Shown: one piece after another, positions 1 through 64,000 of the stretch | How positions within the stretch are numbered: the first letter of the stretch is position 1 | Layout of the letters: each line of letters starts with the position of its first letter | From: Bacteroidota bacterium | GTDB taxonomy: Bacteria; Bacteroidota; Bacteroidia; Flavobacteriales_D; Crocinitomicaceae | Length of the DNA: 64,000 nt | Assembly: GCA_006226425.1 (NCBI GenBank) | Contig: SBGX01000036.1 | Location: 1 to 64,000, forward strand | Direction: 5' to 3' | The notes under the pieces: generated by a model | What the model was told of the DNA's origin: nothing | Seen by the model: only the letters and a program-made list of their open reading frames with translations | The model's database searches: none | Translations under genes and position numbers: made by a program

Positions 1-870
1 TAACTTCCACCTGTTTGCTGGGAAGATCCTCCGGAAGGTACGTTGTACCAGTTCATCGTTCCGGCACTGGCCGTGGCTGATAAATCAACTGTTCCAGCAT
101 CACAACGTGATCCTGGGGTTGTCCCAGTAATACTTGGTGTGGTATTCACCGTAGCTGCAACAGAGGTTCTGGCACTTGTACATCCATTGTCCGTAGCATC
201 CACATAGTAAGTTGTTGTTGACGAAATACTCGGGGTTGTATAACTTCCTCCTGTTTGCTGGGAAGAACCTCCGGAAGGTACATTGTACCAGTTCATCGTT
301 CCGGCACTGGCTGTGGCTGATAAATCAACTGTTCCCGCGTCACAGCGTGATCCTGGGGTTGATCCCGTGATGCTTGGTGTGGTATTTACCGTCGCTGCAA
401 CAGAGGTTCTGGCACTTGTACATCCATTGTTTGTAGCATCTACATAATAAGTTGTTGTTGACGAAATACTTGGGGTTGTATAACTTCCACCTGTCTGCTG
501 GGAAGAACCTCCGGAAGGGACGTTGTACCAGTTCATCGTTCCGGCACTGGCCGTGGCTGACAAATCAACCGTTCCGGCATCACAACGTGATCCTGGGGTA
601 GTCCCAGTAATACTTGGTGTGGTATTCACCGTGGCTACAACTTCTGTTCTGGCCGTAGTACACCCATTGGATGACGTTTCTACCCAATAAGAAGTCGTAG
701 AGGAAATGCTTGGGGTCGTATAACTTCCCCCCGTTTGCAAGGATGATCCCCCACTAGAAGCAGCAAACCAACTCATTGTTCCACCATTCGCGGTGGCACT
801 CAAACCAACTGTTCCCGCATCACAGCGTGAACCGGGCGTTGTTCCAGTAATTGCTAAAGGGCTCAACGAA
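1..870. repeat. Tandem 240-bp direct repeats within the adhesin gene
   Basis: Units start at 1, 241 and 481, each opening with taacttcc. A fourth, diverged unit runs from 721 to about 870. Units 1 and 2 differ at about 19 of 240 positions by my count (about 92% identity). The period equals 80 codons, so the reading frame is preserved. Each unit encodes one Ig-like domain with a Cys pair. The array continues past the left edge, so the copy number is unknown. Confidence 0.93.
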
Positions 871-1832
871 CCAGTTCCCTGGATCGAAAAATCATAGGTC
901 CCTTCATCTGAATCGTCATTATTGACCGTAATGGTGGCTGAACGAGTTCCCGTAGCACTTGGATTGAACGTGACCTGAAAGGTGGTGTTTGATGAAACTG
1001 AAACTGAGCTCGAAGGCGCACTTGTCACGGAGAAATCAGAAGAATGGGTTCCCGTAATATTTACAGAAGTAATATTCAGCGTCGCTGTCCCCGTATTTTC
1101 AATGGTAAAGGTTCTCACCACCGTACCCGAATTGTCACATTCGATTGCCGATCCAAAATCCGTATGATCTGAAGTAGATGGTGACGCATCTCCATCAAAT
1201 ATAGTGGATGAATTTCCGGTAATATTGATTTCAGGATTTGTTGGTACCGTTTGCCAGGTCCAGGCATCTAGGGCCACATATACAAAATTAGTAGCCGTGG
1301 TGATTACTAACTCATCAATTACTGTGTTGGAGTTATTATTCCCTCCAAAACTGCTCAAATCAATAAACGTAAAGCCATTGTTTACCCCTACATTGGTATT
1401 GTTGAAAGGAGATGAGGCACTTTCAGTGTACTGCGTAAAACCATCCACTTTCCCGACAATAGTCAGAGATCCTGTCGTGTTCACATTTGCCGAACTATTC
1501 GCCAAAAAAATCCAGAACGACTTTAATTGGAAATCCGTTCCATCTGTTGTTTTGATGGTAAACCCAGTCCCTCCAGTTCCGAGTGCTGCATCATTGTCAA
1601 TATAACGGTTATCAGCAGAACTACCATTCCACCCAGTCCCTGCATATCCAGTTTGAATATCAAACGTTCCGTTTTGGGAGGTAACCGTAAAACTTTGTGA
1701 GTTATCCGTAAAAGTGGTCGATGCCGACGATTCCGTTTCGAAATCTTCAGTTGTCTGACCAAAAACAGCCGTTGAAAGAAGAAAGGTTGAGACTCCTAAC
1801 AAACAGGCTTTTAGCAGTTTGGTTGTTTTCAT
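1..1832 (-). CDS. Repeat-rich secreted surface protein, 3' end outside window
   Basis: The ATG at 1832 opens a continuous minus-strand frame that runs off the left edge, so at least 610 residues are present and the C-terminus is missing. Residues 1-23 form a Sec signal peptide ending near AVFGQ. A glycine/serine/threonine-rich beta region of about 200 residues follows. Around residues 225-310 there is a choice-of-anchor D / ASPM-SPD-2-Hydin-like module ([11 protein letters not shown], then [15 protein letters not shown]). From about residue 325 onward come Ig-like units of 80 residues with the cores [11 protein letters not shown] and [14 protein letters not shown], encoded by nearly identical 240-bp DNA repeats. 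The family knowledge is that such proteins are large adhesins exported by T9SS; a sorting domain would lie beyond the edge. The export route is therefore inference. A 156-bp gap separates it from ispE upstream, and I found no perfect -7 motif there. Confidence 0.85.
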
Positions 1833-1988
1833 ATGCGTTCATTTAAATTGGCACTTAAAAGTAAAGTTTTAATTGTATTCCTCAAAGAATTGTTACTAAA
1901 GTTCTTCAGATAGTTATAAGACACCTCAATACTGTTACCAAATAAATTCACTTTTAGCGTATTTATACCTGGTTTTGAGTATCTGGAC

Positions 1989-2798
1989 CTAAATTTTGAA
2001 CAACTGATTCAGCATACTCTCTTGAGTACGCAGTGGATTTTCAGGCTCTTTTTCGAAAATCGCATATATGGTTGATCCCGTTCCGGTCATGGATACATAG
2101 GACGCTCCTGAAGCATATAAATCCTTTTTGACCTGCGCTAAAACAGGGTGTTTTTGAAAAGCCCCTACCTCAAACGCATTTTCTAACTCTTTCTTCCAAC
2201 TGCTGAAAGGACTATTCACTACTTCTTTCCAGTCTGGGGCTTCTCTTCTTGTTGAAAGCGCTCCAAAAGCTTCACCGGTACTGATATGAATTCCCGTATT
2301 GATCAGCTGAACCCAGTACCCGTCCAGACTCAACTCCAAAGGGTTTAGTACTTCCCCTCGTCCCCTGGCCAATTGAACGTCTTTAGAAACAAAGAGTGGA
2401 CAATCGCTGCCCAATTCCAGGGCCAAGGTTCTCATTCGTTCTTCCGTCAGCTCCAGGTCAAAAATGCGGTTGATCAGTAAAATGGTGTATGTTCCATCTG
2501 CCGATCCTCCTCCCAAACCGGCACCCATCGGGATTTGTTTATGCAAATGAATGGCTACCGGGGGAATGCTATACTCCCTCTTCATCAGTTCATAAGCTTT
2601 CACGCACAAATTGTGCTTTTCTTCTCCGGGAATTTCCAGTCCGCTTGAACGAAAAGAAAACTCCCCGGCTGGAATGACTTCCAGGATATCGGTCAAAGGA
2701 AGCTGATACATAATGCTTTCCAACTCATGATACCCATCCGCTCTCTTCTCACCGACATAGAGCCCCAAATTGATTTTACAGGGTGGAAACATTATCAT
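1989..2798 (-). CDS. ispE: 4-diphosphocytidyl-2-C-methyl-D-erythritol kinase
   Basis: Cytoplasmic GHMP-family kinase that phosphorylates CDP-methylerythritol with ATP, the fourth step of the MEP isoprenoid pathway. The N-terminus has the substrate motif PCKINLGLYVGEKRADGYHE (residues 6-25). The ATP-binding GHMP loop IPMGAGLGGGSADG lies near residues 89-102, and a late glycine motif (SMTGTGSTIYAIF) near 236-248. The length of 269 aa is slightly short but normal for Bacteroidota. ATG codons at 2798 and 2792 are both possible; the second gives MFPPCKINL. A perfect -7 motif sits 4 nt upstream of the first. It is divergent from accA, with about 60 bp between the two starts. Confidence 0.95.
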   Translation of the reverse strand: MIMFPPCKINLGLYVGEKRADGYHELESIMYQLPLTDILEVIPAGEFSFRSSGLEIPGEEKHNLCVKAYELMKREYSIPPVAIHLHKQIPMGAGLGGGSADGTYTILLINRIFDLELTEERMRTLALELGSDCPLFVSKDVQLARGRGEVLNPLELSLDGYWVQLINTGIHISTGEAFGALSTRREAPDWKEVVNSPFSSWKKELENAFEVGAFQKHPVLAQVKKDLYASGASYVSMTGTGSTIYAIFEKEPENPLRTQESMLNQLFKI

Positions 2799-2802
2799 GA
2801 GT

Positions 2803-2810
2803 CAAATTTA
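2803..2810 (-). promoter_or_regulatory. -7 element (TAAATTTG) of ispE
   Basis: The minus strand reads TAAATTTG, a perfect match to the Bacteroidota -7 consensus TAnnTTTG. It ends 4 nt before the ATG at 2798 and 10 nt before the ATG at 2792. No TTG -33 element is visible at the usual spacing. If used, the transcript would start at or beside the start codon. Confidence 0.45.
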
Positions 2811-2859
2811 GTAGAACTCACCTATTTTTTCTAATTTTACCGTTCTAAATTTTATGTTC

Positions 2860-3813
2860 ATGGCAACATATCTGGATTTCGAAGAACCACTAAAAGAGCT
2901 CGAGGAACAAATTGAGCAGACAAAAGAAATCGGTAAGACCACAGAGGTCGATATGACCGATAAAATTCAAGAACTCGAAAAGAAATTCGACAAAAAAACG
3001 AAGGAGATTTTCTCGAATCTGAGTCCCTGGCAGCGCGTTCAGCTTTCCCGGCACCCGGACAGACCTTATACCCTGGCCTACATTGAGGCGATGACCGGAG
3101 GGCATTTTCTGGAATTGCACGGAGATCGCAACGTCAAGGACGATAAGGCCATGGTTGGCGGCTTCGGACTGGTTGATGGTGAGACAGTCATGTTTATCGG
3201 TCAGCAGAAAGGAGTTAACACGAAAATGAGACAATATCGAAACTTTGGGATGCCAAATCCTGAAGGATATAGAAAAGCGCTTCGTCTCATGAAACTTGCC
3301 GAAAAATTCAATAAGCCTGTTGTGACTTTCATTGATACTCCGGGAGCTTTTCCTGGTTTGGAAGCGGAAGAACGTGGACAAGGAGAAGCGATTGCACGAA
3401 ACATTTATGAAATGATGCAATTGAAAGTTCCTGTGATCTGTGTGATCATTGGAGAAGGTGCTTCCGGTGGAGCATTGGGAATCGGTGTCGGTGACAAAGT
3501 ATTAATGTTGGAAAACACCTGGTACTCCGTTATATCTCCGGAGTCCTGCTCTTCTATCCTTTGGCGTTCCTGGGACTATAAAGAAGTAGCTGCCGAAGCG
3601 CTGAAATTGACTTCAGCCGACATGAAGAAAAACAATCTGGTAGATGATATCATCAAGGAACCTAAAAACGGGGCACACCGAAATCATGATGAAATCTTCA
3701 AAACGGTGAAACGAACGCTCAAAAAGCATATTAAAGATTTGAAGGAAATAGATCCTGAGAAACGCATTCAGAATCGAATTGATAAATTCTCTAAAATGGG
3801 AGTTTGGAAATAA
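2860..3813 (+). CDS. accA: Acetyl-CoA carboxylase carboxyltransferase subunit alpha
   Basis: Alpha subunit of the carboxyltransferase that moves CO2 from carboxybiotin to acetyl-CoA, the first committed step of fatty acid synthesis. The 317-aa length is typical. An N-terminal helical segment is followed by [37 protein letters not shown], the oxyanion/CoA region [20 protein letters not shown], and [15 protein letters not shown]. An ATG at 2854 is in frame, but [11 protein letters not shown] at 2860 is the more typical AccA start. A hairpin terminator follows at 3831. A biotin carboxylase lies 11 kb away (16466-14988), but no beta subunit or biotin carrier is in the window. Confidence 0.96.
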
Positions 3814-3828
3814 TTTCCATTGATATTC

Positions 3829-5193
3829 TTAAGGGGTTGGCAATGTGTCAACCCTTTTTTTATGCTTTCGATGGACGTATACTTCATAAGCCAGGTATAC
3901 GATTACGAGGCCGTACTCCAAAATTGTAAAAGCCCTAAATAACCTTGTATTCATTCCGTCAACGTACCAGTAGTAACTCAAAAAAATCAGCCCACTCCAC
4001 AGAATCGCGAAACGATATCCCGAAAAAACGCTCAACACCAGTGGAAGCAGCACATACCAGGGATGAACCGTTGAGGAAAGAAGGTAATAACAAAAAAGAG
4101 CAAAAGTCATTCGGAGTAGCATCTGTTGCAGACTAAAATGGTTCCCCAACCAGGCAAAAACAAGCATGGCCATCGTCGCCAGTCGAGACAAATAAGGGCC
4201 AAAGGTCTGAATTCGATTATAGCCAAAACGCCATCTGCCATATTCAATGTACCAATGCAGCAGGAACGAGTTAAATTCAAATTGTTGAAAATAGAGCCTC
4301 AAACTCTCCAAAAAGTTCATGTAATTTGATTGATCAATCAAAAACAAAGCAAAAACAGCGGTTAGTACCAATGTCAGACTCCCCAACAGCATACTTTTCC
4401 CCCAACCCAAATAACGAAGCCAAAAAGGAATCAATACCAGGGGTAATAACTTGATGTGAATTGCCAACGCCCAACAAATGGCAGACAGCAGCCAATGTTG
4501 ACGATGCATGTAATAGATTCCCATCAGGGTAAAAGAGATCATCACTCCTTCAAAGTGCAGGTTCTGAACAACCTCAATCAGAAATAAAGGACTCAATAGA
4601 AAAATCAAACTTCGCGAGGCGGAAAGTTTACAAATATCCAGGAGTTTTTCCAGGTAAACAGCGCCCAAAAGCATTGTTCCAACCACTAAAATCCGCAAGA
4701 CAACGACATTGATCCATATGTGATCACTAAATACCGCTGAAATCAAAAAGTAGCATTGATTGATCACTGGGTAACAGGTATAATTTTCCTGAGACAAACT
4801 CCCCATTCCATCGTACAACTCACGAAAATATACCCCGGAAAATTCAGGCAACAGGATCAATTCATTGGGTTTGAAATCATAGGGATTGACTCCTCTAGAT
4901 AATAGCTCTCCATCCCAGATAAACCGGTAATAGTCGTTGCTCAGCGTCGGAAAACTAAAAAGTGGAATTAACAGCAAGATCCAGTAAACGTACTTTCTTT
5001 CCCGAAAGCCGGATTCCTGATCTCCTCCAGGATTCCAGATCAATAAAAAATAAGCAACAAAGCAAAGAAGGACAGAAGCTATCAGACCTGCGAACTCTGT
5101 TCTTTCAAGAAAATAAGATTGATAAACCAATCCTGAAGCATACAACAGGACTGCCAAAGCAAAACGTCCTCTCAAAGCGTTGAGAATCGACAT
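3829..5193 (-). CDS. GT-C fold membrane glycosyltransferase (mannosyltransferase-like)
   Basis: Polytopic inner-membrane protein of 454 aa with roughly ten or more hydrophobic segments. The first large loop after a membrane segment carries acidic residues (SNDYYRFIWDGELLSRGVNPY, D87 and D94), as in GT-C enzymes that use polyprenyl-phosphate sugars (GT87/MptB/DUF2029-like). Further on are LHFEGVM and HIKLLPLVLIPFW, typical of this group. It is the last gene of a three-gene operon, starting 3 bp after the GT2 gene at 5196. A partner GT2 resembling a polyprenyl-phosphate sugar synthase lies upstream, so this enzyme may transfer that sugar onto a lipid or glycan acceptor. The family call is by pattern; the donor and acceptor are unknown. 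Confidence 0.75.
   Translation of the reverse strand: MSILNALRGRFALAVLLYASGLVYQSYFLERTEFAGLIASVLLCFVAYFLLIWNPGGDQESGFRERKYVYWILLLIPLFSFPTLSNDYYRFIWDGELLSRGVNPYDFKPNELILLPEFSGVYFRELYDGMGSLSQENYTCYPVINQCYFLISAVFSDHIWINVVVLRILVVGTMLLGAVYLEKLLDICKLSASRSLIFLLSPLFLIEVVQNLHFEGVMISFTLMGIYYMHRQHWLLSAICWALAIHIKLLPLVLIPFWLRYLGWGKSMLLGSLTLVLTAVFALFLIDQSNYMNFLESLRLYFQQFEFNSFLLHWYIEYGRWRFGYNRIQTFGPYLSRLATMAMLVFAWLGNHFSLQQMLLRMTFALFCYYLLSSTVHPWYVLLPLVLSVFSGYRFAILWSGLIFLSYYWYVDGMNTRLFRAFTILEYGLVIVYLAYEVYVHRKHKKRVDTLPTP
3831..3861 (+). terminator. Rho-independent terminator of accA
   Basis: Stem GGGTTG (3834-3839) pairs with CAACCC (3849-3854), extendable by A-T and G-U pairs, and is followed by a run of T (3855-3861). 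The hairpin overlaps the last codons of the convergent glycosyltransferase gene, which ends at 3829. Confidence 0.8.
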
Positions 5194-5195
5194 TT

Positions 5196-6767
5196 TTATT
5201 CCGATGGAGTTCTCAGTTCGGAAAGTGAGTAGAAGAACACCAGACCATATCCCAGGGTCAACATCAAATGAAATGGAACCATTCCTACATCTCCATAGAC
5301 GGCCCGGTTGACAGCTGTGAATCCAAACAACAACATCAACAATCCTTCACCAATGGTCAACAGCGAAATCTTCTTGACATCATATTTATTCCCTTTAAAT
5401 TCAGACTTGGACTGCACATTAAATTTCGGTGTTCTCACAAAGGAACTTTTAATCCCCAGATAACCTTCCAGTACAGCCACCGTATTGTTCAGGGAAAGTC
5501 CCATGGAGACAATCAGGAACTGGACAAAGCGGAAAACAAACTTCGGAAAATCAATGAAGAAATTTCCTGTTTTATCCCGGAATGAATGCCAGTAATAGTA
5601 ACTTAAAAAGATGGTACTCAGAATAAAAACAGATCCAAATTGAATAAAAAAGTTAAGATCGGCAAAGCTGTCTTTGATATGTAAAATCGGGAGACTTAGT
5701 AAGGACAGTAGCAGTATGAAAAAGAAGACGGATGAATTGAACAAATGCGATAATCCGTGAACTTTATCACTGACCTTGACTTTTTTAGCCGTAAATATTC
5801 TCCAGGCCATTTTCCGGAAACACTCTGCTCCTCCCTTCATCCAGCGATGTTGTTGCTTCTTCAAAGCGGACATGGTAATCGGAAGTTCCGCCGGTGAAAT
5901 CACATCCTCCAAATACTGGAATCTCCAACCTCTGATTTGCGCCCGGTAACTCAAATCTAAATCTTCTGTCAGGGTATCATGTTCCCAACCGCCGGCATCC
6001 TCGATACAGGCTTTTCTCCAAACTCCACCAGTTCCGTTAAAGTTAATATAGTGTCCTGCAGCATTTCTTCCTCCCTGCTCAATCGCAAAGTGACCGTTCA
6101 GTCCGAAGGCCTGCAATTCTGTCAGGATCGAATAATCCTTGTTAATATGTCCCCAACGCGTCTGAACAACCCCAACTTTATCATCCTCAAAATAAGGGAT
6201 GGTCCGTCTCAGGAAATCTGGCTCCGGAACAAAGTCACTATCAAAAATGGCGATAAATTCTCCTTTTACTTCCGGCATGGCTGCATCCAGAGCACCCGCC
6301 TTATATCCTACCCGATCCACCCGGTGAATGTGCTTGATATCCACTCCCTGAGCAGCGATTTCAGCTACTTTCTTGGCAATCAAATCAACCGTTTCATCCG
6401 TAGAATCATCCAATACCTGAATATCAAACAACTCCCGGGGATAATCAAATTTGGCCACGGTCTCGATGATTCGCTCCGCCACGTACATTTCATTAAACAT
6501 GGGAAGCTGAACAGTTACCCGAGGCATGAAATCCTTTTTGAGCGCAAGAGCTTCCTTTTTCTTCTTTCGTTTGTTTTGCGCATAAACAATCGCCAACGAA
6601 AGCTGCAAAATACTGTAGAAAAATACCAGTAGCAGACAAAAACCGTATGAGATCAAAATCACTTTTCCAAGCAGATGTGACCAGTAATGCTCTATTCCAA
6701 AAGCATCTCCCCAATCAAACATCCATGATATGTCTCCGGGCTCCTTACTTGTCAGGCTCAAAATCAT
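5196..6767 (-). CDS. Membrane-bound GT2 glycosyltransferase, cellulose-synthase-like
   Basis: Processive-type family 2 glycosyltransferase of 523 aa. A membrane segment lies at about residues 35-62. The cytoplasmic catalytic domain carries QLPMFNE, VLDDSTDET, the metal-binding IFDSDF (about 175-179), LTEDLDLSYRAQ and QQHRWMKGG, matching the D,D,D,Q(Q/R)xRW signature. Several C-terminal membrane helices follow. Such proteins polymerise or transfer sugars at the inner membrane (cellulose synthase-like or glucosyltransferase CsbB-like). It lies 3 nt downstream of the small GT2 and 2 nt upstream of the GT-C gene, so the three are almost certainly co-transcribed. No PilZ domain is seen. The product is unknown. 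Confidence 0.85.
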   Translation of the reverse strand: MILSLTSKEPGDISWMFDWGDAFGIEHYWSHLLGKVILISYGFCLLLVFFYSILQLSLAIVYAQNKRKKKKEALALKKDFMPRVTVQLPMFNEMYVAERIIETVAKFDYPRELFDIQVLDDSTDETVDLIAKKVAEIAAQGVDIKHIHRVDRVGYKAGALDAAMPEVKGEFIAIFDSDFVPEPDFLRRTIPYFEDDKVGVVQTRWGHINKDYSILTELQAFGLNGHFAIEQGGRNAAGHYINFNGTGGVWRKACIEDAGGWEHDTLTEDLDLSYRAQIRGWRFQYLEDVISPAELPITMSALKKQQHRWMKGGAECFRKMAWRIFTAKKVKVSDKVHGLSHLFNSSVFFFILLLSLLSLPILHIKDSFADLNFFIQFGSVFILSTIFLSYYYWHSFRDKTGNFFIDFPKFVFRFVQFLIVSMGLSLNNTVAVLEGYLGIKSSFVRTPKFNVQSKSEFKGNKYDVKKISLLTIGEGLLMLLFGFTAVNRAVYGDVGMVPFHLMLTLGYGLVFFYSLSELRTPSE

Positions 6768-6770
6768 GCG

Positions 6771-7472
6771 CTAAAAACGATATTTAAAAACTGCAAATAT
6801 AATCTTTATTCCGGCAAGTACAGTACCTTTTACCGTCCCTGAAACCTTTGATACCCCAATTCGCTTTCTGTAACGCACAGCTCGTTCGGCAAACGGCCAT
6901 TTCTTTTTGACCAATTTGATCTGCATTTCGATGGTCCACCCATAGGTTTTATCAGACATTTTCAGGGCTTTCAGGGCCTCATAATCAATCGCTCGAAATG
7001 GTCCAAGGTCCGTGAATCTGGCTCCATAAAACAATCGAATTAATCGAGTTGCTAACCAATTTCCAAAGACCTGTTGCGGTGTCAGTGATCCTTTTTCACG
7101 TTCTCCTAGCACCCTTGAACCAATAACCATCTTTGCCTCTCCTTTCAAAATGGGCTCCACGAGCATCTCGATTTCTTCCGGATAATCCGAATAATCTCCG
7201 TCCAAAAAAACGACAATATCCGGTGGTGCATCCTTCATGTAATCCATCCCCTTCAAACAAGCCCAACCATAACCTTTTCTATTCTCTTCGAGGGCAACAG
7301 CACCATGTTTCTCAGCTTCTGAAAAAGTATTGTCCGTACAGCAATTGCATACCACAATCACCTGTCTTACCAACTCTTTTGAAATCTCGCCCAATACCTT
7401 CGGGATCGATTTCTCCTCATTGTGAGCCGGAATAATCACATCAATTATTCTCCCTGAATTTTGTTCATTCAT
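6771..7472 (-). CDS. GT2 glycosyltransferase, polyprenyl-phosphate sugar synthase-like
   Basis: Soluble GT-A fold enzyme of 233 aa. It has VIIPAHNEEKSIPKVL near the N-terminus, VVCNCCTDNT for nucleotide binding, the metal motif VFLDGDYSDYPEEI and GSRVLGEREKGSLTPQQVFGN. These match the DPM/DPG-synthase-like branch that makes dolichyl- or undecaprenyl-phosphate sugars, or glucosyl-glycerate-like products. The ATG at 7472 is preferred over an in-frame GTG at 7478. It is first in the operon with the two membrane glycosyltransferases. A plausible but inferred role is to charge a lipid carrier with a sugar that the downstream GT-C enzyme then uses. Confidence 0.85.
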   Translation of the reverse strand: MNEQNSGRIIDVIIPAHNEEKSIPKVLGEISKELVRQVIVVCNCCTDNTFSEAEKHGAVALEENRKGYGWACLKGMDYMKDAPPDIVVFLDGDYSDYPEEIEMLVEPILKGEAKMVIGSRVLGEREKGSLTPQQVFGNWLATRLIRLFYGARFTDLGPFRAIDYEALKALKMSDKTYGWTIEMQIKLVKKKWPFAERAVRYRKRIGVSKVSGTVKGTVLAGIKIIFAVFKYRF

Positions 7473-7545
7473 AAGCACTGCAATATTACTTATTTACTTA
7501 TCTTTAGCAATAAGTCGAACACATTTATTACTCAAAATCCACTGC

Positions 7546-7944
7546 ATGAAATTTTTCAGTTTTTTCTTTTTTCTTTTATTCGTTGGTAGCTCCTTTGCTC
7601 AACGAAGCTGTAAAGTGACTGTGAATGTCCGTTTCGATAATATCAATGATGGATATGATCACGTGACCAAAACGCAAATTTTCATTGACGGAAAACTGAT
7701 CAAGGAATCAGGCGAACACAAAGAATCTGAACCCAACAGTTTTAAGTTGAAAGTCCCCAGAGGAGAGCATGAACTAAAAATTGTCAATCTCACCCTTTAC
7801 AAAGGAAAGTGGGAAGAAACCAAAGTGGAGAACGAATATAGTATTGATGCTTTTTACGAAAGTAAAATCCACTTCAAGAAGAAGAAAACAATCAACGTCC
7901 TTTTTGACATCGATCAACGCAATCCCGTCGTTGACTACCAATAA
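7546..7944 (+). CDS. Small secreted protein of unknown function
   Basis: 132-aa protein with a clear signal peptide (very Phe-rich, residues 1-18, cleaved after SSFA). The mature part is predicted to be beta-rich (CKVTVNVRFDNINDGYDH, QIFIDGKLIKE, VPRGEHELKIVN), reminiscent of PEGA or Ig-like ligand domains that decorate cell-surface proteins. I do not recognise the family. The phosphatase gene begins 30 bp downstream in the same direction, so co-transcription is likely. Upstream there is a one-mismatch -7 motif (TATCTTTA, 7499-7506). Confidence 0.75.
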   Translation: MKFFSFFFFLLFVGSSFAQRSCKVTVNVRFDNINDGYDHVTKTQIFIDGKLIKESGEHKESEPNSFKLKVPRGEHELKIVNLTLYKGKWEETKVENEYSIDAFYESKIHFKKKKTINVLFDIDQRNPVVDYQ

Positions 7945-7974
7945 AACTATTCATCGAAAAACTCAGATTTAACC

Positions 7975-9612
7975 ATGAAAATTAGACTGGTCTCTCTCCT
8001 TGGCCTCCTCGCATTCTCCCCGCTTTCATTCGCTCAAAAACAAGAAAAACCCAAACTGGTAGTTGGAATAGTCATCGACCAAATGTGTTATGACTACCTC
8101 TACCGCTTTGAAGACAAACTCGGGGACAAAGGATTTTTGAAATTGATGTATAACGGAAGCTTTTGCCGCAATGCACATTACAACTACGTTCCGACATACA
8201 CAGGGCCCGGACATGCATCTATTTACACAGGAACAACTCCGACAAACCATGGTATCATTGCCAACGACTGGTATGTCCCTGCACTCGGACGAGAAATGAA
8301 CTGTGTGGAAGACAGCATGGTTCAATCAGTTGGAGCAGATAGCAAGTATGGTCGCTATTCACCGGCGAACCTGAAAGCCATGACTATTACGGATCAACTT
8401 CGATTGACCTATAAACGTTCCAAAGTGATCTCCGTATCCATCAAAAACAGGAGTGCTATTCTTCCTGGAGGACATTTATCCAATGGATCATATTGGTATG
8501 ACTACGCCAGCGGGCATTTCATAAGCAGCAGTTTCTTCATGAATAAACTTCCCAAATGGGTGAAGCAATTCAATACCAGGGAACAGGTCCCCTATTACAT
8601 GGAACAAAGCTGGAAGCCTTTATTGGCAAAAGATCAGTACGACGCAAGCGATGAGGATGACCGTCCCTATGAACATATTTTAAAAGGAAAAGACAAAGCT
8701 ACTTTCCCCTATGATTTCAAGGAACTATCTAAGCACAACTCGCCCTTCGAATTATTCACCATCAGCCCATTTGCGAATACCTACCTGACTGACTTTGCCA
8801 TCGAGGCCATTCGAAATGAAGAGCTTGGAGCCGATGAGCACAGTGACTTTCTTTGCATCAGCTATTCTACACCTGATATCGCCGGACACAGTTTCGGTCC
8901 CTACTCCAAAGAAATGCAGGACATGTACCTTCGTCTTGACCTGGAAATTGAAAAGCTCCTGGTGGTGCTAGAATCCATGGTCGGAAAAGAAAACTTTGTC
9001 TTATTCCTAACTGCTGATCATGCGGTAGTTCCGGTTCCACAGTTTTTGAAGGATCATCAACTTCCGGGAGGCTATGTTTACAAGGATCAATTGATGCAGT
9101 ACCTGGAGGATCATCTGGCTCCAAAATTTGGGAAAAACATCATCGATCACCTGGGTAATTTCCAGGTCTTCCTCAACAAAAAAACCATCAATGAACAAAA
9201 GATTGATCAGGAAGATTTGGAGGAATTCCTCGCACGCATTCTTCGAAATTTCCCGGGAATCAAAAACGCCTATACACATGAACAACTGGAAGAAGCTCCA
9301 CGAGATCAATGGCATCAAATGGTTCAGGCAGGGCACGAAGCGGAACGAAGTGGAGATGTTGCATTCATCCTCGAGTCCGGCTATCTGATGAAATCGGCTC
9401 GCAACGAAAAAGCAGGGCGTGGAACCAGTCATGGCTCCGCCTTTAATTATGATACCCAGGTTCCTTTAATTTGGTATGGAGCGAATATTCCTGCTCAGGT
9501 AATTGACCGACGCATTATCATTCCTGACATCGCTACCACCCTGGCACCAATTCTAAAAATTCAACGTCCCAGTCTTTCGACGGGAAACCCGATTTTGGAG
9601 ATTTTAAAATAG
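7975..9612 (+). CDS. pafA: PafA-type alkaline phosphatase
   Basis: Secreted or periplasmic phosphomonoesterase of the alkaline phosphatase superfamily, 545 aa, with a signal peptide ending at residue 20. Compared with the characterised Elizabethkingia PafA, the key residues are visible: first zinc ligand D35 (VIDQM), nucleophile Thr76 in PTYTGPGHAS, Asn97 in GIIANDWY, and the Lys-x-Arg pair in SIKNRSAILPGGH. The remaining metal ligands are in SYSTPDIAGHSFGP, TADHAVVPVP and GTSHGSAF. The Thr nucleophile and the K-N-R motif separate it from classic PhoA. PafA hydrolyses phosphomonoesters constitutively and is phosphate-insensitive in related species; that property is inferred here by family. 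Confidence 0.93.
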   Translation: MKIRLVSLLGLLAFSPLSFAQKQEKPKLVVGIVIDQMCYDYLYRFEDKLGDKGFLKLMYNGSFCRNAHYNYVPTYTGPGHASIYTGTTPTNHGIIANDWYVPALGREMNCVEDSMVQSVGADSKYGRYSPANLKAMTITDQLRLTYKRSKVISVSIKNRSAILPGGHLSNGSYWYDYASGHFISSSFFMNKLPKWVKQFNTREQVPYYMEQSWKPLLAKDQYDASDEDDRPYEHILKGKDKATFPYDFKELSKHNSPFELFTISPFANTYLTDFAIEAIRNEELGADEHSDFLCISYSTPDIAGHSFGPYSKEMQDMYLRLDLEIEKLLVVLESMVGKENFVLFLTADHAVVPVPQFLKDHQLPGGYVYKDQLMQYLEDHLAPKFGKNIIDHLGNFQVFLNKKTINEQKIDQEDLEEFLARILRNFPGIKNAYTHEQLEEAPRDQWHQMVQAGHEAERSGDVAFILESGYLMKSARNEKAGRGTSHGSAFNYDTQVPLIWYGANIPAQVIDRRIIIPDIATTLAPILKIQRPSLSTGNPILEILK

Positions 9613-9654
9613 CTGAAAATGGCTCGTTTTTTGTGTGGTAATATCTAAAACGGA

Positions 9655-10134
9655 ATGGATATGAGAATCTTCATCGCTATACTCGCCTCCCTGTTTATCA
9701 TCCCGGTGATGGCTCAACGGGAAAAGCTTCCGGAACTGAATCAACAAGTTTTGAAGTATGTGGATCAACAAATAGGTAAAAAAGTGGGACGTGGAGAATG
9801 CTGGGATTTGGCCCAGGAAGCTCTGGACGGAATTTCCGCTAAATGGGACGGGAACCTAAAATTTGGACGACTGATCAACCCGAAGCGAGAAGCTATTCTT
9901 CCGGGAGATATTATTCAGTTCGAAAAAGTCCGGGTCAAATTTCAGGACGGTAATTTTGAGATCACGGAGAATTATCAACACCATACAGCCATTGTGTACG
10001 AGGTAGAAGGCAAGACCCAACTTCAAATTGCTCAGCAAAACACTTCCTATTCTGGTAAAAAAGTAGCCGTATCTCCACTGGACCTCAAGAATATTGATCG
10101 GGGAAAAATCTTTATTTACCGTCCGACCAAATAA
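9655..10134 (+). CDS. Secreted NlpC/P60- or CHAP-like cysteine peptidase candidate
   Basis: 159-aa exported protein; a signal peptide covers residues 1-22 (start at 9655, or 9661 giving MRIFIAIL). The mature domain has a Cys in GRGECWDLAQEAL, then LPGDIIQF, then YQHHTAIVYEV and IAQQNTSY. This Cys...LPGDIIQF...His layout is that of NlpC/P60 and CHAP amidase/peptidase folds that act on peptidoglycan or other peptides. The call is by motif only, because overall similarity cannot be checked here. It lies 42 bp after pafA and could be read from the same transcript. Confidence 0.6.
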   Translation: MDMRIFIAILASLFIIPVMAQREKLPELNQQVLKYVDQQIGKKVGRGECWDLAQEALDGISAKWDGNLKFGRLINPKREAILPGDIIQFEKVRVKFQDGNFEITENYQHHTAIVYEVEGKTQLQIAQQNTSYSGKKVAVSPLDLKNIDRGKIFIYRPTK

Positions 10135-10180
10135 AAAGTTAGATTAATCTAATTTTTATGGTTCAATGAATAAAAAATCA

Positions 10181-10188
10181 TAATTTTG
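10181..10188 (+). promoter_or_regulatory. -7 element (TAATTTTG) of the ZIP transporter gene
   Basis: Perfect TAnnTTTG match ending 6 nt before the ATG at 10195. No TTG -33 element is evident. It implies a very short or absent 5' leader. Confidence 0.45.
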
Positions 10189-10194
10189 CATATT

Positions 10195-11022
10195 ATGATG
10201 GATGCCCTGGTTTCATTTTTTGAAGAGATTGACCCGGTTTTAGCCGCTTTGATTGCCACTACGTTTACCTGGTTGGTTACCGCTGCCGGTGCATCGCTGG
10301 CTTTCTTCTTCAAAACCCTGAATCGAGGAGCATTAGACGCCATGCTCGGTTTTACAGGAGGAGTGATGGTGGCCGCCAGTTTCTGGTCGTTGTTGAGTCC
10401 AGCCATTGAAATGTCCGAAACCATGTACCCAAGTATGCCCTGGTTCCCAGCCGCCGTGGGCTTTTTGCTAGGGGCCCTTTTCCTGTTTGGATTAGACCGA
10501 AAACTTCCTCACCTCCACATCAATTTTGGAGAACAAGAGGCCGAAGGAGTTAAAACTCAATTGCATAAAACAACCCTGCTCGTGCTGGCAATTACCCTAC
10601 ACAATATTCCTGAAGGATTGGCCGTCGGAGTGCTTTTTGGTGCTGCCGCCTCCGGGATTGACGGGGCAACAATTGAAGGGGCGATCATCCTGGCTATTGG
10701 AATCGGAATACAGAATTTCCCGGAAGGATTCGCCGTCGCCATGCCTTTAAGAAGAGCAGGTGCCAATCGTTGGAAAAGTTTTAATTACGGGCAATTATCG
10801 GCCATTGTAGAACCTATTGCGGGAGTCATTGGAGCTGTTGCTGTCATCTATATGCAACCGATACTTCCCTTCGCCCTGGCCTTTGCAGCTGGAGCCATGA
10901 TCTACGTGGTGGTGGAAGAAGTCATCCCCGAAACCCAACGGGATAAATTCACTGACATAGCCGTACTGGGCTTCATCGGAGGCTTCCTGGTCATGATGAT
11001 CCTGGACGTCGGACTAGGCTAA
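10195..11022 (+). CDS. ZIP family divalent metal transporter
   Basis: Inner-membrane metal importer of 275 aa with eight hydrophobic segments (ZIP/GufA branch). The binding-site helices are visible as LHNIPEGLAVGVLFGAA (TM4) and NFPEGFAVAMPLRRAG (TM5), with the HNxPEG motif that coordinates Zn(II) or similar ions. The C-terminal helix pair includes FAAGAMIYVVVEEVIPE. The ATG ATG pair at 10195 and 10198 offers two starts; a TTG nine bases earlier falls inside the -7 motif and is unlikely. The gene seems to have its own promoter and is followed after 53 bp by the channel gene. Confidence 0.92.
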   Translation: MMDALVSFFEEIDPVLAALIATTFTWLVTAAGASLAFFFKTLNRGALDAMLGFTGGVMVAASFWSLLSPAIEMSETMYPSMPWFPAAVGFLLGALFLFGLDRKLPHLHINFGEQEAEGVKTQLHKTTLLVLAITLHNIPEGLAVGVLFGAAASGIDGATIEGAIILAIGIGIQNFPEGFAVAMPLRRAGANRWKSFNYGQLSAIVEPIAGVIGAVAVIYMQPILPFALAFAAGAMIYVVVEEVIPETQRDKFTDIAVLGFIGGFLVMMILDVGLG

Positions 11023-11050
11023 TCCCTTCAGGCGATTTCTGAAATTTGTC

Positions 11051-11058
11051 TACATTTG
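11051..11058 (+). promoter_or_regulatory. -7 element (TACATTTG) of the channel gene
   Basis: Perfect TAnnTTTG match; the ATG follows at 11076, leaving a leader of roughly 12-14 nt. Confidence 0.4.
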
Positions 11059-11075
11059 ACAAACAAGCAATTTCA

Positions 11076-12140
11076 ATGCGCCTAAAATTCTTCATATTCT
11101 TCCTGATTTTTTTTGCCCAGATTTCTTCGATCACTGCGCGAGACACTTTGCTTATTGGTTATAAAGAGTCGCCCCCCTTTGTGGAATGTATTGACGGACA
11201 GGTTTTCGGCCCAGGGATTTGGCTTTGGGAGCGAACCGCGGAACGAGAACAAATTCCCTATAAATACGTTCGCCGACCACTGGACAGTCTGTTAATTGGA
11301 CTTGAAACCGGGTCTCTTGACCTCGTAGTATCTCCCCTATCCATTAACGCGAAAAGGGCTGAGAACATTGACTTCTCCTTTCCCTATTATGTCTCCTACT
11401 CGAGCTTTGTCGTCAAACAAAAATCTTCCTGGGGAAAAGCAAAAAGCTTCATTGCCGCTTTCTTTTCCTTGAATTTTTTCAAAGTCCTACTCGCCCTTTC
11501 CGTGGTCATCCTCCTTTTTGGATTGCTTGAATGGTTTTTTGAACGCAAAGCCAATCAGCAGGAATTCGGTGGAGGAATCAAAGGCATTTGGCAGGGCTTC
11601 TGGTGGTCGGCCGTCACCATGACTACCGTCGGTTACGGAGATAAGTCTCCCAAAACGGTCGGCGGACGAATTGTTGCCCTTATTTGGATGTTTACGGCGA
11701 TCATTATTATTTCCGGATTCACGGCCAGCATTACCTCTTCCCTAACGGTTAACACCATCGGATCAGACCACTCAAGCCTCGACAATCTTAAAAAGGAGAA
11801 AATCGGAACGATCGACAACTCTTCCACAGAACTTTGGTTAAAGGACAATCGCTTCCAACACCTCAAAACTTTTGACCAGATAGATTTGATGCTCCAATCC
11901 GTTCAGGAAGAACATGTAGAAGCCATTGCCTACGATTTTCCCATTTTGAAAGATCAGCTCAATGAAGGGAAGTACCCAAATTTAGTCACCTTGAACTTCC
12001 ACCTCGGAAAACAGTTTTACGCCTTCGGAATGGGACGTCATTTAGGTGATTCCCTGAAAAGAAGAATTTCAAATACCAGCCTTGACATCAGTGAATCTCC
12101 TGAATGGAAACTCCTCCTAACCCGTGAAAACCTGGATTAA
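11076..12140 (+). CDS. GluR0-like ligand-gated potassium channel
   Basis: 354-aa protein with the architecture of prokaryotic ionotropic glutamate receptors. After a signal peptide (residues 1-22) comes the first half of a bacterial extracellular solute-binding fold (DTLLIGYKESPPFVE ... DLVVSPLSINAKRAENIDFSFPYY). Next come transmembrane helix M1 (FFKVLLALSVVILLFGLLEW), a pore loop with the potassium selectivity filter TTVGYGD (residues 183-189), and helix M2 with GFTASITSSLTV. The second half of the binding fold (IGTIDNSSTELWL to the end) follows. This split SBP-pore-SBP order is what defines the GluR0 family. The ligand is unknown; an amino acid is likely by family. The last codons overlap the convergent gene by 4 bp. 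Confidence 0.9.
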   Translation: MRLKFFIFFLIFFAQISSITARDTLLIGYKESPPFVECIDGQVFGPGIWLWERTAEREQIPYKYVRRPLDSLLIGLETGSLDLVVSPLSINAKRAENIDFSFPYYVSYSSFVVKQKSSWGKAKSFIAAFFSLNFFKVLLALSVVILLFGLLEWFFERKANQQEFGGGIKGIWQGFWWSAVTMTTVGYGDKSPKTVGGRIVALIWMFTAIIIISGFTASITSSLTVNTIGSDHSSLDNLKKEKIGTIDNSSTELWLKDNRFQHLKTFDQIDLMLQSVQEEHVEAIAYDFPILKDQLNEGKYPNLVTLNFHLGKQFYAFGMGRHLGDSLKRRISNTSLDISESPEWKLLLTRENLD

Positions 12141-12763
12141 TTATTGTTGAACATAAAGCAAATCCCCAGGGAAAACATCGCCGCACCGGGAAAGGTAAAC
12201 TCACTCCCTACTCCCAGCCAGGGAAGTGGCATACATCGTGCTCCCGCAATAAACTGAGGTGTTGAGAATTCATCGTCATCCTGGTAAAAATCGGGATCAC
12301 CACTATTCGAACTGGTTTTGAAAAAATAATATTGGGTACCTCCCCCGAAGTAAAGATCGAACAAATCATCATCAGCCGCTCCGACAAGATGGATCAATCC
12401 CCGAAGGCTGAATGTTCCCGTCCGAATCCTTTGAACCGGATCTTCTATGTACAATTGCCCGTTTGTAATGTACTGATAATCATAAATCTTTAATTCGTGC
12501 TTCTGATTGGTGTACCCCATCCCCAAACTCATTGCAAAAACATCAAAAAAGCGCAACAGTGTAAAATCTAATTGTGCCTGTTGACCGGGAACAAAATTGA
12601 ACTTCTTCTTATAATCCGAAAAGGGAATCTTGTGGACGACCCTCAAAGGGTTATGAGTGGCAGACACTGACAAACAAAATTGTCCAAAATGATTTTGACT
12701 TCGTCCTAATTGTGGAATAGCGAAAAGAACAGCAAATAAAATAAGCAAGCAATAAGACCTCAT
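12137..12763 (-). CDS. Putative outer-membrane beta-barrel protein
   Basis: 208-aa exported protein. The ATG at 12763 begins a signal peptide (MRSYCLLILFAVLFAIP, cleaved near GRSQ). The rest is a series of alternating short beta strands rich in aromatic residues and Gly, including LDFTLLRFFDVFAMSLGMGY and LYFGGGTQYYFF. It ends in a final strand, MFSLGICFMFNNN. This pattern suits a small 8-strand outer-membrane barrel. I do not recognise a named family. Its end overlaps the channel gene tail-to-tail by 4 bp, and no terminator is visible between them. Confidence 0.65.
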   Translation of the reverse strand: MRSYCLLILFAVLFAIPQLGRSQNHFGQFCLSVSATHNPLRVVHKIPFSDYKKKFNFVPGQQAQLDFTLLRFFDVFAMSLGMGYTNQKHELKIYDYQYITNGQLYIEDPVQRIRTGTFSLRGLIHLVGAADDDLFDLYFGGGTQYYFFKTSSNSGDPDFYQDDDEFSTPQFIAGARCMPLPWLGVGSEFTFPGAAMFSLGICFMFNNN

Positions 12764-12863
12764 AATCAAACTATTTCACTTTTAAATTAGTGAATAAATG
12801 TCAAAAGCTATAGCCCCTCCTTCAAACTTTTTAAGAATAAGTATTCCGAAACACAAAAAAATG

Positions 12864-12871
12864 TACATTTG
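12864..12871 (+). promoter_or_regulatory. -7 element (TACATTTG) of the coiled-coil lipoprotein gene
   Basis: Perfect TAnnTTTG; the ATG is at 12899, giving a leader of about 22 nt. Confidence 0.45.
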
Positions 12872-12898
12872 AATATTGTTAAACCTAATAAATTAGTT

Positions 12899-13171
12899 AT
12901 GATAAAACAACTTTTAATTGGAGTCGGATTCAGCACCCTGCTACTTACCTCATGTGGAAGTCCTGAGTCAGAGGTAGAAAAGGAAACAGAAGAACAAGCT
13001 ACTGAACTCGAAGAAAAAATCGAGAACATGAAGGATAATGTCCAAAAAATGCAAGAAAAAACGAAAGACATGACCCAATCATTGGATTCAGTCGTTACGA
13101 CCATTGAAAACACTAAAGAGGGAATTGAAGAAACTAAGGAAAGACTAGATAAGCTGAACGAAGAGTTCTAA
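12899..13171 (+). CDS. Small coiled-coil lipoprotein
   Basis: 90-aa protein. A lipoprotein signal ends in the lipobox LLLTSCGS, so Cys becomes lipidated. The whole mature part is a highly charged Glu/Lys heptad-like helix (KIENMKDNVQKMQEKTKDM, IEETKERLDKLNEEF), predicted to be one long coiled coil. The shape resembles Braun-type lipoproteins of other bacteria, but there is no C-terminal Lys for peptidoglycan linkage, and homology is not implied. The ATG at 12899 is chosen over an upstream TTG because it opens directly into the signal sequence. Confidence 0.8.
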   Translation: MIKQLLIGVGFSTLLLTSCGSPESEVEKETEEQATELEEKIENMKDNVQKMQEKTKDMTQSLDSVVTTIENTKEGIEETKERLDKLNEEF

Positions 13172-13197
13172 AATTATCTGCCGCATAAAATGATCCC

Positions 13198-14205
13198 CTA
13201 TTGAATCCTCCGATTCCAATCTAGGAGTAATGTTGCTTTTTCGGCGGAATAATCGGAAAGTGTTTTTTGGGGATCATAACTCCCGAAGGCCAATACATTC
13301 ATCATTTGGATCAGTTGAAGTAATTTCTTTTGTGACAGGGTATCCATCTCCGTCTCCCAACTCATAAATTGCAAGCGAGAGATACAAACCTGCTTGATCA
13401 GGCGTTGTTTTCGGTAGAACTCGCGTTGTCCCTCCCGGGAAAATTTAATTTTTCGTGACGCCATCGCTAAAGTCAAGAGCGTTTCAGATGCCATCTGGGC
13501 GTCTTTTCCTGTTGCACCAAACGATAAAAAAAGTAAGCAAGCCACTGATCGCTTCTTTAAAAAGTACCGGTGAGCTTCTTCGATTGGAGGTACTTCAAAG
13601 GCAATTCTGGTGAGTGCATCCAGGTAACTACTGGTACTATCATCTCTCAATTCGACCTCCAAAGCCCTAAAGAGTGTTAACTCTTCGGACAGCTCTTTTT
13701 TCTTTTCCTCGTCCAACGCATACGGCATCCCCAACTGTTCAACCCAATGCCTGCGAAAAGCTATTTGCTTTTCCTTCCGATCAATCACTAAGTTCTTCAG
13801 GTCAACTTTTACTTGCTGATCATACTTCAAATATGCATTCCGCTCCAAATACAAGCTTCCGTTTGATGCCACATTGAAAAAAGCGAGGTAATCTTCACCG
13901 GCTTTCAACACAGAATCTGCTAGCGGTAAATAACCATACGAAAACCAGAAACGATCCTCTCTCTCTGCCGTTCCTGACTTTTCCTCCCGATGATCCACAA
14001 TCGTCTCAATTATTGAATACTTTATCCCCAGGCTGTTTGTCCCGGATTCCAGCGTAAATACGATCATACTATCCAGGGCATCTGGCTCCAGGTGAATATG
14101 CACTACCACATCAGCAAAATCGTAAAGATCATTCAGTTCCTTTTCAGTCTGAGCACGACCATGCGCCCAGCATAACAGAGATAATAGAATCAATATTTTA
14201 TTCAT
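13198..14205 (-). CDS. Exported protein of unknown function, paralogue of its upstream neighbour
   Basis: 335-aa protein with a signal peptide (residues 1-18, ending HGRAQ). Residues of about 20-155 form a beta-rich domain (DVVVHIHLEPDALDSMIVF, FWFSYGYLPLADS, LAFFNVASNGSLYLERNAY). The C-terminal half is helical and aligns by eye with the neighbouring gene: VELRDDSTSSYLDALTR here against LELKDDSARYHLQSLTC there, then AHRYFLKKRSVACLL against AIRYFKRERKIYCLL. I do not recognise either. The ATG overlaps the end of the upstream gene by 8 bp, so they are translationally linked. The product is probably periplasmic or outer-membrane-facing. Confidence 0.75.
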   Translation of the reverse strand: MNKILILLSLLCWAHGRAQTEKELNDLYDFADVVVHIHLEPDALDSMIVFTLESGTNSLGIKYSIIETIVDHREEKSGTAEREDRFWFSYGYLPLADSVLKAGEDYLAFFNVASNGSLYLERNAYLKYDQQVKVDLKNLVIDRKEKQIAFRRHWVEQLGMPYALDEEKKKELSEELTLFRALEVELRDDSTSSYLDALTRIAFEVPPIEEAHRYFLKKRSVACLLFLSFGATGKDAQMASETLLTLAMASRKIKFSREGQREFYRKQRLIKQVCISRLQFMSWETEMDTLSQKKLLQLIQMMNVLAFGSYDPQKTLSDYSAEKATLLLDWNRRIQ

Positions 14206-14881
14206 GGTTCATCGTCTTTTTCCACTGCTCCAATTTCTTTTCGGAGTGATTAATGTCATCCTTCCACAAGGGTTCCGAACTCACTTTTCCATACAAAACA
14301 AAGTCAATGGTCCTTGCCATTTGCCTTACTTGTCCACCGTGAATAGTTGAGTTCTCGCTTCCCGATATGGCCCAGGGGATTTGTCCGAGTACGCTAACAA
14401 AAAAGGCTGCAATCACAGCTTCCTGCGCTCGCATTTTCTTTTCGGCCTCCAGTGTTTGATTGATCAGCAAACGCATGGTGCAAAGATCATACAATGCCTG
14501 AATAGCATATACCCGATCAGGTGTCCAATGTGAACTTGTTGCCAGTAGACAGTATATTTTCCGCTCCCTCTTAAAATAACGAATTGCCTTTTTGTACCGA
14601 TGATGATCCGGCCAGTTTTTGCAAGTCAGGGACTGTAAATGATATCGTGCTGAATCATCCTTCAGTTCAAGCTGTAAAGCGGGTAAAAGCGAATCAGGAA
14701 ACTCGGGCATATCCGGATAATCATGGAAGGCATTCACCTCGCAATGATTCTTCAGTGACTGATTCAGAAAGGTTCTCCATTCCATCTTTTCATCCTCTGT
14801 CAGCTGTCCCAATGACAAAAATTGGACTAGCACAAAGGTCACCCCCAAACAAAATTTTCCCATGCTTCTTTTTGCATACAT
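14198..14881 (-). CDS. Exported protein of unknown function, shorter paralogue
   Basis: 227-aa protein starting at the ATG at 14881, with a signal peptide ending near FLSLGQ; an in-frame TTG lies 9 bp further upstream. The mature part is mainly helical. It includes the motif shared with the downstream gene (LELKDDSxxxxLxxLT, then RYFKRERKIYCLL). It also has a segment KKMRAQEAVIAAFFVSVL that matches the downstream QREFYRKQRLIKQVCISRL in position. It lacks the downstream protein's N-terminal beta domain. No function is assigned. It follows the biotin carboxylase gene after about 100 bp on the same strand, but its role there is not obvious. Confidence 0.72.
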   Translation of the reverse strand: MYAKRSMGKFCLGVTFVLVQFLSLGQLTEDEKMEWRTFLNQSLKNHCEVNAFHDYPDMPEFPDSLLPALQLELKDDSARYHLQSLTCKNWPDHHRYKKAIRYFKRERKIYCLLATSSHWTPDRVYAIQALYDLCTMRLLINQTLEAEKKMRAQEAVIAAFFVSVLGQIPWAISGSENSTIHGGQVRQMARTIDFVLYGKVSSEPLWKDDINHSEKKLEQWKKTMNHE

Positions 14882-14987
14882 ACAACTCAACTTTGAAAAG
14901 TTTCAATTCCCTCTCAAAATGCATGCCAACATTTCGATGAATACACTAAATTCATCGACAAAACATCAAAACAAGATCAGAAACGTC

Positions 14988-16466
14988 TTACTGCAATTTC
15001 CAGATTCCCTGGACTTTTCGGGATTGATACTCAGCTTCCTTTCGTTCAAATACACCATCCCAAATTGATCGCATCGAGGCCTTCAATGCTTCTTCTTCTT
15101 CTTTCATTGCCCCCTTCATCAAGACAGGGTCAGCGAAATGCTGCTTAACGAAATTAGTGTCGAAATCTCCGGAACGGAAAGCTTCGTGTTTCAGCACGTA
15201 TTTACCAAAATCCAGGGTGGTTTTCAAGCCGGAAATTTGGTATTGATCAATCGCTTCAATCGTCTTTTCAATAGCTTCTGCCCGATCTTTTCCCCAAACG
15301 ACTAATTTGGCAATCATCGGGTCATAATAGATCGGAATATCCATTCCTTCCTGGAAAGCATCATCTACCCGAACGCCATCTCCTACTGGTGGACGATAAC
15401 GGCGCAAACGACCAATATCCGGTGTAAATCCGCTCATCGCATCTTCCGCATAAACCCGCACTTCAATCGCGTGACCATTGATTTCTAATTCATCTTGCAA
15501 TTTTGGCAAACGTTCTCCACGAGCCACTCGAATTTGCCATTCCACCAAATCCAATCCGGTAATTTCTTCGGTCACCGGATGTTCTACCTGCAAACGCGTA
15601 TTCATTTCCAGGAAGTAAAAATCGTGATTGGCATCCAATAAGAATTCGACCGTACCAGCTCCTTCGTAATTACATGCCTTACAAACAGCCACGGCTGCCT
15701 CTCCCATCTTCTGACGTAATTCAGGAGTCAACACCGCACTGGGTGCCTCTTCAATGACTTTTTGATGACGACGCTGCACAGAGCATTCTCGCTCGAACAG
15801 GTACACCACATTGCCATGGCGATCTGCAAAAACCTGAATTTCAATATGTCGTGGTTTCGTTACAAACTTTTCGACGAAAACAGCATCATTTCCGAACGAG
15901 GAACGCGCCTCTCCCTGCGCCATTTTCATTTGTTCGGGTAAATCCTCTAGGTTTTCAACCAAACGCATTCCTTTTCCTCCACCTCCGGCAGAAGCTTTAA
16001 TCAATACAGGCACTCCTACTTCACGAGCAATTCGAATTGCTTCTTCCGGATCACTAATCGCCTCATCAACTCCCGGGACCAAAGGCACATTGTATTCCTT
16101 GACAGCCTGTTTGGCTGATAATTTATCTCCCATCACATTCATCGCTTCCGCAGATGGACCGATAAATGTAATTCCAGCAGCCTTTGCCTTTTCTGCAAAC
16201 TCAGCGTTTTCGGAAAGGAAACCGTAGCCTGGGTGAATCCCTTCTACTCCCAATTCCTTACAGTATCGAAGGATTTCGTCTCCTTTCAAATAACTTTCCG
16301 AAGATGGAGAAGCTCCCAGGTAAACGGCTTCATCTGCCTCTACCACATGGGGTGCTTCGGCGTCTGCATCCGAATACACAGCCACACTTTGAATGTTCAT
16401 TTTCTTGAGTGTTCGGATCACTCGTCGAGCGATCTCTCCCCGGTTGGCTATCAATACTTTTTTCAT
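14988..16466 (-). CDS. accC: Biotin carboxylase subunit of an acyl-CoA carboxylase
   Basis: ATP-grasp enzyme that carboxylates the biotin of a carrier protein. It has the biotin carboxylase N-domain (KKVLIANRGEIARRVIRTLK), the glycine-rich ATP lid KASAGGGGKGMR, the catalytic region EMNTRLQVEHPVTE and the C-terminal domain (EDAMSGFTPDIGRL, YYDPMIAKLVVWG). At 492 aa it is about 40 residues longer than E. coli AccC, with a charged C-terminal tail. No biotin carrier gene adjoins it. In this phylum the longer, stand-alone form often belongs to propionyl- or other acyl-CoA carboxylases, so the substrate is uncertain. A good promoter (TTG-N19-TATTTTTG) precedes it. Confidence 0.9.
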   Translation of the reverse strand: MKKVLIANRGEIARRVIRTLKKMNIQSVAVYSDADAEAPHVVEADEAVYLGASPSSESYLKGDEILRYCKELGVEGIHPGYGFLSENAEFAEKAKAAGITFIGPSAEAMNVMGDKLSAKQAVKEYNVPLVPGVDEAISDPEEAIRIAREVGVPVLIKASAGGGGKGMRLVENLEDLPEQMKMAQGEARSSFGNDAVFVEKFVTKPRHIEIQVFADRHGNVVYLFERECSVQRRHQKVIEEAPSAVLTPELRQKMGEAAVAVCKACNYEGAGTVEFLLDANHDFYFLEMNTRLQVEHPVTEEITGLDLVEWQIRVARGERLPKLQDELEINGHAIEVRVYAEDAMSGFTPDIGRLRRYRPPVGDGVRVDDAFQEGMDIPIYYDPMIAKLVVWGKDRAEAIEKTIEAIDQYQISGLKTTLDFGKYVLKHEAFRSGDFDTNFVKQHFADPVLMKGAMKEEEEALKASMRSIWDGVFERKEAEYQSRKVQGIWKLQ

Positions 16467-16494
16467 AGGTATGACTTATCTGCTATTAAGTTGT

Positions 16495-16524
16495 CAAAAA
16501 TAGCAGATTTAATCGCGATAACAA
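16495..16524 (-). promoter_or_regulatory. Bacteroidota-type promoter of accC
   Basis: The minus strand shows a TTG (-33 element, 16522-16524), 19 bp, then TATTTTTG (-7 element, 16495-16502), matching TTG-N17-23-TAnnTTTG. The ATG is at 16466, a leader of roughly 24 nt. This is the most complete promoter of this type in the window. Confidence 0.65.
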
Positions 16525-16541
16525 AAATCCAATGAAATTAC

Positions 16542-19500
16542 TTATTCGGGTTTCGCCCCTCCTCCTCCGGGAAGTGGTGGAAGCTCTTTTCTCCGCTCAT
16601 TTTTCTTGATCGGATACTTCTTTTTTCCTTCTTTTCGGAAAAGATCCAGGAAGTATTGTACCATCTTGAAATCGTGCCAATTATTAAAGTCTTCCTGATA
16701 GCTCAAACCTGCTCCCTGCGTAAACGGACCAAGGTTCTTTTCCTGAATAACTGTATTGTCGTTCGACTCATTGAAAATACTCACCCGGAAAGTACCTTCT
16801 TCATTGATCAGGTATTCCAGGTTAACATCTCCGATAAAGGAACTATGATTGCTTGTTCCGTCCGACGTGTTCTCGACCCCTAAACTTCCCTTGATCACTA
16901 AGCGATCGTCCAGGATGCTTTTGGATAGCCCAACTTCTGCTGAGTTCTCTCCCGATTGTCGATCATTTTTCAATCCGACGTCAAACTTGACGTCTCCAGA
17001 CATCTTATTCAAGGCATCATTGATCTGACTGGAAACCAGGTCCAGCGCAGCCCCCGAACCAGCACTCAAATGCCCTTGAAGCGGTTGAAATTTCTTTACG
17101 AGAAGAAGTGAGAAGAACTGCTTGTTCAATTCATCTTTGTCTCCCCGGATTCGATTTAGTGCAGCCCGGTCATTTTCCGTGGCCTTCAGTACGTCGATAT
17201 CAAATGTGATCAGCGGTTCATCCAGCGTCTGGGTTAAATAGAGATAACAGCGAACTTCCTTGGTCAAATTCGACTTGGAATTTTCGATATTCGGCATGAT
17301 CTCCGTTAAGCTCGTTTGAACCGGCGTATACGTTTTTAAATCTAATTTCGCTACGTAGGGATCTCCGGTCCAACTGATGGTTCCTCCTTCCACAATGTAA
17401 AAAGGCTGTCTGACAGGCCCCATGGCAAAGTTATATACACTTCGATCCGAACTTGGGTTGGCAATTTGGAATACTCCATCCATTGTCACGTCTCCCAGAT
17501 TATCCACACCAATTGTAATGCTACTGTTTCCATAAGCCGTGATCACGTCCCCGGTCACCTCGTCAAAAATGACTCGAAGTTTTGCTTCCGGCGTTACCTT
17601 GAAATTCAGGTTCATATCCACTCCCGTCAAATCCACATTGGATTCTTCGGCCAATTTCACCGTATCCTCTTCAAAAATCAGGAATTTATCTTCCTCGATT
17701 TCCCCGGTACCATACATTGGGAAATTGACAACTGTCTCCCGTTTGGTTTCCAGGTCCACATCGATTCTCAGATTATCAGCGAATCCATAAATATCCGCAC
17801 GTCCGGTCGCATAAGCCTTTCCATAATATATATCCCCTTCTTTATACGACGTATTCATTACCAGGAAACGCTCCAAAGGTCGGCCAATGATTCCCGCTTT
17901 GAGCGCTGCAGCATCATCCTCCAGGTTAAATGCCAAATCAAAATTCCAGTTGGCAAAATTGTCATGGAATACCGTACCAACCATTGAGCCCATGTTTCCA
18001 TCCTCATCAGTGACCGGCATATTATCAATGTACATCCCGTACTGATCAAACTTGATCTCTCCGTTAAATCCAAAATTTACTCCAAACATTTCTACCTTGG
18101 CATTCCCTCCCAATAAGTTGATTTTCCCAACCAATTGTGGCAATTCCGGAGTTCCTGTAACTCTTAATTGTCCGTCAAGCAAGCCACGAATCCCACTAAC
18201 TACCTGCGGATCCATGAAGGCATTTGTGAACTGGATATCCGTGTAGTCGAAGTCCAAATTCAGATCCAGATTGTCTTTTTCTCTCTCAACGAAATACTTT
18301 CCTTTAAAATCGAAGGTCTTGTTCTTTTTGTAAAACAGTTCTCCTGCCAGGGCCACACTTTTCGTCTCATGGTTCCATCCTCCCGTCACGTTGATATCCC
18401 CCACTTCCTGTCCATCCACAAGCAGATCACGGATTTCAGCCCTGGAACTGAACAACATTCTATTAAAAGGGTCTGAAACACTCGCCTGACCATTCAATTT
18501 CCCTTCTACGGCAATTGGCAAGCCCATTAAGCCTGCAAAATCTTCCAATTCAAGATCATTGATATTCATCCGCAACACATCTTCAATGCGCTCTGAAATG
18601 GCACCATTCATCTCCAGGAATTGATGCTCCCGTTGCATTTTAAAATCCTTCACCTGAATACTATTCGGAGACCAGGTCACCTGTGAATTATTCAAAATAT
18701 CCCAATGGTGTTCTTTGATTGAGAAATAGGACGGATCCAAATCTATCTGAAAATGATCCAGTGCCAACACCTTCGTCTTCCAGGAAAAATAAGATTCATT
18801 CGGTGTATCTGGGTTCCACTTTAATTTGCTATCAATGTTTCCGGAGCTCCCTTCTGCCAAAAAGCTCAATTGACCAACGCTAAGGGAATCGTTCAGTTTC
18901 AGACGTCCAAACTTATAAGAAGCATTCAGGATGGAGTCATTGATCACTTGCTCTACCTGAATATCTTCCAGGGCAATTTCTTCGTAGGACATCCCAGGAG
19001 ATTGAATGAACATGGTAAATTTCTCCTGACTTCCAAGATATTCTCCCTTCAGTTCTGTATTCGGAGCAATAGCTAGTCCAGGAACAAAGATGCTCAACAA
19101 ATCATGAACCTGCTTCACTTTTACCAGATAGCTAAATCGACTCGGTTTCTTCAACTTCAATTCCTTTTTAGGAATCAATGCTGGAAAGATTTTATGGAAT
19201 TGATTCCCCAATTCCGAAGCGACCAAACCGAAATCAACCTTTCCTCTGATCTCTAAATCAGCTATTTCGCTGGCCACTTTTAAAACATCTTCTTTTCCAT
19301 TTCGATTCATTTGGATGGTCATCGAAGGAACCTCAAATTCCTTTTTCCCTTCCCCGTAGAGGAAGCCTTTGAGAACGATTTCACCCGAATAATTGTTTGG
19401 ATTAGTTCCCGAGATATCTACTTTGAACGAAGATCTTAAACGACTTGAATCAGCTGTTGTCAGGTTCAATTGATCCAACAAAGCCTTTCCAATATCTATC

Positions 19501-21110
19501 TGAAAAGAAAAACGCTGCTTACTATTGAAGTCCAGCATCCCATTATAGGCCAGATCAATATTATCGTCTTTTACATCCAGTTTCCCTAAGAAAACATTAT
19601 CTATCAACGAACCTTCCCTAATTCGAATATCGCGATAAGCATACCCCTGATAGTCGAATCGTTTCAAATCACCTTCAATGGAAGCAAAATCAACATCTCC
19701 GTTCTGGTGCAGTTCTCCCTTCAGGAAAAAGTCTCCACTCAGACTTCCCAAACTTGGATCATCCAAAAATTTCCCGAGCAAAAAGGAATCCACCGCCACA
19801 TCATATTTGCTGCTTGAGCTTGATGGATCAAACAAAAAACTATTCCGTTTTTTATTCTCTGTAAATAAGATTCCATTCTCTAAACTCACCGAGCCCAAAG
19901 CCGTTTTGATTCGATCTGACTTCAAAACAAACTGGGAATAAAATCCGTCCAAACGGAGGTCTTCCAACTGCACATATTTCAAGCGCCCCAGTTGTTCGCC
20001 CAAGTCCAGATGACGATTACTACTTGAGACAGGTAACAGAATTTGCTCCAGGTCCCGAACGTCAATGTAAGCATAACTCAAATTTTCATCAAAAAGAGCT
20101 TCTTCCAGTTTCCTGAAGTCAGGTAAATTAAAACTCCCTTGAAGCACCGTTTTCTCCCCTGTTTTGAGCAACAGATCACTGATCTTTAAATCCTTAATTC
20201 GCTTGCTCAACACCGCTTCCAATTCCAAATCCTGATCCATTCCCTCCATCACTGTGGCAAAGTATGAAACATCCCGAAGCGACACCTGACTCTTCGTCAA
20301 TTGAACATCAAACACTACCTTATCAACAAATTCTGAGAAGTCAGAAAGCTCCCTTGTCTTCAGACCAAGTTTTGGAAAATGAAGTGAAGAATTGGGTGTC
20401 CGAATATCCACATTGCTCATCGCAAGTCCTTTTTCTCCGAAACTGGATCGACCAGTCAACGAACGAAGTTCGAAACCCGATTTTTCCTTTAGAGCCAAAC
20501 GGTGGATATTTGTTTCAATGCTCCCATCTTTCAACATTTTAAAATCTGAATCAAGGTAGAGGTCTTTTACTGCCAAATGAGCGTAATCCATTCCAAATTC
20601 CAATGCTTCCTCCTGATAATCATCGTATTTAAAATCAACCCGCTCAACACTCAGTTTATTCAGTTTTACTAAATAAGGCTCAGATTTGGTCGTATCTCCC
20701 GAATCAAAGTAGTCGATCAGATACTGAAAATTAAACTCGCCAGTTTCTTTGGATCTATTCAGGCGAATTTTTCCGTCTCGGAGCACTGCACGATCCAAAT
20801 CAATCGTCTTTTTCTTATTGTCAAATTCATTCAAAACAACGAGTACTGATCCGATTCCTGCCAGCGTATCTTTTTGCTGATCCAAGACAATGACTCCGTC
20901 CAGAGCGAAACGATCAAAAAAGATCACCGAAACTCCTTCAACATGCACATAGGTCCCCAACTCTTTCGACAAATAATTCGTCGCCTTTTGTCCGAGATAA
21001 GTTTGTACCTGAGGGAGTCGGATGGCAAATACAAAGGCGATCAATAAAATAAGCGTCCACTCCAGGATTCCTCCCAGAAAACGAAGCGCTATTTTCACTA
21101 ATTTTGCCAT
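16542..21110 (-). CDS. tamB: TamB-like translocation and assembly module protein
   Basis: Giant 1522-aa envelope protein. An N-terminal signal anchor (LEWTLILLIAFVFAI, residues 16-30) is followed by an AsmA-like start (YLGQKATNYLSKELG, VEGVSVIFFDRFALDGV). Then come hundreds of residues of repeating beta strands. The C-terminal TamB/DUF490 domain includes FAMGPVRQPFYIVEGGTISW and TGDPYVAKLDLKTYTPV. It ends in a barrel-interacting region and a basic, Pro-rich tail. Such proteins form a hydrophobic groove from inner to outer membrane and take part in phospholipid transport or barrel assembly. It is divergent from tsaD, with the two -7 motifs crossing each other. Confidence 0.9.
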   Translation of the reverse strand: MAKLVKIALRFLGGILEWTLILLIAFVFAIRLPQVQTYLGQKATNYLSKELGTYVHVEGVSVIFFDRFALDGVIVLDQQKDTLAGIGSVLVVLNEFDNKKKTIDLDRAVLRDGKIRLNRSKETGEFNFQYLIDYFDSGDTTKSEPYLVKLNKLSVERVDFKYDDYQEEALEFGMDYAHLAVKDLYLDSDFKMLKDGSIETNIHRLALKEKSGFELRSLTGRSSFGEKGLAMSNVDIRTPNSSLHFPKLGLKTRELSDFSEFVDKVVFDVQLTKSQVSLRDVSYFATVMEGMDQDLELEAVLSKRIKDLKISDLLLKTGEKTVLQGSFNLPDFRKLEEALFDENLSYAYIDVRDLEQILLPVSSSNRHLDLGEQLGRLKYVQLEDLRLDGFYSQFVLKSDRIKTALGSVSLENGILFTENKKRNSFLFDPSSSSSKYDVAVDSFLLGKFLDDPSLGSLSGDFFLKGELHQNGDVDFASIEGDLKRFDYQGYAYRDIRIREGSLIDNVFLGKLDVKDDNIDLAYNGMLDFNSKQRFSFQIDIGKALLDQLNLTTADSSRLRSSFKVDISGTNPNNYSGEIVLKGFLYGEGKKEFEVPSMTIQMNRNGKEDVLKVASEIADLEIRGKVDFGLVASELGNQFHKIFPALIPKKELKLKKPSRFSYLVKVKQVHDLLSIFVPGLAIAPNTELKGEYLGSQEKFTMFIQSPGMSYEEIALEDIQVEQVINDSILNASYKFGRLKLNDSLSVGQLSFLAEGSSGNIDSKLKWNPDTPNESYFSWKTKVLALDHFQIDLDPSYFSIKEHHWDILNNSQVTWSPNSIQVKDFKMQREHQFLEMNGAISERIEDVLRMNINDLELEDFAGLMGLPIAVEGKLNGQASVSDPFNRMLFSSRAEIRDLLVDGQEVGDINVTGGWNHETKSVALAGELFYKKNKTFDFKGKYFVEREKDNLDLNLDFDYTDIQFTNAFMDPQVVSGIRGLLDGQLRVTGTPELPQLVGKINLLGGNAKVEMFGVNFGFNGEIKFDQYGMYIDNMPVTDEDGNMGSMVGTVFHDNFANWNFDLAFNLEDDAAALKAGIIGRPLERFLVMNTSYKEGDIYYGKAYATGRADIYGFADNLRIDVDLETKRETVVNFPMYGTGEIEEDKFLIFEEDTVKLAEESNVDLTGVDMNLNFKVTPEAKLRVIFDEVTGDVITAYGNSSITIGVDNLGDVTMDGVFQIANPSSDRSVYNFAMGPVRQPFYIVEGGTISWTGDPYVAKLDLKTYTPVQTSLTEIMPNIENSKSNLTKEVRCYLYLTQTLDEPLITFDIDVLKATENDRAALNRIRGDKDELNKQFFSLLLVKKFQPLQGHLSAGSGAALDLVSSQINDALNKMSGDVKFDVGLKNDRQSGENSAEVGLSKSILDDRLVIKGSLGVENTSDGTSNHSSFIGDVNLEYLINEEGTFRVSIFNESNDNTVIQEKNLGPFTQGAGLSYQEDFNNWHDFKMVQYFLDLFRKEGKKKYPIKKNERRKELPPLPGGGGAKPE
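21099..21106 (+). promoter_or_regulatory. -7 element (TAATTTTG) of tsaD, inside tamB codons
   Basis: Perfect plus-strand TAnnTTTG, placed within codons 2-4 of the divergent tamB gene. The TTG start of tsaD is at 21137, so the leader would be about 25 nt. Confidence 0.45.
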
Positions 21111-21118
21111 TCGGTAAA

Positions 21119-21126
21119 CAAAAGTA
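21119..21126 (-). promoter_or_regulatory. -7 element (TACTTTTG) of tamB
   Basis: Perfect minus-strand TAnnTTTG, ending 8 nt before the tamB ATG at 21110 and lying inside the presumed tsaD leader. Confidence 0.45.
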
Positions 21127-21136
21127 AGGAATAAAC

Positions 21137-22159
21137 TTGAGTCAGAAAGAACACCTCATTTTGGGCATTGAATCCTCATGCGATGATACCTCTGCTGCAA
21201 TCATCAAAAATTGCACCATACTTTCCAATGTGACCGCAAATCAGGAGGTCCACAAAAGTTATGGAGGGGTAGTCCCAGAACTTGCCTCACGCGCTCACCA
21301 ACAAAACATTGTTCCGGTGGTCGATCAGGCGATCCAAAAGGCAGGCGTTTCCATCGAAGATATTGATGCCGTAGCATTCACCGCCGGCCCTGGATTACTG
21401 GGTTCATTATTAGTCGGGACTTCCTTTGCTAAGTCTTTTGCTTTGGCTCGACAAATTCCGCTAATTGATGTCAATCACATGGTGGGACACGTACTTGCTC
21501 ATTTTATTGATGATCCTGAAAAAGAAAAACCGACTTTTCCCTTTATCTGTCTGACTGTTTCCGGGGGACATACACAACTCGTTCTTGTCCGGGATCACCT
21601 GGACATGGAAGTCATCGGAAGCACCATTGATGATGCGGCAGGAGAAGCATTTGACAAAAGTGCCAAACTGTTGGGACTCCCCTACCCAGGAGGTCCATTA
21701 GTTGATCGCTATGCCAGAGAGGGTGACCCGGAGAAATTCACTTTCGCCCACCCTAAAGTTCCCGGCTACGATTACAGTTTTAGTGGACTCAAAACTTCCA
21801 TTTTGTACTTCATTCAGAACCAACAGCAAAAAAATCCATCGTTCATTCAGGAGGAACTGCCACATCTTTGTGCTTCCATCCAGCAAGCTATTTTGGACAT
21901 CCTCTTCAAAAAACTAGTTCTCCTTTCAGAAGACCTAAAAATCCCCAGAATTGCTATCGCTGGTGGTGTTTCTGCCAATTCAGGACTTAGAAAACGACTG
22001 GAGGAAGAAGGGAAACAAAGGAACTGGAAAACCTATATTCCCAAATTTGAATACTGTACGGACAATGCTGCCATGATTGCCGTCACCGGATACTACATGT
22101 TCCAGAACAAACAATTCACAGACCAACGTGTCGTGGCACGTGCCAGAATGCCCATTTAA
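21137..22159 (+). CDS. tsaD: tRNA N6-adenosine threonylcarbamoyltransferase
   Basis: 340-aa ASKHA-fold enzyme that transfers threonylcarbamoyl to A37 of ANN-decoding tRNAs. Visible are LGIESSCDDTSAAII at the N-terminus, YGGVVPELASRAHQ, the metal-binding histidines in NHMVGHVLAHF, the phosphate loop TVSGGHTQLVLV, and GGVSANSGLRKRL near the C-terminus. No in-frame ATG exists upstream of this motif because a TAA lies 12 bp before, so translation must start at the TTG at 21137. The next gene begins 3 nt after the stop, so they form an operon. Confidence 0.95.
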   Translation: MSQKEHLILGIESSCDDTSAAIIKNCTILSNVTANQEVHKSYGGVVPELASRAHQQNIVPVVDQAIQKAGVSIEDIDAVAFTAGPGLLGSLLVGTSFAKSFALARQIPLIDVNHMVGHVLAHFIDDPEKEKPTFPFICLTVSGGHTQLVLVRDHLDMEVIGSTIDDAAGEAFDKSAKLLGLPYPGGPLVDRYAREGDPEKFTFAHPKVPGYDYSFSGLKTSILYFIQNQQQKNPSFIQEELPHLCASIQQAILDILFKKLVLLSEDLKIPRIAIAGGVSANSGLRKRLEEEGKQRNWKTYIPKFEYCTDNAAMIAVTGYYMFQNKQFTDQRVVARARMPI

Positions 22160-22162
22160 TCG

Positions 22163-23509
22163 ATGGAAAATAAACCTCCTTTTCCGGAAGACTTTGAAAA
22201 AAGAGTTAAGCAAGATGCTTTTCTTGGAACAGAGCTTTTAGAAGCCCTCCAGGGAAACAGTCCCACCAGCATTCGAGTCAATCCCTTTAAATCGTATCAA
22301 CAACAAACTGGACAAACCATTCCCTGGTGTCAGGAAGCATACTATTTGGATGAACGGCCACGCTATGTGGCTGATCCACACTTCCATGCAGGAGCCTACT
22401 ATCCGCAGGAAGCCGGGTCCATGATGCTTGACAAAGTACTTCGTCAACTGGAGCTTCCTGAAAATCCCTTGGTTCTGGACCTCTGTGCTGCACCGGGTGG
22501 AAAATCAACTCTAATTGCTTCTTTTCTCAAGGGCCAAGGCATCCTCGTATGCAATGAAATAATTAGTAGCAGAGCGCAAATTCTGAAAGAAAACATTAGC
22601 AAATGGGCTGCGGGAAATGTTGTTGTATGCAACAATGAACCCACGGATTTTCAAAAACTCCCAAACTACTTTGATCTGATCGCCATTGATGCCCCCTGCT
22701 CCGGAGAAGGAATGTTCCGCAAAGATCCGAACAGCAGAAAAGAATGGTCTGAAGCCAATGTTCTGCATTGTTCCAAAAGGCAACAAGACATCTTAAGCGA
22801 TTGTTGGAGTGCACTCAAAGAAGGAGGATATATCATCTATTCTACCTGCACCTTCAATGCTAACGAAAACGAGCAAAATGTCGAATGGATGCTTGCAAAC
22901 TTCGATGTCGAACTGATCACTTGCGACTTTAGTCCTTTTAAGGCCGGACGTTCAGGCATTGGGGCCTACTCATTGCCCTCCCTGGTTCAGGGAGAAGGCT
23001 TCTTTTTAGCAGTACTCCGAAAAAAGGGAGAACAGGTCCCAGGAAAACATCGCTCGTCCGGAAAAAATTGGGCAAGAGTCTCCACATCTGAAATAAGTCG
23101 GATGCTCCCGGAAATTCCATCTGATGGCTTTGATTTCTGGAAATGGAGAGATCGTTACTTCGCGATCCATGAAGGAAAAATGAGCGCGTTACTACCTATT
23201 CTGGAAGAAATGAGAATTGTTCATTGCGACACGGAAATCGGGGAGTTTATCCGAAATAAATTCATTCCAGAACAAACTCTGGCAATGAACCATCAGCTTT
23301 CCAAAAATTTTGATCGGATATCGCTGAATCATGAATCGGCACTTCGTTACTTAAAGGGCGAAACCTTTCCCCTACTTCAAAAGTCGGGGCTTTACATCGT
23401 CGAATATGAAGGCTCCCATCTCGGTTGGATCAAGCATCTCGGAAATCGTTTTAATAACCTTTATCCTAAAAAGTGGAGAATCCGAATTTCGCTGGACGCC
23501 ATTTCCTGA
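22163..23509 (+). CDS. rRNA cytosine-C5 methyltransferase, RsmF-type
   Basis: 448-aa NOL1/NOP2/Sun family enzyme that methylates cytosine C5 in rRNA using SAM. The SAM-binding motif is VLDLCAAPGGKST, motif IV with one catalytic Cys is IDAPCSGEGMFRKD, and motif VI with the nucleophilic Cys is YSTCTFNANENEQNV. The GMFRKD wording and the C-terminal PUA-like extension (LKGETFPLL, GLYIVEYEGSHLGWIKHLG) point to the RsmF/YebU branch rather than RsmB. It is co-transcribed with tsaD (3-nt gap), which fits a shared role in translation. The exact target base is not determined. Confidence 0.9.
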   Translation: MENKPPFPEDFEKRVKQDAFLGTELLEALQGNSPTSIRVNPFKSYQQQTGQTIPWCQEAYYLDERPRYVADPHFHAGAYYPQEAGSMMLDKVLRQLELPENPLVLDLCAAPGGKSTLIASFLKGQGILVCNEIISSRAQILKENISKWAAGNVVVCNNEPTDFQKLPNYFDLIAIDAPCSGEGMFRKDPNSRKEWSEANVLHCSKRQQDILSDCWSALKEGGYIIYSTCTFNANENEQNVEWMLANFDVELITCDFSPFKAGRSGIGAYSLPSLVQGEGFFLAVLRKKGEQVPGKHRSSGKNWARVSTSEISRMLPEIPSDGFDFWKWRDRYFAIHEGKMSALLPILEEMRIVHCDTEIGEFIRNKFIPEQTLAMNHQLSKNFDRISLNHESALRYLKGETFPLLQKSGLYIVEYEGSHLGWIKHLGNRFNNLYPKKWRIRISLDAIS

Positions 23510-23518
23510 TATTATCCG

Positions 23519-23526
23519 TAAATTTG
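23519..23526 (+). promoter_or_regulatory. -7 element (TAAATTTG) just before the exported protein gene
   Basis: Perfect TAnnTTTG with only 4 nt (caac) between its end and the ATG at 23531. Confidence 0.5.
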
Positions 23527-23530
23527 CAAC

Positions 23531-24226
23531 ATGATTCAAAGGCTTTGCCGTTTAGTCCCCGGACTATTTATTTTAGTTGCATTTCAAGCGCAATCGCAGG
23601 TAGAAGACACCTCTTTTATCATGCGAAAAAATGAGAGGGGAATTTACCACGCCATTTTCATTTTGAACAAGCCAGATACCACCATGCTCGGTCAATTGAC
23701 TGATTTCAGCATGAATAAGTATGATTTGCGCTGTTATCGAGAGGGAATCAAACAATTACAGGAAAACGAAGTATCCTTCCTCCCGATTGAAAAAATTCCA
23801 TTTGCTAAAGAATGGTGTCCCATTTACAAATACGATGAACGTTTCGTAGCCTATGCTCCAAGCGATTGGGGAAATCATGAAAAAATAGCCCTTACGGATT
23901 CCACGCTTGTTTTTAGTCGGATGGACTGTCTATATCCTTACGCCATTCAAAAAATAGAAACTGAAAGCCCGAAAAGGTATCGAATTGAATTGAAAGGCCC
24001 CTATTCGGGAGAACAGGTTCAGTGCTACATTCATGTTGTTGATCCGGCGCAGGAAATTATTGTATTTGAAACCAGGTACAGTGAGGAACAAAGTGACTTC
24101 AAGTTGATGGCTTCGGCAGCAAAACTGAAGCACTTTCCGATCCTTGTAAACTACTGTACCGAGCAAAAGCAGATGGAGGTACATTTCAATGAACCTGATT
24201 TCCGCGCACTGATTGGGGAAAAATAA
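23531..24226 (+). CDS. Exported protein of unknown function
   Basis: 231-aa protein with a signal peptide covering residues 1-22 (LFILVAFQAQSQ). The mature part is mixed alpha/beta with four Cys residues spread through it (LRCYREGIKQL, KEWCPIYKYDE, RMDCLYPYAI, VNYCTEQKQM) plus one in VQCYIHVVD, so disulfides are possible. I do not recognise the family. It sits alone between the tsaD operon and ndk, each with its own -7 motif. Confidence 0.7.
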   Translation: MIQRLCRLVPGLFILVAFQAQSQVEDTSFIMRKNERGIYHAIFILNKPDTTMLGQLTDFSMNKYDLRCYREGIKQLQENEVSFLPIEKIPFAKEWCPIYKYDERFVAYAPSDWGNHEKIALTDSTLVFSRMDCLYPYAIQKIETESPKRYRIELKGPYSGEQVQCYIHVVDPAQEIIVFETRYSEEQSDFKLMASAAKLKHFPILVNYCTEQKQMEVHFNEPDFRALIGEK

Positions 24227-24260
24227 TCTCCTATTTTATCTGATTTAGAGATTCTATTTA

Positions 24261-24268
24261 TAAATTTG
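24261..24268 (+). promoter_or_regulatory. -7 element (TAAATTTG) of ndk
   Basis: Perfect TAnnTTTG; the ATG is at 24290, leaving a leader of about 17 nt. Confidence 0.5.
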
Positions 24269-24289
24269 CGGCGAATTTAAACAAGAAAA

Positions 24290-24709
24290 ATGGCAACAAA
24301 CAGAACTTTTACAATGTTGAAGCCCGATGCAATTGAAAACGGGCACATGGGAAAAATCCTGGACATGATCATTCAGGCAGGCTTCCAAATTAAAGCAATG
24401 AAATACACTCGATTGACTGTTGATCAGGCAAAAAAATTCTATGAAGTTCATGCGGAGCGTCCATTTTATGGGGAGTTAGTTGAATATATGACTTCTGGAC
24501 CTATTGTCGCTGCCATTCTTGAAAAAGATAATGCCGTAGCTGATTTTCGTGCACTGATCGGTTCAACTGATCCAGCAGAAGCGGCGGAAGGAACTATTCG
24601 AAAAGCATTTGCGGAAAGTAAAGGAAGAAACGCTGTTCACGGATCCGATTCTGATGAGAACGCTGCCATTGAAGGAGAATTCCATTTCGGAGCAAACGAG
24701 ATTTTTTAA
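24290..24709 (+). CDS. ndk: Nucleoside-diphosphate kinase
   Basis: 139-aa cytoplasmic enzyme that equilibrates nucleoside di- and triphosphates through a phosphohistidine. The N-terminal [18 protein letters not shown], the loop EHAERPFY-like [19 protein letters not shown], the Arg of [11 protein letters not shown], and the active-site His in [14 protein letters not shown] are all present. The length is typical. A strong terminator follows at 24731. Confidence 0.97.
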
Positions 24710-24730
24710 TCTGCGCTAAACATAATGTTG

Positions 24731-24762
24731 AAGGTCGTTCGTTTTCGAACGGCCTTTTTTTT
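24731..24762 (+). terminator. Rho-independent terminator of ndk
   Basis: An 11-bp stem, AAGGTCGTTCG (24731-24741) with CGAACGGCCTT (24746-24756) and one G-U pair, has a TTTT loop and a T run to 24762. The run touches the stop codon of the convergent membrane protein gene. Confidence 0.88.
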
Positions 24763-25105
24763 AGCTTCTTAGGGGAAGGTTATTAAAAACAATCAGTGCC
24801 AAAGCCAGACCAATGGCGGCAAGCGAAACGGTCAAATATCCCGGATCAATGTTCGTCCAACCGATCCAGTAAACACAAAAGCTCTGAAGGATAATCAATA
24901 AAAAAGCAGAGACATTCAGCACAACATTGACTCTTTTTGGCCTGGAGGTGAAGCGATAGACCGACGAAATCACCATCGCTATGAGAGCGATCACCGCTAC
25001 TAATTCGACTGGAAAAATTAGCAAAACCCCTAGATGCTCTATGCCGTCAGCCAAAACGGAAAAGGTGATCAACAAGAAAAATACGGTAAGGAGAAGATTT
25101 CGCAT
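24761..25105 (-). CDS. Small integral membrane protein, unknown
   Basis: 114-aa protein made almost entirely of four hydrophobic segments: an N-terminal signal-like helix (LLLTVFFLLITFSVLA), LLIFPVELVAVIALIAMVI, VVLNVSAFLLIILQSFCVYW and YLTVSLAAIGLALALIVF. A short basic loop (FTSRPKRVNV) lies between helices 2 and 3. No family is recognised. It is convergent with ndk and divergent from pepT. Confidence 0.65.
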   Translation of the reverse strand: MRNLLLTVFFLLITFSVLADGIEHLGVLLIFPVELVAVIALIAMVISSVYRFTSRPKRVNVVLNVSAFLLIILQSFCVYWIGWTNIDPGYLTVSLAAIGLALALIVFNNLPLRS

Positions 25106-25183
25106 TCGGCCATTTCTTTTCTCTAAAAATAGCCATTTCTAGATTTCAAGCACGAACATTCCGAAATGAGCCAAGAATCTTGC

Positions 25184-25191
25184 TAACTTTG
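25184..25191 (+). promoter_or_regulatory. -7 element (TAACTTTG) of pepT
   Basis: Perfect TAnnTTTG; the ATG is at 25211, a leader of about 15 nt. Confidence 0.45.
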
Positions 25192-25210
25192 AAAGCAAAC
25201 ACCGAAAATT

Positions 25211-26455
25211 ATGTCTATCCAACAAAGCATTAGTGAGCGTTTCGTCCGATACGCACAGATCGACACAGAAGCAGATCCGAATTCAAACACCACTCCTTCC
25301 TCCATGAAGCAAAAAGACCTGGGAGAATTACTCGTCCGGGAACTTCAAGAACTAGGAATTGGTGATGCCCATATGGATGAATGGGGTTACGTTTATGCGA
25401 CAATCCCAGGTAATTCCAGTAAAAAAGTGCCGGTCATTTGCTATTGTGCACACATGGACACTGCTCCTGATTGCTCCGGAAAAGACGTTCGGCCAATTAT
25501 TCATCACCAATGGGATGGGAGCCCAATAGTTCTTCCCGATGATCCGGAAGTCATTATTACCACGGAAAAACATCCTTATCTGAAAGAACGAATCGGGGAC
25601 GATATCATCACGGCGAGTGGAAAAACCTTATTGGGTGCCGACGACAAAGCTGGTGTTGCCATCATTATGGATCTGGCGCAACGACTTAGCCAAAATCCAG
25701 GACTCGCGACACATGGTGACATTCGCATCCTTTTTACTCCGGATGAAGAAATCGGACGTGGAGTCGACAAAGTTGACATTCAAAAGCTCGGTGCCGTTGC
25801 CGGATATACACTTGATGGTGGAGAGCGAGGAATGATCGAAGACGAAACCTTTTCTGCGGATGCCATGACCTTCCACATCACAGGAATCAGTGCCCATCCG
25901 GGATATGCCAAGGGAAAAATGGTACATGCATCCAAAGTGCTTGCGGACTTTCTCCAACGCTTACCGATGAATGAATGGTGCCCTGAAAGCACGACGGACC
26001 GGGAAGGATTTGTTCATCCGGTCGCCATGAGTGGAGGACTGGAAGAAGCTCAAATCACTTTCATAATTCGAGATCACGAGACCAGTAAACTGGCTTCCTA
26101 TGAACAACGTCTGGAATCCTATTTAAAAGAAAGTATTGACCAGTTTCCCGGTGCCAGTTATAAATCGGAAGTGACCGAACAATACCGAAATATGAAAGAA
26201 ATATTGAAGGATCAGCCTCATATCACGGATTACGCCGTACTAGCCATGGAACGTGCCCAGGTGACTCCAAACCGATCCATTATTCGAGGAGGAACAGACG
26301 GTTCCAGACTTTCTTTCATGGGCCTCCCCTGCCCCAATTTGTTTACAGGTGAAATGGGAATCCACTCCAAGCAGGAATACGTCTCTGTACAGGATATGGA
26401 AAAAGCTTCAGACACCCTGGTTGAATTAGCAAAGATCTGGGAAGAAAAAGCGTAA
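25211..26455 (+). CDS. pepT: Peptidase T (tripeptide aminopeptidase)
   Basis: 414-aa cytoplasmic M20B zinc aminopeptidase that removes the N-terminal residue of tripeptides. The first zinc ligands lie in CYCAHMDTAPD, the bridging Asp in LLGADDKAGVA, the general base and zinc Glu in FTPDEEIGRGVDK, and later ligands in YTLDGGE and FTGEMGIHSKQEYV. The length is normal. The stop codon TAA (26453-26455) begins the run of A that serves as the T-tract of the RNA gene transcribed on the opposite strand. Confidence 0.95.
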   Translation: MSIQQSISERFVRYAQIDTEADPNSNTTPSSMKQKDLGELLVRELQELGIGDAHMDEWGYVYATIPGNSSKKVPVICYCAHMDTAPDCSGKDVRPIIHHQWDGSPIVLPDDPEVIITTEKHPYLKERIGDDIITASGKTLLGADDKAGVAIIMDLAQRLSQNPGLATHGDIRILFTPDEEIGRGVDKVDIQKLGAVAGYTLDGGERGMIEDETFSADAMTFHITGISAHPGYAKGKMVHASKVLADFLQRLPMNEWCPESTTDREGFVHPVAMSGGLEEAQITFIIRDHETSKLASYEQRLESYLKESIDQFPGASYKSEVTEQYRNMKEILKDQPHITDYAVLAMERAQVTPNRSIIRGGTDGSRLSFMGLPCPNLFTGEMGIHSKQEYVSVQDMEKASDTLVELAKIWEEKA

Positions 26456-26495
26456 AAAAACCCATGTAGTTGTTTTCTGAAAGCCCCAGAAAACA
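26454..26495 (-). terminator. 3' end and terminator of the non-coding RNA
   Basis: On the minus strand a 9-bp hairpin (26495-26487 with 26479-26471) is followed by the 3' strand of the long-range helix (26470-26461) and seven T (26460-26454). The T-tract overlaps the pepT stop codon. Either the local hairpin or the long-range helix could promote release. Confidence 0.65.
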
Positions 26496-26690
26496 CGATC
26501 AGGAGTCAGAAGGCGCCTGCTGTAATCCGCTGTTCGAAAATTCTCTGTGATCCGAAGATCACTGCGGCCCGCCATAGGGTGCGTTACATTCCCCTTAAAG
26601 TATACTTTTAGGCTTCGCAAGATACTACATGGGCTACCGTTTCCGGTATTGACCTCTTACTTCTTCGCTGAGAAGCGTGCCATAAAACAA
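26456..26690 (-). ncRNA. Structured non-coding RNA of unassigned family
   Basis: The 302-bp gap between pepT and the ABC transporter gene holds a minus-strand RNA. A perfect -7 motif (26688-26695) sits at its 5' side. A 10-bp long-range helix pairs 26624-26633 with 26461-26470 (CCCATGTAGT with ACTACATGGG on the minus strand), directly followed by seven T. Inside are a 9-bp perfect hairpin (26471-26479 with 26487-26495) and a 6-bp stem capped by UUCG in the minus direction (26547-26562). An irregular arm nests around it (26512-26515 with 26570-26573, 26527-26530 with 26564-26567), and there is a palindromic hairpin (26593-26612). 5' of the long helix is a TACCG-GAAA-CGGTA hairpin (26635-26648). 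Stable UUCG and GNRA loops occur only in the minus orientation, which sets the strand. I could not match it to tmRNA, RNase P or SRP RNA. A 6S-like regulator is one possibility. Confidence 0.75.
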
Positions 26691-26695
26691 ATTTA
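26688..26695 (-). promoter_or_regulatory. -7 element (TAAATTTG) of the non-coding RNA
   Basis: Perfect minus-strand TAnnTTTG, with transcription expected to start near 26683. No TTG is found at the -33 position. Confidence 0.55.
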
Positions 26696-26757
26696 CGAAA
26701 AAAAAGAAACGATCCCTAGGAAATTCGGACTGTGATCAAGTCATTTTTTGGGAAAAG

Positions 26758-28515
26758 TCAGACTGATTCGCTCACCAACTGTTTGTGATGCATTTCAGCA
26801 TAAACACCTCCAGCAGCAATTAACTCTTCATGCGTACCTTCTTCAATCTTTTGCCCATGCTCAATCACAATGATTTTATCTGCCATACGCAGGGAGGAAA
26901 CGCGATGGCTCACAATCACATTCATACAATGCTTGTAATCTTCATCAATGGATCGTAATATCACATCTTCGGTTTCCGTATCAACCGCTGAAAGGCAATC
27001 GTCCAACAGAAGTAATTGAGGCCTTCGCAACAAGGCCCGGGCGATACTCAAACGCTGCTTTTGCCCGCCACTTAAATTCACGCCCCTTTCTCCTAGAATC
27101 GTCTCAAAGCCCTCTTTAAAATCCATAATGTTATGGTAAACATGTGCCGTTTTACACACTTTGATCAAATCTTCGTCCGTGGCCTCTTCAGTATCCACTC
27201 CAAAGGCTACATTATTTCTGATCGTGTCCGAAAATAGAAAAACATCCTGCGGCACCACACCAACCCTGGAACGATAGGCATCCAAATTCACTTTTCGAAT
27301 GTCCTTTCCATTAATCGTAATACTCCCCTGAGTCACTTCCAATTGCCGGGTCATGAGATTTAGAATGGTCGATTTTCCACTTCCTGTCCGGCCAACAATC
27401 CCAAGTGTTTCTCCCCTTCGAACCGAAAAAGACAAATCCTGAATGGCTGGTTTATCCGCATCATCAAACTGAAAATGGACTCCTTCGAAGCGAATTTCAT
27501 CCAGGTCATCCAAAGATCCCTTTTCTTCATTCTTAATTTTAGGAACAATCTTCAGGAATTCATTGATTCGCGCCTGAGAGGCCGCCGCTCGTTGAATAAT
27601 CGAAGTCACCCACCCCACACTGGCAAAGGGCCAGGTCAGCATGTTGACATAAAATACAAACGCAACAATATCTCCCGGAGTAATTTCTTTGTCGTAAGTC
27701 AGCAAACCTCCATAATAAATCGTCAGCAGGGTACTGAGTCCAATCAGGAAAATGATCGTCGGCATGAACAAGGAATTAACCATGACCAAACGCATATTTT
27801 TTCGCTTATATTCATCTGCCGAGGCATCGAACTTACGTCGGGTTTCCAACTCTCTCAAATAGGCTTTGATGACTCTGATTCCTGAAAAACTCTCCTGAAC
27901 GATTGTCGACAAATTCGACTGCTCTTCCTGTTTGATTTTACTCAGACGATTCATCTTCGAAGAAACCCAGTAAATCAAAAAAGACATCACTGGTAAAGGT
28001 GCCAACACCAACAGGGTCAGAGACACATTGATTTGAAGCATGGTGACAATCGCCAAAACAAAGAGCACCGCCAGGTTGATTGTGTACATCAGTCCAGGCC
28101 CTAAATACATTCGCACTTGAGTTACGTCCTCCGAAATACGATTCATCAGGTCACCGGTCCGACTCTTCTTGTAAAAAGCAAAGTTTAGTTTCTGATACTG
28201 GGCATAGACCTCATTTTTCAGATCATACTCAATATAACGCGAAACGACGATGATCATCTGACGGGTCAAAAAGAGGAAAAAACCCTTTCCCAGGGATAAG
28301 AGCATATACATTCCTGCTAACTTCAAACTGAGCATCAGGACATCCTGAAAAGCCATATTCGCATCCAGGGTTTTAAGGAAGTCGTTTACCGCCCCTTTCA
28401 CCACTTTGGGCATCTCTACACCAAAGTAATTTGAGATGATGATAAACACCACTCCCAAAAGCAATCTCCATTTGTATTTGAATAAATATTTGTTTAGATA
28501 GCTTAAAGATTTCAT
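26758..28515 (-). CDS. ABC exporter half-transporter (fused permease and ATPase)
   Basis: 585-aa type IV ABC exporter, MsbA/LmrA-like. Six membrane helices lie in residues 1-320, with the coupling region SRTGDLMNRISEDVTQVR. The nucleotide-binding domain has Walker A GIVGRTGSGKST, the Q-loop VVPQDVFLFSDTI, the signature LSGGQKQRLSIARALL, Walker B LLLLDDCLSAVD and the H-loop IVSHR. It acts as a homodimer or with a second half-transporter; none is adjacent. The substrate (lipid or drug) is unknown. It is divergent from leucine dehydrogenase, and the non-coding RNA lies just past its 3' end on the same strand. Confidence 0.93.
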   Translation of the reverse strand: MKSLSYLNKYLFKYKWRLLLGVVFIIISNYFGVEMPKVVKGAVNDFLKTLDANMAFQDVLMLSLKLAGMYMLLSLGKGFFLFLTRQMIIVVSRYIEYDLKNEVYAQYQKLNFAFYKKSRTGDLMNRISEDVTQVRMYLGPGLMYTINLAVLFVLAIVTMLQINVSLTLLVLAPLPVMSFLIYWVSSKMNRLSKIKQEEQSNLSTIVQESFSGIRVIKAYLRELETRRKFDASADEYKRKNMRLVMVNSLFMPTIIFLIGLSTLLTIYYGGLLTYDKEITPGDIVAFVFYVNMLTWPFASVGWVTSIIQRAAASQARINEFLKIVPKIKNEEKGSLDDLDEIRFEGVHFQFDDADKPAIQDLSFSVRRGETLGIVGRTGSGKSTILNLMTRQLEVTQGSITINGKDIRKVNLDAYRSRVGVVPQDVFLFSDTIRNNVAFGVDTEEATDEDLIKVCKTAHVYHNIMDFKEGFETILGERGVNLSGGQKQRLSIARALLRRPQLLLLDDCLSAVDTETEDVILRSIDEDYKHCMNVIVSHRVSSLRMADKIIVIEHGQKIEEGTHEELIAAGGVYAEMHHKQLVSESV

Positions 28516-28528
28516 GCGATATTTTTCC

Positions 28529-28536
28529 TATTTTTG
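28529..28536 (+). promoter_or_regulatory. -7 element (TATTTTTG) of leucine dehydrogenase
   Basis: Perfect TAnnTTTG; the ATG is at 28596, so the leader is about 55 nt, longer than for most genes here. Confidence 0.45.
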
Positions 28537-28556
28537 CACGGCCGTTTTTGGCATTA

Positions 28557-28564
28557 CAAAAATA
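28557..28564 (-). promoter_or_regulatory. -7 element (TATTTTTG) of the ABC exporter gene
   Basis: Perfect minus-strand TAnnTTTG, about 41 nt before the ATG at 28515. It lies opposite and downstream of the divergent leucine dehydrogenase -7 motif, so the two transcripts overlap at their 5' ends. Confidence 0.45.
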
Positions 28565-28595
28565 GCGAATAAGTCTCTAACTCTTACGTGAAGTT

Positions 28596-29693
28596 ATGTA
28601 CGAAGTAAAAAATATAGAGGAAAGCAACCTGATGGAAAATCCGGTCATCGCTCAAATGAGTAAGTACGAACATGAGCAATTGCTTTTCTGCAATGATAAC
28701 GCTACTGGATTGAAGGCGATCATCGCTGTTCACAGTACTGTTTTGGGCCCTGCTTTGGGGGGAACGCGTATGTGGACCTACAATAATGAAATGGAAGCCC
28801 TGAATGATGTTTTAAGACTCTCCAGAGGGATGACCTATAAAAACGCTATTTCCGGCCTCAATTTGGGAGGAGGAAAAGCAGTGATTATTGGAGACTCGAG
28901 AACCATGAAATCAGAGGCTCTTTTCCGACGATTTGGAAAGTTTGTCAACAGTCTGGCTGGAAAATACATTACGGCCGAAGATGTTGGGATTTCTCCGATT
29001 GATATGACCTGGGTGAACATGGAGACAGATCATGTAGTTGGACTACCGGGAAAAAGTGGTGATCCTTCACCCGTTACCGCACATGGTGTGTATATGGGAA
29101 TGAAAGCCTGTGCGAAAGAACAATTCGGCTCTGACTCGCTTGCAGGAAAGAAAGTTCTTGTTCAGGGAGTGGGACACGTTGGGGAATATCTGGTTAATTC
29201 ACTGAGCAAAGAAGGCGCAAAAGTTTATATCTCAGACATCCATGAAGATACACTGAAACACGTCTCCTCCACTTATGGAGCTGAAGTTGTTCCGCTGAAC
29301 GATGTTTATGATCTGGACATGGACATTTATGCTCCATGTGCCCTGGGTGCTACCATCAATGATGATACCTTGAGTCGTTTGAAATGCTCGATCATCTCGG
29401 GTGCCGCCAACAACCAATTGGCAAATGAAGCGGTACATGGGCGGGCTGTCATGGAAAAAGGAATTATCTACGCTCCGGATTTTGCTTTAAATGCAGGCGG
29501 GGTTATCAACTGTTATTCAGAAGTAAAAAGTTTGCCTTCCGAATGGGCCCTAAATAAAGCAAATGAAATCTACGACACGATCCTGAACATCGTGAAAAGA
29601 TCAAAAGCGGAAAACGTTCCTGCTTATCAGATTGCCAATAAAATGGCTGAAGAACGAATCGAATCCATCGGACGGGTTAAATTACCTCTTTGA
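28596..29693 (+). CDS. ldh: Leucine dehydrogenase (Glu/Leu/Phe/Val dehydrogenase family)
   Basis: 365-aa cytoplasmic NAD-dependent amino acid dehydrogenase that interconverts branched-chain amino acids and 2-oxo acids with release of ammonia. The substrate-binding region has LGPALGGTRMW, the catalytic Lys in SGLNLGGGKAVI, AEDVGISPIDM, and the Rossmann motif VLVQGVGHVGEYLV. Later come ALGATINDDT and APDFALNAGGVIN. Length and motifs fit leucine rather than glutamate dehydrogenase, though valine or phenylalanine preference cannot be excluded. The symbol is used loosely. nusB follows after 14 bp in the same direction. Confidence 0.92.
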   Translation: MYEVKNIEESNLMENPVIAQMSKYEHEQLLFCNDNATGLKAIIAVHSTVLGPALGGTRMWTYNNEMEALNDVLRLSRGMTYKNAISGLNLGGGKAVIIGDSRTMKSEALFRRFGKFVNSLAGKYITAEDVGISPIDMTWVNMETDHVVGLPGKSGDPSPVTAHGVYMGMKACAKEQFGSDSLAGKKVLVQGVGHVGEYLVNSLSKEGAKVYISDIHEDTLKHVSSTYGAEVVPLNDVYDLDMDIYAPCALGATINDDTLSRLKCSIISGAANNQLANEAVHGRAVMEKGIIYAPDFALNAGGVINCYSEVKSLPSEWALNKANEIYDTILNIVKRSKAENVPAYQIANKMAEERIESIGRVKLPL

Positions 29694-29707
29694 TATAAAA
29701 CGAACAG

Positions 29708-30655
29708 ATGCTGAATCGCAGACACCTGAGAATAAAAGTATTGCAATCCCTTTACGCCTTCTTCCAATCCAATGAAGAAGATTATGCCAAGGCAGAAAAG
29801 GAACTCATGCTTTCATTGGATCGTATTTACGACCTCTACCTCTATCTGCTCCTAACTTTTGAAGAACTTCGTTCCATTGCTGAACACCGGATTGAAGAAA
29901 ACAAACAAAAACTTCGTCCGAGCTCAGAGGATTTGGATCCGAACCTGCGCTTTGTGAACAATCGTATTTTCACAAAACTGGAATCATCGGATTTTTTGCA
30001 TCAAGAGGCGGAAAAGAAAAAAATCAATTGGATCGGAGATGTCAATCGAGAAATGTTCCGAAAGATGTTCCTGAAAGTACGCGAAAGCGAAAATTACATC
30101 AGCTACATGAATTCGGATACCGACTCGATGGAAGAAGACATCCAGTTTGCCTGCTCATTGTTTAAGTCGGAGATTGCAAACTTTCCGCTCTTGTATAACT
30201 ACTTCGAGGAAAAAAGCATTCACTGGCTGGACGATATTGACCTGGCCTGTTCCATGGTCCTGAAAACGATTAAGTCCGCAAAAGGCGAAGAAGAAATCAA
30301 GTTTCTACCTCTATTTAAAGATTCGGATGATGAAATCCCTTTTGTGAAGACCTTATTCCGCTCCACGATCGTTCGCGATGAAGAAAATCTGAAGCTGATC
30401 GATGAATTGACCCGAAACTGGGAACTGGACCGGATTGCGAAAATGGACGTTATCCTCATGAAAATGGCCATCACCGAACTTCAGGAATTCAACAACATTC
30501 CTACGAAGGTGACCCTTAACGAGTACATTGAAATCTCGAAATTTTACAGTACGCCCAAAAGCAATGGATTTATTAATGGAATCCTGGACCAGGCGATTGA
30601 ACGACTTCAAAAAGAAGATAAGATCAAAAAAATGGGTCGCGGCTTAATGAACTAG
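29708..30655 (+). CDS. nusB: Transcription antitermination protein NusB, long form
   Basis: 315-aa protein, twice the size of E. coli NusB but usual for Bacteroidota. The N-terminus HLRIKVLQSLYAFFQ resembles the NusB start. A long helical insertion follows, and the canonical NusB domain ends the protein (LTRNWELDRIAKMDVILMKM, LNEYIEISKFYSTPKSNGF, INGILDQAIERL). It binds boxA RNA with S10 and takes part in rRNA antitermination. The stop is 3 nt before the DUF1573 lipoprotein gene, and yajC follows, a gene order typical of the phylum. Confidence 0.93.
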   Translation: MLNRRHLRIKVLQSLYAFFQSNEEDYAKAEKELMLSLDRIYDLYLYLLLTFEELRSIAEHRIEENKQKLRPSSEDLDPNLRFVNNRIFTKLESSDFLHQEAEKKKINWIGDVNREMFRKMFLKVRESENYISYMNSDTDSMEEDIQFACSLFKSEIANFPLLYNYFEEKSIHWLDDIDLACSMVLKTIKSAKGEEEIKFLPLFKDSDDEIPFVKTLFRSTIVRDEENLKLIDELTRNWELDRIAKMDVILMKMAITELQEFNNIPTKVTLNEYIEISKFYSTPKSNGFINGILDQAIERLQKEDKIKKMGRGLMN

Positions 30656-30658
30656 ATT

Positions 30659-31072
30659 ATGAATAAAATCAAAAATATATTGAAAGGAGGACTTCCTCTC
30701 TTATTCCTTGGATTACTTACCGCTTGCTCTGGGTCCTCCGAACTTGAAATCGGACAAAAGACCACCTGTGAAGTTCAAAAGGTCTATCAGGCTGGTACTG
30801 TCCTACTCGGAGAAGAGGTAAAGGCCAAATTTAACATTGAGAATACCGGGGATTACCCCTTAATTATTTCTGAAGTCAAAGGTTCTTGCTCCTGTACTGT
30901 AACTGATTATCCAAAAGAGCCTATCGCTCCAGGAAAATCAGGCACAATCAATGCCTTTGTCAAAACAGAAAATGCCAGTGTCGGAAAGCTTGTGAAAGAA
31001 GTTCGTATTGTTTCCAATACAGAACCTTCTGTGACAGCCGTTCGCATTGAAGCAGAAGTCGTTCGTAAATAA
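30659..31072 (+). CDS. DUF1573 lipoprotein
   Basis: 137-aa protein with a lipoprotein signal ending LGLLTACSGS (Cys acylated). One DUF1573 Ig-like domain follows, with FNIENTGDYPLIISEVKGSC, the conserved CSCT, and the loop PKEPIAPGKSGTI. The function of DUF1573 is not established. It lies between nusB and yajC with short gaps (3 and 15 bp), so all three are probably one operon. Confidence 0.9.
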   Translation: MNKIKNILKGGLPLLFLGLLTACSGSSELEIGQKTTCEVQKVYQAGTVLLGEEVKAKFNIENTGDYPLIISEVKGSCSCTVTDYPKEPIAPGKSGTINAFVKTENASVGKLVKEVRIVSNTEPSVTAVRIEAEVVRK

Positions 31073-31087
31073 TAACAAAAAGATATT

Positions 31088-31348
31088 ATGCAACAGTTAA
31101 TCATGCTCGTAATGATCGGTGCGGTTTTTTATTTCTTCATGATCCGCCCGCAAATGAAAAAACAAAAAGACCTGAAAAAATTCAGAGAAAACCTGGCGGT
31201 GGGAGATAAAATTGTCACCATCGGAGGGATTCATGGAAAGGTTTTGGAAGTAACGGATAGCACCGTACTGATCAATTCTGACGGAACCAAACTTCGTTTG
31301 GAAAAATCTGCCATTTCTCAGAATGCAGACGACCAGTTGAGGTCTTAG
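31088..31348 (+). CDS. yajC: Preprotein translocase accessory subunit YajC
   Basis: 86-aa single-span inner-membrane protein of the SecDF-YajC complex. The N-terminal helix [24 protein letters not shown] and the soluble part [20 protein letters not shown], ending in [12 protein letters not shown], are standard. It is the last gene of the nusB operon and abuts a convergent DUF4294 gene, 4 bp away. Confidence 0.95.
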
Positions 31349-31352
31349 GAAA

Positions 31353-32009
31353 CTATTTTTCCTCTTTCTTCTTTCGATTCTTTTTCCGGGCTGCTTTTCG
31401 CCTGGAACGGTATTCCTTTTGCCTTTTTTTGTAGGTAGTTTTGTCCATCTTACGAACGCTCAAATCAGCATATACGCGTTTGTTCCAGATATCTTGAATG
31501 ACCTGTTCTACGATCTGATCCTCTCCTTTCGGCTCATAGCGAATATCCAGGTCCTGTCCCCAAAGTTTCCCCATACCTCCCTGCATGTTGGCTCGCACTT
31601 TTCCTCTATTTCCCGAAATGATCTCCCACACCGTCTTTCCCGTTTCACGATGAATTAACTTCATCAACAGCTTTCCCTCCTCGATGTATAAATCCCGTAT
31701 GACGAATTGAAAATCTTCTTTTAGTTCTTTATTTAGATCCTTCGCAAGGCGCTTCTTCTTTCGGCCTGATTTCAATTCGTTCTGTTCTTCTTCCAGGGTC
31801 TTCAATTCTTTCGCAGCGTACAATGCAAGTGGGTACACCCTCCTCACCCTACGTAAGGCACGCTGGTATTTCTTAAAGTAATCTTTGTCGGCAACAACTT
31901 CTCCCAAATCCTGCGTACGGATTGGCATTGTATCTTCTAGCTGAGCAAAGAATTCCCCTCCAAAACAAAGGAAAAAGAGGAGTAATTTAAAGGACCATTT
32001 GCTTTGCAT
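31353..32009 (-). CDS. DUF4294 family exported protein
   Basis: 218-aa protein. The ATG at 32009 begins a signal peptide (WSFKLLLFFLCFGGEFFA). The mature part has the DUF4294 hallmarks LRRVRRVYPLALYAAKEL, EDFQFVIRDLYIEEGKLLMKL, IHRETGKTVWEII and LDIRYEPKGEDQIVEQVI. It ends in a long Arg/Lys-rich tail (KKRQKEYRSRRKAARKK), which is unusual for an exported protein. The family has no established role; it is found in Flavobacteriia. It diverges from the lipoprotein gene at 32086. Confidence 0.85.
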   Translation of the reverse strand: MQSKWSFKLLLFFLCFGGEFFAQLEDTMPIRTQDLGEVVADKDYFKKYQRALRRVRRVYPLALYAAKELKTLEEEQNELKSGRKKKRLAKDLNKELKEDFQFVIRDLYIEEGKLLMKLIHRETGKTVWEIISGNRGKVRANMQGGMGKLWGQDLDIRYEPKGEDQIVEQVIQDIWNKRVYADLSVRKMDKTTYKKRQKEYRSRRKAARKKNRKKKEEK

Positions 32010-32085
32010 GAACAAAATTTCTTATATTCATAACGAATTATCTTCCCGTTATAGTACAAAAATACAGCCAAAAAATACCGTCCCG

Positions 32086-32520
32086 ATGAATCGTATTGTT
32101 TATTTACTGCTACTTTCTGTTTTTTTTGTTGCATCCTGTAAAAATGAAGAACCCTGCGAATCCTGTGAAGCTGAGAAACAGATGAATGATTCCCTGAATG
32201 CGGATCAAAACCCCTCACTGGAACAAGCTTTGCTCAAGGAGGCGGATTCCCAAAAGATGAGCAAAGATGAAGCTGTCAATCATGAAAAAATCGTTGAAAA
32301 ATACGGTGAACAATGGGACTTTTGCGCTTGTGTAGTTGCTAACGACTCCATCAATAAAGCCTTTGCCGGAGACCTTTCGGATGCTCAAACCGAAAAATTA
32401 ATGAGTCGATGGGAACATGTTGAGTTAAAGTGTAAGGAATTTCTAACTCAACCCAATACAACTCCCGAAGAACGAGCCCGACACGAGAAAAAAGTCAAAA
32501 AATGTCTTAAGGGCCATTAA
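32086..32520 (+). CDS. Small Cys-containing lipoprotein, unknown
   Basis: 144-aa protein starting at the ATG at 32086, which gives a clean lipoprotein signal (IVYLLLLSVFFVASC). An upstream in-frame extension exists but lacks a sensible start. After the lipid Cys come CESCEAE, then a helical, charged middle, then WDFCACVVANDS and a C-terminal VELKCKEF and KKVKKCLKG. The repeated Cys spacing suggests disulfides or metal binding. The family is not recognised. It is followed by the RRM gene after 72 bp. Confidence 0.72.
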   Translation: MNRIVYLLLLSVFFVASCKNEEPCESCEAEKQMNDSLNADQNPSLEQALLKEADSQKMSKDEAVNHEKIVEKYGEQWDFCACVVANDSINKAFAGDLSDAQTEKLMSRWEHVELKCKEFLTQPNTTPEERARHEKKVKKCLKGH

Positions 32521-32592
32521 AAGAAATTTTCGAACACCTATTACCATATCATTTTCCAATACGAAATTCTTTCTCCATTATCATAAAGTATC

Positions 32593-33087
32593 ATGACCAG
32601 TATTTTTGTTGCAAGCGTCGATTATCAAGTTAGCTCCGAAGAACTGAAAGCGCTGTTTGAAGCATACGGAAGTGTCAATAAAGTAACCATTGCCACAGAT
32701 CGTGAAACAGGAAAACCACGGGGTTTTGCCTTTGTTGAAATGCCATCACATGATGAAGCACAGCAAGCTATTGATGGTTTAAATGGCTATCAGCTTATGG
32801 GGCGTACCATTGCCGTCAAGGAAGCCGAAGATCGTCGAAAAAAACCTTCTCAGCCTCCAACAGATCGCCCTCCTCGAACTGAGGATCGCCCAAGAAGCAA
32901 CACCCCTCCTCCTTCAGCAAATCAAGAAGTACCATCAGATTTGTCCTTCCAAAAGAAAAAGAAGACAAAAGCATCGACCAAAAAAGCTCGGGCAGACGAA
33001 GGCCCTAGAAAGCGAAAAATGGAAGCTTATCGTAAAAGTGGTAAAAACAGACACTTTTATGATGATGACGGAGAGGATTTCGATTAA
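32593..33087 (+). CDS. RRM-domain RNA-binding protein
   Basis: 164-aa protein with one RNA recognition motif at residues 1-80: RNP2 is IFVASV and RNP1 is KPRGFAFVEM, with the helix LKALFEAYGSVNKVTI between them. A low-complexity Pro/Arg tail and a very basic end (KKKKTKASTKKARA, RKRKMEAYRKSGKN) follow. Single-RRM proteins of this kind are common in Bacteroidota and cyanobacteria and are thought to act as RNA chaperones, sometimes cold-responsive. The specific target is unknown. Confidence 0.93.
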   Translation: MTSIFVASVDYQVSSEELKALFEAYGSVNKVTIATDRETGKPRGFAFVEMPSHDEAQQAIDGLNGYQLMGRTIAVKEAEDRRKKPSQPPTDRPPRTEDRPRSNTPPPSANQEVPSDLSFQKKKKTKASTKKARADEGPRKRKMEAYRKSGKNRHFYDDDGEDFD

Positions 33088-33159
33088 TTCGAAAAAAAAT
33101 CTCAGTTCAGGCAACTTTTTATAAAGCAGGCAGTCTGTATAGAAACAAAACTTTAAATC

Positions 33160-34764
33160 ATGAAAAAGATTACAATTAAACTGTTTGCTGTCATGAGCTT
33201 GCTGATAGGATTTCAGGCGCATGGACAAATTCAGACAGGACCCGCCTCCAGCTACACTACTTGTGATGGTTGGGCCGCTTTGAACCCCAATTCAGGCTTT
33301 ACTTCCTGGACATGGATTGATAATGGTACGAAAGACACTCTTCAGGTTGGAGGAGACTCGCTCCTTAACCTTTGTCAGGGATACTATGACCTCAGCTATT
33401 TTAGTGACTCTATTGGAAATGGAAGCTTGAGCTTTTACATTGACACCCTGACCAGTAATGTTTGTGCTAACTTCTATGCTTCGATCGACAGTATTATGAT
33501 GACTAGCAGTTACAATTCTTGTGACGGATCTGCTATGGTCATGGCCTCCGGAGGAACAGCTCCCTATACATACTCCTGGAGTAATGGGGCTGTCGGAGCT
33601 CTTGTCGAGGGATTATGTTATGGAAACATTCAAGTATTTGCGACGGATGCCAATGGTTGTAGTTACACTGCCACTGCGTGGATTGATTCACTCAATACAA
33701 ACGGTGGAGGAGACTCGACAGATTGTAGTGGTTTTGGGATCGAACTGCTTTATGTAAATAATATATCCAGCCCCAACGTCTGTGACGGATCAGCCAGCAT
33801 TATGGTTTACGGTGGGACGCCAGATTACACCTACATTTGGAGTAATAACGAAACCGGAACAACAGTAGACAATCTCTGTGCTGGTAGCTACACTGTATCA
33901 GCCATGGATGCTGCCGGATGTCAGGCTTCCTATTCAATCTATGTAGATATTGATTCCAGCAACTGGTCATATCCTCTCGATGCTTTTGTTTACCCTTCAG
34001 AAGTCAGCACGGATGGTGCCTGTGACGGAACTGCTTACGTTGAAGTTTGGGGGGGAACCGCTCCATACAACTTTGATCATAGCAACGGTCAAACTACTCA
34101 ATATGTAGATGGACTTTGTGCAGGTGTGCACACAGTTATTGTGACCGATGCAGCTGGGGATAGCATCATTGTATCTTATGTCGTTGCCTCACCAATCAAT
34201 GTCATTGATGATGACGATTTCCAGGATTCAACGGTAGTAGACACCCTGGTCACTGACCTTTTCGAAAACTGTGATTTGACTTATTTTGATATCGATTCGG
34301 CTTTCATTTCAGCCGTCGAGTTTGTGACGAATGATTCCATTATTGTTACCTGGTCTGTGGTGGACGCAAATGGTACAATCACTGTAACAGATAGCTATGC
34401 CCTGGATTTGGGATATGGAATTTATGAATTCATTCTGCAATTGTTCTGTCCGCAAAGAGGAACAGGTGATTATCTAGTCGCGCATGATCGAATCATGATC
34501 AATCCGAATACGCTAGGAATCCAAAAGGAAACCATGACCAATGTGAGTGTATTCCCAAATCCATTTGGAAATCAACTGACAGTACAACTTCCTGAAGCCG
34601 ATCGCTCACAAGTTTCCATTGTGGATGTTCAGGGAAGAGTGGTTTTCCAAAGCTCTTATGAGCAGAAACAAATCACGATCAATACTTCTGAATTGACTGC
34701 AGGACAGTACTTTGTTCACATTCAGACAAATAAGGCCCATTTGGTTAAGAAATTGATCAAATAA
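33160..34764 (+). CDS. Secreted T9SS protein with SprB-like repeats
   Basis: 534-aa protein with a signal peptide (residues 1-22, ending AHGQ). Three SprB-type repeats carry CDGSAMVMASGGTAPYTYSW, CDGSASIMVYGGTPDYTYIW and CDGTAYVEVWGGTAPYNF, each ending LCxGxxxV..DAxG. The C-terminal type A sorting domain has VFPNPFGNQLTVQ, IVDVQGRVVF and TAGQYFVHIQTN, ending VKKLIK. SprB repeats occur in the gliding adhesin SprB; this protein is far smaller and is probably a cell-surface or secreted adhesin-like protein. A terminator follows. Confidence 0.88.
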   Translation: MKKITIKLFAVMSLLIGFQAHGQIQTGPASSYTTCDGWAALNPNSGFTSWTWIDNGTKDTLQVGGDSLLNLCQGYYDLSYFSDSIGNGSLSFYIDTLTSNVCANFYASIDSIMMTSSYNSCDGSAMVMASGGTAPYTYSWSNGAVGALVEGLCYGNIQVFATDANGCSYTATAWIDSLNTNGGGDSTDCSGFGIELLYVNNISSPNVCDGSASIMVYGGTPDYTYIWSNNETGTTVDNLCAGSYTVSAMDAAGCQASYSIYVDIDSSNWSYPLDAFVYPSEVSTDGACDGTAYVEVWGGTAPYNFDHSNGQTTQYVDGLCAGVHTVIVTDAAGDSIIVSYVVASPINVIDDDDFQDSTVVDTLVTDLFENCDLTYFDIDSAFISAVEFVTNDSIIVTWSVVDANGTITVTDSYALDLGYGIYEFILQLFCPQRGTGDYLVAHDRIMINPNTLGIQKETMTNVSVFPNPFGNQLTVQLPEADRSQVSIVDVQGRVVFQSSYEQKQITINTSELTAGQYFVHIQTNKAHLVKKLIK

Positions 34765-34781
34765 AAGCTGATTATAACTTG

Positions 34782-34808
34782 AAAGGGGGGCCATGCTCCC
34801 CTTTTTTT
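34782..34808 (+). terminator. Rho-independent terminator after the SprB-repeat gene
   Basis: Stem AAAGGGG (34782-34788) pairs with CCCCTTT (34798-34804), followed by T to 34808. It lies 17 bp past the stop codon. Confidence 0.8.
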
Positions 34809-34846
34809 GTCCCCATAAATCAACGTCATGCCTTCCCAGAAATTTA

Positions 34847-34854
34847 TATCTTTG
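34847..34854 (+). promoter_or_regulatory. -7 element (TATCTTTG) of the ROK kinase gene
   Basis: Perfect TAnnTTTG, ending 7 nt before the ATG at 34862. Confidence 0.5.
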
Positions 34855-34861
34855 CTTACGT

Positions 34862-35809
34862 ATGGAGTTGGCACTTGGAATTGACATTGGCGGAACGAAT
34901 ACTGCCTTCGGTATTGTCCGAAAAGATGGTCATATTCTGCTGGAAAAATCGGTACATACCCGAAGTTTTGATTCTGCCAAAGCGCTCATTCGTGGCATTC
35001 ACGAAGAAATTGCAAATACCCACTACTTAAGTGACTTGATTGGAATTGGTGTAGGTGCCCCAAATGGGAACACCTTTACTGGAAACATTGAAAATGCTCC
35101 AAACCTCCCCTGGAGAGGTGTCATTCCGCTAAAACAATATTTCGAAGAACTTTTCGAACTTCCGACCTATCTTTCTAATGATGCAAACGCTGCGGCTCTG
35201 GGAGAAAAACTTTTTGGAGTAGCCAAAGAACTCAATGATTTTGTGGAAATCACCCTGGGGACAGGACTGGGAAGTGGTGTTATTGCTCAGGGAAATCTCA
35301 TTGTAGGAAGTCACGGAGGAGCCGGTGAATACGGACATATTCGTGTCGTCCCAAATGGGCGCTTATGTGGTTGCGGAAGAAAAGGTTGCCTGGAAACTTA
35401 TGTATCCTCCACCGGTGTTGTTCGTAGCATTCGGGAGTTGGACTCAGACAATCGGAAAATTTCCAAATTACTATGGAAAGAAAACCCGGAAGCCCGCGAT
35501 GTATTTGAATATGCGCAGGAAGGAGATTTATTCGCCATTGAAATTCTCGACTACACCGCCGAGATTTTGGGCTCTGCCCTAGCTGATTTTGCTGCGTTTT
35601 CAGAGCCATCGGCTTACGTTCTATTCGGTGGACTTTCCCTCAGCGGAACACTTTTCAGTGATCGAGTTCAAAAAAGCATGGATCGACATTTACTAAACAT
35701 CTATCAGGGAAATATCCAGATTCTCAATTCCTCACTAAACGAATTAAACGCAGCCATTTTGGGAGCTTCATCGACCGTATTTTGGGAAAAAAGCAAATCT
35801 GATGTTTAA
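34862..35809 (+). CDS. ROK family sugar kinase (glucokinase-like)
   Basis: 315-aa cytoplasmic ATP-dependent sugar kinase. The ATP phosphate loop LGIDIGGTNTAFGIV, the substrate Asp region SNDANAAALGE, ITLGTGLGSGV, the ROK His in GGAGEYGHI, and the zinc site CGCGRKGCLET are present. ROK kinases phosphorylate glucose, mannose or N-acetylhexosamines. The gene overlaps the following GH92 mannosidase gene by 8 bp, so a hexose released by that enzyme is a plausible substrate (inference). The ATG at 34862 is chosen because the motif-bearing strand starts there and a -7 motif precedes it; an in-frame ATG at 34793 would fall in the terminator. Confidence 0.9.
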   Translation: MELALGIDIGGTNTAFGIVRKDGHILLEKSVHTRSFDSAKALIRGIHEEIANTHYLSDLIGIGVGAPNGNTFTGNIENAPNLPWRGVIPLKQYFEELFELPTYLSNDANAAALGEKLFGVAKELNDFVEITLGTGLGSGVIAQGNLIVGSHGGAGEYGHIRVVPNGRLCGCGRKGCLETYVSSTGVVRSIRELDSDNRKISKLLWKENPEARDVFEYAQEGDLFAIEILDYTAEILGSALADFAAFSEPSAYVLFGGLSLSGTLFSDRVQKSMDRHLLNIYQGNIQILNSSLNELNAAILGASSTVFWEKSKSDV

Positions 35810-38800
35810 ACAATTTAGTCTTAACGTTCTGATCGGCGGAATTTTTGTGCTTTTGCACGGATGGGCAAACGGACAAATCAATGAGCTCAGGAAAAGTAGT
35901 GATCAGGCTCGAAAAAAATTGGGCATGGAAAGACAAGTCTCAAGGCGTCAGCGAATGGATTACACCAAATTTGTAAATCCATTTATTGGAACTGGGGGAC
36001 ACGGACATTCCTTCCCTGCTGCCACCATGCCCTTTGGGATGATGCAATTGGGTCCGGATACACGATATTCAGGTTGGGACGGTTGCTCTGGGTATCATTA
36101 CTCCGATTCCATGATTTATGGATTTAGTCACACGCATTTGAGCGGCACCGGAGTTCCTGATCTCTGTGATTTACTGATTGTGCCTCAAGTGGGAGAAGCG
36201 AAAACAGTTGCCGCCTACCATGATCCGAATGGTTACGGAGCTATTTTTAGTCATCAAAATGAAAAGGCTGAACCAGGTTATTATGAAGTGCTCCTGGAAC
36301 AACAGAACATTCATGTAAAACTGGCGAGTACAGCTCACAGCGGAATTCATGAATATACTTTCGGGAATAAGAAAGGAAAAAAGTACCTGTTAATCGATCT
36401 GGAACATCGTGACGAATTACTTGATGTTCGTTACGAGATTCTTGACAAAAGAAAAATCTCAGGTTCCAGAATATCCAAAAGTTGGGCCAGTAAACAGCAC
36501 TTTTACTTTTTCCTGGAAAGCGAAATCCCTGCAAAAAAAATTCACCAGATCGACGAACGCAAAATTCTCCTGGAATTCCCTGCCAAAACCAAAATTGTTC
36601 GGATCAAAGTAGGAATTTCTGCCGTGGACGAGCAAGGAGCTCAACAAAACTTGTTTCAGGAAATCCCGGACTTTGACCTCAATCGGGTTAAAAACCGAGC
36701 GCTCTGGGCATGGAATCAGGAACTTGGGAAAATCCACTTCAGCTCGGATGATCCCGAGGTGATGTCCAATTTTTACACGGCGCTTTATCATAGCTATATC
36801 TGTCCAGTCCTTTTCTCTGACGTGGATGGAAGGTTCCGGGGAAATGATGGAGCAATTCATCAAGATTCGAAGCATCAGCGCTATAGTATTTTCTCCTTGT
36901 GGGATACCTACCGTGCGACGCATCCCCTTTACAACATCACTCAACGGAAGAAAAATCTTGACTTCATTCATAGTTTTTTGGGAATTTATGATGAAACCGG
37001 AGAGCTCCCGGTCTGGGAACTGTGGGGAAATGAGACCGACTGCATGATTGGTTATCACGCCACTTCTGTGATTCAGGATGCCTATGCCAAAGGAGTTCGT
37101 GGCTTCGATTTACAGAAAGCCTTTCAAGCCATGAAAGCCACCGCTCTCAAAAAAGAACTTGGAAAGGATCATTACGCCGCACAAGGCTTCATTAGCTCTG
37201 ATTTGGAAGCTGAATCCGTTTCCAAAACCCTTGAATATGCCTACAATGACTGGACAATCAGCAACTTTGCCAAAGTACTTGGAGATGCAGAAACAGCACA
37301 CCAATTTGCAAAAAGATCATTCTCATACCTGAACATTTTTAACCCGACCAATAAATTCATGCAGGCCCGCATCGGAGGAAGCTTTGTCCATCATTTTGAT
37401 CCAGCCGAAGTCAACTTCAATTATACGGAAGCCAATAGTTGGCAATATTCACTGTATGTACCACAGGATATCAGGGGGCTCCGTTACGTCATTGGAGGAA
37501 AAGACAGCCTGGAATCATGGCTAGACCGATTATTCAAAACCAAGAGTGAACTCTCCGGACGACATCAGGTCGATATCACAGGACTCATTGGTCAGTATGC
37601 CCATGGGAATGAACCTTCACACCACATGGCTTACCTCTATAATTATACGAACGCACCAGCCAAATCACAGGAAGTCCTCAACCGGATCATGAAAGAAATG
37701 TATCAAAATGCGCCCGATGGTCTGAGTGGAAATGAAGATTGCGGGCAAATGTCTTCCTGGTATGTTTTCTCTGCACTCGGTTTTTATCCAGTATGTCCCG
37801 GAAGTACCTCCTATCAGTTTGGCAGACCACTTGCCAACGAGGCTGGAATCCACCTGGAAAATGGAAAAAGTTTCTACATAAGAACTAAAAACAATAGTCC
37901 CGACAACAAGTACATTCAGGAAATCAAATTGAACGGAAATCCATACAACAAGCTTTATCTCGAACATGAAGCAATTATGGCGGGTGGAGAACTTGAATTC
38001 ATCATGGGCCCCGAACCACAGGCTACGTTGGAAAATTATAGCCAGGACATCAACGAATCGGCCAGTTTTCCATTTCCTTTTGATCTGGTCCCTACCCCTT
38101 ACTTTGAGTCGGAAAGCAGTAACTTTATAGATTCACTGCAAATCAAAATCTCCGCACTTCCTTTCCCGGAAACTCAGATTCATTATACCGTAGACGGAAC
38201 ACAACCTGGGTTGGAATCGCCAGTCTACCAGCGTCCTTTCACGATTCATAAAACCACGACAGTCAAAGCGAAAATATTCCGACGAGGAGACGAACGCGTG
38301 CATGCTGGTCATACGGTGAGCTCCACTTTTAAACAACTTGATCCGGGAACAAAGCTGGAATTATTCACCTCCTATTCCAATCAGTATGCGGCTGGGGGAA
38401 ACAGTGCCCTCATTGATGGTCGGAAAGGAGGAAAAGATTTTCGCTCCGGTGCCTGGCAGGGTTATGAAGGGATTAATGCGCATGGAAAAATCAACTTTGA
38501 AAAAGGGAAAAAACTCAATCAACTCAGTATCCGATGCCTTCAGGACATCAAATCCTGGATTTTTGTCCCTACCGAAATTCGAATTAAAATCAACTATGAA
38601 GGAGAGGCAAGTAAAATGCTTCTGACCAAAAGCTTTGAACTTCCAGCAAACGAGTTTGGCCAATTCATCGAAACTCTTGAATTTTCACTTGATCCAAACA
38701 AAACAGTCTCCAGCATCGAATTTGAAGCCCTTAACCGCGGTGTTTGTCCAGAAGGACATTTAGGGGCCGGGGGCAAAAGCTGGATTTTCCTGGATGAAAT

Positions 38801-38813
38801 CGAATTTCACTAA
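35802..38813 (+). CDS. GH92 family alpha-mannosidase
   Basis: 1003-aa exported glycosidase with a signal peptide covering residues 1-26. The GH92 domain starts at VNPFIGTGGHGHSFPAATMP and includes FSHTHLSGTGVPD, SLWDTYRATHPL, LWGNETDCMIGYHA, GNEPSHHMAYLYNYT and NEDCGQMSSWYVFSALGFYP. These mark the calcium-dependent exo-acting alpha-mannosidases, which trim mannose from N-glycans or yeast mannan. After about residue 770 a chitobiase-like C-terminal domain (YTVDGTQPGLESPVYQRPF) and a discoidin-like terminal module follow. There is no T9SS sorting tail. The start codon overlaps the ROK kinase end by 8 bp. The linkage specificity is not evident. Confidence 0.94.
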   Translation: MFKQFSLNVLIGGIFVLLHGWANGQINELRKSSDQARKKLGMERQVSRRQRMDYTKFVNPFIGTGGHGHSFPAATMPFGMMQLGPDTRYSGWDGCSGYHYSDSMIYGFSHTHLSGTGVPDLCDLLIVPQVGEAKTVAAYHDPNGYGAIFSHQNEKAEPGYYEVLLEQQNIHVKLASTAHSGIHEYTFGNKKGKKYLLIDLEHRDELLDVRYEILDKRKISGSRISKSWASKQHFYFFLESEIPAKKIHQIDERKILLEFPAKTKIVRIKVGISAVDEQGAQQNLFQEIPDFDLNRVKNRALWAWNQELGKIHFSSDDPEVMSNFYTALYHSYICPVLFSDVDGRFRGNDGAIHQDSKHQRYSIFSLWDTYRATHPLYNITQRKKNLDFIHSFLGIYDETGELPVWELWGNETDCMIGYHATSVIQDAYAKGVRGFDLQKAFQAMKATALKKELGKDHYAAQGFISSDLEAESVSKTLEYAYNDWTISNFAKVLGDAETAHQFAKRSFSYLNIFNPTNKFMQARIGGSFVHHFDPAEVNFNYTEANSWQYSLYVPQDIRGLRYVIGGKDSLESWLDRLFKTKSELSGRHQVDITGLIGQYAHGNEPSHHMAYLYNYTNAPAKSQEVLNRIMKEMYQNAPDGLSGNEDCGQMSSWYVFSALGFYPVCPGSTSYQFGRPLANEAGIHLENGKSFYIRTKNNSPDNKYIQEIKLNGNPYNKLYLEHEAIMAGGELEFIMGPEPQATLENYSQDINESASFPFPFDLVPTPYFESESSNFIDSLQIKISALPFPETQIHYTVDGTQPGLESPVYQRPFTIHKTTTVKAKIFRRGDERVHAGHTVSSTFKQLDPGTKLELFTSYSNQYAAGGNSALIDGRKGGKDFRSGAWQGYEGINAHGKINFEKGKKLNQLSIRCLQDIKSWIFVPTEIRIKINYEGEASKMLLTKSFELPANEFGQFIETLEFSLDPNKTVSSIEFEALNRGVCPEGHLGAGGKSWIFLDEIEFH

Positions 38814-38818
38814 GGATT

Positions 38819-40231
38819 TTATGATTCCGGGAATATTTTTCCTGGATTGAGAATCCCCTTTGGATCAAACGAATTCTTAATCGATCGCATCAACCCAAGC
38901 TGAACTTCTGAAAAAGCGATGGGCATGTATCTCTTCTGAACCAGGCCAATTCCGTGTTCTCCGGAAATCGTCCCATCCATGGCAATCACTCCCTCAAACA
39001 ACTCACAAATGGCTTCACTCAGACCATGCTCCCAAAAATCATCGCTTAAATCACCTTTGATGATATTGACATGAAGATTCCCATCGCCCGCGTGACCATA
39101 GCAAACGGATTGAAAACCATACTTTTTCCCCAAGCTTTTAACCAGACGAAGTAAGTTTGGAAGTTCGAAGCGAGGCACCACCGTATCTTCTTCCTTGTAG
39201 ATCGAATGCGACTTCACTGCCTCTCCCACTTTACGTCGTAACTGCCACAATTCTTCCTTTTGTTTGGCGCTTTCGGCAAAGAGAATTTCGTCAATATCAT
39301 ATTGTTCGAGTACCGGAACGATCTTCTCACAGTCTTGCATCAATTGATCCTGATCAAAGCCATCTACTTCGATTAACAAGTGTGCTTCATGATCATCCTG
39401 TACATTGATTACTCGTCCCGAAACAAAGGGCATGGTCCATAACAAAGCATCCCTTTCCATAAACTCAAGCGAACTCGGAATAATTCCTTCCCGAAAGATG
39501 GCAGCAACAGCTTCACAGGCCTCTTCGGCCTTCCGGAAGGGCACCAACATAAGTAAATCCCGGGTAGGATGGGGAATCAGACGCATCACAATTTTCGTAA
39601 TGATGGCCAGTGTTCCTTCACTCCCTACCAGCAACTGTGTCAAATTATATCCCGTTGCATTTTTAAGGACATTAGCCCCCGTCCAAATGACTTCTCCAGT
39701 TGGCAATACCACCTCCAAATTCAAGACATAATCCTTCGTTACTCCATATTTCACTGCTTTCGGTCCACCGGAATTCTCAGAAACATTCCCACCAATAAAG
39801 CAGCTACCCCTACTTGCCGGATCAGGTGGATAAAACAATCCCTTTTCCTTTACGGCATTCTGTAACACCTCCGTGATTACTCCAGGTTCCGTGATTACCT
39901 GATGATTTTTCTCATCGATTTCCAAAATTCGGTTCATCCGTTCCAAAGACAACAGAACTCCTCCGTAAACCGGAAGCATACCCCCACTTAAACCGGTGCG
40001 TGCGCCACCTGGAGTCAATGCAATTCCCTGCTCATTACAGTAAGCCGCAATCTTTGAGATCTCTTCAACACTTTCCGGCTTGAGAACCACTTCGGGCAAA
40101 TAACAAAGATCCTCTGTTTCGTCCTGCCCATACTCTTGAAGTGTTTCATCATCAAGCAAGCAGAAATTCCCCAGAAGCTCCCTGAAAAATTCAACATCCC
40201 CCCTGGTAAGTCGTTTGTACTTTTTGTCCAT
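38819..40231 (-). CDS. FAD-linked oxidoreductase, GlcD / D-lactate dehydrogenase-like
   Basis: 470-aa flavoenzyme of the FAD-binding type 4 family. The N-terminal PP-loop has TPGGARTGLSGGMLPVYGGV, then SRGSCFIGGNVSENSGG and LPTGEVIWTGANVLKNATGYNL. The C-terminal half has CYGHAGDGNLHVNII, the metal or substrate motif GEHGIGLVQKRYM, and the end FDPKGILNPGKIF. Members oxidise glycolate, D-lactate or other D-2-hydroxy acids and pass electrons to quinone or an Fe-S partner. No GlcE or GlcF gene is adjacent, so a single-subunit D-2-hydroxyacid dehydrogenase is likely. Confidence 0.9.
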   Translation of the reverse strand: MDKKYKRLTRGDVEFFRELLGNFCLLDDETLQEYGQDETEDLCYLPEVVLKPESVEEISKIAAYCNEQGIALTPGGARTGLSGGMLPVYGGVLLSLERMNRILEIDEKNHQVITEPGVITEVLQNAVKEKGLFYPPDPASRGSCFIGGNVSENSGGPKAVKYGVTKDYVLNLEVVLPTGEVIWTGANVLKNATGYNLTQLLVGSEGTLAIITKIVMRLIPHPTRDLLMLVPFRKAEEACEAVAAIFREGIIPSSLEFMERDALLWTMPFVSGRVINVQDDHEAHLLIEVDGFDQDQLMQDCEKIVPVLEQYDIDEILFAESAKQKEELWQLRRKVGEAVKSHSIYKEEDTVVPRFELPNLLRLVKSLGKKYGFQSVCYGHAGDGNLHVNIIKGDLSDDFWEHGLSEAICELFEGVIAMDGTISGEHGIGLVQKRYMPIAFSEVQLGLMRSIKNSFDPKGILNPGKIFPES

Positions 40232-40319
40232 CTTTTCCTCTTCGATTCTCGATTAAAACCGTTCGTTCATTGCTTTTGAACACCAAATTAAGTATTTTTA
40301 TGTTCTGCAACTGCTTAAA

Positions 40320-43300
40320 ATGAAAATCGCCTGCTATATCAGCACTTGTTTACTGTTCCTAACCTTCTATTCCCAGGCTCAGGAAATTGTTCATCCGCAC
40401 AATGAAAAAAACGGCTTTGTTGAGAACAAGGGGCAATGGAGAAAGGAAATATTGTTTCAAAGTCATTTTAATGGCGGAAAATGGTGGATTGTTCAAAAAG
40501 GCTTTTTATTTGACTTTCAAAATTTTGGACCGCACCATGCGCATGTGACGAATGAGCCTGTTAAGGAAATAGAACACACGAATCAATTGGTTCAGGCCTA
40601 CTTTATCGGTTCAAACAACATCAGTGAAATTGAGAAAGGAAAGCCCAGTAAACACTATTTCAACTATTTCCTGGGGAATGATCCTTCCAAATGGACCTCT
40701 GAAGTACACAGCTACACGGAAGCTCAAATGAATGAGCTCTATCCCGGAATTGATCTCAAATTGATCGAACAGGAGCAGCAGCTAAAGTATGAATTTCATG
40801 TTGACCCGGAAGTCAACCCCGATCAAATCAGAATCCGTTATCGAGGACAAAAAAAGATTTTACTAAACCGGACCGGAGAACTCATCATCGAAACGGAACT
40901 GGGGCAATTGATCGAAGAAAAACCCTACGCATATCAAATCATCAATGGAAAAATCAAGTCAGTCGCCTGTCACTTCGTTCTGCAAGAAAATGAATTGAGT
41001 TTTGAATTGGGAAAATATGACCGAAACTACAAGCTAGTCATCGACCCCATCCTTGTCTTTGCGACTTATAATGGTGCGGAAACCGACAATTTCGGAATGA
41101 CGGCTACTTACGGTTATGATGGGACTGCGTACAGTGGCGGAACGGTCTTTGGAAACCGATTTCCAATTCCGGATTCCAGTGTCTATGACCCCAACGGAAA
41201 CATTAACGACCTCCATGGGAACTTTGGGATTACAGATGTCTTTGTAACAAGATATTCTTCCGATGGAACTCAAATGCTTTGGTCCACCTATTTGGGTGGT
41301 GGCGATGCCGAAAATGGAACGGAAACGGCACACAGCATGATTTGTGATCGCGACAACAACATTTATGTTTATGGAATTACTTCAAGCAGCGATTTCCCGA
41401 TCAAAGATGGTTTTCAAAGCAATTTTCAGGGAGGAGAATTTGTATCTATTCCTAATAATGCCGTAAAATGCAAGGAAGGGACGGACATTTTCGTAGCTAA
41501 ATTAAGTGCTTCTGGACAGCAATTGTTGGGCTCCACCTTTATCGGGGGAACGAATAACGATGGGTTAAATGCCGCAAATAATGACAACCCTATTCAGCCC
41601 CTCTTTAAAAATTACGGAGATCAATTTCGAGGAGAAATCATGCTGGATAAGGACCGTAATATTTATGTAGCCTCATGTACTTATTCCACAGATTTCCCAA
41701 CTAAGAACAGCTTTTTTCAGGGAAGCCACGGAAAACTGGATGGTGTTTTATTCAAAATTAAGAATGACTTTAGTGAGCTTCTAAATAGCACTTATATTGG
41801 AGGTAACGAAATGGATGCCTGTTACTCGGTAAAAATTGACTCCAGTGGATTCATCGTTTTTACGGGAGGGACGAACTCCAATCTGGATCCTCTTTATACC
41901 CTAGGAACCCTCAATCCAAGTTTTCTGGGTGGAACTTCGGATGGTTTTGTTGGTAGGTTGTCTCCAGATTGGAATTCATCACTTCGAATGACTTATATGG
42001 GAACTGATAATTATGACCAAAGTTATTTTGTTGAAATCGATTCGGACGATGACATTTTTCTATTGGGGCAATCGGAAGGAGGAAACTTTCCCGTAACGAA
42101 TGCAGCATACTCAGTTCCCGGATCCACTCAGTTCATAGCACAGCTGGATGCCGGACTGACAACGATCAAACGGTCCACCGTATTTGGAAGTGGGATTCCA
42201 TTTGACGTGGAACTTTCTCCTAGTGCTTTCCTGGTGGATGAATGCGGGAATATCTATGTGTCTGGATGGGGATCCAACCTCACGAATTTACCTGTCACAC
42301 CAGATGCTTACCTCCCAACCCCTCCCGGAGATCAGGACTTCTATATCATGGTCATTAACAAACGTTTTGACAAACTGATTTACGGAAGCTACATGGGAGG
42401 ACCGGAAAGTGGAGAACATGTGGATGGAGGAACTTCGCGTTTCGATAAGAATGGGATTGTCTATCAATCCGTTTGTGGAGGTTGTGGAGGCCTTTCAGAC
42501 TTCCCTACCACAGATGGAGCGTGGTCCAATGTAAATAACAGTACAAACTGTAACAATCTCGTCTTTAAATTTGATTTTCAGATTTTGGGTAAAGCAGAGT
42601 TTGTCAGTTCCGATACTGCTTCATGTGCTCCTCTCACTGTCACATTTGACAATGTTTCCTTTAATGATCACGAATTTTCATGGGATTTTGGAAATGGGGT
42701 CACGAATAACGTGGACAAAGAACCAAGCATTACTTATAGTGAACCTGGAGATTATCGGGTAACTCTCGCTATTCATGACACCCTTTGTCCTATTGTTGAT
42801 ACAGCTTATTTTGACATCGAAGTATTGCCACAAATCCAGCATGAAATGTCAGAAGACACTCTCTTGTGTATCAAAAGTATCTTTCAACTGACTGCCAATT
42901 CATTTGGTACTGCCACCAAATTTCACTGGTCCGAGAGCAAGAATTTTCAGGACACCCTGAATCCTGATCCCAATTTGGGGGATTCAATTGTCATGTTGGT
43001 TGCCAATTCAAGTAAGATGTATTATCTCAAATTGAGTAATCCATACTGTGAGGCGATCGATAGCGTGATGGTCCGGGTACTCAGTTCAGAAATCACACTT
43101 CAAACAGACCCGAATGCCTGTGCCGGGGATAGTATGGTCGTCTTCGCAAACAATCAATCCGGACAGTCTATTACCTACGAATGGTTTCCTGAGGAACGAA
43201 TCGAAAAACTGATCAATTCCAGCACCGTTCACGTAAATACAGATGAACCAGGATACCTTTATGCTAATATCAGTAATAATCTTGGTTGCGAATACACTGA

Positions 43301-43853
43301 TTCCATTTTTGTCAATATCAGTCAGGTTTCCAGTGCTAGTGTCGATGCCCTCGCAAGTGACACCATCGTTACTTTTGGAACACAGGTAACCCTGACGGCC
43401 CTCCCCAACGGAAATTATGATTACCTCTGGACTCCGGGTGGTAATATCACGAATCCTCAAAGTCAACAGACAACGACCATCATCAATGAAACGACTACAT
43501 TCTATGTGCAAATCAGTGATGGAGCCTGTGTGGCTTATGATTCAATCACCATTTTTGCCTTTTCCAACCTGTGCAAGCCTCCGGAAGTATATGTCCCAAA
43601 TGCCTTCTCTCCGAACGACAAAAATCGCAATGAAAAATTCTTTGTCCGCGGTCCCCATATTGAGGAAATGCTCCTTCGAATTTATGATCGTTGGGGACAA
43701 TTGGTCTTTGAAACGACCAACAAACATGAAGGTTGGGACGGAACTTATAAAGGAAGGCCTTTAGATCCGGATGTTTACGATTATTACCTTATTGTTCGGT
43801 GTATTGCTGGCAATGAGGAAATCATCAAAGGGAATGTTACCATACTAAAATAG
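40320..43853 (+). CDS. Secreted protein with SBBP/PKD modules and type B sorting tail
   Basis: 1177-aa exported protein. After the signal peptide (residues 1-20) comes a DUF7948-like start (FVENKGQWRKEILFQSHFNG). A beta-propeller-like region follows with SBBP-type repeats (VFVTRYSSDGTQMLWSTYLG, GTDIFVAKLSASGQQLLGST, IYVASCTYSTDFPT). A PKD domain has SWDFGNGVTNNVDKEPSITY. The end is a gliding-associated CHU_C / type B sorting domain: YVPNAFSPNDKNRNE, RIYDRWGQLVF, EGWDGTYKGRPLDPDVY. Type B cargo needs dedicated partners in some species. The function is unknown; probably a surface structural protein. Confidence 0.9.
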   Translation: MKIACYISTCLLFLTFYSQAQEIVHPHNEKNGFVENKGQWRKEILFQSHFNGGKWWIVQKGFLFDFQNFGPHHAHVTNEPVKEIEHTNQLVQAYFIGSNNISEIEKGKPSKHYFNYFLGNDPSKWTSEVHSYTEAQMNELYPGIDLKLIEQEQQLKYEFHVDPEVNPDQIRIRYRGQKKILLNRTGELIIETELGQLIEEKPYAYQIINGKIKSVACHFVLQENELSFELGKYDRNYKLVIDPILVFATYNGAETDNFGMTATYGYDGTAYSGGTVFGNRFPIPDSSVYDPNGNINDLHGNFGITDVFVTRYSSDGTQMLWSTYLGGGDAENGTETAHSMICDRDNNIYVYGITSSSDFPIKDGFQSNFQGGEFVSIPNNAVKCKEGTDIFVAKLSASGQQLLGSTFIGGTNNDGLNAANNDNPIQPLFKNYGDQFRGEIMLDKDRNIYVASCTYSTDFPTKNSFFQGSHGKLDGVLFKIKNDFSELLNSTYIGGNEMDACYSVKIDSSGFIVFTGGTNSNLDPLYTLGTLNPSFLGGTSDGFVGRLSPDWNSSLRMTYMGTDNYDQSYFVEIDSDDDIFLLGQSEGGNFPVTNAAYSVPGSTQFIAQLDAGLTTIKRSTVFGSGIPFDVELSPSAFLVDECGNIYVSGWGSNLTNLPVTPDAYLPTPPGDQDFYIMVINKRFDKLIYGSYMGGPESGEHVDGGTSRFDKNGIVYQSVCGGCGGLSDFPTTDGAWSNVNNSTNCNNLVFKFDFQILGKAEFVSSDTASCAPLTVTFDNVSFNDHEFSWDFGNGVTNNVDKEPSITYSEPGDYRVTLAIHDTLCPIVDTAYFDIEVLPQIQHEMSEDTLLCIKSIFQLTANSFGTATKFHWSESKNFQDTLNPDPNLGDSIVMLVANSSKMYYLKLSNPYCEAIDSVMVRVLSSEITLQTDPNACAGDSMVVFANNQSGQSITYEWFPEERIEKLINSSTVHVNTDEPGYLYANISNNLGCEYTDSIFVNISQVSSASVDALASDTIVTFGTQVTLTALPNGNYDYLWTPGGNITNPQSQQTTTIINETTTFYVQISDGACVAYDSITIFAFSNLCKPPEVYVPNAFSPNDKNRNEKFFVRGPHIEEMLLRIYDRWGQLVFETTNKHEGWDGTYKGRPLDPDVYDYYLIVRCIAGNEEIIKGNVTILK

Positions 43854-43949
43854 TTTAGTGTAGGATTTCAATATTCCCTCCCATTTCACTCCTTATTTGT
43901 TTTGTTTCACTTGGACATTTTTCATTTTTGAAACATCAAACGACTATTT

Positions 43950-46442
43950 ATGAGACACATTACTTATATAATCACTGGTATACTTATTCCCGGATTTATT
44001 AGTGCGCAAAGCTTTTCTGATCATTTCGATTCCTACACAGCTGGACAAAAATTAGCCGCCCAAAGCCAGGGTGAATGGACTACCTGGAGCGAGGCCCCAG
44101 GAGGGAACGAAGATGCTGATGTGAGTGATGTGAAGGCTAAGAGCTTACCCAATTCTATTTATTTTTCGAGCACAGCCCAAAACGGTGGTCCGGTCGACCT
44201 AGTCCGAAACTTCGGCGTCCTAAACACCGGAAGTTTCAGTATGAACATGAATCTTTTCGTGGAAGCGGGAAAAGCTGCTTATTTCAACTTGCAGCAAAAT
44301 GAAACCATCGGAGAAGTTTGGGCCCTGGACGTCAATTTTAATGATGACGGAACCCTGGTTGTCGAAAACAATATAAACAACCTTATTATTGCTGAATACG
44401 GACAGAACAGTTGGTTCAATTTTCGGATCGACATCAACTTTAACCTGAACAAGTGGGAGGTATTCATCAATGACATTTCCCTGGGCAGTTTTAGTAATGT
44501 CCGAAATCAAATCGCCTCCATAGATATTTATCCAATGGATGCGAATGCTCCTTATGCATCAGGATTCTATATGGATGATTTCAGCTATACCATCACGCCA
44601 TACACCCTTCCCAATTTGAATGGAGCCCTCAACGGACTAAGTCTTTCTGGGGCCAACCTCGCAGGTGCAAAAGTGACTCCTGAAATCGTTGTTCGCAACC
44701 TGGGAAAAAATTCCATTAAAAGTTTTGATGCCAGTATCAACTATCAGGGAACGACCCTGAACCAAAGTTTTCAAGCCACACTTGCTTCCGGAGAACAAGC
44801 AACTTTTAGTTTTCAGGATCAATTGACACTCTTTGCCGGAGAATTGTTGATTGAAGCGGCATTGTCAAATGTCAACGGAGCCGGAAATGATGGGGATTCG
44901 GATGATGACCGTACTAGCTTGTGGGTCAATCCAATTATACCCGCTTACGGAAAAGTCGTAGTTGGCGAAGAAGGAACCGGAACCTGGTGTTCCTGGTGTC
45001 CTCGTGGCGCAGTCTATATGGACCTCATGGAAAATCGCTATCATAGCGAATGGGCCGGAATTGCGGTGCACAACAATGACCCAATGGCCGTGACAATTTA
45101 TGATGCCGGGGTTGGCGGACTGACTAGCGGATATCCTTCTGCCCTCGTAGATCGAGTGGCTGACATTGACCCATCTGTCCTGGAAGGAGATTTCCTGGAA
45201 CGAATCGTTATTCCTCCAGCGGCAACGCTTCATAATGAAGCTATGTGGGACGCCGTTAACCGAAAGCTGACGGTGAAAGTCACGACCAACTTCCTTATTG
45301 ACTCAGACAAAACTTATAAACTAGCCTGTGTCCTCACAGAAGACTCAGTTACAGGAACTGAAGCCGGATATGCTCAATCGAATGCCTACGCCGGTGGAAA
45401 CAATGGAGAGATGGGAGGATATGAAAATTTACCGAGCAAAGTACCAGCCGACATGATGGTGTACGATCACGTGGCTCGCGCAATTGCCCCATCCTTTGCG
45501 GGCTCAGCAGTCTATTCGACCACGATAAATGCCGGCGACACACATGATGAAAGTTTTGATTTCACCCTTCCACAGGAATGGAACGAGCAAAAGTTGCACA
45601 TCATTGCCATTGTTTTCAATGAAGATGGAACAATCAACAACGCTGGAAAAAGTACCTTCACCGAAGCACTGGCTTCAGCCAATACGGATTTAAGTCTTAC
45701 TTGTGGGAACAGTGTTGAACTGAAAGAATCCGTAGATGGAAACATTGCTCCTGACGTCATGAGTCTAACAAATTTCAGCAGCGACTGCCCAAATGGAACG
45801 GTGATAGTCAGTCAGAATCCACCTGTTGGGGCTCCTATCTTCACAGGAGTCAATCAAATTTATGTCACAGCGACAGATGAATGTGGAAACCAAAGTACTT
45901 GTAAGACGGTCGTGACCCTGATCGATGACACGGATGCTTCAATTACCTGTGGTAACCTGACTCAAATGACTAATTCCAGTGATGGGAACCAGGTACCTGA
46001 TTTTACCGGAACAGTCAGTTCTTCAAGTAATTGTCCTTTTGGAGGAGTCAAAATCACGCAGAGCCCTTCGGCTGGGTCCATTTTAAAACAGGGGCAAAAT
46101 GAGATCACCATGACCATCAGCGATTCCTGTGGTAATGTAAACACTTGTGCGCAAATCATCGAGTTCACTGACGACCTGTCCAACACAGTAGAATTGGAGT
46201 TTGATCACTTATTGGCGATTTATCCGAATCCGGCACAGAATATTCTTGAATTTACAAGCAAAAGCTATCACGCTATCAGTGAAATAAGCATCTACAACGT
46301 GGGAGGACAACTCATTCAAAAATATACTCCTGAACAATTACATGGAAGCATTGATATTTCCAGCCTGGCTCCAGGAATCTATACGCTGAAATTTAAAAAC
46401 AAAGCCGGAGTTCTGGGAACTTTAAAATTCAACAAACTGTAA
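43950..46442 (+). CDS. Secreted T9SS protein with Omp28-like CxxC domain
   Basis: 830-aa exported protein with a signal peptide (residues 1-19, SAQ). The N-terminal part is a beta-sandwich typical of LamG or choice-of-anchor folds (FYMDDFSYTITPY). Around residues 340-380 is VVGEEGTGTWCSWCPRGAVYM, a thioredoxin-like active site of the Omp28 family, followed by VDRVADIDPSV. Two HYR-type repeats of about 75 residues follow (LTCGNSVELKESVDGN, ITCGNLTQMTNSSDGNQ). The end is a type A sorting domain: IYPNPAQNILEF, YNVGGQLIQKYT and LAPGIYTLKFKNK. The CSWC site suggests redox or structural disulfide roles at the surface; this is inference. Confidence 0.88.
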   Translation: MRHITYIITGILIPGFISAQSFSDHFDSYTAGQKLAAQSQGEWTTWSEAPGGNEDADVSDVKAKSLPNSIYFSSTAQNGGPVDLVRNFGVLNTGSFSMNMNLFVEAGKAAYFNLQQNETIGEVWALDVNFNDDGTLVVENNINNLIIAEYGQNSWFNFRIDINFNLNKWEVFINDISLGSFSNVRNQIASIDIYPMDANAPYASGFYMDDFSYTITPYTLPNLNGALNGLSLSGANLAGAKVTPEIVVRNLGKNSIKSFDASINYQGTTLNQSFQATLASGEQATFSFQDQLTLFAGELLIEAALSNVNGAGNDGDSDDDRTSLWVNPIIPAYGKVVVGEEGTGTWCSWCPRGAVYMDLMENRYHSEWAGIAVHNNDPMAVTIYDAGVGGLTSGYPSALVDRVADIDPSVLEGDFLERIVIPPAATLHNEAMWDAVNRKLTVKVTTNFLIDSDKTYKLACVLTEDSVTGTEAGYAQSNAYAGGNNGEMGGYENLPSKVPADMMVYDHVARAIAPSFAGSAVYSTTINAGDTHDESFDFTLPQEWNEQKLHIIAIVFNEDGTINNAGKSTFTEALASANTDLSLTCGNSVELKESVDGNIAPDVMSLTNFSSDCPNGTVIVSQNPPVGAPIFTGVNQIYVTATDECGNQSTCKTVVTLIDDTDASITCGNLTQMTNSSDGNQVPDFTGTVSSSSNCPFGGVKITQSPSAGSILKQGQNEITMTISDSCGNVNTCAQIIEFTDDLSNTVELEFDHLLAIYPNPAQNILEFTSKSYHAISEISIYNVGGQLIQKYTPEQLHGSIDISSLAPGIYTLKFKNKAGVLGTLKFNKL

Positions 46443-46461
46443 GCTTTTATATGATCAATAG

Positions 46462-46489
46462 AAAGGCAGGTGCAAGCTTGCCTTTTTTT
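46462..46489 (+). terminator. Rho-independent terminator after the Omp28-like gene
   Basis: Stem AAAGGCA (46462-46468) pairs with TGCCTTT (46479-46485), followed by T to 46489. The next promoter starts within its descending arm. Confidence 0.78.
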
Positions 46490-46501
46490 GTTTCGATTCC
46501 T

Positions 46502-46509
46502 TAACTTTG
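46502..46509 (+). promoter_or_regulatory. -7 element (TAACTTTG) of the membrane protein gene
   Basis: Perfect TAnnTTTG, only 4 nt before the ATG at 46514. A TTG at 46478-46480 lies 21 bp upstream, inside the accepted -33 spacing, but within the terminator stem. Confidence 0.55.
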
Positions 46510-46513
46510 CAGC

Positions 46514-47098
46514 ATGAAATGGATTGGAGAACGAACCAGTTTTGTAGATCATAAAAACAAAACAACGATTATCATTAAGCCCGAGAACGTCGGATGGCAA
46601 AAGGCTATGATGGGTGCCTGGTTCTTGATGTGGTTGGTTATTGGAGCAATCATGTTCTGGTCCCTCTCGCTAGAAATGACGCAAAAGGAATCGATCGTCG
46701 TCTTTGTATTCCTCACTTTCTGGGCTTATTATGCTTACCGGGTTGGACGGCAATTCTTTTGGTTACTATGGGGAAGTGAAAATATCAAAATCAATGAAAC
46801 CGCCCTGGTGATTAAAAACTCCCTGGGAAACTATGGAAAAGCAGTTCCTTATTACCTGGAAAATATTCGAAAAATCAGAATTCAGGAGCCCAAACAAAGT
46901 TCCATTCAGTCGGTATGGGAAGCATCTCCCTGGATCCGAGGAGGAGAACGCATCGAATTTGATTACATGGGGAAAGTCATCCGCTTTGGACGCAAACTAG
47001 ATCCAAAAGATGTCAAAATACTTTTTCAACTGGTGACCAAACGGGTTGAAACCCAATTGCGACAGGTTAAAAAGAGAGAAGGAAACCCTATAACCTAA
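46514..47098 (+). CDS. Two-helix membrane protein of unknown function
   Basis: 194-aa protein. Two hydrophobic helices (MMGAWFLMWLVIGAIMFW and VVFVFLTFWAYYAYRVG) are followed by a basic cytoplasmic domain with PH-like strands (IKINETALVIKNSLG, YYLENIRKIRIQEPK, ERIEFDYMGKVIRFG). The layout resembles bacterial PH-domain or DUF304-like membrane proteins, but I do not recognise a family with confidence. Its tail overlaps the convergent acetyltransferase gene by 4 bp. Confidence 0.7.
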   Translation: MKWIGERTSFVDHKNKTTIIIKPENVGWQKAMMGAWFLMWLVIGAIMFWSLSLEMTQKESIVVFVFLTFWAYYAYRVGRQFFWLLWGSENIKINETALVIKNSLGNYGKAVPYYLENIRKIRIQEPKQSSIQSVWEASPWIRGGERIEFDYMGKVIRFGRKLDPKDVKILFQLVTKRVETQLRQVKKREGNPIT

Positions 47099-47526
47099 GT
47101 CAGCTTCTTTTGCATCAGATAGTGCTGAAGTACCCCAAACAACTTATGGGATTTGGCCACTTTTTCGTATCCGAGTTTCAGGTAAAATTCGACGGCATAG
47201 TCCCGGGCATGAAGAATTAATAGCTGTTGTTGGTCCTGCTTACAGCGCTCCTCTACAGCATCCATGATCTTTCTTCCCCAACCTCTTCCCTGTTCATCCG
47301 TCTCAACTGCCACAAAGCGAACCTGGGCATGTTCTTCTGAATCATAATCCAGACGGGCGATTGCTTTAACTTTCAAGTCTTCAAAAATGGCCAGGTGAAT
47401 CCCTTTTTCATCCCCTTCATTTTTTTCGCTTCCTCGCTCTTTCCCTAAAGGTTCACGTAGAACACGGTACCTCAAATCATAATAGGCTTCCCATTCAAAG
47501 TTTGTTTCCGGGCTTCTTATTTCCAT
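47095..47526 (-). CDS. GNAT family N-acetyltransferase
   Basis: 143-aa cytoplasmic acetyl-CoA-dependent acyltransferase. Motif A with the pantetheine-binding loop is VRFVAVETDEQGRGWGRKIM, followed by the helix DAVEERCKQ. Motif B is YAVEFYLKLGYEK. A charged insert (GKERGSEKNEGDEKG) interrupts the N-terminal sheet. The substrate is unknown. Its ATG comes directly after the stop of the CoA-transferase gene, with no gap, so they are one operon. Confidence 0.88.
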   Translation of the reverse strand: MEIRSPETNFEWEAYYDLRYRVLREPLGKERGSEKNEGDEKGIHLAIFEDLKVKAIARLDYDSEEHAQVRFVAVETDEQGRGWGRKIMDAVEERCKQDQQQLLILHARDYAVEFYLKLGYEKVAKSHKLFGVLQHYLMQKKLT

Positions 47527-48585
47527 TCAACTGATTTTAAATGCCAGAGAGCTAACACGTTTTGTCTGCAATCCATGAAGCTCCTCTTCACGAATCAGGC
47601 TTTTCGCTTTTTCTTCATTCAGCACTTCTGAAAGATCACGCACCACTCCAAGTGGCACATAGCTTTTTGCTGACCACTCCATCCACTCAGAGACTGTTTT
47701 ATTGGCTACTCTAGCATCCAATATACCGTATAATTCATCCCGATTTTTCACCCGATCCTGGTTCTCCTTAAAACGATTGTCTTCAATAAGCTCATCCAGA
47801 TCCAAAAAATGACATAATCTCTGAAAATGGGCATTACTTCCAATGGCAAAAGTAATCGTGCGACCATCCTTACTTCTGAACAATTCTCCATAAGGAGCAA
47901 TGTTTGGATGCAAACTTCCAATACGTTTTGGAACATGTCCGGACATCAGGTAATTGGAGGCTTGATTCACCAGACTGCACACAGCTGCATCATACAGGGA
48001 AACGTGGACACTCGATCCCTTTCCATTTTGCTCCCTCTTCAACAGGGCAAGCAAAATTCCTTCTTTCAAATGATGAGCAGCCAGGACATCAATCAGGGCA
48101 ACAGGCATTTTTACAGGACCACTATCCGGAGTTCCATTCATGGACATAAAACCCGTTTCAGCCTGCAAAATAAGATCGTAAGCCACCCGGTCTGAATCCA
48201 GTCCGTAGCCAGAAATTTTTCCAATGATCAAACGAGGGTTGATTTCGAACAAGACCTCATCAGTCAAGCCAAACTTTTCAGCATCTCCCTTTTTGAAATT
48301 CGTAATCAACACATCTGCGTCACGAAGCAAGGTCAAAAAATCCGCACGTCCTTCCTCAGATTTCAAATTAACTCCTTGATACTTCTTCTGGTAGTTAACA
48401 CTTGAAAAATAGGCCGAAACCGTCGCTTCCTGATTCTCTCCAGGAAGTTTCCACGAACGGGTTACATCGGGAATAGCCGGGTTCTCAACCTTAATGACTT
48501 CAGCACCTAACTCTGCGAAAAAAGTTCCAACCGAAGGGCCTGCGAGCACGGTGGATGCATCAATGACTTTTAATTTGGAAAGCAT
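47527..48585 (-). CDS. Family III CoA-transferase (CaiB/BaiF)
   Basis: 352-aa cytoplasmic enzyme that moves CoA between carboxylic acids. The N-terminal KVIDASTVLAGPSVGTFFAELGAEVIKVE, here split by position, matches the family start. The catalytic Asp is in VAYDLILQAETGFMSMNG. PVALIDVLAAHHLKEGIL and GSSVHVSLYDAAV follow. It is slightly shorter than the usual 390-400 aa. The ATG at 48585 is chosen because the family motif begins there and a -7 element precedes it; an upstream extension to 48612 is unlikely. The substrate is unknown. Confidence 0.9.
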   Translation of the reverse strand: MLSKLKVIDASTVLAGPSVGTFFAELGAEVIKVENPAIPDVTRSWKLPGENQEATVSAYFSSVNYQKKYQGVNLKSEEGRADFLTLLRDADVLITNFKKGDAEKFGLTDEVLFEINPRLIIGKISGYGLDSDRVAYDLILQAETGFMSMNGTPDSGPVKMPVALIDVLAAHHLKEGILLALLKREQNGKGSSVHVSLYDAAVCSLVNQASNYLMSGHVPKRIGSLHPNIAPYGELFRSKDGRTITFAIGSNAHFQRLCHFLDLDELIEDNRFKENQDRVKNRDELYGILDARVANKTVSEWMEWSAKSYVPLGVVRDLSEVLNEEKAKSLIREEELHGLQTKRVSSLAFKIS

Positions 48586-48588
48586 ATT

Positions 48589-48596
48589 CAAAGATA
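48589..48596 (-). promoter_or_regulatory. -7 element (TATCTTTG) of the CoA-transferase gene
   Basis: Perfect minus-strand TAnnTTTG with only 3 nt before the ATG at 48585, the tightest case in the window. Confidence 0.5.
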
Positions 48597-48611
48597 AGCT
48601 ATAAATCAACA

Positions 48612-48639
48612 AAGGGACCTCCCTTTCGAAAAGTCCCCT
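48612..48639 (-). terminator. Weak hairpin after the PKD-like T9SS gene
   Basis: On the minus strand GGGAC (48637-48633) can pair with GTCCC (48618-48614), with flanking partial pairs and a short TTTG end. A T run of only three is weak for a terminator. Confidence 0.35.
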
Positions 48640-48658
48640 CTAAAGAATTAGCTTTGTC

Positions 48659-51457
48659 CTAGTACTTCACGATTCGCGAAACAAATCGATGATTTTCATC
48701 TCCTACCAGAATACTGTATACTCCAGAAGGCATCATTGACAAATCAATTATCATCTTGTCCGAAAGAAATTCCTCTTGTAAGATTTGTTGTCCCAACATA
48801 TCAAACACCTTTGCTTCCCCCTTAACCAAATCTTTAACTTCAAGATGAATGAGTCCGTTTGTAGGTGATGGATAAATCTTTACCTGTATTCTTTCAAACT
48901 CCTCAAACCCACTGACTCCAATCTGGAAATTTTCGGAAAAATTACTACAACCAAATTCATTGGTCACTTCCACAAAATAAATCCCATCTTCGGAAGGCTC
49001 AAAAATATTGAGAATCGCACCGCTTATGATCACACCGTTTCTATACCACTGGTAGGTATGATTTGACAATAGTTGCGTTTCCAGAAAAGTTCCATTATCT
49101 ACAATCAAAGCTTCCGGAATTGGATGGACGGTAATTAAAATGTCATCACTTGATTCACAGCCATTGACATCCGTTCCAACAACCTGATAGGATTTTGTTT
49201 CGATTGGTGAGAACTCAACATCATCACTAACTCCATCGGTCCATGTATAACTTATCCCTCCAAGTCCTGAAAGGGTAATTGTTTCTCCCAAGCAAATCGC
49301 GTCATCATTATCATTGGAAGACGCAAAAATGATAGGTAAATCATTCACCTTTACTGTGATTTCTGCATTATTCGAACAACCAAACTGATCCGTCCCAACA
49401 ACCGTATATTTCAAATCAATCACTGGCACAAAAGGTATTCCATCGTCTATTCCATTATCCCAACTGTAAGTAACAGCTCCTGTACCAGATAAAGTCACGA
49501 CATCCCCTCGACACACTGTATCCGCCGACTCATTAATTGCCACATTGGGAAGAGGGTGAACAATTACCTCAGTACTCAAGCTATTAGTACATCCAGTAGA
49601 ATTATTCGTTCCGGTCAATGTATAGGTGTTGGTTGTATTAGGAGTAAAAGATACTCCATTCTGGATACTCATATCCCACATGTATGAGCTCGCATTTCCG
49701 GTTCCAGTCAGGACAATTCCATCGCCAAAACAAATCTCGTTATTTTCATCACTCGATTGAATGACAATTTCAGGTAAAGGATAAACCAAGATATTAATTT
49801 CAGCGGTGTCCTTACAACCATTCTCATCAACACCAATCACCATAAAATTTTGAGTGTTAGGTAGCGAAAAGGACACACCGTCCTGCACTCCATTACTCCA
49901 ACTATAGCTTACTGCACCGAGCCCCGAAAGAATAATATCATCACCTGCACAAATTGCAGAATCAGCATCACTTGAACTGACGGTAACCGTCGGTGAGGTA
50001 TGAACATCAACGAGCAAATCTTTACTTACCTGACAACCTGTAGCCGGATAATTTTGGATCGCTCTAAAAGACTTCGTCACCGTCATAAGCACTTGTGCGG
50101 TACCAGTTCCCGACAAATTCTCCCAACTTGTCTGACTACCTGTAGCCTGTAAAGTGACCGTATCACCCAGACAAATAGAATTAGGAGTATAACTTAGATT
50201 CTCCGTAAACTGACAATAAGTTAGTTTTACAAGACTTGACTCCCTTGGTGAAGGATAATCAATTTGACCAGCCAAATAAATCACCGAATCTGAGACATAT
50301 TGGCTCTGAATCCCCCATGAAACATGATCCGCTGGAACAAGCACGCTGTCCACGAAGGATCTTCCCAGGTAATCCAAGTCGGCGTTGAAAAACTTCAACA
50401 AGGTAGTTTGCCCCCATCCGAATTTGTCTTTTGATCCCTGAACAACCAGATGACCATTATTCATTTGATAAAAATCATTAAAAACCGCCCCTTCATTTCC
50501 TGAAATCAAACCTACCTCCGCCATATTTTTCACATTTGCGGTTAAGTTCCCAGTTTCTGTATTTAACATCTGTAACCTGACACTATTGTCTGCGAAATAG
50601 CGATACATATAATAGATCCCTTTTTTATCTTCATTCAATACAAGGCGATGTTTGGCCAAATGTGCCCCCCAATAATTGTAAGAACTCCAAATCAACGAAC
50701 CATCCGCACCACTTCTCTTTTGAACAGACGCTAAGGTAGATTCCGAATTCCTAACCTTCAAATAATAGTTTCCCTCGCTGTCAAATATGGGTTTGAACTC
50801 ATCTGATGTTGATAACGTGTACAGAAAATTACCTAAACTGTCGTAGACAGAATAACCTCTATAAATATGGCCATTCACCGGATTTGCAGCCAGCACGGTT
50901 CTAGGATGATCCTCTACTTTACTGAACACGGTATCCCCAGTAATTTTGCTCATTTTGAGCCACCATCCTTTCGGATTATCCGAAAGTGAATCACTAAAGG
51001 TATATCCGGAAATGTAGATGTAATTCCCTTCAATGTATGAACTGTAGATTTCATTCCCCCTGCCCGCATGTTTCGGAACCGTATTCCCATAACTTTTTTG
51101 CCAGAGCTCATTTCCATCCATGTCCAACTTGGTCACCTGCCAATCATCCACATTCTCAAAAGCAACGGCATATAAGTACTCATTATCATGAAGTGAGTGC
51201 CTCTCAATATCATAATCTCGCGACCATAAACTGTCACCGTCCTCCGAAAAAGTTACTATCTGGTATTTTCCATAATGCGACCCAATGGTGACCACTTTGT
51301 TGTTCACATAAAATACCCTTTCAAATTTTCCAGCTACCCCAGTGCTATTATTGACCCATAACTCTTTGACCTGCCCCCATGTTGTTCCATAAATAACAAA
51401 TGAAAAAACAAGCAAAACAAGGCACTTAACTAAATTTTTTCCTTTACACAAAATCAT
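48659..51457 (-). CDS. Secreted T9SS protein with PKD-like repeats
   Basis: 932-aa exported protein; a signal peptide covers about residues 1-29 (LVFSFVIYGTTWGQ). Residues up to about 410 are a beta-propeller-like region with tags such as WQVTKLDMDGNELWQKSYG. Five repeats of about 75 residues follow. Their cores are ICLGDTVTLQATG, ICAGDDIILSGLGAVSYSW, ICFGDGIVLTGTG, VCRGDVVTLSGTGAVTYSWD and ICLGETITLSGLGGISYTW. The end is a type A sorting domain with IYPSPTNGLIHLEV, VFDMLGQQILQEE and MPSGVYSILVGDE. The function is unknown; surface-attached or secreted. Confidence 0.9.
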   Translation of the reverse strand: MILCKGKNLVKCLVLLVFSFVIYGTTWGQVKELWVNNSTGVAGKFERVFYVNNKVVTIGSHYGKYQIVTFSEDGDSLWSRDYDIERHSLHDNEYLYAVAFENVDDWQVTKLDMDGNELWQKSYGNTVPKHAGRGNEIYSSYIEGNYIYISGYTFSDSLSDNPKGWWLKMSKITGDTVFSKVEDHPRTVLAANPVNGHIYRGYSVYDSLGNFLYTLSTSDEFKPIFDSEGNYYLKVRNSESTLASVQKRSGADGSLIWSSYNYWGAHLAKHRLVLNEDKKGIYYMYRYFADNSVRLQMLNTETGNLTANVKNMAEVGLISGNEGAVFNDFYQMNNGHLVVQGSKDKFGWGQTTLLKFFNADLDYLGRSFVDSVLVPADHVSWGIQSQYVSDSVIYLAGQIDYPSPRESSLVKLTYCQFTENLSYTPNSICLGDTVTLQATGSQTSWENLSGTGTAQVLMTVTKSFRAIQNYPATGCQVSKDLLVDVHTSPTVTVSSSDADSAICAGDDIILSGLGAVSYSWSNGVQDGVSFSLPNTQNFMVIGVDENGCKDTAEINILVYPLPEIVIQSSDENNEICFGDGIVLTGTGNASSYMWDMSIQNGVSFTPNTTNTYTLTGTNNSTGCTNSLSTEVIVHPLPNVAINESADTVCRGDVVTLSGTGAVTYSWDNGIDDGIPFVPVIDLKYTVVGTDQFGCSNNAEITVKVNDLPIIFASSNDNDDAICLGETITLSGLGGISYTWTDGVSDDVEFSPIETKSYQVVGTDVNGCESSDDILITVHPIPEALIVDNGTFLETQLLSNHTYQWYRNGVIISGAILNIFEPSEDGIYFVEVTNEFGCSNFSENFQIGVSGFEEFERIQVKIYPSPTNGLIHLEVKDLVKGEAKVFDMLGQQILQEEFLSDKMIIDLSMMPSGVYSILVGDENHRFVSRIVKY

Positions 51458-51657
51458 ACTTTTCTTTTAAGATTCGTAAATATAAGAAAATCATGCTTTG
51501 AGATCATTTCCAGAATCAAATCTATAAGCATCTCACTTTGTGAATGGTCCACTTCACTTTATAAACAACCCAAAACAAAGTTTAGCGAAGAACTATTTGC
51601 TTCTCAATACTTAGTTTCTTTCTGTTGATGTAGAATGCCCTTTTTCCAACATTTTAT

Positions 51658-51665
51658 TAGATTTG
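51658..51665 (+). promoter_or_regulatory. -7 element (TAGATTTG) of tex
   Basis: Perfect TAnnTTTG; the ATG is at 51683, a leader of about 13 nt. Confidence 0.45.
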
Positions 51666-51682
51666 CTTCCCCAATTTAACTG

Positions 51683-53797
51683 ATGAATTCAAGTACTTAT
51701 ATCCAGAAGATCAGCCAGATTGATCAAAAACAAATAGAAGCTACCCTGGCGCTTCTGAACGAAGGTGGAACGGTCCCGTTCATCGCCCGTTACCGAAAGG
51801 AAAAAACCAAAGGACTGGATGAAGTTCAAATAGCGCAGATCAGAGACCTTCACAAGCAATTTGATGAATTGATCGCCAGACAACAGACCATCTTAAAAAG
51901 CATCGAAGAACAGGGGAAATTGAACGAACAACTACGGGAACGGATTTCCTCTTGTTTTGACTCCAATATGCTGGAAGACCTTTACCTTCCATTCAAGCAA
52001 AAAAGGCTGACCCGGGGAGAAAAGGCTCGTAAACTGGGGCTGGAACCATTGGCAAAAATGATCATGGCACAACGAGGCGGCGATCCGGAGTATATGTCCG
52101 AAAAATTCATTCGGGGAGAAATCAATGATGTCGATGAAGCGCTCGCCGGAGCCAATGATATCATGGCCGAATTCATGAATGAGAACAGTATCATTCGCGA
52201 TAAACTTCGACGACTGTTTCAACGAAAATCCATGCTCACTTCCAGAATTCTAAAAGGGAAACGGGAAGAAGGAGAAAAATACAAGGACTATTTCGACTTT
52301 TCTCAGCCACTTTACAGGGTTCCGTCCCATCGCTTTTTGGCGATTTATAGAGGAGAGCGGGAAGGCTATCTGGGTCTAAAAGTACAACCGGAAAAAGAAG
52401 AGGCGCTTTCAATCATGGAACGATTTTTCGTCAAAGGAAACGACGCCTGCAGCCAAATGGTCCTGGAAGCATGCAAAGACTCCTACAGTCGCTTGCTGGC
52501 CCCTTCACTCGAAAATGAAACGATCAATCTTGCCAAAGAAAAGGCCGATTTGGAAGCCATTCAAATCTTTTCCAAAAATCTGAATCAACTACTCCTCGCT
52601 CCACCCCTGGGCTCCAAACGGGTTTTGGCCATCGACCCGGGCTTTAGAACCGGCTGCAAGCTGGTGTGTCTGGACGAACAGGGGAAATTGTTGAATAATC
52701 AAACGATCTATCCTCATCCTCCTCAGAACGAAAAGTCAAAAGCATCCACCAAAATCCAGCAACTCATCGAACAGTATAAGATCGAAGCACTGGCCATTGG
52801 CGATGGAACAGCAGGAAGGGAAACAGAACAATTCATCAAACAAATCAGATTCCGATCAGATATAGAGGTCTATGTCGTTCGGGAAGATGGAGCTTCCATA
52901 TACTCAGCCAGTCCAATTGCCCGCAAAGAATTCCCAGATTATGATGTGACCGTACGTGGAGCCGTTTCCATTGGAAGAAGACTCATGGACCCACTTGCAG
53001 AACTTGTCAAAATTGATCCGAAGTCGATTGGGGTTGGACAATACCAGCATGAAGTGAACCAGCAACATCTGAAAAATGCGCTGAACGACGTGGTTATTTC
53101 CGCTGTAAATGCCGTCGGAGTAGAACTAAACACCGCCTCCCCTTCCCTCCTGAGTTATGTCTCAGGGCTTGGAGAGTCACTGGCAGAAAACATTGTCAAT
53201 CACCGAAACGAACAGGGGCCCTTTGCTTCCAGACAGGATCTGAAAAAGGTAAAACGATTAGGCGATAAGGCCTTTGAACAATGCGCCGGTTTCCTTCGCA
53301 TTAAAGAAGCCCAAAATCCACTAGACAACTCGGCTATACATCCGGAACGCTACCAGGAAATTGAGTTGATGGCCCAATCATTGAAGATGAAAATCGAAGA
53401 CTTAATCGGTAACAACAAAGCCATTGAACAGCTGAAGGAAAGTGATTTTCCAAATATTGACACCTACACCTTTAAAGATTTAATTTCCGAGCTCAAAAAA
53501 CCGGGAAGAGATCCCCGGCAAAAAGCACGTTCCTTTGAATTCAGAGAGTCAGTTAAGACGATCGAAGACCTGGAGATTGGAATGAGACTCCCTGGAATCG
53601 TAACCAATATTACCGCATTTGGAGCCTTTGTAAATATCGGTATCAAAGAGAATGGCTTGATTCACAAAAGTCAATTGGCTGATCACTACGTAAATGATCC
53701 GAACGAAGTCCTGGCCATCCATGAACAAGTCGAAGTTCAGGTCCTGGAAGTCGATCTTCCCCGAAAACGAATTGCTCTAAAGCGACTAAGTGATTAA
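51683..53797 (+). CDS. tex: Tex family transcription accessory / RNA-binding protein
   Basis: 704-aa cytoplasmic protein of the Tex/Spt6 family. The N-terminal helical domain has LLNEGGTVPFIARYRKEKTK and DEVQIAQIRD. The YqgF RNase H-like domain has LAIDPGFRTGCKLVCLDEQG and ALAIGDGTAGRETE. A helix-hairpin-helix region (ISAVNAVGVELNTASPSLL, SGLGESLAENIV) and a C-terminal S1 domain (RLPGIVTNITAFGAFVNIG) complete it. It binds nucleic acids and is linked to RNA turnover and transcription stress in other bacteria. A 225-bp gap upstream, ending in this gene's -7 motif, shows no other feature. Confidence 0.94.
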   Translation: MNSSTYIQKISQIDQKQIEATLALLNEGGTVPFIARYRKEKTKGLDEVQIAQIRDLHKQFDELIARQQTILKSIEEQGKLNEQLRERISSCFDSNMLEDLYLPFKQKRLTRGEKARKLGLEPLAKMIMAQRGGDPEYMSEKFIRGEINDVDEALAGANDIMAEFMNENSIIRDKLRRLFQRKSMLTSRILKGKREEGEKYKDYFDFSQPLYRVPSHRFLAIYRGEREGYLGLKVQPEKEEALSIMERFFVKGNDACSQMVLEACKDSYSRLLAPSLENETINLAKEKADLEAIQIFSKNLNQLLLAPPLGSKRVLAIDPGFRTGCKLVCLDEQGKLLNNQTIYPHPPQNEKSKASTKIQQLIEQYKIEALAIGDGTAGRETEQFIKQIRFRSDIEVYVVREDGASIYSASPIARKEFPDYDVTVRGAVSIGRRLMDPLAELVKIDPKSIGVGQYQHEVNQQHLKNALNDVVISAVNAVGVELNTASPSLLSYVSGLGESLAENIVNHRNEQGPFASRQDLKKVKRLGDKAFEQCAGFLRIKEAQNPLDNSAIHPERYQEIELMAQSLKMKIEDLIGNNKAIEQLKESDFPNIDTYTFKDLISELKKPGRDPRQKARSFEFRESVKTIEDLEIGMRLPGIVTNITAFGAFVNIGIKENGLIHKSQLADHYVNDPNEVLAIHEQVEVQVLEVDLPRKRIALKRLSD

Positions 53798-53892
53798 GTG
53801 CTCAAGTTCCCCCGCTTTTACATGAACGGTAAACTTCCTCTGTGAAATATTGCTAAATTTACGCCGCATTAAAATTAACATCAGTAAATACT

Positions 53893-56028
53893 ATGAAAAT
53901 GAAACTAATTGCTTTGTTGCTTGTATTCACTACAATCAATGTCGCCAAAGCAGATGAAGGAATGTGGCTCCCATTTATGTTAGGGAGAAACTATGAAGAC
54001 ATGAAGAAGCATGGTCTCCGTCTCACCCAGGAGCAATTGTATTCGATCAATAATTCATCCCTGAAAGATGCTGTCATTTCCTTCGGAGGATTCTGTACTG
54101 GAGAAATCATCTCCAAAAAAGGATTGGTACTGACTAACCACCACTGTGGTTATGACGCGATCGCCGATGCGTCCACGAAAGAACACAACTATTTGGACAA
54201 CGGGTTCTGGGCCAAAAATCAGAGCGAAGAAATCGCTGTACCAGGATTGACCGCTACCTTCATTATCCGCATGGAGGACGTGACCAAAACAATCATGAAA
54301 GAATTGAATGAGGGAATGAGCCCGGAGGATCGTCAGAAAAAGATTCGCGAGCTTTCCGCCACCTTGCAGAAAGATGCTGTTGAAGGAACTCACTACGAAG
54401 CTTTCATACGTGATTTCTACGATGGAAACGAATTCTACCTGTTTGTCAAGGAAACTTATAAAGATGTTCGTTTGGTTGGAACACCTCCACAATCGGCTGG
54501 TAAATTTGGTGGAGATACAGATAACTGGATGTGGCCACGACACACCGCTGACTTCTCGATGTTCCGTGTTTACGCCGGTGCTGACAATAAGCCTGCTGCT
54601 TACGCAGAAAGCAACGTTCCTTTGAAACCAAAACACAGCCTTCCAATCTCTTTGAAAGGAGTGAAAAAAGATGATTTCGCCATGATTATGGGCTTCCCGG
54701 GAAGAACCAATCGCTTTTTGACATCTTACGGAGTGGAACAAGCTATTTCTTTGGAGCAACCAAAAATCGTGGATGTACGTGCTGTCAAACTGGCCATCAT
54801 GAAAAAATACATGGACCAGGATGTAACTGTTCGACTGAATTACTCCTCCACCTATGCACAGGTAGCTAACTACTGGAAATACTTCATTGGTCAGACTGCC
54901 CAGTTGAAAAACAACAAAGTCGCCGACAAGAAAAAAGCACTCGAAAATCAGTTCCGAAGCTATGCTTCCGGAAAAGCAGAGTACAAAAATGTATTGGAAG
55001 ACATCCAGAACTATTATCAGGCAACGAATGCGGGAATTTACTCCAAAGTATATTACGGAGAGTACCTAAGACGTGTTGACATTAACTCATTAACACTTCC
55101 ATATAGCTTTGTTGTTAAATCTGAAAAGGAAGGAAATCAACCTAGAGCGGATTACATTAAGAATATTCTGAAGCAACGCTGGGAAGAGTTCTTTGAAACA
55201 AAAAACCTGGACATTGAGTTGGAAGTTTTAACAGAAGTTTTCAAAATGTACGTAAAGGATATTCCAGCAGATCAACAAGGTGAGTTAACAAAAAAAATAG
55301 CTTCCAAAGGAGATGCCGGAATTGACAAATATTTTAAGTTGGTACGCAGCAAATCTGTTTTCACCGATGCTGGTCGATACAGTAAATTCGCTGAGGCATA
55401 TAATGAAAAGGTTCTAATGAAAGATCCTTTATTCGTTCTTTTGAGTGATATGGAAGAAGCTTACAACAAGCTACAGGATGATGAAAAGCTTCAAGAAGCT
55501 GAAACAAAAATGGATCGGGCCACCAGATTATTTGTCAAAGGAATCCGTGAAATGCAACCTAAAAAGATTTTCTACCCGAATGCAAACTCTACGATGCGTT
55601 TGACCTACGGAAACGTATTGCCATACGAACCGAAGGACGCGGTTTCTTATGATTATGAAACAACCATCGACGGAGTGATGCAGAAAGAAGATCCTTCGAA
55701 TCCGGAATTCGTTGTCGATGCAAGAATCAAAGAACTTTGGAAGAAAAAAGATTATGGACAGTATGCCAATGCTGATGGAAATTTGACCGTCAACTTCCTG
55801 ACGAACAATGACATCACAGGTGGAAACTCTGGTTCTCCATGTATCAACGGAGACGGTCAACTGATCGGAACTGCTTTTGACGGAAACTGGGAAGCTATGT
55901 CCGGAGATATCTATTTTGAACCAAACATCCAGCGAACCATCGTTTGTGACATCCGTTACGTTCTTTGGCTAGTGGACAAATGTTATGGAGCAAATAACCT
56001 CATTTCAGAAATGGATTTGGTGAAATAA
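53893..56028 (+). CDS. S46 dipeptidyl-peptidase, DPP7-type
   Basis: 711-aa exported serine peptidase that releases N-terminal dipeptides. A signal peptide covers residues 1-20. The triad is visible: His84 (LTNHHCGYD), Asp220 (RHTADFSMFR) and Ser646 (GGNSGSPCI). Eighteen residues past the serine, in FDGNW, stands Gly664. In characterised enzymes Gly at this site marks DPP7 (hydrophobic P1), whereas Arg marks DPP11 (acidic P1). DPP7-type specificity is therefore inferred. DPPs supply peptides for amino-acid-fermenting or protein-degrading Bacteroidota. A terminator follows at 56049. Confidence 0.92.
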   Translation: MKMKLIALLLVFTTINVAKADEGMWLPFMLGRNYEDMKKHGLRLTQEQLYSINNSSLKDAVISFGGFCTGEIISKKGLVLTNHHCGYDAIADASTKEHNYLDNGFWAKNQSEEIAVPGLTATFIIRMEDVTKTIMKELNEGMSPEDRQKKIRELSATLQKDAVEGTHYEAFIRDFYDGNEFYLFVKETYKDVRLVGTPPQSAGKFGGDTDNWMWPRHTADFSMFRVYAGADNKPAAYAESNVPLKPKHSLPISLKGVKKDDFAMIMGFPGRTNRFLTSYGVEQAISLEQPKIVDVRAVKLAIMKKYMDQDVTVRLNYSSTYAQVANYWKYFIGQTAQLKNNKVADKKKALENQFRSYASGKAEYKNVLEDIQNYYQATNAGIYSKVYYGEYLRRVDINSLTLPYSFVVKSEKEGNQPRADYIKNILKQRWEEFFETKNLDIELEVLTEVFKMYVKDIPADQQGELTKKIASKGDAGIDKYFKLVRSKSVFTDAGRYSKFAEAYNEKVLMKDPLFVLLSDMEEAYNKLQDDEKLQEAETKMDRATRLFVKGIREMQPKKIFYPNANSTMRLTYGNVLPYEPKDAVSYDYETTIDGVMQKEDPSNPEFVVDARIKELWKKKDYGQYANADGNLTVNFLTNNDITGGNSGSPCINGDGQLIGTAFDGNWEAMSGDIYFEPNIQRTIVCDIRYVLWLVDKCYGANNLISEMDLVK

Positions 56029-56048
56029 AGATCACTCTTCAATTTGTA

Positions 56049-56076
56049 AAAGCTCCCTTTTTAGGGGGCTTTTTTT
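56049..56076 (+). terminator. Rho-independent terminator after the DPP7-type gene
   Basis: A 9-bp stem, AAAGCTCCC (56049-56057) with GGGGGCTTT (56064-56072) and one G-U pair, is followed by T to 56076. Confidence 0.85.
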
Positions 56077-56181
56077 GTTTATTGGCTTTAACATTTTTTA
56101 AATCTTCGCCTTAACATTCCTTAACAGCTGAAAGCGTACTTTTTTTTCTTTTTGGTGTTATTATTGCATAGAAGCATAATT

Positions 56182-57687
56182 ATGAATCAACAAACAAATT
56201 TTAAGAATATGAGAGCTTATGTTAAAACAATCGGACTGGGGCTTGTCGGTGGTTTGATTCCACTCTCAGCCTATTTGTTCTTTCAACATGATCAGGACAC
56301 TACTTCTCTTTCAGATCAGGTGATCGACGGAAATCGTAAAAGCATGGCGCGAGCTGTCAACTTTACATCTGGCACTCCCTTAAGCGCTCCAGATTTGGTA
56401 GCGGCTTCCGAAAGTTCGATCAATGCCGTGGTACACGTAACGACCAAAACTGTTCACACCCGCGTCCAACGCGATCCCTTTTATGAATTTTTCTACGGAC
56501 CTGGCTCCGGAAGCAGAGAATTCAAGCAATATGGGGCAGGTTCTGGATCGGGGGTAATTGTCTCATCCAAAGGTTATATCGTGACCAACAATCACGTGAT
56601 TGATGCCGCCAGTGAAATTGAAGTCATTCTCAACGATGATTCCAAATACAAAGCAAGCATCGTCGGAGCGGATCCATCCACGGACCTCGCCGTATTGAAA
56701 ATCGAAGCAGAAAACCTCACTCCGATCGCACTTGGAAATTCGGATGAACTTAAAATTGGAGAATGGGTCCTTGCCGTCGGGAACCCTTTCAACCTGACAT
56801 CTACGGTAACTGCCGGAATTGTAAGTGCCAAAGCCCGTAACATCAACTTGTTAGGAAGTCGTGGACAACAAAACATTGTTCCAATCGAATCTTTTATTCA
56901 AACGGATGCGGCCGTGAACCCTGGAAACAGTGGTGGAGCATTGGTCAACACGCAAGGAGAATTGGTCGGAATCAACACGGCCATCGCTTCTCAAACGGGA
57001 AGCTACTCAGGTTATTCCTTTGCCATTCCGGTCAACCTCATGCAAAAGGTGATGCGTGACCTCATCGATTATGGAATGGTTCAACGCGGTTACCTCGGAG
57101 TGCAAATTTCTGATATCAACCAGGAATTGAAAGAAGAAAAAGAACTTCCAAGTCTAAAAGGAGTCTATGTCGCCAAGGTGGTAGAAGACGGTGGAGCTCA
57201 GAAAGCCGGTCTCAAAGAAGGAGACGTCATCCTAAAAGTGGGATCGAAAGAGATCAACTCCGTAGCCAGTCTGCAAGAAGAAATCGGGAAACGTCGTCCA
57301 GGAGACAAAGTCATTGTGACCATCCGCACCAAAAAAGGAAACCAGGAAACGAGAGAGATTGTTCTTCGAAACAGCGATGGTGAAACCGATTTAAAGAGTA
57401 AAGCCGAAATTTCTAAAAACTCAGCGCTCGGTGCCACATTCGTACCAGTTACATCCAAAGAAAAGAAAGAACTAAACATCTCTTATGGTGTCAAAATCAA
57501 AAGCTTAACTCCAGGAAAATTAAAATCTCTGGGCCTGGAAGAAGGAATGTACATCACGAAAATAGATAATCAGCCCGTGGAAAGTGTGGAATTCCTCACC
57601 TCCAGACTCAATAACTCTGATAAGGGAGTATTGCTGGAAGTTCTCTCGGGAAGTGGAAAAAAGGACTACGTTGGCTTCGGTCTCTGA
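56182..57687 (+). CDS. DegQ/HtrA periplasmic serine protease
   Basis: 501-aa Do-family protease and chaperone of the periplasm. The N-terminus has a hydrophobic segment (TIGLGLVGGLIPLSAYLFF) that acts as signal or anchor. The trypsin-like triad is His138 (VTNNHVIDA), Asp168 (DPSTDLAVLK) and Ser250 (NPGNSGGAL), counted from the ATG at 56182. Two PDZ domains follow (RGYLGVQISDINQEL, KAGLKEGDVILKVGSKEI, then a second ending in YITKIDNQPV). A GTG at 56152 would extend the N-terminus but adds nothing typical. The enzyme clears misfolded envelope proteins; it may help handle the many secreted cargos here (inference). Confidence 0.93.
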   Translation: MNQQTNFKNMRAYVKTIGLGLVGGLIPLSAYLFFQHDQDTTSLSDQVIDGNRKSMARAVNFTSGTPLSAPDLVAASESSINAVVHVTTKTVHTRVQRDPFYEFFYGPGSGSREFKQYGAGSGSGVIVSSKGYIVTNNHVIDAASEIEVILNDDSKYKASIVGADPSTDLAVLKIEAENLTPIALGNSDELKIGEWVLAVGNPFNLTSTVTAGIVSAKARNINLLGSRGQQNIVPIESFIQTDAAVNPGNSGGALVNTQGELVGINTAIASQTGSYSGYSFAIPVNLMQKVMRDLIDYGMVQRGYLGVQISDINQELKEEKELPSLKGVYVAKVVEDGGAQKAGLKEGDVILKVGSKEINSVASLQEEIGKRRPGDKVIVTIRTKKGNQETREIVLRNSDGETDLKSKAEISKNSALGATFVPVTSKEKKELNISYGVKIKSLTPGKLKSLGLEEGMYITKIDNQPVESVEFLTSRLNNSDKGVLLEVLSGSGKKDYVGFGL

Positions 57688-57710
57688 TTTCGTCATCTAC
57701 TTTGAGTTGG

Positions 57711-57747
57711 AAAAAGCCCTTAAGTTTTTTAATTTAAGGGCTTTTTT
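57711..57747 (+). terminator. Rho-independent terminator of the DegQ gene
   Basis: A 12-bp perfect stem, AAAAGCCCTTAA (57712-57723) with TTAAGGGCTTTT (57734-57745), has T to 57747. It lies only 10 bp before the next start codon. Confidence 0.88.
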
Positions 57748-57756
57748 AGTCACTAT

Positions 57757-58614
57757 ATGAAGCTATACCCCATCAATACAGGAAATTTCAAACTGGACGG
57801 AGGTGCCATGTTCGGAGTTGTTCCCAAAAGCATCTGGCAAAAGACCAATCCGGCCGATGCCAATAACATGTGTGATTGGTCCATGCGTTGTCTCCTCGTT
57901 GAATTTGACGACCGACTCATGCTCATCGATACCGGAATTGGAGACAAACAATCCGAAAAGTTCTTTTCTTACTACTATCTTTCTGGAGATGCCAGCCTGA
58001 TGGGAAGTCTCAAAGCGCACGGTTTTCATCCCGACGATATTACGGATGTACTCCTCACCCATCTGCACTTCGACCACTGCGGAGGATCCATTACCTTGAA
58101 CGAAGATCAAAGTAAATTGATCCCCACTTTTAAAAACGCCACGTACTGGAGCACGGAGCGTCACTGGAAATGGGCCACGGAACCAAATGCACGGGAAAAA
58201 GCTTCTTTTCTGAAAGAAAACATCCTCCCCATTCAGGAAAGCGGACAGTTGAAATTCATCGAACGACATGGGGATTATACGCTGAATGCCTTCCCCGATA
58301 TAGATATCCTCTTTGTGGACGGGCATACAGATAGCATGATGATCCCCCACATTAAGTACCAGGGAAAAACACTCGTTTTTATGGCCGATTTGCTTCCGAG
58401 CATTGGTCACATCCCACTTCCGTATGTCATGGGCTATGATACCCGACCGCTAATTACTCTGGCCGAAAAAGGACGCTTCCTTGACCGGGCTTTTCAGGAA
58501 AACTATGTCCTCTTCCTCGAACATGACTCTCAAAATGAGTGCTGTACCCTGAAACAAACGGAAAAGGGAATTCGGCTCGACGGAGTCTACAGCTTCCGGG
58601 AAATTTTTACCTAG
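57757..58614 (+). CDS. Metallo-beta-lactamase-fold hydrolase
   Basis: 285-aa cytoplasmic dinuclear zinc hydrolase. The motif HxHxDH is TDVLLTHLHFDHCGG, preceded by the strand LMLIDTGIG. Later ligands are in VDGHTDSMMIPHI and the Asp in VFMADLLPS, ending FLEHDSQNECCTLK. The shape fits the quorum-quenching lactonase/AttM-like and glyoxalase-II-like branches, which cannot be told apart here. The ATG lies just after the DegQ terminator, so there is little room for a separate promoter. Confidence 0.88.
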   Translation: MKLYPINTGNFKLDGGAMFGVVPKSIWQKTNPADANNMCDWSMRCLLVEFDDRLMLIDTGIGDKQSEKFFSYYYLSGDASLMGSLKAHGFHPDDITDVLLTHLHFDHCGGSITLNEDQSKLIPTFKNATYWSTERHWKWATEPNAREKASFLKENILPIQESGQLKFIERHGDYTLNAFPDIDILFVDGHTDSMMIPHIKYQGKTLVFMADLLPSIGHIPLPYVMGYDTRPLITLAEKGRFLDRAFQENYVLFLEHDSQNECCTLKQTEKGIRLDGVYSFREIFT

Positions 58615-58641
58615 GCGCAGCCCAAAAACCAAGTATTATTT

Positions 58642-58649
58642 TAATTTTG
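58642..58649 (+). promoter_or_regulatory. -7 element (TAATTTTG) of the HU-SPOR gene
   Basis: Perfect TAnnTTTG; the ATG is at 58678, a leader of about 24 nt. Confidence 0.45.
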
Positions 58650-58677
58650 TCTTGCTAACGATTCAAAAACCCTTTCC

Positions 58678-59997
58678 ATGGACAAGTACTTACAGCAGAT
58701 ATTATTGGAGGTCAACACGATCATCCTTCCTGGACTAGGAGCCCTTACGGTGACCAGTCAAAAATCGGGAGAGATCATGTTCATGGATTTTTTGAAGCAC
58801 GACGACGGACTACTCTCCAAATATATTTCTGAGAAGGAAGGAATCGAAGAGAATGAAGCCAAAAACATGATTTCGAAGTATGTGCGGGATATCCAGGCAA
58901 AACTGGATGCCGGTGAAAGCTACGACATGTATCAGTTTGGACGCTTCGTGAAAAAAGATGGAGAAATTTCATTTCAAAACTGGAAAGATTATCAAAGTGC
59001 TGATCAGACGGCTACACCACCGCCAGCAGAACCCAAGGCTGCTCCGATTGTGGATATGAAGCCAACACCAACTCCGGAAGAGGTAAAGACGGAAGAGAAA
59101 AAAACAACGCCCCCCCCTCCACCGAAAGAAGAAAAAAAGCCTGAGGAAAAACCGGCTGCATCGACAGCACAAAAAGAGACTCCAGCGGCTCCAAAAGAAG
59201 CCCCTTCAAAAGAGGACAACAAAGCTGTTCAGGACAAAGTAGATGCTGTTGCTCCGGATCAAAATGTTTACGTTCCGGAAGAGGAAGTAAAGAACATCAA
59301 AAAGGAAGCTGAAAAATCAGCTCCTGCTCCAGAGAAAGAAAAAGTAGCAAGCAAAGCGGCAGAGGTCGAAAAGAAAGCGAAAATGCCGAAAGACAAGGCC
59401 TCTCAAAAACCTCAAAAAGAGAAAAAAGAAAAGAAGAAAAGAGGTGCCCTATTTTGGGTATTGATTTTCTTAGGAGTCATTGTCATACTCGGGGGTACAG
59501 GAACAGCTATTTTTTACGACCAGGTGAAAGAGTTCTTTGAAGGAAAGCATACGGAACAAGTTGCACACAATGATCAGGATGCTACCGAAGGAGAACAAAG
59601 TGATTCCGAATCCACTCCGGATGAAGATAGCGGAGAAGCTGAAAACACTTCCGATATGGAAAATGACATGGATACTGGAGAACAAACTCCAGACGAGAGC
59701 AGCATGGAACAGGAAACAGAGCAGCAATCTGAACCTGAAACAATTGAAACTCCACCACCAGCACCTAGTGGAAATGTGAGCGGTAGTTTTCATATCATCG
59801 TAGGAGGCTTCTCCATGGAAGAAAATGCCAATAAGCTTGCTCAAAAATTGCAGGGAGAAGGAAAAAGTGCCCGGGTATTAGGTAAGTTTGATGAACTATA
59901 CTTAGTAGCCTACGACTCGTTCGATTCTATGGAAGATGCAAAAACAGCTCTTCAAACGGCAAGCATGCCGGGTTGGATCTTCAAATATCCTAAGTAA
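58678..59997 (+). CDS. HU-like domain/SPOR domain transmembrane protein
   Basis: 439-aa inner-membrane protein with four parts. Residues 1-100 form the HU-CCDC81-like prokaryotic domain (ILLEVNTIILPGLGALTVTS, GESYDMYQFGRFVKKDGEI). Residues of about 110-255 are a low-complexity Pro/Glu/Lys/Ala linker. A single helix (LFWVLIFLGVIVILGG) lies near residues 258-275. An acidic periplasmic linker with many Glu and Asp follows, then a C-terminal SPOR domain (SFHIIVGGFSMEENANKLAQ, VAYDSFDSMEDAK). SPOR domains bind denuded peptidoglycan at division sites. The HU-like part would face the cytoplasm. A division or nucleoid-related role is inferred. Confidence 0.9.
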   Translation: MDKYLQQILLEVNTIILPGLGALTVTSQKSGEIMFMDFLKHDDGLLSKYISEKEGIEENEAKNMISKYVRDIQAKLDAGESYDMYQFGRFVKKDGEISFQNWKDYQSADQTATPPPAEPKAAPIVDMKPTPTPEEVKTEEKKTTPPPPPKEEKKPEEKPAASTAQKETPAAPKEAPSKEDNKAVQDKVDAVAPDQNVYVPEEEVKNIKKEAEKSAPAPEKEKVASKAAEVEKKAKMPKDKASQKPQKEKKEKKKRGALFWVLIFLGVIVILGGTGTAIFYDQVKEFFEGKHTEQVAHNDQDATEGEQSDSESTPDEDSGEAENTSDMENDMDTGEQTPDESSMEQETEQQSEPETIETPPPAPSGNVSGSFHIIVGGFSMEENANKLAQKLQGEGKSARVLGKFDELYLVAYDSFDSMEDAKTALQTASMPGWIFKYPK

Positions 59998-60014
59998 GTT
60001 AAGAGAATCTATTC

Positions 60015-61007
60015 TTAGATCAGTTTTCTGACCAAATCCACCAGTCGGTTGGAATACCCCCATTCGTTGTCATACCAGCCAACGATCTTCACCATGTGTC
60101 CAATGACACTTGTCAATTGGGCATCGAAAACAGAACTGTGCGAATCATCAATGATATCTACGGAAACAATCGGGTCTTCCGTATAACGCAAAATCCCTTT
60201 CAAATCTCCTTCTGCGGCTTGCTTAAAAGCAGCATTGATCGCATCCACTTCCAATTCCCGATCCACCATGAGCGTCAGATCCGTTAAGCTCCCATCCGGC
60301 ACCGGAACGCGCACTCCACAACCTCCCATGTGTCCTTCCAACTCTGGAAAAATCTTCCACAGGGCCTTCGCAGCACCTGTCGTCGTAGGGACGATGGAAT
60401 TTGCCGCCGCACGAGCTCGTCGTAAATCACGGTGAGGAGCATCATGTAGCCGTTGATCCGAAGTATAACTGTGAATCGTAGTAATATATGCATTCTTGAT
60501 ATTAGCCAGTTCACGAATCACCTTTACCAACGGAGCCGCTGAATTGGTTGTACAGGAAGCATTCGAAATAATCTGGTCATCCGCCTCAATCTGATCGTCA
60601 TTGACCCCCAAAACCACCGTTCTGATGCTCGGATCTTTTGCCGGGGCACTCAAAACCACTTTGCGTACACTACCATTCAAATGTGCGGAAGCGGTTTCAC
60701 GTGTTAGGAAACGACCGGTACATTCCACAACCAGTTCCACCCCATAATCGGACCATTTAATCTTTGCCGGATCAGCTTCCTGAACGAAATGAATCTCCCG
60801 TCCATCATCGAAACGTAAACGGTTCTCCACCACACTAACCCCCTGATTTAAAACACCGTGCACACTGTCATACTTAAACAGATGTGCCAGGGTCTCCAAA
60901 TCGGCCAAATCATTGACTACAGCTACCTCAAAATCACCTTGCTCCAGGCAAAGACGAACCAGGCATCTTCCAATCCGACCGAAACCATTTACTCCAATTT
61001 TTTTCAT
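60015..61007 (-). CDS. gapA: Glyceraldehyde-3-phosphate dehydrogenase, type I
   Basis: 330-aa cytoplasmic glycolytic enzyme. The NAD-binding motif is KKIGVNGFGRIGRCLVR, and Asp33 in VVNDLADLE favours NAD over NADP. The catalytic Cys152 lies in SNASCTTNSAAPL; the His is in THSYTSDQRLHD, and the anion site in RRARAAANSIVPTTTGAAKA. WYDNEWGYSNRLVDLV ends it. The length is usual. It is divergent from the transketolase genes, which fits shared carbon metabolism. The 142-bp gap holds a -7 motif for the transketolase side only. Confidence 0.96.
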   Translation of the reverse strand: MKKIGVNGFGRIGRCLVRLCLEQGDFEVAVVNDLADLETLAHLFKYDSVHGVLNQGVSVVENRLRFDDGREIHFVQEADPAKIKWSDYGVELVVECTGRFLTRETASAHLNGSVRKVVLSAPAKDPSIRTVVLGVNDDQIEADDQIISNASCTTNSAAPLVKVIRELANIKNAYITTIHSYTSDQRLHDAPHRDLRRARAAANSIVPTTTGAAKALWKIFPELEGHMGGCGVRVPVPDGSLTDLTLMVDRELEVDAINAAFKQAAEGDLKGILRYTEDPIVSVDIIDDSHSSVFDAQLTSVIGHMVKIVGWYDNEWGYSNRLVDLVRKLI

Positions 61008-61115
61008 GCTTATTTCGAATTACAATTTGTGACAATTCCTAACTATAAAATTAAGAAATTAACGACATGTGAACAACTATTTAAAATAGTTTCCGAGAAT
61101 ACGTTTCATAAGTAT

Positions 61116-61123
61116 TAAATTTG
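61116..61123 (+). promoter_or_regulatory. -7 element (TAAATTTG) of the transketolase operon
   Basis: Perfect TAnnTTTG; the ATG is at 61150, a leader of about 22 nt. Confidence 0.5.
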
Positions 61124-61149
61124 CTCGCAGCTTACATAATCATTTATTC

Positions 61150-61992
61150 ATGGAAAATATAGAATTGGAAAGAATCGCTTCTCAAGTACGAAGAGATATC
61201 TTACGAATGGTAGCCGGAGTTCAATCAGGACACCCGGGAGGATCGTTGGGATGTGCCGACTTTTTGACCCTGCTCTACTTCCATGAAATGAATCATCAAA
61301 ATGATCCTTTTTCGATGGATGGAAAGGGGGAAGATTTGTTTTTTCTTTCCAACGGACATATTTCTCCGGTTTGGTACAGCGTCCTGTCTCGTTCGGGTTA
61401 TTTTCCGGTCAAGGAACTTGGAAGCTTCAGAAAATTAGGTTCTCGTTTGCAAGGACATCCAAGTACAGACAAAAAGCTTCCGGGAGTGCGAATGGCCTCC
61501 GGTTCTTTAGGTCAGGGGCTTTCAGTGGCCATCGGAGCCGCAGCGAGCAAAAAATTGAACGGAGATCATTCACTTGTTTATACCCTCCATGGTGATGGTG
61601 AATTGCAGGAAGGTCAAATTTGGGAAGCTGCCATGTATGCTGCAGCCAAAAAAGTGGATAATCTCATTGCAACCATCGACTATAATGGAAGACAAATTGA
61701 CGGAGATGTTGATGATGTTCTCTCTTTGGGGAATTTGCGTGCCAAATGGGAAGCTTTCGGTTGGCATTGCCTAGAGATGGACGGACACGATATGCAGGAA
61801 ATGAAAGATACCCTCGGTAAAGCAAGAGCGCTCTGCGGTCACTCCAAACCCGTGGTGATCTTGATGAAAACCGAAATGGGAATGGGAGTTGATTTCATGA
61901 TGGGAACCCACAAATGGCACGGTTCTCCCCCCAATGAGGAACAATTGGCACAAGGTTTGAGTCAATTAAGTGAAACACTGGGAGATTATTAA
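61150..61992 (+). CDS. Transketolase, N-terminal subunit
   Basis: 280-aa thiamine-diphosphate-binding half of a split transketolase. Visible are VRRDILRMVAGVQSGHPGGSLG, FLSNGHISPVWYSVL, the thiamine-diphosphate motif GDGELQEGQIWEAA and the following IDYNGRQIDG. Split transketolases are encoded as two proteins that together equal the single-chain enzyme; the partner begins at 63351. The VWA gene between them starts immediately after this stop codon, so all three are read together. The enzyme works in the pentose phosphate pathway in the cytoplasm. Confidence 0.94.
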   Translation: MENIELERIASQVRRDILRMVAGVQSGHPGGSLGCADFLTLLYFHEMNHQNDPFSMDGKGEDLFFLSNGHISPVWYSVLSRSGYFPVKELGSFRKLGSRLQGHPSTDKKLPGVRMASGSLGQGLSVAIGAAASKKLNGDHSLVYTLHGDGELQEGQIWEAAMYAAAKKVDNLIATIDYNGRQIDGDVDDVLSLGNLRAKWEAFGWHCLEMDGHDMQEMKDTLGKARALCGHSKPVVILMKTEMGMGVDFMMGTHKWHGSPPNEEQLAQGLSQLSETLGDY

Positions 61993-63348
61993 TTGAAAAA
62001 ACTGCTTTTCATATCTTTTTGTATCCTGACTCTTCAGAGTTTTTCTCAGGAGCAGCTGACCCGAATCCTATTCGTACTGGATGCGTCTAATAGCATGAAT
62101 GCGGACTGGGGCAACGGTCAGACAAGGATTGAGGCAGCCAAAGAAATCCTGGCCAAGCACGTCGATAGCCTAAGCGGTTCTGCGAATCTGGAAATCGCGT
62201 TACGTGTGTACGGGCACCAATCCCCGATCACAGCTACCTACCAGGATTGTAATGACACCAAACTGGAAATTCCTTTTGCGCCTAACAACTACGAACTGGT
62301 CAAGAACAAAATCAAGACGATTCGTGCCAAAGGAACCACTCCAATTGCTCGTTCACTGGAAGCTGCTGCAGGCGACTTTCCGGACACCAAGGCCCGAAAC
62401 ATCATCATTCTCATTACGGATGGCATTGAGGCCTGCGATAATGATCCTTGTGTCATTGCCAAGAAATTACATGACAAAAACATCGGAATCACTCCCTTCG
62501 TGATTGGTTTAGGACTGGATCTTTCCTACCTGGAAAAATTCAAGTGTATTGGTAGCTACACCGAAGCAGAGTCCAAAAACGCCTTTAAAAATGTATTGAA
62601 AGCAGTGACGACGAAAGTCCTGATCAATACGACCACTCAAATCAACATCAACGATATCAACGGAGCCCCCAGTGAAACGGATGTCACTATGTTCCTCTAC
62701 AAAAGCGGGACCAGTGAATTACTTTATACCTTCACACATACAATGAACCGTTACGGGAATCCCGATACACTCGTCATAGATCCCGATAAAAAATATGATC
62801 TGGTGGTCAACACCATACCGCGGATTGAGAAAAAGGATATCACGCTGCGGAAGAACACGCACAATGTGATCGAGATTGACGGTCCACAAGGTTATATCCG
62901 AACCCGATTCACGAATTCCAACAAAGATTACCCCATCAAAGTCCGGGTAATGCAGCAGGGAAAATCGCAGACCATTCATGTGCAGGATATGAATAGTACT
63001 GAGAAGTACATTGTCGGAAAGTATCAAGTGGAAATACTTTGCCTCCCACGGATTTACCAGGAAGTGGAAGTCAGTCAAAGCGGCACCACCAACATTGACA
63101 TTCCGGCTCCCGGAAAATTTAGGTACCGGAACAGCAAACACATGGACGCCCAAATTTTTATACAGGACGAAAAAGGCTTCTGGCAATGGGTATATAACAT
63201 TGATCCCAAGTCATTGGGAGGAATGATCGACTTACAACCTGGTTCTTACCGGGTCGTGTATCGCCAAAAGAACCTTTTCTCCAGTGCGTACACTTTTGAA
63301 CGAAATTTCAGAATATTATCTAATAAAACGACTACAGTAAACTTTTAA
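61993..63348 (+). CDS. Exported von Willebrand A domain protein
   Basis: 451-aa protein starting at a TTG directly abutting the transketolase stop. A signal peptide ([15 protein letters not shown]) begins at once, and the next in-frame ATG is deep in the VWA domain, so TTG is the start. The VWA domain (residues 22-205) has the MIDAS residues DASNSM, Thr in [13 protein letters not shown], and Asp in [11 protein letters not shown]. The remainder is beta-rich with three or so Ig-like or PEGA-like modules ([44 protein letters not shown]). There is no T9SS tail. It may bind metal-dependent ligands at the surface. Its place inside a metabolic operon is unexplained. Confidence 0.88.
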
Positions 63349-63350
63349 CG

Positions 63351-64000
63351 ATGCGTGATTTCGAAGTTTTGGGTAACAAAGATACCCGCTCAGGATTTGG
63401 AGCCGGCCTTCTGGAACTAGGCCAGAAAAATGACCAGGTACTTGCTCTATGTGCAGACCTCATTGGATCTCTCAAAATGGGAGATTTCCAAAAAGCATTT
63501 CCGGAACGCTTTTTTCAGATCGGGATTGCCGAAGCCAATATGATGGGAATTGCTGCCGGAATGACTATCGGAGGGAAAATTCCGTTTACCGGAACCTTTG
63601 CTAATTTTTCCACAGGACGAGTGTACGACCAGATTCGTCAGTCCATTGCCTACTCGAATAAAAACGTAAAAATCTGTGCTTCTCACGCCGGATTGACTCT
63701 TGGGGAGGACGGTGCGACGCATCAAATTCTGGAAGACATCGGGATGATGAAGATGCTACCTAATATGACCGTAGTGGTTCCTGCAGATTACAATCAAACG
63801 AAGCAGGCAACAATGGCCATTGCCGAGCATCAGGGACCAGTATATCTGAGATTTGGTCGTCCGGTGATGCCGATTTTCGTTCCAGAAAACGCCACTTTTG
63901 AAATTGGGAAAGCAGATGTTTTAACCGAGGGTAAAGACGTTACTATCGTCGCGTGCGGACACCTTGTTTGGAAATCCATCGAAGCAGCTCGTGAGTTGGA
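63351..64000 (+). CDS. Transketolase, C-terminal subunit, cut by window edge
   Basis: The first 216 residues of the second half of the split transketolase are present. The pyrimidine-binding domain has [35 protein letters not shown], the catalytic Glu region [16 protein letters not shown], and [20 protein letters not shown]. The start of the C-terminal domain is [14 protein letters not shown]. The ATG lies 2 nt after the VWA stop. The remaining 100 or so residues lie outside. Confidence 0.94.

Follow-up and report, generated by a model that had tools for sequence, protein, structure and literature searches.

A divergent 6S RNA gene with a lineage-specific 5' domain in a Crocinitomicaceae-related Flavobacteriales genome

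6S RNA is a small RNA thought to shut off the transcription enzyme once growth stops. In the window analysed here, a 64-kb stretch of a Flavobacteriales (Crocinitomicaceae-related) genome, a gap lies between the genes for an ABC exporter and for an M20 peptidase of pepT-like type, and its content raises a simple question: which RNA, if any, does it encode? A first-pass annotation had proposed a promoter-driven, terminated and structured non-coding RNA of about 230 nt on the minus strand, unassigned and possibly the founder of a new family, with a 6S-type RNA as the closest idea. The putative transcription unit stands as described, whereas its unassigned status does not: the RNA is the 6S RNA of its clade, a divergent member of the class with a lineage-specific 5' domain. 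We place the probability that the gap gene is the single 6S RNA gene (ssrS) of this genome at about 0.95, and regard the 6S identification as near certain.

Every motif on which the annotation relied was recovered by direct inspection of the sequence. A perfect 10-bp inverted repeat (CCCATGTAGT, 26624-26633 with 26461-26470) runs on the minus strand into seven T (26460-26454), read here as a terminator U-tract, and a -7 motif (TAAATTTG) is present on the same strand at 26695-26688. On this strand a perfect stem of 6 bp with a UUCG tetraloop (26556-26553) makes a terminal hairpin (GUGAUC-UUCG-GAUCAC, 26547-26562) that is evident in sequence and fold and variable in relatives, a GAAA tetraloop (26643-26640) caps a 5-bp stem, and a 9-bp hairpin pairs 26495-26487 with 26479-26471. 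At 26453-26460 the U-tract also runs into the stop codon of the convergent pepT, covering its final two bases, so that the two genes lie tail to tail without a spacer. The pepT/ABC exporter synteny was conserved in none of the relative loci fetched, and the neighbours are therefore uninformative on function here. The folding energy of the single sequence is only mildly unusual, with z = -1.95 on the minus strand (5/200 shuffles equally good) and z = -2.66 on the plus strand (0/200); it is weak evidence and offers no choice of strand, and the case therefore rests on comparison. The minus strand is chosen by conservation and by the orientation of the promoter and the U-tract.

At curated thresholds, Rfam called no family anywhere in the 64-kb window. 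A search at permissive thresholds gave one meaningful match in the region, to RF01693 (Bacteroidales-1, '6S-Bacteroidales RNA suggested'), which covers model positions 1-179 of 179 and window positions 26638-26454 on the minus strand at 28.1 bits (E = 0.0086, 551 nt searched), below the gathering cut-off of 60 bits. The window locus is also the best RF01693 match genome-wide (E 0.013), and of 120 genomes searched in the order, 53 give matches to the family, nearly always under the cut-off. The genome yields no match to RF01685 (6S-Flavo; gathering cut-off 85 bits) at E<=1 and none to RF00013, the classical proteobacterial and firmicute 6S model, at E<=10. DNA similarity alone matched 12/59 relatives, some of these being unrelated short matches at other places. 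A clade covariance model, R1, built from an alignment of 26 RF01693-matched loci, gives a match in 103 of the 249 genomes searched in the order, nearly always with one copy each, and finds members outside the order, elsewhere in the class and phylum. It gives exactly one match in the window's genome, at 114.5 bits, a score obtained on one of its own training sequences. The RF01693 match and R1 define a conserved 6S RNA core of 177 nt (26457-26633, minus strand), and the full-length RF01693 match, together with the bridge between families that R1 provides (see below), upholds the 6S-type reading. In genus g22, of the same family f1, a convincing 6S match was found in one of 26 genomes (G509, 83 bits), many of them near complete; 6S RNA may have been lost there or have diverged past the model.

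The conservation in relatives and the compensatory changes in the 10-bp helix on which the first proposal had been made to depend are both present. Ninety loci were realigned on R2, a model that includes helix P2, and a conserved structured RNA is seen across them: a rod with closing stem, central bubble and apical stem, the architecture of the 6S class, made up of 33 modelled pairs. Standard pairs occupy 91.8% of cells (70.9% when shuffled), double-sided changes occur in 32/33 pairs, double-change cells number 700 against 221 in shuffles, and the covariation score of the core is 0.657 (0.256 shuffled, slid versions <=0.165); the alignment is fitted to the R2 structure, which favours that structure, and the pairing and covariation tests treat the sequences without modelling their relatedness. 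The inverted repeat forms the closing stem P1 (5' arm 26624-26633, 3' arm 26461-26470), in which 8/8 modelled pairs are double-sided and 99.2% of cells paired. Helix P2 (GAAGCCU 26610-26616 with GGGCUUU 26480-26486) has eight modelled pairs, all double-sided, at 90% pairing. Beyond the bubble lie P3 (26592-26595 with 26501-26504; four double-sided pairs, 78% paired) and P3b (26579-26585 with 26510-26516; seven double-sided pairs, 86% paired), the latter imperfect in the window itself. The apical helix P4 pairs 26573-26574 with 26521-26522 and 26564-26567 with 26527-26530; its 5' side (26564-26574) bears the conserved TGGCGGGCCGC and is 99-100% paired, its 3' side (26521-26530) bears the conserved GCGGATTACA, within which GATTAC is invariant in 26 sequences, and the pair of columns 102/186 takes six pair types among the 90 sequences. 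The irregular arm noted earlier is the apical arm of this conserved fold.

Helix P2 was absent from a first RNAalifold consensus computed on a MAFFT alignment, because the helix registers were misaligned; that consensus was overturned by the P2-aware model and by a duplex test independent of any alignment. In this test, P2 strands from the same species pair at -10.9 kcal/mol and strands swapped between species at -8.6 kcal/mol, with 0/10000 permutations as good. The helix varies widely in sequence, for example GAAGCUU/AAGCUUC, GACGUCU/AGACGUU, UAUAAACUU/AAGUUUAUA, GAAAAACU/AGUUUUUC and GACAAACUC/GAGUUUGU.

Upstream of the core, the Bacteroidota -7 consensus is TAnnTTTG, and the window's element (26688-26695, minus strand), identified by its sequence and conserved spacing, sits 55 nt from the core start at 26633. 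Of 36 leader-bearing loci, 29 have the relaxed form TAnnTTTR 54-68 nt ahead of the core, where shuffling predicts 1.1 (maximum 4), and 16 have the perfect TAnnTTTG (0.46 expected). From the position of this element, transcription would start at about 26682-26684. In many members of the order, including this one, the ~50 nt between promoter and core are a leader of two stem-loops. L1 (26650-26682, minus strand) has an outer helix (26682-26679 with 26653-26650) and an inner hairpin (26676-26671 with 26664-26659) and is defined by fold and covariation; L2 (26635-26648, minus strand) is the GAAA-capped hairpin, defined by hairpin counts and covariation. The 5' hairpins of the annotation are thus real, and the part of its description that fell is their lumping with the rest of the RNA: they form a separate 5' domain (26682-26635) before the 6S core (26633-26457). 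Across loci L2 has 4-6 bp, its loop often being GAAA, GCAA or similar, and a hairpin abutting P1 is predicted in 54/90 loci against 16.3 in shuffles. Among 23 loci the covariation score of the leader is 0.966 (0.263 shuffled, 0/500; slid versions <=0.281), and 90% of its cells are paired against 52.3% when shuffled.

A model of the leader, R3, matches the window at 47.6 bits, again as a training sequence. It also found the leader at held-out loci (L143, L058, L067, L134, L003, L057, L060-L062, L065, L068, L118 and L129) and, in a genome search, gave further held-out matches (G029, G242, G005, G244, G027 and G246). All of these held-out matches lie immediately upstream of a 6S core, an adjacency somewhat favoured by the ten P1 bases that R3 contains; R3 did not match loci that have a perfect P1 but lack the leader. 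The 5' domain is in neither the RF01693 nor the RF01685 model, and no Rfam family matches the leader. Judged from these comparisons of sequences, it is an evolutionarily maintained, lineage-specific addition to 6S RNA.

How this domain relates to the mature RNA admits two answers between which the odds are about even: the 228 nt may be one RNA, or L1 and L2 may be a regulatory or processing module that is removed from a shorter mature 6S RNA. The latter would fit the Bacteroidales loci and several families of the order, which have no leader and in which the -7 box lies nearer the core, and also the abutment of L2 on P1, with 1-3 nt between them; 6S precursors are known to be processed in E. 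coli (PMC7641849). Against it, the leader has been kept with strong compensatory change over many genera, and is therefore more than a discarded spacer. We think that the 5' domain most likely serves as the transcript's 5' end and governs how stable the transcript is or how it is processed. More tentatively, and on balance improbably, it might stay on the mature 6S RNA as a functional part that tunes its activity or lifetime, for instance by binding a protein or small molecule or by stacking on the closing stem as a brace.

Two competing pairings of the P2 3' strand, the switchable element of the 6S class, were found in the core. The 9-bp 3'-strand hairpin (26471-26495, minus strand) holds that strand in its loop and arm, so that, in the window, formation of the hairpin (26495-26487/26479-26471) precludes P2 (26616-26610/26486-26480) and vice versa. 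The predicted energies are -70.6 kcal/mol for the hairpin conformer and -67.9 kcal/mol for the P2 conformer, with predicted pair probabilities of 0.89 and 0.04; in the isolated RNA the hairpin is thus predicted to be 2.7 kcal/mol more stable. The stretch containing the P2 3' strand folds better than the mean of its dinucleotide shuffles in 78/90 loci (mean z -1.7). At the Bacteroidales loci inspected (L138 and L141) the 3' hairpin is no better than chance, and it is therefore not universal. In E. coli 6S RNA, synthesis of the product RNA unwinds P2 (the downstream helix) and a 9-bp hairpin that aids release arises in the 3' strand, whereas in B. subtilis 6S-1 the 3' hairpin is already present in the free RNA (PMC8876501). 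By analogy, a release switch is the likely mechanism here, and we infer its direction from those systems.

These features suggest the following course of events. A transcript of about 228 nt, driven by the -7 promoter (26695-26688) and ending with the U-tract (26454), would be made by RNA polymerase carrying the primary sigma factor of Bacteroidota. This transcript would fold into a rod of closing stem P1, P2, central bubble and apical arm (P3, P3b and P4 with GGCGGGCC/GGAUUAC), with the two-stem-loop 5' domain presumably ahead of it. By homology, the rod would mimic an open promoter, bind the primary holoenzyme and restrain it as growth slows. On nutrient upshift the polymerase would copy the 5' bubble strand into a short product RNA, which would invade the P2 5' strand and free the 3' strand; the latter would snap into the 3'-strand hairpin and the complex would fall apart, as in E. 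coli 6S RNA. It is very unlikely that the RNA is a variant 6S whose partner is not the primary holoenzyme but something else, such as the core polymerase bound by Ms1. The apical motif, which is unlike that of RF00013, speaks for such a variant; against it stands the homology of the RNA to the Bacteroides 6S RNA, whose reported product RNAs arise solely in a promoter-like complex (PMC7366714). In B. thetaiotaomicron, dRNA-seq has detected both the 6S RNA and the product RNAs made from it (PMC7366714).

A new RNA family unrelated to 6S, the other reading that the annotation had entertained, agrees with the failure of every Rfam family to reach its gathering score in the window, and we give it hardly any credence in view of how the RF01693 score, from a full-length match here, rises to 135-184 bits in relatives that R1 finds. 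Petrimonas sp. L141 and Dysgonamonadaceae L138 score 69-79 bits with R1 and 135-144 bits with RF01693 at the same coordinates, and L078 and L080 reach 184 and 167 bits with RF01693. The class members L081, L083, L084 and L085, found by R1, score 98-112 bits with RF01685 (cut-off 85) at matching coordinates, and both families match at one place in L087, L088 and L089 and likewise in the order members G136 and G125. As a caveat, L138 and L141 were selected with a DNA pattern that included the apical motif; L078-L089 were found by the model alone. R1 loci exceed the cut-offs of both families, and the clade model therefore bridges RF01693 and RF01685, which already refutes the reading as a new family. 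A further point against it is the neighbourhood in relatives: the 6S gene of class members L083-L087 lies between zapA (PF05164) and rny (PF12072), whereas the window locus has pepT and the ABC exporter instead. In L083, a short coiled-coil-like ORF (867-1157) stands directly before zapA; it possibly encodes a ZapB-like protein, which would make the order ZapB-like, zapA, 6S, rny. A divergent RNase P RNA, SRP RNA or tmRNA, for which the annotation had itself seen no clear sequence signature and which size and location alone would suggest, has a negligible probability, since above-cut-off genes for all three were located elsewhere in the genome (RNase P RNA at C25:209860-210237, 269 bits; SRP RNA at C1:85928-86025, 52 bits; tmRNA at C1:330107-330512, 147 bits) and no tRNA-like structure was found in the RNA.

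The gap gene is thus best read as a 6S RNA, and one covariance model joins Bacteroidales-1, 6S-Flavo and a large set of unannotated Flavobacteriales loci into one 6S family, so that 6S RNA becomes annotatable in lineages in which it currently goes unrecognised. Neither RF01693 nor RF01685 is listed with a clan; the two should probably share one clan with 6S. The analysis also provides covariation evidence for P1 and P2, which are absent from the RF01693 consensus structure, and evidence for a P2/3'-hairpin alternative resembling the E. coli release switch, and the maintained 5' domain raises the testable question of whether, in this lineage, 6S RNA is itself subject to regulation or processing.

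Among known systems, RF01693 is alike along its full length (1-179), with the conserved GGCGGGCC...GGATTACA and with the closing stem and U-tract at its ends; it differs in that the Rfam structure annotates only the apical part, leaving unannotated the P1 and P2 that covary here, and in having no 5' domain. RF01685 shares P2 and the apical helix at the same places as the clade model, whereas its 108-position model covers only the middle of the RNA and again has no 5' domain. Ms1 of Actinobacteria, compared by its description, is also 6S-like, a single abundant polymerase-binding RNA, and by that description differs in belonging to another phylum and in binding the core enzyme (PMC9130861). RF00013 (E. 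coli ssrS and B. subtilis 6S-1) has no sequence-level match to the window RNA and a different apical motif, and the window RNA has a structured 5' domain of ~50 nt; the likeness lies in the rod, with closing stem, helix beside the bubble, bubble and apical arm, in the alternative between P2 and the 3'-strand hairpin (PMC8876501), and in the zapA neighbourhood of relatives. The zapA-6S order in L083-L087 resembles zapB-zapA-ssrS, the standard gene order in beta- and gamma-Proteobacteria (PMC7641849). The parts of the switch are those of E. coli 6S RNA; by predicted free energy, the hairpin-favouring balance of the window RNA resembles B. subtilis 6S-1 more than E. coli, and its ground state is perhaps that of B. 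subtilis 6S-1.
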